DNA of 42,810 bases from Pseudomonadota bacterium (GTDB taxonomy: Bacteria; Desulfobacterota; S145-22): positions 1 through 42,810 of the forward strand of contig WGDA01000055.1 of the NCBI GenBank assembly GCA_015493505.1, in the 5' to 3' direction. This document shows, piece by piece, positions 1 through 42,810 of this stretch (position 1 is its first letter; every line of letters begins with the position of its first letter). The notes below the pieces were generated by a model. The model had not been told where the DNA came from. It searched no databases and saw nothing but the letters and a program-made list of their open reading frames with translations. The position numbers were made by a program, and so were the translations under genes.

Positions 1-1612
1 GGATAAAAGTTATTCAGCGCTGTATCCTCATGACCACCGATCCCGGGGACCTTGTCCTCGATCCCACCTGCGGCTCCGGTACCACGGCGTATGTGGCGGA
101 GCAGTGGGGCCGCCGGTGGATCACGATCGATACCTCCCGTGTGGCGCTGGCACTGGCCCGCGCCCGCCTCATGGGGGCCCGTTACCCCTATTACATCCTT
201 GCCGACAGCCGCGAAGGCCAGCTCAAGGAGGCGGAAATCACCGGCAAGGCCCCCTCCGAAGCGCCGACGCGAAACGACATCCGCCAGGGGTTCGTCTATC
301 AGCGCGTGCCCCACATCACCCTCAAGTCCATCGCCAACAACGCGGAGATCGACGTCATCTACGAGAAGTGGCAGCCAAAGGTCCAAAACGCCCTGGATCG
401 ACTCAACCGGGCCCTGCGTGGACACAAAATTCCCTTCAAGGTCACCACCGGTGGTCGGGAGGGGAAAGAGGTCATCTTCGACGCCCCGAACGACGCTACC
501 TTCACCATGCCCAGCGGCGAGGTCGTCAAGGCGTACGAACTGGTGGAATGAGAAGTGCCGCGGGAGGCCCCGGACGACTGGCCGCCGGAGGCGAGAGAAC
601 CCCTGAGGGATTTTTGGAAGGCCTGTATCGCCCGCCAGAAGGAGATCGACGCCTCCATTGCCGCCCATGCCGACTACGAATACCTCTATGACCGGCCTTA
701 CGAGGATAAAAAGAAGGTGCGGGTCGCCGGGCCGTTCACGGTAGAAAGCCTCTCACCGCACCGGGTCCTCACGGTGGATGAAGGCGACGAACTCATCGAC
801 ACGGTAAAGGATTCGGGAGACAGCGGATACGGGACGGAACGTGACTTCAATCAGATCATCCTGGAAAATCTGAAGATTGCCGGTGTTCAACAGGCTCACA
901 AGGAAGACAAGATCGACTTTCTCTCTCTGACCCCCTGGCCTGGGGAGTATATCTGCGGGGAAGGGCGCTATCTCGAAGGAAACGACGAAAACGGCGTCCA
1001 GAAGCGTGCTGCCATATTCATCGGGCCGGAATTTGGAACGGTCACGCGCCCCGATCTGGTCGCCGCCGCCCGTGAAGCGGCGGACGCCGGCTTCGACGTG
1101 CTGATCGCTTGCGCCTTCAATTACGACGCCTACGCCTCGGAGTTCGAGAAACTGGGCCGGATTCCCATCCTCAAGGCCCGAATGAACGCGGACCTGCACA
1201 TGGCGGGCGACTTGAAGGGCAAGGGCAACCTGTTCGTCATCTTTGGGGAACCGGACATCGATATCATCGAAGTGGGGGACGGTCAAATACAGGTCAAAAT
1301 CAACGGCGTGGACGTCTTTCATCCAACACCGGGGAAATCCGCAGCGACGGCGCGGACGGAATCGCCTGCTGGTTCATCGACACCGATTACAACGAGGAGA
1401 GCTTCTTCGTCCGCCACGCCTATTTCCTCGGCGTGAGCGATCCCTACAAATCCCTAAAAACTACCCTGAAGGCCGAAATCAACCTGGAGGCCTGGGAAAC
1501 CCTCTATTCCGACACCTCGCGTCCCTTCCCCAAACCCAAAGAAGGCCACATCGCCGTGAAAGTCATCAAGCACCTCGGGGACGAGGTCATGAAGGTGTTT
1601 CGGGTGAAGTAG
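1..1612 (+). pseudogene. Type III-like site-specific DNA methyltransferase, 3' portion, disrupted (5' end outside window)
   Basis: Frame open from window start; AdoMet motif '[12 protein letters not shown]'. ORFs 30-551 and 555-1436 are in the same frame, separated by one TGA (549-551, VE*EVPREAP). The C-terminus continues in another frame (ORF 1109-1612: NTGEIRSDGADGIACWFIDTDYNEESFFVRHAYF...) after an apparent 1-nt loss near 1325. Confidence 0.8.
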
Positions 1613-1617
1613 GCTGA

Positions 1618-1653
1618 TTGAAAAAAGATGACAATGGTTATATTATGATTGTC
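1618..1653 (+). promoter_or_regulatory. Sigma70-like promoter with overlapping inverted repeat
   Basis: TTGAAA (1618-1623), 17-nt spacer, TATTAT (1641-1646); perfect 6-bp inverted repeat GACAAT (1630-1635) / ATTGTC (1648-1653) flanking the -10; upstream of ORF 1690. Confidence 0.55.
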
Positions 1654-1689
1654 GGTTGAAGCATTATCATAAACCAGGAGAAAAAACAC

Positions 1690-2316
1690 ATGCTCATCGA
1701 AAAAAGCATTGTTGTTGTGGCAGATGGTTGGAATCCTAGAATTTTTACCGCTGACTGGTTAAATACCCATACGTTTGTCAAGGATTTCGAGACAGAGCTT
1801 GTCACACCCCCTCTTTCCGTCGCCAGCTCTCCCAGATTCAAACTGATTTGCGAACCTCGAAAACTTCAACTATCTTTGAAAGATCCGGCGAATGACGGCA
1901 TAGATGAGTTAGCAAGAATTGTCAGGCCAATCGTAAAAAAATTTCCTGAAACAAAATACACTGCCTTGGGCGTCAATTTCAAAGGGCGAATCGACTTTCC
2001 TTCCGAGGAGGCGGTATTTGATTTTATCAAAAAATATGTTTCCGTCGGGGCAATTCCGGAATTTTGCAAGGAAAATGATCCTTCATTAATGGTTATTGTC
2101 CATCTCATCCGAGAGAATATTTTGGGAAGCCGTTTAACGATTAAGATGTTGCCGGCCATAGAAGCCAAATCCCACCAATACGTTCTCATTGTGGATTTTA
2201 ATTTTCACAATGACCTTAAAAAACCGGATGACATCAAAACGAGACTTGGGAACGCATCAAGAAAAGAACAAAAGAGCTTAAAGATTTTGGAGGGCCTAAA
2301 GCGTGCCTCAGACTGA
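1690..2316 (+). CDS. Hypothetical protein, gene 1 of three-gene cassette
   Basis: 208-aa ORF with CAGGAG RBS upstream; overlaps the next ORF by 14 nt. Confidence 0.75.
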   Translation: MLIEKSIVVVADGWNPRIFTADWLNTHTFVKDFETELVTPPLSVASSPRFKLICEPRKLQLSLKDPANDGIDELARIVRPIVKKFPETKYTALGVNFKGRIDFPSEEAVFDFIKKYVSVGAIPEFCKENDPSLMVIVHLIRENILGSRLTIKMLPAIEAKSHQYVLIVDFNFHNDLKKPDDIKTRLGNASRKEQKSLKILEGLKRASD

Positions 2317-3022
2317 AAGCTTTTCTTCCATAAATCATTCAATAATTCCAGTTTTATACCCATTGGGTGAGGAAACCGCATTGAAACATGAAATCAAAGA
2401 GTCCTCCCCGGCATATTCAGCAGGTTCAGTTCAGCAAAATTATAAAATTTTGATGTTAGGCCTGGACTCAAATCCTCTATTCTCGGAAACAACCGAGGAA
2501 ATCTACCCTCAAAGCAGTGTTAGTGAAACTAAGAACATACTTCTTGACGCCACCGAAAATCTTCTTGCTGATATTTTGCAACAAACTGAAGATGAATTAC
2601 AACAATTTATTGACGCACTAAAATCCATTTCAGATTATATTTCCGCTAAAGAAATACTATATGACGATAAAGAAGATCTGCTTTCGGAGTTAGAGGAAAT
2701 CGCCGAAGAGTACAGCGTTCCCAACTGGGACGGCTACGAGGCCCTTCCCATAGAACCTCAAGCCCTTGAATTAGCTAAAAAGTTCATTAACGCTTTACCA
2801 GAGGACCTCCCCCTCCCTGAAACGGCCCCTGAGCCGGATGGCTCTATTTCCCTTGACTGGATTTGGTCCAAGGATCGTGTGTTTTCCTTGAGTGTCGGCA
2901 AAACCTATGAGCTGTCCTACGCCTGGATAGACAACGAGGATCGAGGATATGGCGTTGCGAAATTTGATGGCGAAACCGTGCCTAAACGGGTAATTGATTC
3001 TATTCGTGGCTTTATGTCGTGA
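2303..3022 (+). CDS. Conserved hypothetical protein, gene 2 of three-gene cassette
   Basis: 239-aa ORF; C-terminal block NWDGYEALPIEPQALELAKKFINALPEDLPLPETAPEPDGSISLDW...SLSVG...LSYAW resembles a recurrent uncharacterised family (from memory). Confidence 0.75.
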   Translation: MPQTESFSSINHSIIPVLYPLGEETALKHEIKESSPAYSAGSVQQNYKILMLGLDSNPLFSETTEEIYPQSSVSETKNILLDATENLLADILQQTEDELQQFIDALKSISDYISAKEILYDDKEDLLSELEEIAEEYSVPNWDGYEALPIEPQALELAKKFINALPEDLPLPETAPEPDGSISLDWIWSKDRVFSLSVGKTYELSYAWIDNEDRGYGVAKFDGETVPKRVIDSIRGFMS

Positions 3023-3417
3023 GTTCCAGACTGCCATCTGGCCTTCCTGAAGCGGTTCTCGATGAGGAAGACCTTGCGCGCTTTATCACTTCCTCGAAAC
3101 AGTTCAGTACAAACGGCGTAAAAGCAGCGGCGCTTTTGCCCAACAGAAATGGGGAAACCTCCGTTTTTCGACATGGCAAGCATCCATTATCCGACCTTTG
3201 GGGTCTGGCTGCTCAAAATATCCAAGATAGAAACGTCCATGGCGCGGCTATCTTTAAGGCCAAAAGTGTCAGAAAAACGGAGCTCGAGGTTATCGCAAAA
3301 GAACCGCCGCCGCGACACGCGGACATCGTAAACTGGCCAACCGGTGCATTAGGAAAAGCAAAACAAAAACAGATAGCCCTTTTAATCGCTCGTGAAGCAG
3401 AACTGATCTTGAAGTAA
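3019..3417 (+). CDS. Conserved hypothetical protein, gene 3 of three-gene cassette
   Basis: 132-aa ORF, GTG start overlapping the previous stop (GTGA); motifs RLPSGLP, ETSVFRH, HGAA, PPPRHADIVNWP. Confidence 0.75.
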   Translation: MSSRLPSGLPEAVLDEEDLARFITSSKQFSTNGVKAAALLPNRNGETSVFRHGKHPLSDLWGLAAQNIQDRNVHGAAIFKAKSVRKTELEVIAKEPPPRHADIVNWPTGALGKAKQKQIALLIAREAELILK

Positions 3418-3423
3418 TCTGAC

Positions 3424-5502
3424 ATGCAATTTCTTATTGCCGACACTTTCACCGAAAGCCTCGCGAAGCTGACGGGAGAGGAACAAAAGGCTGTCAAAAC
3501 CACGGCCTTTGACCTGCAGATGAATCCCGCCAATCCAGGGATGAAATTCCATAAAATCGACAGGGCAAAGGACCCGAACTTCTGGTCCGTCCGGGTCAAC
3601 AACGATATTCGCATCATCGTCCATCGCACGTCTTCAAGCCTCCTCCTCTGTTACGTGGATCATCACGAAGAGGCCTACCGATGGGCGCAGAGGCGGAAAC
3701 TGGAAACGCACCCCAAAACCGGCGCGGCCCAGTTAGTGGAAATAAGGGAAACCGTTCGGGAGGTCCCTGTTTACCAGGTTACAGAGCCACATGAGAAGTT
3801 CAAGCCCGCAAAACCTCTTTTATTCACCCATGTCTCGGATGAAGAGTTATTGCAGTATGGCGTTCCACCGGAATGGCTCGACGAGGTCCGGCAGGCGGAT
3901 GAAGACAAGATTCTGGAACTGGCGGAACATCTCCCCAGTGAGGCGGCGGAGGCCTTGCTGGATATTGCCGTGGGCGTCACGCCACAGAAAACAAGGGCCG
4001 CTACTGGGACAGATCCCTTTGAGCATCCGGACGCGCAGCGCCGATTTAGGGTAATGAACAACGTCGAGGAACTCAAACAAGCCCTGGAATTCCCGTGGGA
4101 AAAATGGACAATCTTTCTGCATCCGGCCCAACGGCAATGGGTTGAGTACAATTTCAATGGCCCCGCCCGCGTTTCGGGTTCGGCCGGAACGGGAAAAACC
4201 ATCGTGGCCCTTCACCGCGCCGTCTATCTCGCACGTAAAAACCCTGAAGCGCGGGTGTTGCTTGCGACATTTTCGGATATCCTGGCGAATAGCCTCAAGA
4301 CGAAACTACGACGCCTCATCAGCAGCGCCCCCAAGATCGCTGAACGTCTGGAAGTCCACGCCATGAAAGAGATCGGCCGCAGGCTTTACGAGCTGAACAT
4401 CGAACCGGCGCATATTGCCCCAAGAAACTTGATACAGAAGCTTCTTGTTGACGCCGCGAAAAAACTCGAGGAAGAACGTTTCAGCCCTCACTTTTTAATC
4501 ACGGAATGGGAACAAGTCGTTGACGCGTGGCAGTTAAAATCATGGGAAGAGTATCGTGACGTGAAAAGACTCGGGCGTAAAACCCGCTTGCCAGAAAGCA
4601 GGCGAGTCGTGCTGTGGTCCATCTTTGAAAAGGTTCGCGCGGAGCTGAATGACCGGGGGTTGATAACCTATGCCGGCCTTTTTGACAAATTGACAATCAC
4701 CGTGAAAGAGAAAAACCTCATCCCCTTTGATTTCGCGGTCATAGACGAGGCCCAGGACATCAGCGTCGCACAGTTGCGGTTCCTGTCGGCTTTGGGGGCA
4801 GATCGGCCAAACGGCCTTTTCTTTGCCGGAGACCTCGGCCAAAGAATCTTTCAACAACCCTTTTCATGGATGACATTGGGTGTGGATATTCGTGGACGCT
4901 CACGAACCCTGAGAATCAATTACAGGACATCCCACCAAATCCGGATGCAGGCGGATCGCCTCCTACCCCCTCAAGTGTCTGACGTGGATGGGAATATTGA
5001 CGACCGGCGGGGGACTATCTCTGTTTTTAACGGTCCCGAGCCGGATATAATCATATATGACACCCAAGAGGATGAGATCGAAAGCGTTGGTCAATGGCTT
5101 TCAAAAAGAAAAAGCGAGGGGATTTTGCCACATGAAATGAGCATCTTTGTTAGATCCGAAGAGGAATTGGAGCGGGCCCGGCTGGCGGCCGAAATGTCGA
5201 AACTCCCCTATAAAATTCTCGATGAAAGCGTCACGACCATCAGCGGCCATCTCTCCATCAGCACGATGCACCTGGCCAAGGGCCTGGAATTCCGTGCCGT
5301 CGCGGTGATGGCCTGTGATGACGAGGTGATTCCCTCTCAAAAACGGATTGAAACCGTCGCGGATGACGCGGACCTTGAAGAGGTTTACAACACCGAGCGC
5401 CATCTCCTCTACGTCGCCTGCACCCGCGCCCGCGATCATCTCCTTGTCACAGGCGTCGATCCCGCATCGGAGTTTTTGGATGATATGAGGATGAAGGGTT
5501 AA
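3424..5502 (+). CDS. RelE-like N-terminal domain fused to UvrD/Rep-type superfamily 1 helicase
   Basis: N-term ~100 aa RelE/ParE-like (FWSVRVNNDIRIIVHR...LLLCYVDHHEEAYRWAQRR); Walker A GSAGTGKT; Walker B VIDEAQD; C-terminal HLLYVACTRARDHLLVTG. Confidence 0.88.
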   Translation: MQFLIADTFTESLAKLTGEEQKAVKTTAFDLQMNPANPGMKFHKIDRAKDPNFWSVRVNNDIRIIVHRTSSSLLLCYVDHHEEAYRWAQRRKLETHPKTGAAQLVEIRETVREVPVYQVTEPHEKFKPAKPLLFTHVSDEELLQYGVPPEWLDEVRQADEDKILELAEHLPSEAAEALLDIAVGVTPQKTRAATGTDPFEHPDAQRRFRVMNNVEELKQALEFPWEKWTIFLHPAQRQWVEYNFNGPARVSGSAGTGKTIVALHRAVYLARKNPEARVLLATFSDILANSLKTKLRRLISSAPKIAERLEVHAMKEIGRRLYELNIEPAHIAPRNLIQKLLVDAAKKLEEERFSPHFLITEWEQVVDAWQLKSWEEYRDVKRLGRKTRLPESRRVVLWSIFEKVRAELNDRGLITYAGLFDKLTITVKEKNLIPFDFAVIDEAQDISVAQLRFLSALGADRPNGLFFAGDLGQRIFQQPFSWMTLGVDIRGRSRTLRINYRTSHQIRMQADRLLPPQVSDVDGNIDDRRGTISVFNGPEPDIIIYDTQEDEIESVGQWLSKRKSEGILPHEMSIFVRSEEELERARLAAEMSKLPYKILDESVTTISGHLSISTMHLAKGLEFRAVAVMACDDEVIPSQKRIETVADDADLEEVYNTERHLLYVACTRARDHLLVTGVDPASEFLDDMRMKG

Positions 5503-5511
5503 AGCTAATTT

Positions 5512-6111
5512 ATGACTCTAATTGAACGGTTATTTGAATTAGCAAAAGAGGGTTTATGGGGACAAATAATTTTTATGCTTATTTGTTTACTTTTAGGTGC
5601 GTTTTTCTCAGAATTATTTCATTTTTTGTTTGTTAAGATTATAAAAAAAACATTCATACAACGTAAGTTAGTCTACTTTGTAATTTTACCGTTAATATTA
5701 TTATTTATTTTTTTTCTAATCTTTTATAATCCAAATCGAGAAATAATTACAATACCAATAACGACGGATACTTATCATGTAGGGAAAGAATACAAAAAAA
5801 ATTATCCAGTCAAAAAAGAGGGCGGATCAACAGAATATCATTTCACTGTATTTTTAAAAAGAGTGCCTTATGAGGTAACAATAGAAATTGAAACATATGA
5901 CGTAGACAATATAAATGGATGGGTAATAGTCAACAACAAGAGGATTGGAAAATTTGATGTATTCCAAAAATGGAAAAAGAACATATTTGTAGTTAAGGGG
6001 GATAATTTTAAGAAAGGGAGAAATATCATAACGATAAAATCCAATGTATGGGCTGATGGTGAAATAGAAGACTTTCTATTCCGTAATCTTAAATTGATTG
6101 TGGTGTACTAA
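5512..6111 (+). CDS. Hypothetical membrane protein (two predicted N-terminal TM segments plus C-terminal beta-rich domain)
   Basis: Hydrophobic segments IIFMLICLLLGAFFSELFHFLF and LVYFVILPLILLFIFFLIFY; AT-rich ORF 9 nt after the helicase stop. Confidence 0.75.
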   Translation: MTLIERLFELAKEGLWGQIIFMLICLLLGAFFSELFHFLFVKIIKKTFIQRKLVYFVILPLILLFIFFLIFYNPNREIITIPITTDTYHVGKEYKKNYPVKKEGGSTEYHFTVFLKRVPYEVTIEIETYDVDNINGWVIVNNKRIGKFDVFQKWKKNIFVVKGDNFKKGRNIITIKSNVWADGEIEDFLFRNLKLIVVY

Positions 6112-6112
6112 A

Positions 6113-6823
6113 ATGCTTTATTATAAATACTGTAATTCTGATGGATTCGACATCCTACTCAATTCAAGGCTTAAAACGACAAGAGCCAGCGAGTTCAACG
6201 ATCCTTTTGATTTGGCCTTTGGTATCGACTTTGAAGAAACTGGTTCGGAAAAAATCGAACCAGGACTGACGAAAAAGTGGATACTTGAGTCAATTGAGAA
6301 AACAATGGATTCTCTAAATGAAAAATTTGGAATAGCTTGTTTTTCAAGGTGTCCAGACATCATTCAAATGTGGTCTCATTATGCTGAAAATCATAGAGGA
6401 ATCGTAATAGGGCTGGAGGAAGACGAATTCGTAGGAGATAGAGCAAAACTGGTTGAAGTAAAATACAGAAAAGACATGGTTATGCTCCCTTATACGGCTT
6501 CGATACCAATGAGTAAACAGGTTGAGAAAGAATATGAGAAGAGATTTAGAATTGTTATGGGAAGAAAAGAAAGCGGCTGGAGTTACGAGGAAGAAGTTCG
6601 TATCTATGCAGAATTGAAAGAGCAAGACAAGGATGGAAATTATTATGTGGAAATTCCCCCTTCATCGATCAGAGAAATATATTTAGGCCTCAGGTCTCCT
6701 GAAACTTCAGAAATAATCGCCAGGGCGCTAAAACAGAAAAAAGAATTCCGGCACCTCAAGATTTTCAAAATGGAAAAGTCGACAAGAGAGTATAAGCTAA
6801 TCCCCCGGCTGATCAACACATAA
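6113..6823 (+). CDS. DUF2971-like protein
   Basis: MLYYKYCNSDGFDILLNSRLKTTRASEFNDPFD...GIACFSRCPDIIQMWSHYAENHRGIVIGLE is typical of DUF2971; ATG at 6113 preferred over the track start at 6098. Confidence 0.8.
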   Translation: MLYYKYCNSDGFDILLNSRLKTTRASEFNDPFDLAFGIDFEETGSEKIEPGLTKKWILESIEKTMDSLNEKFGIACFSRCPDIIQMWSHYAENHRGIVIGLEEDEFVGDRAKLVEVKYRKDMVMLPYTASIPMSKQVEKEYEKRFRIVMGRKESGWSYEEEVRIYAELKEQDKDGNYYVEIPPSSIREIYLGLRSPETSEIIARALKQKKEFRHLKIFKMEKSTREYKLIPRLINT

Positions 6824-6845
6824 ATATGTCATAAAAGGTTGAACT

Positions 6846-7886
6846 ATGGATGAAGTCACCACTTACCATCCCCCCTGCACCATCACCCCGCGTATCGTGA
6901 GAGCGATAGCGGACATCTGCGAGGTCATTGGCCGCCTCGGCGCCATGGAAGATACCACTCGGGGGCTTTGGCTTCGGCGAATCAACCGCCTCCGCACGAT
7001 TCAGGGCTCGCTTGCCATAGAGGGAAACACCCTTTCGCTGGAGCAAATCACGGCGATTCTTGAAGGCAAAAGGGTTATTGCTCCCCCACGGGAAATACAG
7101 GAAGTCCGCAACGCGATTACGGCCTATGACCGGTTGCCCCGATGGAACCCGGAAAAGGAAGCCGATTTTCTGGAGGCGCACAAGACCCTGATGCGAGGTT
7201 TGCTCGACTCCGCCGGGTGCTACCGTCAAGGCGGAGTGGGCATCATGGCACGGGAAAGGGTTATCCATGTGGCGCCATCGGCAAAGCGGGTGCCGGCGCT
7301 GATGCGTGACCTCTTTGAATGGCTGAAAGCAAGCGAACATCACCCCCTTGTCACAAGCGCGATCTTTCACTATGAGCTCGAGTTCATCCATCCCTTTGAG
7401 GACGGTAATGGACGCATTGGGCGTCTTTGGCAAACCCTGATCCTTTCCCGCTGGAACCCGATATTCACGGCGGTGCCGGTTGAAAGCATGGTTTACAAAA
7501 GGCAACAGGACTATTACGAGGCCCTGGCCCAAAGCACGAGCAAAGGGGATTCTTCCCCTTTTGTTGAATTCATGATGGCGGCAATCCAGGAGGCGCTGGC
7601 TCAATATACCACCCCCCAAGTTACCCCCCAAGTCGCACGATTGCTTTTCGTCTTGAAAGACGAAATGTCGCGGGGGGAGATTCAAGCCGCGTTGGGCCTG
7701 AAGGACCGCAAATCCTTTCGCTCCCGCTATCTCGCCCCCGCCCTCAACGCGGGTCTGATCGAGATGACCATCCCAGAGCGGCCCAACAGCCGCCTGCAAA
7801 AATACAGCCTGACCGAAAAGGGCCGGCGGTTTGTTCATGAGTTGCAGGAAAAAATAAAAATATGGAAGTGTGATGGTGTCAGATAA
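6846..7886 (+). CDS. Fic family protein with C-terminal winged-helix-like region
   Basis: Fic motif HPFEDGNGRIGR; inhibitory-type motif SLAIEGN near the N-terminus; TTPQVTPQVARLL linker then HTH-like tail. Confidence 0.92.
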   Translation: MDEVTTYHPPCTITPRIVRAIADICEVIGRLGAMEDTTRGLWLRRINRLRTIQGSLAIEGNTLSLEQITAILEGKRVIAPPREIQEVRNAITAYDRLPRWNPEKEADFLEAHKTLMRGLLDSAGCYRQGGVGIMARERVIHVAPSAKRVPALMRDLFEWLKASEHHPLVTSAIFHYELEFIHPFEDGNGRIGRLWQTLILSRWNPIFTAVPVESMVYKRQQDYYEALAQSTSKGDSSPFVEFMMAAIQEALAQYTTPQVTPQVARLLFVLKDEMSRGEIQAALGLKDRKSFRSRYLAPALNAGLIEMTIPERPNSRLQKYSLTEKGRRFVHELQEKIKIWKCDGVR

Positions 7887-7897
7887 TCAAAAACACG

Positions 7898-8521
7898 TTA
7901 CCAACTTTGGGGCTTATGAATAGATGTTCCAGGGATAGGATCAGGAAGTTGTGATGATGCAAGAACCCCTTTCCGGATACGTTTTACAAAATTTGTATAT
8001 CTCATGAGCTCTTTTGAGGGATGGGTTTTCCCTGGTATGATTAAACCAATAGTTTTTCCATGTTGTTCCTTAACAATGCGTAGCGATTCTGCCAGATCAC
8101 TGTCATTTGAAACGATCACGGCGCAGTCATATCTATCAAGCCAAGAATCATTTAAAATATGAACTGCAAGATTAACATCAGAGCCTTTTTCCTCTGTTTT
8201 TATAATTTTTACAAAACGTTGTTGTTCTGACGGTGGTTCAGCAAGAGGAGCAGAGATAATATGGCTTAGGAAATGGCCATAATAAATTGAAAGTTCGGGA
8301 ATGAACTTTTGAATAGCTCGTAAGTAGGTTTTTTGTCTAAGAGGTTGTTTGGTGTCTATTTTTCCCGACACAAGCGCTGTAAAATATTTTATGGCAAGGA
8401 TTTTATTTTTAGGATCAAGTAACTGAATGAGCAGTTTTTTGAGATCCAACCATTTGTATGGAGTATTTTTTAAGGCCCGGTAATAAAGATTGAAACCGTC
8501 GATGTAAATGTAGGTACGCAT
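7898..8521 (-). CDS. NYN domain (LabA/DUF88-type) putative nuclease
   Basis: YIYIDGFNLYYRALK..., KGSDVNLAVHILNDSWLDRYDCAVIVSNDSDLAESLRIV: NYN/PIN-like acidic motifs. Confidence 0.88.
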   Translation of the reverse strand: MRTYIYIDGFNLYYRALKNTPYKWLDLKKLLIQLLDPKNKILAIKYFTALVSGKIDTKQPLRQKTYLRAIQKFIPELSIYYGHFLSHIISAPLAEPPSEQQRFVKIIKTEEKGSDVNLAVHILNDSWLDRYDCAVIVSNDSDLAESLRIVKEQHGKTIGLIIPGKTHPSKELMRYTNFVKRIRKGVLASSQLPDPIPGTSIHKPQSW

Positions 8522-8532
8522 ATTTTTCGTAT

Positions 8533-8561
8533 AAAAAAGCAGGGGTCACTTCCGTGACCCC
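8533..8561 (-). terminator. Rho-independent terminator-like hairpin in the leader of the NYN gene
   Basis: Plus strand aaaaaagcaGGGGTCACttccGTGACCCC; on the minus strand an 8-bp perfect stem with TTCC/GGAA tetraloop is followed by TGC then T6, 11 nt upstream of the ATG. Confidence 0.6.
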
Positions 8562-8721
8562 GCGCCCTGGGTCGAAACCACAGGGGATGTTAGACCCCAT
8601 TTCTGAGACCACTTATTTTATAATTCTTTAGTTTAAAAATGTCAAGGGAAAAATGAAAATTGTAGAGGATAAATTGGGATCAGGTCTTAAAGTTTGCAAT
8701 TTTTCCTCCCTTCCTCATCTA

Positions 8722-8754
8722 TTATCGATTTCTTACCAGGTAGAAAATCGGTAA
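8722..8754. repeat. Imperfect palindromic repeat, copy 1
   Basis: TTATCGATTTCTTACCAGGTAGAAAATCGGTAA; near-identical to 9355-9387. Confidence 0.8.
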
Positions 8755-8798
8755 TTCCTTTTACATTTTACATTTCACATTTTACTTTTTACTTTTTT

Positions 8799-9343
8799 CA
8801 TCTGCGTTCATCCGTGCACCCCAGTGAAATCCGCCTGTGTCTGACCGCTTCGCGGTATTTCACCGGGTAAGAATCCGTGTCCTAACTTACCCCCAAAGTC
8901 ACAAAAACCAAGGCGGTAGAAGTAACTTACTATTTTCTTTGATCTTTTTGCCTTGGCGTTCTTGGCGCTTTCGCGTGAGTCCTATGTTTTTTTGATTTTC
9001 ATCCGCGCTCATCCGTGAAAATCCGTGTCCGAATTTAAATCCCCCTTGCACCATTACAGCTATCATACTGAAAGGTGGTGAAAAGACATGTCATGAGGTT
9101 TTCTTAAAGGGGCAGCACGACAATCGTTTTATATGCTGGGAGAAAAGCTCTTGTAAAATATCGCGACACATCACGACACGGATTGCGACAGAGAATTAGG
9201 AAGTATCGGGTATGCAAAGGGAATCCTGTCCATCCTGTCAGAAAATTATAGGCTTTTGACCTTTGTCATTTCACAATTTACTGCTTTTAATCTGCGGCTG
9301 CAGTTTTTTTCAATCCGCGTTCATCTGTGTTTATCCGTGTCCC
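8799..9343. repeat. Cluster of degenerate intergenic words (ATCCGCGTTCATCCGTG / ATCCGTGTCC etc.)
   Basis: Related words near 8799-8820, 8826-8880, 9000-9030 and 9311-9342; also CTTGGCGTTCTTGGCGCTTTCGCGTGAG (~8953) and AATCCTGTCCATCCTGTC (~9222). Confidence 0.6.
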
Positions 9344-9354
9344 ACTATTCTTCA

Positions 9355-9387
9355 TTACCGATTTCTTACCAGGTAGAAAATCAGTAA
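9355..9387. repeat. Imperfect palindromic repeat, copy 2
   Basis: TTACCGATTTCTTACCAGGTAGAAAATCAGTAA; direct repeat of 8722-8754. Confidence 0.8.
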
Positions 9388-9436
9388 CTACCCATTACGG
9401 CCCCCATTTTTAATTGTTAGAAATTCTTACTTACTA

Positions 9437-9479
9437 TTGACATAATTTCTTTCTTGTTATAACTAACAGTCAAAGGAGG
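9437..9479 (+). promoter_or_regulatory. Promoter/operator and RBS of the Panacea TA operon
   Basis: TTGACA (9437-9442); inverted repeat TGTTA-taac-TAACA (9455-9468) at the -10 position; AGGAGG (9474-9479) 9 nt before ATG 9489. Confidence 0.5.
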
Positions 9480-9488
9480 TATGGCAAG

Positions 9489-10268
9489 ATGGATAATTGG
9501 GGGGAAAGAATCAAAATCATGAGAGAAGAACGGGGTATGAGTCAACAAGATTTGGCAAAACTGTTGGATGTTTCACGTCCGACGATTACACAGATTGAGA
9601 AAGAAAAGAGAAAAATCACAGCCGAAGAGCTTGTTAAACTATCCAAAATATTTGACGTTTCTGTTGAAATCCTCCTGGGATTAAAACAAGAACCGGAAAT
9701 TGTCCTGCCCGACAAAAAAGATCAAAAAAATACAGTGAAACCTGCCATGAGAATTAACGTGCCCCAAAAGAACTTGACGAAATTCAAAGAAGTACTACTC
9801 TATGTTTTGAACAAGGTAGGATCAAAACCTAATATTGGAGAGACTGTACTCTACAAGCTCCTTTATTTCATCGATTTCGACTTTTACGAAAAGTATGAGG
9901 AACAATTAATCGGCGCAACCTACATTAAAAATCATTACGGCCCTACTCCCGTGGAGTTCAAAAAAATCGTTAAAAAAATGATGGGTGAGAAAGAAATCGT
10001 TAAAGTAGCAGATACCTACTTCAAATATCCACAAACAAAGTATTTACCACTGAGGCGGGCTGATCTGAGCAAGCTCATGGCCTATGAAATTGAGGTAATT
10101 GACGAGGTATTAAACAGGCTTTCAGACATGAACGCGTCTCAAATTAGTGAATATTCTCACGGCGATGTCCCTTGGCTAACCACGCCGGATCAGGAAATTA
10201 TTGAATACGAATCCGTTTTTTATAGAACACCTCCCTACTCCGTAAGGACCTATCGTGAAGACATTTAA
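9489..10268 (+). CDS. PanA-like antitoxin: XRE HTH plus Panacea (DUF4065/SocA-like) domain
   Basis: MREERGMSQQDLAKLLDVSRPTITQIEKEKRKIT (HTH) followed by KLLYFIDFDFYEKYEEQLIGATYIKNHYGPTPVEF (DUF4065). Confidence 0.88.
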   Translation: MDNWGERIKIMREERGMSQQDLAKLLDVSRPTITQIEKEKRKITAEELVKLSKIFDVSVEILLGLKQEPEIVLPDKKDQKNTVKPAMRINVPQKNLTKFKEVLLYVLNKVGSKPNIGETVLYKLLYFIDFDFYEKYEEQLIGATYIKNHYGPTPVEFKKIVKKMMGEKEIVKVADTYFKYPQTKYLPLRRADLSKLMAYEIEVIDEVLNRLSDMNASQISEYSHGDVPWLTTPDQEIIEYESVFYRTPPYSVRTYREDI

Positions 10269-10656
10269 ACATGTTACCTGTCTACCTGAATTCAAAAGTG
10301 ACTTGAAAAAATTGTCTAAAAAGTTCCGAACCTTGAAAGAGGATTTGGAAATTTTTGTTGAAAAACAGCTTTATCTCTACCACAAACTGAATGTTGATAA
10401 TAAAGGGATTGTTCCCATCTCGGGTCTTGGAATCGAAACACCACGGATTTTCAAGGCAAGGAAATTTGCCTGCAGATCTTTAAAAGGAAAAGGCGCGTTT
10501 TCCGGCATACGCGTGATTTATGCTTATTTCACTCTTGATGACAAAATAGAGCTGATCGAGATATACTTCAAAGGGGACAAGTCTAACGAAGACCGTGGAA
10601 GAATACACAAAAATTACCCAAAAAAGAGAAAACAGGTTCACACATCCCCCATTTAA
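10255..10656 (+). CDS. Putative PanT-type toxin, RelE/HigB-like
   Basis: 133-aa ORF, GTG start overlapping the antitoxin 3' end; basic, RelE-like tail (GIRVIYAYFTLDDKIELIEIYFKGDK). Confidence 0.75.
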   Translation: MKTFKHVTCLPEFKSDLKKLSKKFRTLKEDLEIFVEKQLYLYHKLNVDNKGIVPISGLGIETPRIFKARKFACRSLKGKGAFSGIRVIYAYFTLDDKIELIEIYFKGDKSNEDRGRIHKNYPKKRKQVHTSPI

Positions 10657-10842
10657 AGCGCCCAATTTTTACTCAACCCCGACCGAGCCCAGTCAAATTT
10701 CATTGGGCAGACAGGGCAAGGAGCCGCGGCTAAATTCTCTTTCTTTTATCCGTGGTTTCTGGACAGGCACAGGCGCCCTTGACCCATTTATAAAAACATG
10801 TCATAAGCAGAAAAATTTTTAAACCATTGCATGGAGTTACCC

Positions 10843-11364
10843 ATGAAAAGAAAATTTTTGATTTTGCTGATGGCAGTTTTCGCCATTTCGCTTTTTTGCC
10901 CCCGCCACCTTTTCGCCCAGGTGCCCTCCCCCATCCCGAAGGAGAAAAGGGAGGTGATTCTTAAGCTGATGCGTCTCACACACAGTACCCGGCTGGCCGA
11001 TGAAATCAAGGCACGGGTCATCGGGGCGTTGAAGCAGTCTTTTCCGGATGTGCCCGCCAGTTACTGGAAGAGCCTGGATAAACGGATCGATGTGCGAGAA
11101 CTCCTGAATTCCTTCATCCCGATTTACGCGAAGAATCTGTCTCTGGAGGATTTAAAGCAAATCGTTCAGTTTTATGAATCACCGGCCGGCCAGCATTATC
11201 TCGCCGCCCGGAAGAAGATGGTGGCCGCGTCCATGGAAACAGGAAAGAAATGGGCGATGGGCTGGATTGTCCAGGTTTTCAAGGAGCTGAAAGCCAAGGG
11301 ATATAAGCCGAGAGGGAAACATCCCGGCATAAAAGGCGACGCGAAACACTCTCCCAACTCCTGA
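10843..11364 (+). CDS. Secreted DUF2059-like protein
   Basis: Signal peptide MKRKFLILLMAVFAISLFCPRHLFA; FIPIYAKNLSLEDLKQIVQFYESPAGQHYLA resembles DUF2059. Confidence 0.8.
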   Translation: MKRKFLILLMAVFAISLFCPRHLFAQVPSPIPKEKREVILKLMRLTHSTRLADEIKARVIGALKQSFPDVPASYWKSLDKRIDVRELLNSFIPIYAKNLSLEDLKQIVQFYESPAGQHYLAARKKMVAASMETGKKWAMGWIVQVFKELKAKGYKPRGKHPGIKGDAKHSPNS

Positions 11365-11383
11365 TTAACGGATTGCCTGAACG

Positions 11384-12502
11384 ATGAATCGGTTTTCCTG
11401 GGGAGAGATTTTGATTGCCCTGAATACGGTCGAAGGTATCCGCGCCTCACAGCTTTCGACGATACGCAAGGCTTACGACGAAGATGGCCCTCGTGTCTTG
11501 AAACACCCAAATCGCCTGTCTGAGAAAGCCGGGTTGAGCCTGAGACTGGCCAAGCGCGTGGCTGATATTGATTATGAGCGGGTCATTGTCGATGAGCAGC
11601 GGGCGGCGCAGACCCTGGGGCTTCAGATTCTGACCCTTGAAGACCCCGGTTATCCACCTCCACTGAGGCATATCTACAGCCCACCACCCGTTCTCTATAT
11701 GCGGGGCCGTTACTCGGAAAAGGACGCTCAGGCCCTCGCCATCGTGGGGGCGCGCCAGGCGGATTTTCGGGGTAAAAGCCTTGCCCGAACCCTTTCGGCG
11801 AGCCTGGCGAAACGGGGCCTCACCATCGTCAGCGGGCTGGCCCGTGGTATCGATACGCAGGCGCACCAGGGAGCCCTGGAAGCCGGGGGGCGCACAATCG
11901 GTGTGTTGGGGTCTGGATTCGACCATTTTTACCCCAAAGAAAACCGTGAGCTGGCGGATCAAATCGCCGCGCAAGGGTGCGTGTTTTCGGAGTTCCCCTG
12001 TTCCTGGAGGCCGGAACCCCGGAATTTCCCTCGTCGAAACCGAATTATAAGTGGTCTTACCCTCGGTGTGGTAGTCGTTCAGGCAACCCGAAAAAGCGGT
12101 TCCCTGATTACCGCGCGACTGGCCCTCGAGCAAGGGAAAGAGGTCTTTGCTCTGCCAGGCCCCCCGGAGTCTCCGCTCAGCCACGGCTGCAACACCCTCA
12201 TCAAGCAAGGGGCGATCCTGGTGGAGAATGTGGGGGATATATTGAATGAACTTTCCATCCCCCACCAGGCTGAAGAGGCTTCTCCCGCACCATTCACCCC
12301 GGAGTTATCAGGTGTGGCCGCCAGGCTGTTTGAGCATCTCAGCACCGAACCTCTGCAAATCGATCAGCTCTGTGAAATGAGCGATGTGGACCCGAAGGAC
12401 GCGTTACCGGCGCTTCTCTCTATGGAATTGATGGGCCTTGTCATGCGTTTGCCGGGTCAATCCTTCGCCCGTAAGATAACCAACCTTGGAGAACCATCGT
12501 GA
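11384..12502 (+). CDS. dprA: DNA processing protein DprA
   Basis: Smf/DprA core GLARGIDTQAHQGALEAGGRTIGVLGSGFDHFYPKENREL...FPRRNRIISGL...GSLITARLALEQGKEVFALPG. Confidence 0.95.
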   Translation: MNRFSWGEILIALNTVEGIRASQLSTIRKAYDEDGPRVLKHPNRLSEKAGLSLRLAKRVADIDYERVIVDEQRAAQTLGLQILTLEDPGYPPPLRHIYSPPPVLYMRGRYSEKDAQALAIVGARQADFRGKSLARTLSASLAKRGLTIVSGLARGIDTQAHQGALEAGGRTIGVLGSGFDHFYPKENRELADQIAAQGCVFSEFPCSWRPEPRNFPRRNRIISGLTLGVVVVQATRKSGSLITARLALEQGKEVFALPGPPESPLSHGCNTLIKQGAILVENVGDILNELSIPHQAEEASPAPFTPELSGVAARLFEHLSTEPLQIDQLCEMSDVDPKDALPALLSMELMGLVMRLPGQSFARKITNLGEPS

Positions 12503-14763
12503 AGAACGCTCTTGTTGTCGTGGAATCCCCGACCAAGGCCAAAACGCTTGGCCGCTTTCTGGGGAACTCTTATCAGATTCTTGCCACTTACGGGCATGTC
12601 CGGGCCTTACCAAGCAAATCGGGCTCTGTGGATGTGGAGAACGATTTTGAACCTCGTTACGAAATTATCCCAGAAAAAAAGCGGCACATTGACCGTATCA
12701 AAAGGGCGCTGTCCAAGGTGGACACCCTGTATCTCGCAAGTGACATGGACCGCGAGGGGGAGGCGATTTCTTACCACCTGCTTTCCTTGCTCGGCCTGAA
12801 CGGAACCGGTCGGAAAAAAAAAATAGCGGTTCACCGGATCGTCTTTCACGAAATCACGAAGGAGGCCATAGAAGCGGCGATCCAGTCTCCCCGGGACATC
12901 CTGCGGCCGCTGGTGGACGCGCAGCAGGCACGCGTCGTGCTCGACTATCTGTATGGCTTTACCCTGAGCCCGCTGCTGTGGAAAAAGGTTCGGACCGGCC
13001 TGTCGGCAGGCCGCGTCCAATCGGTCGCGTTGCGGCTGATCTGCGAGAGGGAAAAAGAGATACAGGCCTTTACTCCCAAGGAATACTGGACGATTCAGGC
13101 GAAATTTCAGAAGGGAGAGGGGTCTTCCCCTTTTGAGGCGGAGCTGTTCCGGTTTCAGGGGGAAAAGCTGAAAAAGTTCGACATCAAAAAGGCGGAAAAA
13201 GCGGAAGAGATCGCCGCCTTTCTGAAAGAACGTTCATATCACGTGGCGGGCATTTCACACAAAACCACGCGGAAGACGCCCCCGCCTCCCTTCATTACCA
13301 GCACCCTGCAACAGGAAGCCTCGCGAAGACTGAATCTTTCCCCCTCCCGAACCATGCGCCTCGCCCAACAGCTTTACGAAGGGATCGACCTGGGGCAGGG
13401 ACCGGTTGGGTTGATTACCTATATGCGAACCGACAGTGTCCACCTTGCGAAGCAGGCGTTAAGCGACGCGCGCGACATCATCCTGAAGAAATTCGGTGAG
13501 CCATACGCCCTTCCGCGGGCCCGCGTCTATAAGAACAAGGTGAAAAACGCTCAGGAAGCCCACGAGGCTATCCGCCCGACGGATCTGAAGCGCACGCCGG
13601 AACAGCTTGCCTCTATCCTTTCACCCCAGCTTTTTGATCTGTACAAAATCATCTGGAACCGGACCATCGCTTGCCAGATGGCGCAGGCCCAATGGGATAC
13701 CCAGACTGTTTTAATCGATTCCGAGGACGGCAGCGCGCAATTCAAGGCTACGGGCAGCCACCTTGTTTTCCCGGGCTACCTGAAGGTGTTAGAGGACAAC
13801 GGGAAAGAGGCCTTACTTCCCCCACTGGAAGAAGGCGCTTCTCTGAAGCTCACGGCCCTCGACCCTGTTCAGCACTTCACGCAGCCCCCGCCTCGTTACA
13901 CGGAGGCCTCCCTCATTAAAACGCTCGAAAGCTATGGAATCGGCCGCCCATCCACGTACGCCTCCGTGCTTCAGACCCTGCGAAGCCGTGATTACGCCCG
14001 CCTCATCCGACGGGCCTTCGTGCCGCAGGAGACAGGGATGATTGTCAGTGACCTTTTGACCAAGCACTTTTCCCATTACGTGGATTATCAGTTCACCGCC
14101 CAACTTGAAGAAAAATTGGATGAGATCGCGAAGGGGCAGATGTCCTGGAAACCCTTGATCCGTACTTTCTGGCAGGATTTTTACCCGTTGGTCAAGAAGA
14201 AAGAGGAAGAGCTGAAACGCTCCGATATCCTGACAGAGAAGATGGATGAGGCTTGCCCCGAGTGTGGTAAGCCCCTCGTCATTCGCTTTGGCAAATATGG
14301 ACGGTTCATTGCCTGTTCCGGATTCCCTGATTGCCATTATCACCGTCCCCTTGAAGAGAAGGAAAAGGAAGCTCCTCAGGAGACAGACCAGGTATGTGAG
14401 AAATGTGGCCGACCCATGGTGATTAAAAAGGGGCGGTATGGCCCTTTTCTTGCCTGCTCGGGGTTTCCCGAATGCCGAAACACCAAGCCCTTGAACAAGA
14501 GGGAACAGAAAAGCACAGGTGTTCCCTGCCCGGAGTGTCATAAAGGAGAGCTACTGGAACGGAGAAGCAAGCGGGGCCGTACCTTTTACAGTTGCAGCCG
14601 TTATCCGACATGCAAATTTTCACTCTGGAACCGCCCGATTGCGGAAGAGTGCCCGGAGTGCCACGCCCCTTACCTGATTGTTAAAAAGGTGGGGAAGACT
14701 GTTTACAAATGCTGTCCTGAAAAAGGTTGCGAATATCGGGAACCCCTTGAAAAGGAATCCTGA
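12499..14763 (+). CDS. topA: DNA topoisomerase I with four C-terminal zinc-finger-like motifs
   Basis: VVESPTKAKTLGRFLG; DMDREGEAI; VGLITYMRTDSV; four CxxC...C ribbons; GTG start overlaps the dprA stop. Confidence 0.97.
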   Translation: MKNALVVVESPTKAKTLGRFLGNSYQILATYGHVRALPSKSGSVDVENDFEPRYEIIPEKKRHIDRIKRALSKVDTLYLASDMDREGEAISYHLLSLLGLNGTGRKKKIAVHRIVFHEITKEAIEAAIQSPRDILRPLVDAQQARVVLDYLYGFTLSPLLWKKVRTGLSAGRVQSVALRLICEREKEIQAFTPKEYWTIQAKFQKGEGSSPFEAELFRFQGEKLKKFDIKKAEKAEEIAAFLKERSYHVAGISHKTTRKTPPPPFITSTLQQEASRRLNLSPSRTMRLAQQLYEGIDLGQGPVGLITYMRTDSVHLAKQALSDARDIILKKFGEPYALPRARVYKNKVKNAQEAHEAIRPTDLKRTPEQLASILSPQLFDLYKIIWNRTIACQMAQAQWDTQTVLIDSEDGSAQFKATGSHLVFPGYLKVLEDNGKEALLPPLEEGASLKLTALDPVQHFTQPPPRYTEASLIKTLESYGIGRPSTYASVLQTLRSRDYARLIRRAFVPQETGMIVSDLLTKHFSHYVDYQFTAQLEEKLDEIAKGQMSWKPLIRTFWQDFYPLVKKKEEELKRSDILTEKMDEACPECGKPLVIRFGKYGRFIACSGFPDCHYHRPLEEKEKEAPQETDQVCEKCGRPMVIKKGRYGPFLACSGFPECRNTKPLNKREQKSTGVPCPECHKGELLERRSKRGRTFYSCSRYPTCKFSLWNRPIAEECPECHAPYLIVKKVGKTVYKCCPEKGCEYREPLEKES

Positions 14764-14835
14764 ACCTTTTTAAACACCTTGACACCATTCGGCAGATATG
14801 ATTAACTTCGCAAGCTATAAGGAGGAAAAGAAACG

Positions 14836-14970
14836 ATGAAACGAACGTATCAACCAAGTAACACGAAAAGAAAGAGAACGCACGGCTTTCTCGTCAGGAT
14901 GCGCACGCGCTCCGGTCGGGCTGTGATCAACCGACGTCGCGCGAAGGGAAGAAAACGGCTTGCGGTCTGA
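14836..14970 (+). CDS. rpmH: 50S ribosomal protein L34 (absent from the ORF track)
   Basis: [44 protein letters not shown], 44 aa; AGGAGG-type RBS. Confidence 0.98.
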
Positions 14971-14980
14971 GCCCTTCAAG

Positions 14981-15358
14981 ATGCCTCGGGAGACGTTTAA
15001 AAAGCGGGAACGCATTACGAAACGGGCGGATTTCATTAGACGATACTCGGATGACATCGTGGTCCATACCCGCGCGTACAGGATGATTTTCAAGCCTTCC
15101 ACGCTTCCCTACAGCCGCCTGGGGATCGTGGTCACGCGAAGAAACGGAAACGCTGTCTTCAGGAACCGGGTCAAGCGGGTTCTAAGGGAGGCGTTTCGTA
15201 AGAACAAGACTCGGATTCAGCCACCAGCCGATGTTATTGTCATCCGCGGGAAACTCCCGGGCGACCCAACCTTTCACGAGGCGGAAGAGAGTTTTTTGAC
15301 GGCGATTCACCGCTACGCCGCCACGAAAAACGCAAAGGATACCGACGCAACTGCATGA
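14981..15358 (+). CDS. rnpA: Ribonuclease P protein component
   Basis: [17 protein letters not shown]...[29 protein letters not shown]; follows rpmH. Confidence 0.96.
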
Positions 15359-15567
15359 TTAGAAAACTTGCTGTTTGGGGATTAACCTTTTACCATCAGT
15401 TTATCTCACCGTTTTTACCCCCGTCGTGTCGGTACACCCCAACATGTTCCGAATATGCTATTGAAGCCATTCAGCGCTACGGCCTCTTTCACGGGGGATA
15501 CCTGGCGGTTCGCCGGGTCCTGCGCTGTCACCCTTTCCATCCCGGTGGGTACGACCCCGTTCCCTAA
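15355..15567 (+). CDS. yidD: Membrane protein insertion efficiency factor YidD
   Basis: [59 protein letters not shown]. Confidence 0.97.
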
Positions 15568-15585
15568 ATTTCATGAGGTACACAA

Positions 15586-17220
15586 GTGGAAAAACGACTT
15601 ATTCTCTTTATTGCCCTAACTTTTATTGTTTTGCTTCTATATAACCAGATATTTCCCCCTCCAAAGCCTAAAAAAGTCAAGACGAAGCAGCCCAAACAGA
15701 CGGTGGCTCAGGCCAAAAAGTCTGCTCCCAACGTGTCACAGAAAAAGGTGGAAAATCAGACGCCAGCCACCAAGGCCACGCCACCCGAGAAACAGTCTCC
15801 TCTCGTCATGGCAAACGTCAAAAAGGTCGTGGTGGATACCCCGCTGTACCATGCTGTGTTTACCACCCTGGGGGGCCGGCTTCTATCCTGGAAACTGAAA
15901 AAGTATAAAGACGTGATGGGGCCCAAGGGGAAACCCATTGAGCTGATCCGTGCCGTACCCCCCGATTTGCCTTTGAAAGGAGGTTTTTACCGTCCCACGA
16001 GCGCGATTGTGGACACCATCCCCATGCACGTTTCCAAAGAGACGCTTCTCCTGCATCAAGGGGCCCCCCCCGCTGGTCTGGTTTTCACGGGGGTTAAGGA
16101 CGGGATACGATTCACCAAATTTTACCGCTTCTTCCCGGACAGGTATGAGGTCATCGTCAACTGGACGCTGGAAAACGACACGCAGCAGAAACTCGTGGGC
16201 GACGCCGTTCTGTCGCTCATCAATAAACCTCCTGTCATCAAAGAAAAAAGCAAATACGGGAAACATGATTTCAGCGCGGATATCATGAAAGGCAGCAGTG
16301 TTGTCCGCAAAAAACTCAAAAAACTGAAGCAGCCCCTGAGCATTGAAGGGGACATCAAATGGGCTTCTTTGAACGAAAAATATTTTGTTGTCCTGCTCGC
16401 TCCGGAAAGCGGCGCCTTCAACATGGTCAGCCTGAGGAAGGTCGGTAACGCCCTTGACGCGGGAATCAAGGCTACCTCCGTGGTCCTGGACCCCGGAAAA
16501 GACGTGAAGTTCAAGTTCAAGATGTATAATGGGCCAAAGCTCCTTACCAACTTGAAACACTTCGGGGATAACGCCGACAAGGTCATCGATTACGGCTGGT
16601 TTGGTATCATCGCACGGCCCCTGATGCAGTTCCTGAACCTGACCCACCGCTACACACACAATTACGGCATTGACATCATCATCCTGACCATCCTCATTAA
16701 AATCATCTTCTGGCCTCTGACCCACAAGAGCTACAAGTCCATGGCTGACATGCAGAAATTGCAGCCTCTCATGCAAAAACTTCGGGAAAAGTACAAGGAC
16801 GACAAGGAGCGTCTCAATCAGGAGATGATGCAGCTTTACAAACAGCATAAGGTTAATCCCCTCGGGGGATGTTTGCCCATGTTGTTGCAGATTCCTGTCT
16901 TTTTTGCCCTGTACAAGGCGCTGCTGATCTCTGTTGAGCTCAGGCATGCCCCGTTCTTCTGGTGGATTCAGGACCTCTCCGCAAAAGATCCCTATTACAT
17001 CACCCCCATCATCATGGGGCTGACCATGTTTATCCAGCAAAAAATGACTCCTTCCACCGGAGATCCCAAGATGGCGAAGATGATGCTGATCATGCCCATC
17101 ATCTTTACGTTCATGTTCCTCAATTTCCCTTCGGGACTCGTCATTTACTGGCTGGTAAACAACGTCCTTTCGATAGGCCAGCAGATGTACACAAACAGAA
17201 AGCTTGCGCACGGGAGATAG
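15586..17220 (+). CDS. yidC: Membrane protein insertase YidC
   Basis: 544 aa; periplasmic domain plus C-terminal YidC core (MQKLREKYKDDKERLNQEMMQLYKQHKVNPLGGCLPMLLQIPVFFALYKAL). Confidence 0.97.
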   Translation: MEKRLILFIALTFIVLLLYNQIFPPPKPKKVKTKQPKQTVAQAKKSAPNVSQKKVENQTPATKATPPEKQSPLVMANVKKVVVDTPLYHAVFTTLGGRLLSWKLKKYKDVMGPKGKPIELIRAVPPDLPLKGGFYRPTSAIVDTIPMHVSKETLLLHQGAPPAGLVFTGVKDGIRFTKFYRFFPDRYEVIVNWTLENDTQQKLVGDAVLSLINKPPVIKEKSKYGKHDFSADIMKGSSVVRKKLKKLKQPLSIEGDIKWASLNEKYFVVLLAPESGAFNMVSLRKVGNALDAGIKATSVVLDPGKDVKFKFKMYNGPKLLTNLKHFGDNADKVIDYGWFGIIARPLMQFLNLTHRYTHNYGIDIIILTILIKIIFWPLTHKSYKSMADMQKLQPLMQKLREKYKDDKERLNQEMMQLYKQHKVNPLGGCLPMLLQIPVFFALYKALLISVELRHAPFFWWIQDLSAKDPYYITPIIMGLTMFIQQKMTPSTGDPKMAKMMLIMPIIFTFMFLNFPSGLVIYWLVNNVLSIGQQMYTNRKLAHGR

Positions 17221-17224
17221 AAAA

Positions 17225-17896
17225 ATGGCAGATGTGATAGAAACAGAAGGTAAGTCGGTCGAAAACGCCCTGGAAAAGGCATCTTCCGAACTGGGTGTCG
17301 AGAAGGAAAGCATCACCTATGAGGTGCTGGAAGAAACAGACCGAAGCTTCATCGGTATCGGGATGGGCAAAAAGGTCAAGATTCGTGCCATGGCCAAAAC
17401 CCCCGAAACGGTAGCGGAGACGGCAAAAAAGACTTTAAGCACCCTTCTCGACCTCATGGAGGTCAACGCCGTGGTGGAAATACAGGACAAGGCCCTGATG
17501 GAAGATGACATGATTCACGTGTTCCTTGAAATCATCGGGGATGGATCCGGGCTGCTTATCGGCAAGCATGGTGCCACCCTCGACGCCTTTCAGCATCTCG
17601 TCAACAAAATCATCAATCGGCGTTTTTCCGGTAGCTGTAACGTCCACGTGGATACCGAAAACTATCGCAAAAAGCGGGAGGAATCGCTCACGCAGCTCGC
17701 CCGGCGCATGAGCGAAAAGGCCAAAAAGACCCGCAAACCGGTTTTTCTCGTCCCCCTGAGCGCCAAGGATCGCAAAACTGTTCACATGGCGCTGAAGGAA
17801 GATGCCGAGATCCACACGAAAAGCACGGGGGAAGGCCCCATGAAACGGGTGGTCATCATCCCATCCAAACGGGCGAGCGGAACGTCCTTCAACTAA
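17225..17896 (+). CDS. jag: Jag/KhpB-family KH-R3H RNA-binding protein
   Basis: MADVIETEGKSVENALEKASSELGVEKES; KH motif LLIGKHGATLDAFQHLVNKI; R3H-like tail. Confidence 0.93.
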   Translation: MADVIETEGKSVENALEKASSELGVEKESITYEVLEETDRSFIGIGMGKKVKIRAMAKTPETVAETAKKTLSTLLDLMEVNAVVEIQDKALMEDDMIHVFLEIIGDGSGLLIGKHGATLDAFQHLVNKIINRRFSGSCNVHVDTENYRKKREESLTQLARRMSEKAKKTRKPVFLVPLSAKDRKTVHMALKEDAEIHTKSTGEGPMKRVVIIPSKRASGTSFN

Positions 17897-17911
17897 AGGG
17901 GCGCGCGGCCC

Positions 17912-19324
17912 ATGACCCTTTATGAAGGGTTGGATCCAACCGAGACTATCGCGGCTATCAGCACCCCTGTTGGGGTAGGGGGGATTGGTGTCATTCGCCT
18001 TTCTGGTACGAAGGCACATGACGTTGGCAAGGCCATCTTTACCCCCAAATCTCACACAACTGCCTACGGGCACCGCAAAATGGTTCTGGGCGACATTGTT
18101 GACCCTGAACGCTCTAAAATCGTTGACGAAGCTTTTGCCATATTCATGTTCGCTCCCCAAACCTACACGCGGGAGGACATGGTCGAAATACAGTGCCATA
18201 GTGGCCGGGTGGTCCTGGAACGTATTTTAAAGCTGGCCCTGCAGCATGGCGCCCGGCTCGCCGGGCCGGGGGAATTTACCCTCCGTGCCTACCTGAACGG
18301 CCGTATTGACCTGACCCAGGCGGAAGGGGTGATTTCCGTCATCCAGGCCCAATCGGACGCCTCCCTCGCCATGGCGCAGCGGCAACTACATGGCCGGGTC
18401 CGGGGCGTGATTGAGTCCCTCCTCGCACCCATCCGCGAAATCCTGACATTCATAGAGGCGGACCTCGACTTCTCCGAAGACACAGGGATGGATTTCATGG
18501 ATACATGGCAGGACACCTGGGGGCGCTTCCGACAAGCCCTCTATCAGGAAATCACCCGTCTGATGGAAGGCTTCGCCACATGCCAGATGATACGTGAGGG
18601 GGTCGAAGTGGCCATTGTCGGTCCCCCAAACGCGGGGAAATCGTCTATCTTGAACCGATTTGTGGGAAAAGATCGGGCCATTGTGACGGAAATACCGGGA
18701 ACTACCCGTGATTTCATCGAAGAAGGGATTCTGATACAGGGGATTCCCTTCAAAATCGTGGATACCGCCGGGCTCAGGGCTTCTGAGGATCCCGTTGAAA
18801 AAATAGGGACAGCACAGTCCCTTCATAAGAAAAAACAGGCAGATATCGTGCTCCTTGTTATCGATGGAGCCCGGCCTCTTCGCCAGGAGGAGACCCGCCT
18901 TCTCAACGAGGTAGTTCCCCGCAAGACCATCCTGGTTCTGAACAAGGCAGATCTTCCCTTCAAGGTGTCCCAAAATGCCCTCCAGGCGCATCTCCCTGAA
19001 GGGGTTCCCGTAGTCGAGGTTTCCGCTAAGACAGGTAAAAACTGGGAGGCGCTACTGACCCTGCTCCTCCAGAAAACCCAAGCCGTCAATCAACCCAGTA
19101 AACTGGATACGCTCATTCCCATCAACCAACGGCATTATCAGTTGTTGAAACAAGCGAAAGCAGCGCTTCAACGCCTTGACGCGGGACTTGCCGAGGGAGT
19201 TGAAGAGGTTTTCCTTTCGCAGGACCTTTGGGAGGCAAAACACGCCCTTGAATCCATCCTGGGGACACACTCGAACGAGGATATCCTGAGCGAGATCTTC
19301 AGAAACTTTTGCGTCGGGAAATAG
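17912..19324 (+). CDS. mnmE: tRNA modification GTPase MnmE
   Basis: DTIAAISTPVG-like N-term (ETIAAISTPVGVGGIGVIRLSG); G1 GPPNAGKSS; IPGTTRDFIEE; NKADLP; C-terminal FCVGK. Confidence 0.97.
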   Translation: MTLYEGLDPTETIAAISTPVGVGGIGVIRLSGTKAHDVGKAIFTPKSHTTAYGHRKMVLGDIVDPERSKIVDEAFAIFMFAPQTYTREDMVEIQCHSGRVVLERILKLALQHGARLAGPGEFTLRAYLNGRIDLTQAEGVISVIQAQSDASLAMAQRQLHGRVRGVIESLLAPIREILTFIEADLDFSEDTGMDFMDTWQDTWGRFRQALYQEITRLMEGFATCQMIREGVEVAIVGPPNAGKSSILNRFVGKDRAIVTEIPGTTRDFIEEGILIQGIPFKIVDTAGLRASEDPVEKIGTAQSLHKKKQADIVLLVIDGARPLRQEETRLLNEVVPRKTILVLNKADLPFKVSQNALQAHLPEGVPVVEVSAKTGKNWEALLTLLLQKTQAVNQPSKLDTLIPINQRHYQLLKQAKAALQRLDAGLAEGVEEVFLSQDLWEAKHALESILGTHSNEDILSEIFRNFCVGK

Positions 19325-19327
19325 GAT

Positions 19328-19343
19328 TGTTTCACGTGAAACA
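19328..19343. promoter_or_regulatory. parS site (ParB/Spo0J binding)
   Basis: TGTTTCACGTGAAACA, perfect 16-bp palindrome identical to the parS consensus. Confidence 0.93.
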
Positions 19344-20751
19344 TTCCCCACCTCATATCCTTTTGGTCAACCCCTGGATTACCGATTTCGCGGCGTATAA
19401 CCTCTGGTCCCGCCCTCTCGGGTTGCTCGAGATCGGGGGGATTTTGAGAGACGTCGGCTTCCAGGTCTCCCTGATAGACTGCGTGGACGCCGAAAATTTT
19501 TCCGTCACAGTGCCGTTCTCGCCCAGGCTAACGCGTTACGGGACGGGCAAATTAAGGCGCACGCCGATTGAAAAACCTGGGATCCTTGCCTCTGTGCCCC
19601 GTCGATACTGCCGCTATGGCATCTCCTTTGATGATTTTTCCAGCCGGCTGGCTGCCTTACCACCCCCCGACCTGATTCTGATCACCTCCATCATGACGTA
19701 CTGGTATCCAGGTGTTCGGGAAGCCATCATGATTCTGAGGCGGATATTTACCAAAACCCCCATTTGGCTGGGGGGCAATTATGCCACCCTTCTCCCTCAG
19801 CATGCCCTGGCAGTCTGTAAGCCCGACCGTGTCATCACAGGGCCTTTCACACGTGAGACACTCCAGGACATTGTAAAAACCCTTGGAAGGCCGAATCCTC
19901 CCGCGGGATCAGAATTTACAGGACTCCCTTTCTGGGAGGGATACAAGGCACACCACTTTATTTGCGTCAAAAGCAGCCATGGGTGTCCCTTTCACTGTCA
20001 ATACTGTGCGTCAAACCTCTTGCACCCCTTTTTTAAAGAGCGTGCCATCGGTGAGGTAGCGCGGGAGGTTTCACAGGGAACCCGCCTGTTTGGTGTACGG
20101 GATGTGGCGTTTTACGATGATGCCCTCCTGGTAAACGCCAAGACGCGCTTCATTCCTCTCATGAGGGGCCTTTTACGTGCCGGCCTCTCTCTTCGGTTTC
20201 ACACGCCCAACGGGATACATATCCGGTTGTTGACCGCTGAAATTGCGGAGCTCATGAAGATTTCGGGGTTTTACACGCTGCGTTTGAGCCTGGAGGCAAC
20301 CCAACCCGCCTGGCAGGAGCGTTTCGGTTCCAAAACCTCGCTCAAGGAATTCGATCGGGCCCTGTCAGTGCTTTTCCGGGCAGGATTCACGACGGATGCC
20401 ATCAGGGTTTATCTCCTCGTGGGGTTGCCGGGGCAGACGATGAGGGATGTCCTTCAAAGTGTTCGGGAAGTTCTTAAACGGGGGGTCAAGCCTTCCCTCG
20501 CGGAATACTCTCCGATTCCAGGCACGGCCTTTTGGGAAGAGGCATGCCGTGTCTCTCCTTACCCCCTGAGAGAGGAACCCTTAACACACAACAACACACT
20601 TCTTCCGTGCGGCGGGCAGGAAATCACGAAGGCTACCCTCGATGGAATAAAACACCTCATCGCGTCTGAACAGCTTTCAGATCCTCCGGAAAACGGTGCC
20701 TCTGAACCGGTATTTCCTTTTCAGGAAGAAGCGAACCAGAATCATCCCTGA
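19336..20751 (+). CDS. B12-binding-like radical SAM protein
   Basis: ILLVNPWITDFAAYNLWSRPLGLLEIGGILRDVGFQVSLIDC; CPFHCQYC (CxxxCxxC). Start uncertain: GTG 19336 (inside parS) or an upstream TTG. Confidence 0.88.
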   Translation: MKHSPPHILLVNPWITDFAAYNLWSRPLGLLEIGGILRDVGFQVSLIDCVDAENFSVTVPFSPRLTRYGTGKLRRTPIEKPGILASVPRRYCRYGISFDDFSSRLAALPPPDLILITSIMTYWYPGVREAIMILRRIFTKTPIWLGGNYATLLPQHALAVCKPDRVITGPFTRETLQDIVKTLGRPNPPAGSEFTGLPFWEGYKAHHFICVKSSHGCPFHCQYCASNLLHPFFKERAIGEVAREVSQGTRLFGVRDVAFYDDALLVNAKTRFIPLMRGLLRAGLSLRFHTPNGIHIRLLTAEIAELMKISGFYTLRLSLEATQPAWQERFGSKTSLKEFDRALSVLFRAGFTTDAIRVYLLVGLPGQTMRDVLQSVREVLKRGVKPSLAEYSPIPGTAFWEEACRVSPYPLREEPLTHNNTLLPCGGQEITKATLDGIKHLIASEQLSDPPENGASEPVFPFQEEANQNHP

Positions 20752-21366
20752 GAGGAATCCACCAATATGCGCGAACCACGCGACATTTCCTCGCCCGAAG
20801 ATATTCAAGAACTGGAACACAAACCAGAAGCCCAGGACAAACATGGCGGGGATCTGAACCACCGTGACAAAGATAATGAGGAAGATCAGGGTATGGACCT
20901 TCGCCCAGGGGAAGAGCACGAAATAGGCCCCCAGGATCCCCGAGATGGCGCCACTCGCCCCTATCATGGGCACTCGTGCGTCTGGCATCAGCAGGATGTG
21001 AGTAAGACTGGCCAAGATCCCTGTGAGCAAATAAAAAACGATGAACCGAAAATGTCCCATGGCGTCCTCGACGTTGTTCCCGAAGATCCAGAGGTAAAGC
21101 ATGTTGCCGAAGATATGCAGAATTCCCCCATGCATAAACATGGCCGCGATGAGGTTGAAGATGAGGGCGTGTCCCGCATAGGGGGGCAGGTCCACCGCGT
21201 GGGTGAATTCATAAGGAATGATACCCGTACGGTAGATGAAAAGCTGATCTCCCTTCGGTCCCAGGGAGAGCTGGTAGATGAAGACAATGATATTGATCCC
21301 GATGATGCCAAGGGTCACATACGGGGTGGTTTCTGTCGGGTTGTCATCTTTGAGCGGGATCATCAT
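20677..21366 (-). CDS. Rhomboid family intramembrane serine protease
   Basis: MFMHGGILHIFGNMLYLWIFG; catalytic Ser motif IGASGAISGILG; His in NVAWFAHIGGFLSG. Confidence 0.95.
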   Translation of the reverse strand: MMIPLKDDNPTETTPYVTLGIIGINIIVFIYQLSLGPKGDQLFIYRTGIIPYEFTHAVDLPPYAGHALIFNLIAAMFMHGGILHIFGNMLYLWIFGNNVEDAMGHFRFIVFYLLTGILASLTHILLMPDARVPMIGASGAISGILGAYFVLFPWAKVHTLIFLIIFVTVVQIPAMFVLGFWFVFQFLNIFGRGNVAWFAHIGGFLSGMILVRFFLKRKYRFRGTVFRRI

Positions 21367-21400
21367 CCCTTGATTCCTCCCGCCGATTACTATACATGAC

Positions 21401-22792
21401 GTGGATATGGAAAAACAACCTGAAATTTTGCAGGAGCTCATCCGGAAAACGCGCGCGGCTTGCCCCTCTTTATGGGTATGGGATGATCTTGAAAGCCGCC
21501 TGAACTTCGCCACAGACCGCAGCGGAAACTACGCCCTGCCGGATGCCGTTGTGCTTCCCGCCAGCGAGGAAGAGCTCTCCTGTTTCTTGGAAGTCGCGCA
21601 CCGGTATCCGGTGCCCATCACACCCCAGGGGGCCCGCACGGGCATGTCTGGGGGCGGGGTCCCGGTACATGGCGGGATTGCCCTTTCCTCCCTTCGCATG
21701 AACCGGATTCTTTCCATTGACCCCGAAAACCGCCTTGTCGTGGTGGAACCCGGCGTGATTACTGGCACTCTTCACCGAATCCTTGAAAAACAGGGGATTT
21801 TCTATCCCCCAGACCCAGCGAGCCTGGATATCTGTACCATCGGGGGAAACATCGCCGAGGACGCTGGTGGGCCCAGGGCGGTCAAATACGGGGTCACGCA
21901 CGACGCCATTCTTGGGATGACCGTTTACCTTTCAAATGGTGAGCGGCTTGAACTTGGCGGGAAGATCCATAAAAATGTGGCGGGCTATCGTCTTACCGGC
22001 CTGCTGGCGGGTTCCGAGGGGACCCTGGGAATTATCACGCGTGCGATCCTGCGGGTTATTCCTCTGCCGGAAACCCGTTGCCTGATTTTTGCCTTTTTCA
22101 GAAGGTTTCGGCAGCCTTGAGCCGTGTTCGTGTCATCCTGGGCCGGGAAGCCTTTCTGCCATCGCTTTTTGGCTTATCGGGCCACCCGATTGATATGGAA
22201 GCCCTTCCCTGGGGAGCGTGGAAAACACGGAAGGCCTTCCTTTTATCGAATTTCAAAAGGGAGGCGTTGATTCGCGGCTTGACATCGTCAGGCAAATATG
22301 CCATAAAAACGCCGCCATTGTTTTGTGATAGAGACAGGCAGCCATAAAGTGGCTAATAAATTATGGGGGATCAGGAGGCACCTTTCGGTAGCACGATATA
22401 ACATAACGCCCACGAAACTAAACCACGACATCTTTGTTCCGCTAAAAAAGCATCAAACCCCTTGTCGAGCGATTAACGGGCCTTTCAAGGGGGGGATAGG
22501 ACCTTCCCATTGCGACGTTCGGCCCTGTGGGAGAGGGAAACCTTCATGTAAACAATCATGACGGAAAAAAATTATTCCGGTGCCTGTCAGAAGCCCCTGA
22601 AAGCCGGTGGCAGGCTGTTTCAGAAGGGCGTCGCCCCTGAGGGGGGCTTCAGAGGGGGAGCAGGACATCGGCCTGACGAAAAAGGGACGCTGTCTCCGGT
22701 AGATTCAGCCCTCCACCCGGACCGCCATGAAACATATCAAAAACCTTTTCGACCCCGACGGATGCGTGAAACGGGGGAAAATCTTTGAATAG
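21401..22792 (+). pseudogene. FAD-linked oxidase, glycolate oxidase GlcD-like, multiply frameshifted
   Basis: Intact N-terminal FAD domain to ~22095, then GlcD-like fragments in different frames: LWGIRRHLSVARYNITPTKLNHDIFVPLKK (~22350), IATFGPVGEGNLHVNNHD (22509), GASEGEQDIGLTKKG...MKHIKNLFDPDGCVKRGKIFE* (ends 22792). Confidence 0.85.
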
Positions 22793-22801
22793 GGGGAGCC
22801 T

Positions 22802-23095
22802 ATGGTAAAGGAATCCAGTAAAACCAAGCAAAGCAAATCAGCCGCGTCATCCAAAAAGCGGCGAAAAGTCGTGGCGATTGACGTCTTCAAGGCCTGGTGC
22901 AAGGGATGCGGGATTTGTGTCGCCTTCTGCCCTCAGGAGGTGTTGGCTCAGGATGAACAGGGGCAGGCTTATCCCAAAAAACTGGAGGCCTGCATCGCGT
23001 GCATGCAGTGTGAGCTTCGGTGCCCGGACTTCGCCATCACAATTTTAACAGAAGAACGCCTTAACCCGGCGGCAGGAGGTGTTTCTCATGGCTAA
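22802..23095 (+). CDS. korD: 2-oxoacid:ferredoxin oxidoreductase delta (4Fe-4S ferredoxin) subunit
   Basis: CKGCGICVAFCP...CIACMQCELRCPDFAI. Confidence 0.9.
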   Translation: MVKESSKTKQSKSAASSKKRRKVVAIDVFKAWCKGCGICVAFCPQEVLAQDEQGQAYPKKLEACIACMQCELRCPDFAITILTEERLNPAAGGVSHG

Positions 23096-24224
23096 AATGA
23101 CTTACCGCCTCCTTCAGGGGAATGAGGCGATTGTTGAGGGGGCGATCGCGGCGGGGTGCCGGTTCTTCGCGGGCTATCCCATCACCCCCGCCACGGAAAT
23201 CGCGGAAGGAATGTCTGTCAGGTTGCCAATGGTTGACGGCACCTTCGTGCAGATGGAAGACGAAATCGGCAGCATGGGGGCCATCATCGGAGCTTCCCTG
23301 GCTGGCGTCAAGTCCATGACGGCCACAAGCGGGCCGGGTTTTTCCCTCATGCAGGAAAATATCGGTTTTGCCTGTATTGCGGAAGTGCCCTGCGTGGTCG
23401 CGGACATCATGCGCGGGGGACCCAGCACGGGCCTTCCCACAAACCCGGCGCAAAGTGACATCATGCAGACCCGTTGGGGCACCCATGGGGACCATCCCAT
23501 CATCGTTCTGTCCCCACATTCCGTGGAAGAATGCTTTACTGTCACGGTCAAGGCGTTCAACCTTTCAGAACGGTACCGGGTGCCGGTGATCCTCGCCACT
23601 GACGAAGTAGTGGCACACATGAGAGAGAAAGTGGCCCTGCCCCCCAGGGAATCCCTGGAAATTATCGACCGTTTGCGCCCCACAGTGCCGCCAGACTGGT
23701 ACATCCCATTTGAAGACAACAGCATGGGGGTGCCACCCATGTCCGCTTTCGGGGACGGGTACCGGTATCACGTGACAGGTCTCGTCCACGATGTCCGGGG
23801 GTTTCCGACCTCCCGTCCAGATGAAGTGGATACCCTGATCCGCCGCCTTCACCGGAAGATTGACAAGGGACTGGGATATATCCAGGAAGGCGAATATTTT
23901 CTGATGGATGACGCGGAAGTAGCAATTATCGCGTACAGTTCCGTGGCACGGTCCGCCAAGCAGGCGGCGATCATGGCCAGGGAAGACGGAAAGAAGGTGG
24001 GGGTCTTTCGCCCCATCACCCTCTGGCCTTTCATGCGAAAAGACGTGGAAGAGATACTCAAGAATGTTCGTGCCGTCATCATTCCGGAAATGAACATGGG
24101 ACAATATTCCAGAGAAGTGAAACGGGTAGACCAGGGGTACGCGCGTATCATCACCCTGAACCGGGTGGATGGCCAGGTTATCACCCCTGACGATATCCTG
24201 CGAAAATTGAAGGAGGTCTATTGA
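23088..24224 (+). CDS. korA: 2-oxoacid:ferredoxin oxidoreductase alpha subunit
   Basis: GNEAIVEGAIAAGCRFFAGYPITPATEIAEGM...TATSGPGFSLMQENIGFA. Confidence 0.93.
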   Translation: MAKMTYRLLQGNEAIVEGAIAAGCRFFAGYPITPATEIAEGMSVRLPMVDGTFVQMEDEIGSMGAIIGASLAGVKSMTATSGPGFSLMQENIGFACIAEVPCVVADIMRGGPSTGLPTNPAQSDIMQTRWGTHGDHPIIVLSPHSVEECFTVTVKAFNLSERYRVPVILATDEVVAHMREKVALPPRESLEIIDRLRPTVPPDWYIPFEDNSMGVPPMSAFGDGYRYHVTGLVHDVRGFPTSRPDEVDTLIRRLHRKIDKGLGYIQEGEYFLMDDAEVAIIAYSSVARSAKQAAIMAREDGKKVGVFRPITLWPFMRKDVEEILKNVRAVIIPEMNMGQYSREVKRVDQGYARIITLNRVDGQVITPDDILRKLKEVY

Positions 24225-25054
24225 TGCCCGAATATACAAGACTCATTTACAATTACCTGCGTCATGACAAAAAATTTCCCCATGTCTGGTGTCCGGGTTG
24301 CGGCAACGGAATCCTCCTTGGGTCCCTGATTCGCGCGATTCACCAAACCGGCCTGACGAAGGATGAAATCGTTCTTGTTTCCGGGATTGGGTGCTGCGGC
24401 CGCCTTCCCGTGTATGTGGATTTCAACACCCTCCACACCACCCATGGGCGGGCGCTCACCTTCGCCACGGGAATCAAGCTGGCCAATCCTTCCCTGAAGG
24501 TCATTACCATCATGGGAGACGGGGATTCCATGGCTATTGGGGGCAACCACTTTATCCACGCGGCACGGCGAAACATCGACGTCACGGCAATCATCCTGAA
24601 CAACAGCATCTACGGGATGACAGGGGGGCAATACTCACCAACGACCCCGTACGGCATGCGCGCCTCCACGGCAGTTTACAACAGCATTGAGCAGGCTTTT
24701 CAGATTTCTGAGTTGGCTGTTACGGCGGGGGCTTCATTCGTGGGGCGGCAGACCGTTTACAACGCCCGCCTCCTGGATGGGCTGATTGAGAAGGCCATTC
24801 TCAAAAAGGGGTTCAGCGTTGTGGAAGTCGTCACCCATTGTCACACCCAGTATGGCCGCCAGAACAAGATGGGATCCGCCGTCGACATGCTGAAATGGCA
24901 GCGCGATAACGCGGTTCCCGTGGAAAAAGCAGCCAAAATGTCCCCGGAAGCCCTGGAGGGTAAAATCATTACGGGGATTCTTGTGGATAAGGAACTCCCC
25001 GTGTACGAAGAGGAATACAACAAAGTCAGAGCCAAGGCCAAAGGGCTTTCATAA
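24221..25054 (+). CDS. korB: 2-oxoacid:ferredoxin oxidoreductase beta (TPP-binding) subunit
   Basis: WCPGCGNGILLGSLIRAI...GIGCCGRLPVY...GDGDSMAIGGNHFIHAARRNIDVTAIILNNSIYGMTGGQYSPTTP. Confidence 0.95.
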   Translation: MMPEYTRLIYNYLRHDKKFPHVWCPGCGNGILLGSLIRAIHQTGLTKDEIVLVSGIGCCGRLPVYVDFNTLHTTHGRALTFATGIKLANPSLKVITIMGDGDSMAIGGNHFIHAARRNIDVTAIILNNSIYGMTGGQYSPTTPYGMRASTAVYNSIEQAFQISELAVTAGASFVGRQTVYNARLLDGLIEKAILKKGFSVVEVVTHCHTQYGRQNKMGSAVDMLKWQRDNAVPVEKAAKMSPEALEGKIITGILVDKELPVYEEEYNKVRAKAKGLS

Positions 25055-25067
25055 AGGAGTATAAACT

Positions 25068-25622
25068 ATGCGCTATGAGGCGAGATTGTCCGGCTCAGGT
25101 GGGCAGGGGCTGATCCTGATAGGGATCATCCTGGCCGAAGCCGTGGGCATCTATGATGGGAAAAATGTCGTTCAGACCCAAAGTTACGGGCCAGAGGCGC
25201 GGGGAGGCGCGAGCAAGTCAGAGGTTATCATCAGCGATGAGACCATCTACTATCCCAAGGCTACTCATCTGGACCTCCTGCTGTGCATGAATCAGAAATC
25301 GTGTGATGAATATTACTTGGATCTGAAAAAAGACGGCATTCTGATTGTTGACAGCTCCCTGGTCCACCAGGTTCCCACCAACAAGGCCTATCAGATTCCT
25401 TTCACGCGGCTGGCGAAAGAGGAGCTTGGCAAGGCCTTTGTCGCCAATATCATCGCGATAGGGGCGATCGCGGAGATTTCCAAAATCGTCAAGGAGTCTT
25501 CGCTGACCGAGGCGGTCTTGAAGCGAGTTCCCCCCTGGAGCGCGGACCTGAATAAAAAGGCGCTGAAAATCGGCATGGAGGAAGGGAAAAAGGCGGAAGC
25601 CTTCATTCCGTCAAAGGGCTGA
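25068..25622 (+). CDS. korC: 2-oxoacid:ferredoxin oxidoreductase gamma subunit
   Basis: LSGSGGQGLILIGIILAEAVGIYDGKNVVQTQSYGPEARGGASKSEVIIS. Confidence 0.95.
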   Translation: MRYEARLSGSGGQGLILIGIILAEAVGIYDGKNVVQTQSYGPEARGGASKSEVIISDETIYYPKATHLDLLLCMNQKSCDEYYLDLKKDGILIVDSSLVHQVPTNKAYQIPFTRLAKEELGKAFVANIIAIGAIAEISKIVKESSLTEAVLKRVPPWSADLNKKALKIGMEEGKKAEAFIPSKG

Positions 25623-27563
25623 GTCGAGGCTTGTTCGGACCGCACGTAGCAACTCCAGTCGGTGAAAGGGGTTGCGGAGGTAGCCCAGGACTCCCGAGAG
25701 GAGAAGGTTTCTAACCTTGCCATCGATCGCGAGGCCTGTCATCAGGATAGTCTTAACCTCGGGGTCAAGCTGCTTGAGTTTCCAGAACGTCTCTTCCCCA
25801 TCCATGACGGGCATGTTCATGTCGAGCACGACCAGGTCGAAGGGGGCGCGCGTTTGCCTGTAGGCTTCGATTCCTTCCTGGCCGTTTTTCACCAACGTGA
25901 CTTGGTATCCGTTCCGCTCCAGTTCCAGCTTGATAAGGGGGCCTGTCTCGGCGTTGTCACCCACCACGAGGATCCGCTCTCCTTTTCCCCCATAATCAGC
26001 GCCCTTACCCGGTATTTCCTCCTGGGCGGGTTCGTAAAGCGGGAGGTAGACTTTAAAGCGAGTCCCTTCCCCGGGAGTGCTCTCTACCTCGACGCATCCG
26101 CCATGACCCTTGACGATTCCGTACGTCATGGAAAGGCCCAAACCAATTCCTTTTCCCACTTCTTTGGTCGTGAAAAAGGGATCGAAAATCTTTTCTAAAA
26201 CCGCTTCGTCCATGCCAACCCCCGTATCCTCGAAACGGATTTCAGCGTATACACCAGGCAGGCATGACCTGCGGGTTATGGCGTACTTGGCGGGGGATAT
26301 CCTGCGTTTCGTAAGGCTAATCTTTAAGGTTCCTCCCTGAGGCATGGCGTCACCCGCGTTCAGGCAGATATTCAGAAACGCCTGGCGGATCTGATCCATG
26401 TCGCCAAAAACCATGAGTGGTTCATGCGTCATTTCCAGAATAATTCTGACAGCATCCCCAAGCCGCCCATTGGCCACGTCTTTCAGCCAGTGCAGGGCTC
26501 CCTGCAACACGAATGGGATTTCCTGGTACCGCCCCCCTGAGGTAAACCCAAGAAGCTGTTGCACCAGGGTCGCCGCCCGATGAGAGGATCGCTCAATAGC
26601 CTCAACAAAGGGATAAATCCTCTCCTTTGGAGACAGTCCGGACTTAATCAGGGACGCGTATCCCAGGATGCCTCCCAAAATATTGTTGAAATCATGGGCG
26701 ATTCCCGACGAGAACGTGCTGAGGGCGCTCATCTTCTGGGCTTCAAACAATTGTTCCCAGAGACTCCTGATGTTGGTGATGTCCTGCAGGGTGCCAACGT
26801 ATAAATCGCTCCGGGCACTGCGTACCTTCCGCAGACCGAAAAGACACAACCGTGTGCTTCCTTTTTCTCCGACGAGCCTCACCTCGTATTCGCTTGGGAA
26901 AAAATCCCCCGCTTCCAGGCGCCGCATCCTGATGCGAAAGGCCTCACGGTCGTCAGGATGAATCCAGCGGTCAATGGGCGTTCCTGCCACCTGCCGCGGC
27001 GTCGAAGAAACGAGAGCGCAAAAGGAAGCGTTGGCATACACCAGCCTGTCCGTATCCATGAGGAAGACCGATTCGCTCAGATTTTCAATCAGATCTTTGA
27101 ATCGGGATTCTGAATAAATCAGGTCTTCCTCATGGCGCTTGCAGGTCGCGAATACTCCAATCATAAACCCCAAGAGGGCCGCGAACTGCGTAATCGTCTC
27201 ACGCTGTTCAGGGGAAAATCCCTCCCGCTTCTGGCTCCCAACCCAGAAAAGGCCTATACGGTGGTTTTCATAATGAAGGGGCACGGTAAGGTCGTGCGTG
27301 ATAAAAACCGTTGTTTCAGACAGGTTTGCGCTGACATCCCTTCGGTAAACCGGTTCTGTCATGTCATGTGGCAATTTTGGGACCAGGTAGGCAGCCATTT
27401 TCCCCGTTAAAAAATCTTCTTCAAAGGGGAAGGAGAGGAAAACCTTGTGCACTGGCCCGGAAGGACCGTTGGAGAACAGCAGGATAAACCAGGGGTTTGT
27501 GGGAAAGGTGGCGTGAATAGCCCCCCTGAGATGACGTTTAAAGGACTGTACCGGATCTTTCAC
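25611..27563 (-). CDS. PAS-domain hybrid sensor histidine kinase with C-terminal receiver-like domain
   Basis: PAS ([27 protein letters not shown]); His[22 protein letters not shown]; HATPase [33 protein letters not shown]; receiver [15 protein letters not shown]. Confidence 0.93.
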
Positions 27564-27600
27564 ACCACTCGTTCCTGTCTATGCGCCCTTCATGGTTGTT

Positions 27601-29067
27601 TTAGCGGTCACCTTCTCTCGTCTTTTCGAGGGTCCTTACGGGCAGGCGGACATAAAAGGTTGCCCCTTTTCCTTTCTGGGACTCCACCCAGATATCCCCG
27701 TGATGTGTTTCAACGATTCTTTTGATGATACTCAGCCCGATACCGGTTCCTTCCACCTTTTCAGAAACCTCCCCCCGTTCGAACACCTCGAAAATTTTCT
27801 TGTGCAAGGAGGGATCGATGCCTACGCCATTATCCTCAACGGAAAAAACAACCGCCCCATCCTCCACTTTACAGTCGATCTTTACGACGGGGGAGGCCTG
27901 ATCCCGACTGTATTTAATCGCGTTGTCTATAAGGTTTGCCAGAATTTGGCGAAAACTTTCCTTGTGGAAAAGGATTTCAGGCAGATTTTTGCTCACAACG
28001 AATATCACCGGCTGGCCCCATTTAATCTTTAATTCCTCAATGATGGACTGAACCACCGCGTAGGTGTCGATGAATTCGAATTCGCCGCGCGCGTCTTTCT
28101 CCGTGCGCGCGTAGGCCAGCAAATCCACAATCATTCTCTCCGCGCGCCTTGAAATCTCCGTAATTCGTTCGAGTAGTTCCCGCCCCTTTTCATCCAGCCG
28201 TTCTCCCTGTTTCTTCATCAACAGCCGGCAAAATCCCTGGATGGCAATGATTGGCGATTTCAAATCGTGGGACACGGTGTACACGTAGGATTCGAGCTGG
28301 GCATTTTTTGAGAGCAACTCTTCTTCTATCTGTTTCTGACGCGTAAGATCGCGAAAGATGCCTTCATATCCCAAAATCTTTTTGTCCTCGTCATATACGG
28401 CAACGTTGGACATGGAGACGAAAAGCGGGGTGCGGTCTTTCTTTTTAAAGACCACCTCATAATCCTTGACATATCCCTTCTCGGCAATGATCTTTTGATA
28501 CTTCAGCCGGTCCTCCGGGTAGTAATAGAGATCGGTCAGGATATTCAGTTTCAGGACCTCATCTTTCGACGCGTAACCCAACATTTCGACCCCGGCGGGG
28601 TTGATGTCGAGGAATCGGCCTTCAACGGTGCTGGCGAAAATCGCGTCCTTGACGTTTTCAAAAAGGCGCTGGTATCGCTGCTCGATTCCCACAACCGGGT
28701 TCCCCGCCAGGTCTTCCTCCAGCCGGGTCATGTGCCAGAACCACTTGTTTCCAGCCCCTTTTGAGCGTGATATTGTCACCTCGTATCTGTTTCCATCCCT
28801 CGAAAGTTCAAAAAGACAGGCGGAAGGGGATTTGTTCCGAAGCCAACCGGAGATTCTTTCCGCGTCATCCGTTACCAGAATCTCATGAAGGCTAAAGGGG
28901 AAGTCTTCCTGCCGTGCCAGGATTAGAAGCGTCTGGTTCCCCTCGACAAACCGGGCTCCCTCCAGCAGGCCTTCCGCCTGTTCGCTGCCGCGACGTGTTT
29001 TCAGACACTCTGACGCCGGGATGGTTTCTGGTGGTTTTAAAAGCGTAAAACGTGATTTTTCAGGCAT
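27601..29067 (-). CDS. PAS-domain sensor histidine kinase
   Basis: PAS (YQRLFENVKDAIFASTVEGRFLDINPAGVEMLGY); HisKA YVYTVSHDLKSPIIAIQGF; HATPase VEDNGVGIDPSLHKKIFEVFERGEVSEKVEGTGIGLSII. MPEKSRF start preferred. Confidence 0.93.
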   Translation of the reverse strand: MPEKSRFTLLKPPETIPASECLKTRRGSEQAEGLLEGARFVEGNQTLLILARQEDFPFSLHEILVTDDAERISGWLRNKSPSACLFELSRDGNRYEVTISRSKGAGNKWFWHMTRLEEDLAGNPVVGIEQRYQRLFENVKDAIFASTVEGRFLDINPAGVEMLGYASKDEVLKLNILTDLYYYPEDRLKYQKIIAEKGYVKDYEVVFKKKDRTPLFVSMSNVAVYDEDKKILGYEGIFRDLTRQKQIEEELLSKNAQLESYVYTVSHDLKSPIIAIQGFCRLLMKKQGERLDEKGRELLERITEISRRAERMIVDLLAYARTEKDARGEFEFIDTYAVVQSIIEELKIKWGQPVIFVVSKNLPEILFHKESFRQILANLIDNAIKYSRDQASPVVKIDCKVEDGAVVFSVEDNGVGIDPSLHKKIFEVFERGEVSEKVEGTGIGLSIIKRIVETHHGDIWVESQKGKGATFYVRLPVRTLEKTREGDR

Positions 29068-29180
29068 GATCCCGGCTTTTCGTTCCTCTTGATATAAGTT
29101 CTTATTTTTCCTATCATAAAATATTACAGGTGATTTGACAACCGGCGGAGACATGGCGAAAAGACGGCCCGAAACGGATA

Positions 29181-29208
29181 TTGACAAAAAAGCTTAAATG
29201 CGTATATT
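29181..29208 (+). promoter_or_regulatory. Sigma70-like promoter
   Basis: TTGACA (29181-29186), 16-nt spacer, TATATT (29203-29208), upstream of the transglycosylase. Confidence 0.5.
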
Positions 29209-29245
29209 TAAAGAGAATTTGAGCGGGAAAAGGGATGGTACGCGT

Positions 29246-29860
29246 ATGCGCCTGGGAATTTTGATGAAGAAAATGGCCTTTTGGGCCGGAGGGGTGTTTT
29301 TTGCGTTCTTCCTGTTCCTTCCCGCAAAGCCTGTTCTCGCGGGAATCTATGTCATGGTTGACGCCAATGGGGTGTACCATTTTACGAACGTGCCCACCAG
29401 CCGCAAGTATCACATCTTCATCGGCAGTGGCACCTCCCGGCCATCAAGAGAGAGCTTGAAGGCATCCTCCACAAGCCCCTCCCGCTATGAATCCCTGATT
29501 CACCGATACGCGCGAAAGTATGGGGTAGACACGGCCCTTGTCAAGGCGATTATTCGCGCGGAGTCCCACTTCAATCCCTATGCGGTCTCTAAAAGGGGCG
29601 CGCGGGGACTGATGCAGTTGATGCCGGAAACGGCAAGAGACCTGGCCGTTCAAGATGTCTTCAATCCGGAGGAGAACATCCGCGCTGGCGTTCAGTATCT
29701 GAAGATGCTCCTTGAAAGATTCAAGGGGAATCTGCCGTTATCCCTGGCTGCTTATAACGCCGGGCCCAACCTCGTAGACCAGTATGGAAAAATTCCGCCC
29801 TACGGGGAAACCAGGAAATACGTCAAAAAAGTTTTGACTTATTACCGGCTGTATCGGTAG
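29246..29860 (+). CDS. Lytic transglycosylase (SLT domain) with N-terminal DUF4124-like segment
   Basis: YESLIHRYARKYGVDTALVKAIIRAESHFNPYAVSKRGARGLMQLMPETA...SLAAYNAGP. Confidence 0.93.
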   Translation: MRLGILMKKMAFWAGGVFFAFFLFLPAKPVLAGIYVMVDANGVYHFTNVPTSRKYHIFIGSGTSRPSRESLKASSTSPSRYESLIHRYARKYGVDTALVKAIIRAESHFNPYAVSKRGARGLMQLMPETARDLAVQDVFNPEENIRAGVQYLKMLLERFKGNLPLSLAAYNAGPNLVDQYGKIPPYGETRKYVKKVLTYYRLYR

Positions 29861-29864
29861 CGCC

Positions 29865-30443
29865 TTGAAAACGTATCCGCCCGAAAAACTCTGGAACCTG
29901 GCCAACCGGCTCACGATGATGCGTATCGCCGTGATCCCAATCATCGTGTGCCTGCTTTTTTTCAACGGCAAAACCCCCAGTTTCCTGGCCGCGCTGCTTT
30001 ATGTGCTGGCCTCCCTCACCGACATCGTGGATGGATATCTGGCGCGCAGGATGAAAATCGTCACACGCCTCGGCAGGTTCCTCGACCCGCTGGCCGACAA
30101 GCTCCTGATGACGTCAACCCTCATTATGCTGATAGGGCTTCACCGCGTTCCCGCCTGGATCGTCGTCATCATCATCGGCAGGGAGATCGCGGTGACTGGC
30201 CTCAGGGGGATCGCCGCCACGGAAGAGATCATCATTTCCGCCAGCAGGCTTGGGAAATACAAAACCCTGAGCCAAACCATCGCGATTGTTTTTCTCGTCC
30301 TCAACTACTCGTACTTTTCCCTGCAGGTCAGGGAAATCGGCCTGGTGTTTCTGTGGATCGCCCTGTTCATGACTATCTGGTCCGGCGCGGACTATTTTGT
30401 CCGTTTTTTCAGGATGGCGCGGTACACCGCCCCTGACGAATAA
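29865..30443 (+). CDS. pgsA: CDP-diacylglycerol--glycerol-3-phosphate 3-phosphatidyltransferase
   Basis: CDP-alcohol phosphotransferase motif DIVDGYLARRMKIVTRLGRFLDPLADKLL; NLANRLTMMRI. Confidence 0.92.
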   Translation: MKTYPPEKLWNLANRLTMMRIAVIPIIVCLLFFNGKTPSFLAALLYVLASLTDIVDGYLARRMKIVTRLGRFLDPLADKLLMTSTLIMLIGLHRVPAWIVVIIIGREIAVTGLRGIAATEEIIISASRLGKYKTLSQTIAIVFLVLNYSYFSLQVREIGLVFLWIALFMTIWSGADYFVRFFRMARYTAPDE

Positions 30444-30444
30444 A

Positions 30445-31773
30445 ATGACGGCACCTATTTCCCCTCTGATCGATGCCCCTCTCGCGGAGCGAATGCGTCC
30501 CCGTTCACTATCGGAGATTGTGGGTCAGAGGCACCTGCTCGCACCAGATGCCCCGCTGATGAAGCAGATTTTAAGTGGCCAGCCGTTTTCCATGATTCTC
30601 TGGGGCCCTCCCGGCAGCGGGAAAACCACCCTGGCTCATATCATTGCGAAACAGCTTCACACCCATTTTATCACCCTCAGCGCCGTCTTTTCCGGTGTCA
30701 AGGAGATTCGAAGCGCCGCTGCCGAGGCCAGGAAGGTCCTCGAGGAAGAGAGGTGCAAAACAATCCTGTTCGTGGACGAGATTCACCGATTCTCCAAATC
30801 CCAGCAGGATGCCTTTCTCCCCTATGTGGAAGATGGCACGATAACTTTGATTGGCGCCACAACGGAGAACCCGTCTTTTGAGATTATCGCCCCCCTGAGG
30901 TCCCGCGCCCGCGTCATCGTTCTGAACCCGCTCACACCCGAAGAGATTCAGATCCTGTTGAACCGGTCGCTGACCGACACGGAACGGGGCATGGCCTCTT
31001 ATCACCCGGTTGTCGAAGAGGCGCTGCTGACCCACGTCAGTGAAATCTGCGACGGTGACGCGCGCGTCGCCCTGAACCTTCTGGAGGGCCTGATCCTGTC
31101 GACGCCGCCCAACGCCTCGGGGGAACGCGTCGTCGACACGCAGGCGGCACGTGAGGCCATTCGCCGTGAATCCCTGCTGTACGACAAGGCGGGGGAGGAG
31201 CACTATAACCTGATTTCTGCCCTTCACAAAAGCCTTCGCGGGAGCGATCCGGACGCCGCCCTCTACTGGCTGACCCGGATGCTCTCCGCAGGGGAAGACC
31301 CCCTGTACGTCGCCCGCCGAATGATCCGGTTCGCGACCGAGGATATCGGGAACGCGGATCCCATGGCCCTGCTCATCGCCAACCAGGCCATGGAGGCATA
31401 TCGGTTTCTCGGGTCACCCGAGGGAGAGCTGGCACTCGCCCAGGCGGCCATTTACCTGGCGTGCGCCCCGAAAAGTAACGCGGTTTACAGGGCCTACGGT
31501 CTGGCAAGGGAAGAGATTGCAAGGACAGGCGCGCGACCCGTTCCGTTTCACCTGCGAAACGCTCCCACACGGCTGATGAAGGCCCTGGGATACGGGAAAG
31601 ATTATCTCTACCCGCACAACGATCCGGATGGTGTGGTCGGTCAGACATACCTTCCGGACGGTCTGAAAAACCACAGTTTCTACCAGCCCAAGTCCTCTGG
31701 CTATGAAAAAAAGATTCGCGAACGGCTCTCGTACTGGGCGGCCCTGAAGGCGAAGAAGAGAAAAAAGGGGTAA
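30445..31773 (+). CDS. rarA: Replication-associated recombination protein A (AAA+ ATPase)
   Basis: LAERMRPRSLSEIVGQRHLL; GPPGSGKTTLA; FVDEIHRFSKSQQDAFLPYVEDGTITLIGATTENPSFE. Confidence 0.95.
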   Translation: MTAPISPLIDAPLAERMRPRSLSEIVGQRHLLAPDAPLMKQILSGQPFSMILWGPPGSGKTTLAHIIAKQLHTHFITLSAVFSGVKEIRSAAAEARKVLEEERCKTILFVDEIHRFSKSQQDAFLPYVEDGTITLIGATTENPSFEIIAPLRSRARVIVLNPLTPEEIQILLNRSLTDTERGMASYHPVVEEALLTHVSEICDGDARVALNLLEGLILSTPPNASGERVVDTQAAREAIRRESLLYDKAGEEHYNLISALHKSLRGSDPDAALYWLTRMLSAGEDPLYVARRMIRFATEDIGNADPMALLIANQAMEAYRFLGSPEGELALAQAAIYLACAPKSNAVYRAYGLAREEIARTGARPVPFHLRNAPTRLMKALGYGKDYLYPHNDPDGVVGQTYLPDGLKNHSFYQPKSSGYEKKIRERLSYWAALKAKKRKKG

Positions 31774-31777
31774 GGTA

Positions 31778-32293
31778 TCAACGGGTGACGTAGCGATTCC
31801 ACAGGAAAAACAGAAGGGCCTTGCGTGCGACCCGAATCGTGACCACGGTTCCAGGGGGGAAAATGGTTCCCAGGTCCTTCCGTCGGTTTTTCCCCAGCCA
31901 CAAAACCCGCTTCTTCTCCGGCGTCACAACGATGTGGACAGCGGGAACCGGCCTGACATGTTCGCGCACAATGAGCGCATCGCCCTGACGGGAGACATCC
32001 TTGGGGTCAAACAGCTTTACCAGGCGTGGGGACGGGTGCAGGTATATCGCCTCGAGAAAACGGATTTTGTCGTCCTTTCCGATGAAAAACTTCCGAATCT
32101 CCGAACGGTTTCCCCTGGTATCCTGATAAAAGATTTTAAAGGTCCGGCTCGATGGCAATGCCAGATACAGGGCGTGCTGGTGCCTGGGGTCCGAAAGCTC
32201 CAGACGGGGAATCGGCCAGTACGCCGCCCAGCCAATCAAAACCGCCAGAAGAATTGCCCACACCCTTTTCCTGGAATACCACGCGCGCGTCAT
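31778..32293 (-). CDS. Hypothetical membrane-anchored protein
   Basis: N-terminal hydrophobic helix VWAILLAVLIGWAAYWPI, then a soluble domain; no family recognised. Confidence 0.65.
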   Translation of the reverse strand: MTRAWYSRKRVWAILLAVLIGWAAYWPIPRLELSDPRHQHALYLALPSSRTFKIFYQDTRGNRSEIRKFFIGKDDKIRFLEAIYLHPSPRLVKLFDPKDVSRQGDALIVREHVRPVPAVHIVVTPEKKRVLWLGKNRRKDLGTIFPPGTVVTIRVARKALLFFLWNRYVTR

Positions 32294-32364
32294 CGCCTGC
32301 CCACTCCTTGCCCCGATTTGTCCCTCATGGTAGCATAACCGCACGAAAAATTAAGGGACGCCCG

Positions 32365-32769
32365 ATGATTAAAACGGAATACGAGAAAATTGAACCATAC
32401 ACCACCAAAGACGGTTCCACCATTCGGGAACTGCTGCACCCCTCCAAACATGGGGCGGAGCTTCGCATGAGCCTCGCGGAGGCCCGGGTTTCCCCGGGAA
32501 AAGAAACCACCCTGCACCGCCACCCTCACTTTCAGGAGATTTACCATTTCCTTGAAGGTGAGGGGGAAATGTGCCTCGGGAACGCACGTTTTCATGTCGC
32601 CACGGGGGATTCTGTCTTCATTCCGGCTGGATCCCCGCACAATGTCAGGAACACCGCCGCCATCCCCCTCCGGTTTCTCTGCTGCTGTTCCCCACCCTAC
32701 ACGCACGACGGGACCGAACTCATTGAACCTATGCAAAAGGATTCCCATGGCATTCACAACCTATCATGA
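32365..32769 (+). CDS. Cupin domain protein
   Basis: TTLHRHPHFQEIYHFLEGEGEMCLGNARFHVATGDSVFIPAGSPHNVRN. Confidence 0.92.
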   Translation: MIKTEYEKIEPYTTKDGSTIRELLHPSKHGAELRMSLAEARVSPGKETTLHRHPHFQEIYHFLEGEGEMCLGNARFHVATGDSVFIPAGSPHNVRNTAAIPLRFLCCCSPPYTHDGTELIEPMQKDSHGIHNLS

Positions 32770-34063
32770 CTTCGAAACCTATCTGAAACATCTCGAAAAG
32801 TTCGGGATGGTCTTCGGCCTTGATAACATCCGGGCCCTGCTGGCAAGCCTTGGCAATCCCCACACCCGGTTCAAATCCATTCATATCGCCGGAAGCAACG
32901 GGAAAGGATCTACCGCCGCCATGATCCAACAGGCACTGACCGATTCGGGCCTGCGCTGCGGTCTGTACACCTCTCCCCATCTACAACGGTTCTCTGAGCG
33001 ATTCAAGATCGACGGGGAGGAAATTTCTCCGGAAGCGATTCTCAGACACGCCGGCTGCCTGAAAGACCGGATCGAACAGGAAGGAATCCCCGAGGGGTTC
33101 ACGTACTTCGACTTTACCACCGCCATGGCCTTTGACTATTTCGCGGAAAGTGGCGTGGATATCGCCGTGGTAGAAACCGGCCTGGGCGGCCGCCTGGACT
33201 CAACCAACGTGTTGAAACCCCTGGTGTCCGTCATCATGCCCGTCAGCCTGGAGCACACCCAGATTTTGGGAGACACCCTTGAAAAAATCGCCTGGGAAAA
33301 GGCGGGTATCATCAAGCCGCGTGTCCCCGTGATCATTGGCAAACAACCCCCCGAAGCCCTGAAAGTCCTTCTTGGGGAAGCCCGTGAAAAACAGGCTCCC
33401 GCGCGTGTCTTTGGTAAAGATTTTACCTGCACCATTCGGGGAAAAGTGTTTGACTACCATCAGGGGGCGCTGGATCTCCATGGCCTGACCCTCTCACTGT
33501 TGGGGCCCCATCAAAGAGAAAACGCGGCTACCGCCATCTGCGTGTTGCATACCCTGGAAGAGATGGGAGTCCCTGTCAGCATGGATGCCCTGCCTGAAAG
33601 CCTTCAACGGGTTTTCTGGCCCGGTAGGGGCGAGATTTTTCATCACGTGGCCGACCCCACCCAGCGCCTCATGCTGGATGGCGCCCACAACCCAGAGGGA
33701 GCGGAGATCCTTGTTCAAACACTGAATACCCTCGAGTACAACCGGCTGCACATCATGATCGGCATCCTCTCGGACAAAGACATCGAGGCAATTGCCCGGA
33801 AGCTTCTCTCCCTGGCAGATCACGTCATCGCCGTGACCCCTCACAACGAGCGGGCTCCGGAGATGGCTGCCTTCGTCCGTCTCATTCGGCCCTACCTCGA
33901 GGAAGATGCCCGCTTCGAAACGGCCGGCTCCATCGCTGAAGGGATACCGCTGGCCGTTCGGGACATGCGGTATGGTGACCTTTTTGTCATTACCGGTTCC
34001 CTTTACACCGTCGGGGAGGCGAGAGGGCTCATTGAAAAGGACAGACAATGGCAAAAACTGTAG
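32747..34063 (+). CDS. folC: Folylpolyglutamate synthase/dihydrofolate synthase
   Basis: FKSIHIAGSNGKGSTAAMIQQAL; TSPHLQRFSERFKIDGEEIS; ETGLGGRLDSTNV; LDGAHNPEGA. Confidence 0.95.
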   Translation: MAFTTYHDFETYLKHLEKFGMVFGLDNIRALLASLGNPHTRFKSIHIAGSNGKGSTAAMIQQALTDSGLRCGLYTSPHLQRFSERFKIDGEEISPEAILRHAGCLKDRIEQEGIPEGFTYFDFTTAMAFDYFAESGVDIAVVETGLGGRLDSTNVLKPLVSVIMPVSLEHTQILGDTLEKIAWEKAGIIKPRVPVIIGKQPPEALKVLLGEAREKQAPARVFGKDFTCTIRGKVFDYHQGALDLHGLTLSLLGPHQRENAATAICVLHTLEEMGVPVSMDALPESLQRVFWPGRGEIFHHVADPTQRLMLDGAHNPEGAEILVQTLNTLEYNRLHIMIGILSDKDIEAIARKLLSLADHVIAVTPHNERAPEMAAFVRLIRPYLEEDARFETAGSIAEGIPLAVRDMRYGDLFVITGSLYTVGEARGLIEKDRQWQKL

Positions 34064-34515
34064 ATCCGCCTCTCCCCTTCAGGTTCGATGAGACAAAATC
34101 GCCAGCGGCCCCAATCCGGCTTTATACGGACGGGGCCTCCCGGGGAAACCCCGGGCTGGCGGGAATCGGCGTCTTTATCCAGTTGGGAGACGGTTCCACC
34201 ATCGAAGGAAAAAAATTTCTCGGGCAGGCGACCAACAACACCGCGGAATACGAAGCCCTGATCTTCGGCCTCACGCTTCTGAGGGAAAAAGGCCTCATGC
34301 ATCCCTTAAAAATTTACTCGGACTCACAGCTCATGGTCCGCCAGTTGACGGGGAGGTACAAAATCAAACAGCCCCATCTCAAAAAGCTGGCGGAGAGGGT
34401 TTCCGGCCTGTTGAAATCGTTCCCCGCCCATGAGATAATACATATTCCAAGAGAATCTAATCGCCGCGCCGACCAATTGGCCAACGAGGCGATAGACGAA
34501 CGGCAACCTAAGTAA
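34048..34515 (+). CDS. Ribonuclease HI family protein
   Basis: LYTDGASRGNPGLAGIGVFI; NNTAEYEALIFGL; IYSDSQLMVRQLTG; ESNRRADQLANEAID. Confidence 0.93.
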   Translation: MAKTVDPPLPFRFDETKSPAAPIRLYTDGASRGNPGLAGIGVFIQLGDGSTIEGKKFLGQATNNTAEYEALIFGLTLLREKGLMHPLKIYSDSQLMVRQLTGRYKIKQPHLKKLAERVSGLLKSFPAHEIIHIPRESNRRADQLANEAIDERQPK

Positions 34516-34891
34516 AGGAGTGGATCAGGTGATCGCCGGCAGGAGCAACCTGTCGGAGGAAAGTCCGAACTCCAGAGGGCAGGGTGCTGGGTAACACCCA
34601 GTGGGGGTGACCCTAAGGAAAGTGCCACAGAAACCATACCGCCAGGCGTTCAGCCGAGTTCTCGGTTGAGTGCCTGGTAAGGGTGAAATGGTGAGGTAAG
34701 AGCTCACCGGTGGGCCGGGTGACCGGTTCATCGGGCAAACCCCACCCGGAGCAAGACCAAATAGGAGGGTTGCGTGGCCCGCGCAGAATCCCTCGGGTAG
34801 GTCGCTTGAGGAAGCCGGTAACGGTTTTCCCCAGATGGATGATTACCACCCTGATGAAGGGAACAGAATTCGGCTTATGATCCACTCCTTT
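34514..34891 (+). ncRNA. rnpB: RNase P RNA, class A
   Basis: Conserved GAGGAAAGTCCGAACTCC, ACAGAAACCATACCGCC, GCAAGACCAAATAGG, ACAGAATTCGGCTTAT; perfect 14-bp P1 helix AAAGGAGTGGATCA / TGATCCACTCCTTT. Confidence 0.97.
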
Positions 34892-35026
34892 TCAAAGAGA
34901 CAAAATCGTCTCACTGAGACGTTGAAAGATTCCCCAAGGGCATGAAGGATTATTGATCGTCACCTAATTTAGAAATTTTATTAATAATATTATATAGTTA
35001 AAAGCTAATATCTCGTGGTGTGTTTG

Positions 35027-35042
35027 TGGCACGCATATTGCA
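35027..35042 (+). promoter_or_regulatory. Sigma-54 (-24/-12) promoter
   Basis: TGGCACGcataTTGCA with GG-N10-GC spacing, 35 nt upstream of the lpxC ATG. Confidence 0.7.
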
Positions 35043-35076
35043 TAACACTGTGTGTCTAAAACTGAAAAGGAAAAAT

Positions 35077-35973
35077 ATGACGGAACAGAAAACAATCAAA
35101 AATGATTTCTACCTGGAAGGCGTAGGGCTTCATTCCGGAAAGAACGTCCGGATTCATTTCGTGCCTCGCGGAGAGGGAGAGGGTATCATCTTTCAGCGAG
35201 TCGACAAGCAGGCCCTGCCTATCCTGACCAATATAGAGGCTATCTCGGAAGCGAATTTCGCGACCATCATTGGAACCAACGGAACGAGCATTTCCACGAC
35301 AGAGCATTTACTGGCAGCCATTGTAGGATTGGGGATTGACAACCTTCTGATTGAGGTGGATGGACCGGAAATTCCCATCATGGATGGAAGCTCACAGGTA
35401 TTCGTGGAGGCCCTGACGGACGCGGGGATCCAACCCCTAAATTCGGAAAAATCCTATGTGGAAGTTTCAAAGCCTCTCAGTGTCAAGGTAGAGGACCGGT
35501 GGATCACGCTCTATCCCTATGACGGCCTCAAGGTTACCTTTACGATCGACTATCCTCACCCCCTCATCGGAAGACAGCGCCTGAGCGTCGAAATTAACCC
35601 CGAAAGTTTCAGGAAAGAGATCGCGTTCGCGCGGACATTCGGCTTCAAAAAGGACCTGGCCAACTTTTACGCCATGGGCCTCGCGCAGGGAGGAACTCTG
35701 AAAAACGCCGTGGTGCTGGATGAAACCCACGTCATCAATCCGGAAGGGTTGCGGGCACGGGATGAATTCGTCCGCCACAAGATTTTAGACCTTTTGGGAG
35801 ACATCGCCCTGCTGGGGCACCCCCTCCGCGGGCACATTGTGGCATATAAATCGGGGCACGCCCTGCACCACAAGATGGTTCACGCCCTCATGGAACGAAA
35901 ATCAGGATGGTCCTACCGTCCCGCCCACGACTTGTATCGCCCCGCACTGAGAAGGCCCTCTTTCGCGGTGTAA
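35077..35973 (+). CDS. lpxC: UDP-3-O-acyl-N-acetylglucosamine deacetylase
   Basis: FYLEGVGLHSGKNVRIHFVP; STTEHLLAAIVGLGIDNLLIEVDGPEIPIMDGSSQVFVEAL; ARTFGF; DEFVRHKILDLLGD. Confidence 0.96.
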   Translation: MTEQKTIKNDFYLEGVGLHSGKNVRIHFVPRGEGEGIIFQRVDKQALPILTNIEAISEANFATIIGTNGTSISTTEHLLAAIVGLGIDNLLIEVDGPEIPIMDGSSQVFVEALTDAGIQPLNSEKSYVEVSKPLSVKVEDRWITLYPYDGLKVTFTIDYPHPLIGRQRLSVEINPESFRKEIAFARTFGFKKDLANFYAMGLAQGGTLKNAVVLDETHVINPEGLRARDEFVRHKILDLLGDIALLGHPLRGHIVAYKSGHALHHKMVHALMERKSGWSYRPAHDLYRPALRRPSFAV

Positions 35974-36029
35974 TTCCCATACAGATTTCGTTCAATCTGA
36001 ATTTTAATGAGATATAGTCTGAGAAGTAA

Positions 36030-37664
36030 TCACTCTGCCTGAACCTTCTTCCTTTCCTGGGTTCGCATTTCGCGTCGCAGCAGTTTTCCCACCTTTGATT
36101 TGGGTAGGGAATCCCTGAATTCGATATACTGGGGTACCTTATAGGGGGCCAGGCGCTCCCGGCACCAGCGTGTCAGTTCGTACCCGGTAATCCCTTTCAC
36201 ATCTTCTTTCAGCACCACGAAGGCCTTGATCCTTTCTCCTACCTTCTTGTCCGGGACACCGACGACACAGGTTCCGATCACAGCAGGATGCTCCTGTAAA
36301 ACCGCCTCTACCTCTGACGCCGAAACCCGATAACCTTTATGTTTGATGACGTCTACTGTTCTGTCCACGAAGTAGAGATATCCGTTTTCGTCCTGAGAGA
36401 TGACGTCTCCCGTCCGGTACCACAGCTTGCCATCCAGCGTTACAAAAGATGCCTTCGTTTCCTCAGGCTTGTTCCAGTAGGCAGTTACCATGGGATCGGA
36501 ATGGACAAGGAGTTCACCCGGCGTTCCCGTAGGAACCGGCTGCAATGTATCCGGATCCACAATCTTGATCTCCTTGATAGGCAGAACCTTTCCGATCGTT
36601 CTTGGCGGATTTTTCTCGGTAACCGGACTCAGGCTGACCCCGCCACACGTCTCCGTGGCCCCGTAGCCCTGATAGATGGGGATCCCAAAACGGGTCTCCC
36701 ATCTGCGTGCCACCTCTTCCGGAAGAAGGTCTCCTCCGCTGAAGCAGTAAACAAGTGAACGGAGATCATAAAAGTCAAGCCGATCGTGTTCAAGAATCAT
36801 CCGATAGAGAGCCGGAACGCCGAAAAGGGTCTTGGCATGAAACCGCTGAATCGCATCCATCATCGCGTCCAGATTCACCCGAGGAAGCAGAATGATGGTA
36901 TCTCCCGAAACACATAGGGGACCCAGACCGACCATTTGCCCGAGGATATGAAACAATGGCCCCCCCTGGATCACGATATCTTCCCCCCATGGGATCAGAG
37001 GCTCACCCGTCTTCCGTTGCTGGACGGCACTCTTCAGGAACAGGGCATGGCTGATGGGGACCCCCTTTGGGTTCTTGGTCGTCCCGCCCGTGTAGAGCAT
37101 CTCCGCCATATCATTTGGGGCGATATCAGCCTTCGGCGCGGGCGATATTCCCTTCTTCAAAAGCTCCGTAAAAGGGAAAACAATCTCAGAATGCTCGATC
37201 TTCCCTCGCGGTACCCGGTCGAAGGCCCACCCCATGAATCGTTTCCAGGTCGGCAGAAGATCCGCCAGGTTGGTGGGAATGATCCGTTTGATGCCTGTCG
37301 TCTCCAGGGCCTGCTTGACATACCCGAAATTCACGTCGGTACAGACAATACTGTCGGCGCCGCTGTCTCCCGCCATATAACGGAGATCATAAGCGGTGTA
37401 AATGGGGGCAATGGGGATGGGAACGGCTCCAAGGCGCTGAAGTGCCATCCAGGCGATGATCCACTGGGGGGTGTTGGGAAGATAAAGCATCATTTTGTGA
37501 CCTTTTCTGACCCCGAGAGCGTAGAGAGAAGCTGCGAACCGTTCAACCATATTCAGGACCTTATCGTAGGAAAACAAGGTTCCAATATAGACAAATGCTG
37601 TCTTGTTCCGTTTTTGCCGGGCAATCTGTTCAAAGGAAGAAAAAATTGTATCTTTTGGCTCCAT
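36030..37664 (-). CDS. Long-chain fatty acid--CoA ligase-like AMP-dependent synthetase
   Basis: EMLYTGGTTKNPKGVPISHA; GYGATETCGG; GKLWYRTGDVISQDENGYLYFVDRTVDVIKHKGYRVSASEVEAVL. Confidence 0.93.
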   Translation of the reverse strand: MEPKDTIFSSFEQIARQKRNKTAFVYIGTLFSYDKVLNMVERFAASLYALGVRKGHKMMLYLPNTPQWIIAWMALQRLGAVPIPIAPIYTAYDLRYMAGDSGADSIVCTDVNFGYVKQALETTGIKRIIPTNLADLLPTWKRFMGWAFDRVPRGKIEHSEIVFPFTELLKKGISPAPKADIAPNDMAEMLYTGGTTKNPKGVPISHALFLKSAVQQRKTGEPLIPWGEDIVIQGGPLFHILGQMVGLGPLCVSGDTIILLPRVNLDAMMDAIQRFHAKTLFGVPALYRMILEHDRLDFYDLRSLVYCFSGGDLLPEEVARRWETRFGIPIYQGYGATETCGGVSLSPVTEKNPPRTIGKVLPIKEIKIVDPDTLQPVPTGTPGELLVHSDPMVTAYWNKPEETKASFVTLDGKLWYRTGDVISQDENGYLYFVDRTVDVIKHKGYRVSASEVEAVLQEHPAVIGTCVVGVPDKKVGERIKAFVVLKEDVKGITGYELTRWCRERLAPYKVPQYIEFRDSLPKSKVGKLLRREMRTQERKKVQAE

Positions 37665-37680
37665 CCCTGTTCCCACTTTT

Positions 37681-38427
37681 CTAAACGCCAAAATAGGCAG
37701 ATTTTACCTCGGGATTTTCCATAAGTTCCCGACCGGTTCCCGACAAAACCAGCATTCCGTTTTCAATAATGTATCCCCGATCGATGATGGGGAGAACAGG
37801 ACGGGCAAATTGCTCACTGATTATGATGGTTACGCCCTGAGATTTTCTGATATCTTTGATGGCGCTGACCAACCGCGTCTGCATGGCGGGGCTCAACCCC
37901 AAAAGAGGTTCGTCCAGCAGTAGCAGTTTGGGACCTGCCACAAGCGCCATCCCGATCGCCAGCATTTGCTGTTCCCCACCGCTGAGAAATCCAGCCCGTT
38001 TTTTCCTATAATCCTTCAAAGCTGGAAACAATTCGAAAATGTATGCCACCATTCTTTTTAAATGGGATTTAGAACGCAGGTATGCCGCAATTCTTAGGTT
38101 TTCCATCACATCACTTTCGGGGAAAATGGGATGCCGTTCACGGCAGAGGATTATTCCCTTCCGGACCCGATGAACGGCCAAAAGATCTGTGATATTCTCT
38201 CCCATATAATCGATTCTACCCATTATGGTAATGCGTTCCCCACCCTTGCGGCGCTCCTTGATCTTCAGATCGAGGGTCAGACCGGCAATGGTATTCAGCA
38301 AGGTTGATTTTCCCGCGCTGTTGGAACCGATCACCCCTACGATCTCCCCTTCCTTCACCTTAAGGGAAAGGTCGTTGATGGCCAGGGCATTTTCGTAAAA
38401 GACCATGAGATTCCGGATGGTCAGCAT
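37681..38427 (-). CDS. livF: Branched-chain amino acid-type ABC transporter ATP-binding protein LivF
   Basis: Walker A GSNSAGKST; signature LSGGEQQML; LLLDEPLLGLSP. Confidence 0.92.
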   Translation of the reverse strand: MLTIRNLMVFYENALAINDLSLKVKEGEIVGVIGSNSAGKSTLLNTIAGLTLDLKIKERRKGGERITIMGRIDYMGENITDLLAVHRVRKGIILCRERHPIFPESDVMENLRIAAYLRSKSHLKRMVAYIFELFPALKDYRKKRAGFLSGGEQQMLAIGMALVAGPKLLLLDEPLLGLSPAMQTRLVSAIKDIRKSQGVTIIISEQFARPVLPIIDRGYIIENGMLVLSGTGRELMENPEVKSAYFGV

Positions 38428-39197
38428 CCAATTTCCTCTTTCGCTACATCCTCACTTCCAAGGTAAGCTTCCTTTACTTCTGGAGCGTTCATAACCTCTT
38501 CCGGCGTTCCTTCAGCAATTTTTCGCCCGAAATTCAGCACAAGGACATGCCCCGTAATTTGAAACAGCTCAAGCAGTCGATGCTCGATCATGACAATGGC
38601 AATGCCCTCGTCCCGTAATTTTTCAATGATGGGAACAGTACTCGTAACCTCGGCAATACTCATCCCGGAAAAGAGCTCGTCCAGAATAATAACCTCCGGC
38701 CTCAAGGCAATACATCGTCCCAGCTCCAGGCGCTTGAGATATCCATGGGGAAGATTCCGGGCATCTTTATAGGGAACGGAGGAATCCCGTTCGAAACCCA
38801 CTTCCTCCAGGATATCCATGGCCACGGCATCTCTGTCTCCATATTTTCCTCCCACGAGCCGGCGCACCCGGGGAGAGAAAAGTGACGGAATCAGGTTCTT
38901 GTAGGCGGGGAGCTGATAAAAAGGTCGAATCATCTGGAATGTCCGGGCAATTCCCATATCCGTGATGGTATAAGGCGGACATCCCGTGATATCCTTTCCT
39001 TTGAAAAAGATTTTCCCTTTATCTGGGCGGATGAATCCTGTAATAATGTTTACCAGGGTTGTTTTCCCGGAACCATTCGGACCAATGATTCCAATCACTT
39101 CCCCCTTCTTTAATTTAAAAGTAACCCCATTGACCGCGACAACGCCACCGAAATGTTTTGAAACATTAGAGACAGTCAAAAGGGAATCAGTCCTCAC
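38421..39197 (-). CDS. livG: Branched-chain amino acid-type ABC transporter ATP-binding protein LivG
   Basis: VSKHFGGVVAVNGVTF; GPNGSGKTTLVNIITGFIRPDKG; GIARTFQMIRPF; VIMIEHRLLELF-like tail (IAIVMIEHRLLELFQI). Confidence 0.92.
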   Translation of the reverse strand: MRTDSLLTVSNVSKHFGGVVAVNGVTFKLKKGEVIGIIGPNGSGKTTLVNIITGFIRPDKGKIFFKGKDITGCPPYTITDMGIARTFQMIRPFYQLPAYKNLIPSLFSPRVRRLVGGKYGDRDAVAMDILEEVGFERDSSVPYKDARNLPHGYLKRLELGRCIALRPEVIILDELFSGMSIAEVTSTVPIIEKLRDEGIAIVMIEHRLLELFQITGHVLVLNFGRKIAEGTPEEVMNAPEVKEAYLGSEDVAKEEIGC

Positions 39198-40228
39198 TTG
39201 TCTACCTCAACCCAGCGCTCAATCTGCTCGTATTTCCTTCGGATAAAATGGAAAAGCCCTTCCGGTAAGCCTACGACGGCAAACACGAGGAAAAGACCGT
39301 AAAAGACGATTCTCAAGGCGCCCAAAGCTCTCAATATTTCTGATAAAGGAACAAGAATAAAAGCACCCAACAGAGGTCCCGCAAAGGATCCCATCCCTCC
39401 CACGGCCGCTGCCGCAATAGGCAGAATCGAGTAATCCAGGGCAAACCCCGGCATTCCGGCAAACATGTCGTGATGCGCCCCATAGGCGCCGGCAAAACAT
39501 CCTACAGCGCCCGCAAGAAACAGAACTTGTGTCTTGTACCAGTAGATATTGATACCAGAGCTCATAATGGCTCGATCGTTGTCATTGATTCCCTTGATGA
39601 CCAAACCATAATCAGATCCTTCCAAACGGCGAAAACCAAAAAAAGCGACGAGTAATGCAATCTGTATCAGACAAAAAGAGATCCAGTGGTTAGGAAACGA
39701 ATCTATCCCTGTCAAGCCATTCGTTCCGCCCAGGATCCGTGTGGCCTCTACAAGGCGAGAGAACATCAGAGGCAGGACCAGGGTCACCATGGCAAAATAG
39801 ATTCCACGGAGCCGTAAAACCGGCAGTAACATCAGGGCGCATAAAAGCCCGCCTCCGACAGTGGCAATCGGAACAGTCAAATATATAGGAAAGCCCCACG
39901 AGGCATTTAAGGCCCCGGCAATATAAGCTCCTACACCATAGAAAAGCGATTGTCCCAGCGAAATCAGGCCGGTCATATACAGCAATTCCCAGCTCACCGC
40001 CAGCAAGGCATAAATGGCGGTAGAAGCGATCACTTCCTGCCAGTAAAGGCTGAAAAAGGGAACGACAGCTAAAAGCCCAACAACCGGTAACAACCTTGGA
40101 AAAGCGAGATAAAGAATCTCACGATAAGAGTTCAGGGCATAGATCCCATCCGATCTTACCTTGATTCCCCGATCAATCCTCTCCTTACGCTTCGTCATAA
40201 CTTTTTTATCACTAAACTCGCTCTTCAA
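39194..40228 (-). CDS. livM: Branched-chain amino acid-type ABC transporter permease LivM
   Basis: Multi-TM; LLAVSWELLYMTGLISLGQSLFYGVGAYIAG; AAAVGGMGSFAGPLLGAFIL. Confidence 0.92.
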   Translation of the reverse strand: MKSEFSDKKVMTKRKERIDRGIKVRSDGIYALNSYREILYLAFPRLLPVVGLLAVVPFFSLYWQEVIASTAIYALLAVSWELLYMTGLISLGQSLFYGVGAYIAGALNASWGFPIYLTVPIATVGGGLLCALMLLPVLRLRGIYFAMVTLVLPLMFSRLVEATRILGGTNGLTGIDSFPNHWISFCLIQIALLVAFFGFRRLEGSDYGLVIKGINDNDRAIMSSGINIYWYKTQVLFLAGAVGCFAGAYGAHHDMFAGMPGFALDYSILPIAAAAVGGMGSFAGPLLGAFILVPLSEILRALGALRIVFYGLFLVFAVVGLPEGLFHFIRRKYEQIERWVEVDK

Positions 40229-41084
40229 GTTCCTTCTGTTTGCCGAAAAGCCCGGACGGCTTGATGACCAAAACCAACGCCATAGCAGCCAAACTGACCA
40301 GAATCATCCATCGTGGTTCAAAAAAATTAGCTGTCAGCGTCTGGACATATCCGATAACAAGGCCAGCTACGATAACCCCCACAGAACTCCCCAATCCGCC
40401 AACAATGCAGACAGCCAGAGCATCTATCAGAACCTCATAGCCGTTTTCCACGGAAATCGTTCCCAGGGGCAGGATGACAATGGCTGCCATGGCTGCCAGA
40501 CTTGAACCCAACGCCAGGCTTATGGCTCCGATTCGGTCAGGGTCAATTCCCAGGGTCAATGCCGTCACATCATCCTGTGCAATGGCCCGAAATGCCAATC
40601 CCACCTTTGAATAATGGATAAAAAAATAAAATGCCACAGCAAATGCGACGGCGATGATTCCGATAATGAGGCGCTGGTAATCGACATAATTGCCAAAAAT
40701 AGGGACACTTCCATCAATAAAAACCGGCAATGAATATTTAACGCCAACAAAATCAAAATAGCGGAAAAGCTCCATAATGGCCAGTCCCAGACCAAATGTC
40801 GCCATCACCTCAGAAAGCGAAAGTCCTCTGACCCTCAAAAGGATGAACCGGTAGATCAGGTATCCCAGCAAAAACGTGCAAACAAAGGTAAGAAAGATTG
40901 AAAGCAGATAATTGATTCCCAGCGAATTGAGAAATATCCAGGTAAGAAAACCAGAGAAAATATAGATGGCCCCATAAGCGAAGTTAGCCACCCCACTAAT
41001 CCCGAATGTCAGGTTGAACCCCATAGCCACCAAAACCAGGATTGAACTGTTGATAAAACCATAAATGATAATGGTGCCTAACAT
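40212..41084 (-). CDS. livH: Branched-chain amino acid-type ABC transporter permease LivH
   Basis: Multi-TM; GFNLTFGISGVANFAYGAIY; AVCIVGGLGSSVGVIVAGLVIGYVQTL. Confidence 0.92.
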   Translation of the reverse strand: MLGTIIIYGFINSSILVLVAMGFNLTFGISGVANFAYGAIYIFSGFLTWIFLNSLGINYLLSIFLTFVCTFLLGYLIYRFILLRVRGLSLSEVMATFGLGLAIMELFRYFDFVGVKYSLPVFIDGSVPIFGNYVDYQRLIIGIIAVAFAVAFYFFIHYSKVGLAFRAIAQDDVTALTLGIDPDRIGAISLALGSSLAAMAAIVILPLGTISVENGYEVLIDALAVCIVGGLGSSVGVIVAGLVIGYVQTLTANFFEPRWMILVSLAAMALVLVIKPSGLFGKQKELEERV

Positions 41085-41119
41085 GTCACCCCATTACAAG
41101 TTTAATAACCGGCTGATCG

Positions 41120-41164
41120 GGCAATGAAGCCGGGAGGTTGCATCACCCCCCCGACTTCATCGCC
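41120..41164 (-). terminator. Intercistronic stem-loop between livK and livH
   Basis: GGCAATGAAGCCGGGAGG / CCCCCCGACTTCATCGCC, 15 of 18 positions paired, ~9-nt loop; no clear U-tract. Confidence 0.55.
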
Positions 41165-41174
41165 TGTACCCTAA

Positions 41175-42452
41175 CTATTTCAGTGACTTCAATCCTGCCG
41201 GAAGTTCTATTTTCCCTTCCGCAATGTTGGGTGGGAAGACAATCTGGCGTGTTCCATTCTTACGCCACTGGATCATACATCCCATAGCCGTTTTGGCGGG
41301 ATCCATGCCAAAGATTACCTGATGGTCTTTCCCAAAACGGATGTGGCCCATGGCACCGTCCCGACTCGTTTTTTCAAGCGCAGCGACAACCTTGTCCCCA
41401 TCAACCGTCCCGGCCCGTTCTATCGCCTCTTTCAGAATATACACCATTTCATATGCAGGTGCAGGGCCGTGACCCGCTTCAATCGGCTTACCGTATTTAC
41501 GCTTGTAGTCATTAAAAAAGGTGACAGATTTCGGAATCTTCGGGCATGGTACATCCCCGACCTCGAAAATCGCATTAATCGCGCCGGCAATCTTATGATC
41601 GAAGGTTTTCCAGGCATTGGGCCCCGCCAGAGGGGAGATAAATCCTGCCATAAGCGCGGGTATCTTCATAGATTTCCACTGCTTCACGAGAATCCCGCTT
41701 TGTGGCATGTCGAAAATCGGAAGAATTACCTGGGCCCCACCTGATTTAGCCTTCATCAAACCGGATGAAAAATCAGAAGATCCGGTGGGATAAGCCTGCC
41801 GTCCCACGACTTTCCACCCGGCCTTTTTAAAATAAAGCTTGATCATCAAATCTCCGGTCTTTCTCGCCCACGCCACATCCTGATTCATGATGTAAACCTT
41901 GTTGAATCCAAACTGTTTGTTCAGGTAGGCCATGGTCCCTGCCAGATACTTAATGAGATAAACGGCGTTAAGGCAAACCCTGAAGGTATATTTATATTTC
42001 TTGTAATGTTTGATGACCTTTCTCTGCATGACCGGAGACATGGCTATCCCCAGAAGTGTCGGAACCTTGTATTTTGCAACCAGATCCATACACGCTATCG
42101 CCGCTTCGGACCTGAACGATCCAATCACGATAAAATTCGCTTTATCCTCCAGAATGACCTTTTTATATGCTTTGATAACTTCAGATACAGGAACCCCCGG
42201 TTCCGCGCCTCGCGCGTCAATCGCCACCACTTTGAAAGGTCTTTTTACATTCCCGACCTTAACTCCTCCAGCCTTATTAATTTCTTCTACAGCCAGTTTA
42301 ACAGCCTTGAGACCCTCTTTCCCTTCCAGGAAGCCCAAAGAAGTTGGTACACCCAGAATGATGGGTTTTGCTGCGCGCGCTTGAGGAACAACCCCTGCGA
42401 CACCAACTATCACGAATACCAACGCCGTAAAAAGTAAAATTGTCCGTTTCAT
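41175..42452 (-). CDS. livK: ABC transporter substrate-binding protein, LivK type
   Basis: Signal peptide MKRTILLFTALVFVIVGVAGVVPQARA; periplasmic-binding fold (LGVPTSLGFLEGKEGLKAVKLAVEEINKAGGVKV). Confidence 0.92.
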   Translation of the reverse strand: MKRTILLFTALVFVIVGVAGVVPQARAAKPIILGVPTSLGFLEGKEGLKAVKLAVEEINKAGGVKVGNVKRPFKVVAIDARGAEPGVPVSEVIKAYKKVILEDKANFIVIGSFRSEAAIACMDLVAKYKVPTLLGIAMSPVMQRKVIKHYKKYKYTFRVCLNAVYLIKYLAGTMAYLNKQFGFNKVYIMNQDVAWARKTGDLMIKLYFKKAGWKVVGRQAYPTGSSDFSSGLMKAKSGGAQVILPIFDMPQSGILVKQWKSMKIPALMAGFISPLAGPNAWKTFDHKIAGAINAIFEVGDVPCPKIPKSVTFFNDYKRKYGKPIEAGHGPAPAYEMVYILKEAIERAGTVDGDKVVAALEKTSRDGAMGHIRFGKDHQVIFGMDPAKTAMGCMIQWRKNGTRQIVFPPNIAEGKIELPAGLKSLK

Positions 42453-42616
42453 GTTCCCTCCTTTTTAAAACATGTTTTGCATTTCAAGGGGGATTATCTC
42501 CCTTGCTTATCTCTTTTATCCCGAGAATCAAATTTCATAAGGCAACTTGCGTGACCCTCGCTTTTTAAGAGTGTTTCCAAACAATAACAAACAACGTCTC
42601 CTTGGAAGGATGTTTT

Positions 42617-42645
42617 AAATTATATTGAATCGCTTACGTTGTCAA
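42617..42645 (-). promoter_or_regulatory. Possible promoter of the liv operon
   Basis: Minus strand TTGACA (42645-42640) followed by TATAAT/TAATTT at spacing 15 or 17. Confidence 0.35.
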
Positions 42646-42810
42646 TAAATTCTTGGATCCCCAAAATCCGCGATTGGTTTTATGTGTTCCAGGGGTTTGA
42701 GCTTTTCTGGTTTCAAAAAGCCCTTTCTCAGAGTCAGAGAGTCTCAGTCAAGGGTGATAAGAGGTCCCCTGAGGTCCATTTATGCCATCCCTTTACGTCA
42801 TCTCTTCCCC

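Follow-up and report, generated by a model that had tools for sequence, protein, structure and literature searches.

What three overlapping genes without a family name are doing between a DNA methyltransferase gene and a helicase gene is the question raised by the locus considered here, which lies near one end of a stretch of 42,810 nucleotides (the window) from a bacterium of the Desulfobacterota. In the first-pass annotation, made from the sequence alone, three open reading frames of 208, 239 and 132 amino acids, overlapping by 14 nt (genes 1 and 2) and by the letters GTGA (genes 2 and 3), were described as a single coupled unit with its own promoter and with no assignable motif, and were taken for a candidate defence or stress module. 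Frames and overlaps are as described there (Table 1), and a search of Pfam, NCBIfam and PHROG assigned none of the three genes at significant scores. The promoter is a different matter: the sigma-70-like site agrees with the consensus at 10 of 12 positions, but comparable sites are frequent nearby (six in 2.15 kb, against 2.5 ± 1.4 in shuffled sequence), and it is therefore to be regarded as a consensus match only. In the window gene 2 has a pI of 4.1 and gene 3 of 9.7, an acidic/basic contrast which is not general, the median pI of gene 3 across its family being 7.06 and its value often near neutral.

Table 1. Features of the three-gene cassette and of the genes on either side of it (positions in the window).
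Feature	Position	Strand	Remarks
Mod DNA methyltransferase, type III-type, C-terminal part	30..1612	+	contig begins within the gene; PADLOC MTase_III, E 2.9e-65 and 2e-111
Sigma-70-like promoter match, TTGAAA-17-TATTAT	1618..1646	+	upstream of gene 1; consensus match only
Gene 1 (208 aa)	1690..2316	+	hub family 'FNPxIFxPxFL...TPxxAxGIN', without database name
Gene 1/gene 2 overlap, 14 nt	2303..2316	+	
Gene 2 (239 aa)	2303..3022	+	variable acidic N-terminus; conserved C-terminal domain 'WDGYxAxP...EPDGxIxLxW...G'
Gene 2/gene 3 overlap, GTGA	3019..3022	+	
Gene 3 (132 aa)	3019..3417	+	proposed toxin/effector; KptA/Tpt1-like predicted model; conserved R21, S48, R51, H100, W106
RelE-like N-terminus and UvrD-type helicase	3424..5502	+	6 nt past gene 3; UvrD E 1.2e-17, HigB-like 0.012

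A scan of one genome per species (85,462 species) for relatives of gene 3 returned 80 loci, distributed among deltaproteobacteria, cyanobacteria, planctomycetes, Nitrospira, Betaproteobacteria, Verrucomicrobia, Chloroflexota and other groups; in the phylum of the window a match is present in 5 of 297 genomes, the window's own included, and the four others have the order TIGR04255 (an NCBIfam subfamily), gene 2, gene 3. According to profile searches, a gene 2-like frame adjoins gene 3 at 77 of the 80 loci and TIGR04255 occurs at 63, while leave-one-out HMMs place the window's own proteins in the respective families (E 4.9e-46 for gene 2, 2.3e-40 for gene 3). Overlaps are found in 54 of 76 measured gene 2-gene 3 pairs and in 56 of 62 gene 1-gene 2 pairs, 33 of the latter by exactly 4 nt; these lengths, for which the first possible start codon was used, are upper bounds, and 4 nt is the commonest value. 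The idea of a single coupled unit is thus borne out by a trio which recurs over many phyla, gene 2 accompanying nearly every gene 3 and gene 1 most of them; neither homologues standing consistently alone in housekeeping contexts, nor a clear match to a metabolic family, nor a lack of co-occurrence was encountered. Several relatives (L054, L066, L073, and L081) do adjoin housekeeping genes. A tblastn search of plasmids with genes 1-3 and two gene-2 relatives gave no match, and in viral contigs nothing was found with the gene-3 profile (one scan) or with one gene-1 relative.

The first position of the cassette is occupied by two families. TIGR04255 supplies gene 1 at most of the 80 loci; a different, nameless family is present in the window and at six loci (L034, L037, L039, L041, L043, and L086), has further members in 13 other genomes of the phylum, and includes the window's protein together with the relatives from L034, L043, L086 and L096-L104 (leave-one-out HMM, E 3.7e-19). 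The window's gene 1 has no NCBIfam match at E ≤ 1 and so falls short of the TIGR04255 cut-off, and a search of the window's own genome for TIGR04255 returned none. A homologous relationship between the two families obtained no support from profile comparison (hhalign probability 2%), both hhalign runs aligning the same helix-strand region. In a tree of genes 2 and 3 the window is nested, with a support of 0.998, in a clade whose other members all have TIGR04255, and its gene-1 family sits at three separate places. At four loci (L036, L038, L046, and L050) no gene 1 was found upstream of the gene 2-gene 3 pair, indicating that gene 1 may not be required, and at one (L048) genes 1 and 2 are naturally fused. 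Given the two families, the three places of the window's family in the tree, the loci lacking gene 1 and the fusion, gene 1 is exchangeable, and what stays constant is the pair formed by genes 2 and 3; the suggestion of recurrent partners accordingly holds for genes 2 and 3, but not for a fixed trio, whose first member is exchanged or missing. The window's gene 1 being divergent, the family was modelled on the relative from L104 (AF2, pLDDT 91.4); the best fold matches of this model are AdoMetDC (E 4.5e-4 but TM 0.32) and Bet v 1-like proteins, with TM near 0.3. A putative role as a sensor or chaperone-like hub is proposed for gene 1.

The C-terminal block of gene 2, already singled out as conserved-looking, proved to be so in 68 relatives, in which W186 is invariant and W142, D143, G144, P166, P172, G180, S197, A207, and G211 are conserved at 90% or more. 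The same domain weakly matches the C-terminal region of PDC-M32A, a phage-defence candidate of PADLOC (E 5.8e-5 in the window; below 0.01 in 42 of the 68 relatives); only about 70 of the 375 profile positions are matched, however, and the window's genes 1 and 3 have no PADLOC match. One of the aligned gene 2 relatives matches PADLOC mad1 (1.3e-5). Gene 2 is proposed to be a putative inhibitor or adaptor of gene 3.

As to gene 3, of the three short motifs read as invariant in the first-pass annotation, RLPSGLP is not; in SVFRH, S48 is invariant and V49 and R51 are conserved at 93-95%, while in PPPRHADIVNWP the invariant residues are H100, I103, and W106, to which R21 and P41 elsewhere in the protein are to be added. 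A Foldseek search with the AF2 model (pLDDT 94.9), of the kind recommended at the outset, puts KptA at the top of the PDB matches, but with weak scores: the first four are Thermococcus KptA (probability 0.60-0.89, E 0.19-0.33; E 0.19-0.20 at the top, with probability 0.89 and TMq 0.49 for 9ldi), Runella Tpt1 is at rank 18, and E values range from 0.19 to 1.3 overall; in a viral library the RNA 2'-phosphotransferase of a Neodiprion virus (a baculovirus) is at rank 25 (E 0.99). KptA, an enzyme of the ADP-ribosyltransferase superfamily (PMC9503650), and the related RNA 2'-phosphotransferase Tpt1 are thus the solved structures whose fold best matches gene 3, but homology is not confirmed by profiles, hhalign giving a probability of 0.13% against KptA ORFs from the phylum. 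Taken together, the weak fold match and the null profile comparison amount to a lead on fold rather than to family membership; judging from the predicted model, gene 3 may be an enzyme of the ADP-ribosyltransferase fold, its R...S...R...H set being unusual.

Around TIGR04255, which occurs in 22 of 247 genomes examined in the phylum, the layout of hub, middle gene and last gene is repeated with differing last genes: HEPN (L105, L114 and, by reading, L118), PemK/MazF (L110), DUF7689 (L109), a short HicA-like protein (by reading), and distant relatives of gene 3, while in L107 a PIN protein follows TIGR04255. The window's gene-1 family in turn heads sets ending in HEPN (L098), in a metallo-beta-lactamase (L102), and again in distant gene-3 relatives; the distant family aligns with gene 3 over its full length with an R, an S, and an H kept (hhalign probability 81). 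Behind the hub, the two genes of these sister sets are replaced by other pairs, known toxin families among them. In L087, a PIN-like ORF comes after a protein which resembles the N-terminal part of PDC-M32A and lacks the C-terminal domain of gene 2.

The setting of the cassette in the window is a restriction operon, in agreement with the defence-type surroundings proposed for it earlier. The upstream methyltransferase is a type III-type Mod, represented by its C-terminal part and broken twice: at 549-551 an in-frame TGA replaces the Trp codon of the relative L113, and near 1340 there is a frame change; mod reads as a pseudogene, unless the TGA and the frame change are assembly errors. As for the supposed RelE-helicase fusion, the UvrD-type helicase stands, whereas the RelE-like N-terminus scores below the Pfam cut-off; this gene belongs to the host operon and is outside the trio. 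The window's Mod is 55-68% identical to that of L074, L077, and L183-L185, and its helicase 58-67% identical to those which follow Mod in L077, L074, L183, and L184. Both L074 and L077 have the cassette flanked by an intact Mod frame on one side and by the window's helicase on the other (62-67% identity over the regions compared); among the 80 loci RelE-UvrD is otherwise seen as fragments in L066 and L079, most loci having no such operon. The Mod part and the helicase resemble plasmid operons composed of a BPTD_3080 endonuclease, Mod and helicase; a BPTD_3080 endonuclease was not found in the window's own genome assembly, in which the contig begins inside mod. On these plasmids the slot between mod and helicase is empty in Pseudomonas avellanae, holds one other gene in Gemmobacter and two in Rhizobium, and hence appears as a place for carried cargo. 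These slot genes (L184:6411-6989 and L185:5795-6991, respectively) have no NCBIfam match, the first being GIY-YIG-like by eye. The RelE-like/UvrD helicase has 43 plasmid relatives, 42 of which cover 80% or more of its length; in three of the four inspected it comes after a Mod gene, and its neighbours in the fourth (Qipengyuania, L186) are a RecB-like nuclease and a DUF4011 protein.

As to enrichment near defence genes, which had been recommended as a check, 163 PADLOC models are matched for 149 flanking ORFs against 22 for 130 control ORFs (80 loci), a crude count in which one methyltransferase or specificity subunit matches many models; several copies lie among housekeeping genes. Placement in a restriction locus is seen in the window, L074, L077 and, by reading, L083 and L085. 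Farther along the window (6098-8521), genes for a DUF2971 protein (PDC-S31, E 5.2e-38), a Fic protein (SoFic, E 1e-42) and an NYN-domain protein (HEC-09, E 7.4e-40) make this stretch rich in defence candidates; at 9489-10656 an HTH protein with a long C-terminal domain and an overlapping ORF of 133 aa look by eye like a toxin-antitoxin pair.

The reading which we favour, and consider probable, is that the cassette is a tripartite module of the toxin-antitoxin type, made up of an effector (gene 3), the partner or inhibitor of that effector (gene 2) and an exchangeable hub or sensor (gene 1), toxin and inhibitor being assigned by gene position and co-inheritance. Gene 3 would be the toxin, possibly an ADP-ribosyltransferase-fold enzyme; the acidic gene 2, nearly always at its side, would keep it inactive through the conserved C-terminal domain; the gene 1 hub would stabilise the complex of the two and react to infection or stress, and the loss of its interaction would free gene 3, leading to a stop of growth or to abortive infection. 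The whole would be cargo between mod and relE-uvrD of the restriction operon, a setting which suggests a candidate anti-phage or stress module. That these roles are reversed, gene 1 or 2 being toxic and gene 3 an inhibitor or a structural subunit, is very unlikely: the weak enzyme assignment of gene 3 leaves room for it, yet known toxin families (HEPN, PemK/MazF) hold the position of gene 3 in the sister cassettes, and gene 3 is small and conserved with the invariant polar residues R21, S48, and H100.

Were the three proteins instead accessories of the restriction operon, with a regulatory or assisting role towards Mod and helicase such as the modification of a restriction subunit, their location between the mod and relE-uvrD genes of the window, of L074 and of L077, in the window 6 nt before the helicase gene, would be readily explained; most of the 80 loci, however, have no such operon, and the plasmid operons have an empty slot in Pseudomonas and unrelated genes there on other plasmids, making this explanation improbable. 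Unlikely, too, is a toxin-antitoxin module serving stress or persistence, or a selfish cargo, with no anti-phage role, with which the sporadic spread over many phyla, the copies adjoining housekeeping genes and the lack of a viral-contig copy in the single gene-3 profile scan would agree; the repeated placement in restriction loci and the greater number of PADLOC models in the flanks than among control ORFs (by that crude count) argue against it.

The favoured tripartite module invites comparison with the toxin-antitoxin-chaperone (TAC) systems, among which CmdTAC combines an ADP-ribosyltransferase toxin, an antitoxin, and a chaperone sensing the phage capsid (PMC11618068). Both consist of three adjacent genes; the CmdTAC toxin is an ADP-ribosyltransferase, as gene 3 may be if its model is a guide; in both a common third component is joined to different toxin families, the gene-1 families apparently adjoining several unrelated ones (HEPN, PemK/MazF, PIN, metallo-beta-lactamase); and release of the toxin once the third component is engaged is proposed. 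The differences are that genes 2 and 3 belong to no named family and that gene 1, whose chaperone and sensing roles are putative, is not detectably SecB-like: no SecB was present in a PDB sequence search with the window's gene-1 family or among the 50 Foldseek matches listed for the L104 model. Since the search for a SecB-like component found none, the cassette is not classed as a TAC system. TIGR04255, which is gene 1 of most related cassettes and heads the HEPN, PIN, and PemK sister sets, differs from the window's gene 1 by the failed match and profile comparison described above; it has no known function and is not named in any paper of the literature searched. We tentatively propose, with more doubt than conviction, that a large, undescribed class of the tripartite toxin-antitoxin type is built around TIGR04255 and the window's gene-1 family as hubs, a single sensor/chaperone-like protein being joined to effectors of at least five classes, and that gene 3 represents a new clade of ADP-ribosyltransferase-fold toxins.

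That TIGR04255 and a second gene-1 family head cassettes whose last genes come from known toxin families gives a widespread family of unknown function a direct, testable role, and the layout of these cassettes points to a further architecture beside the SecB-based toxin-antitoxin-chaperone systems; the slot between mod and helicase, empty or differently filled in related operons, shows how modules of this sort are carried.
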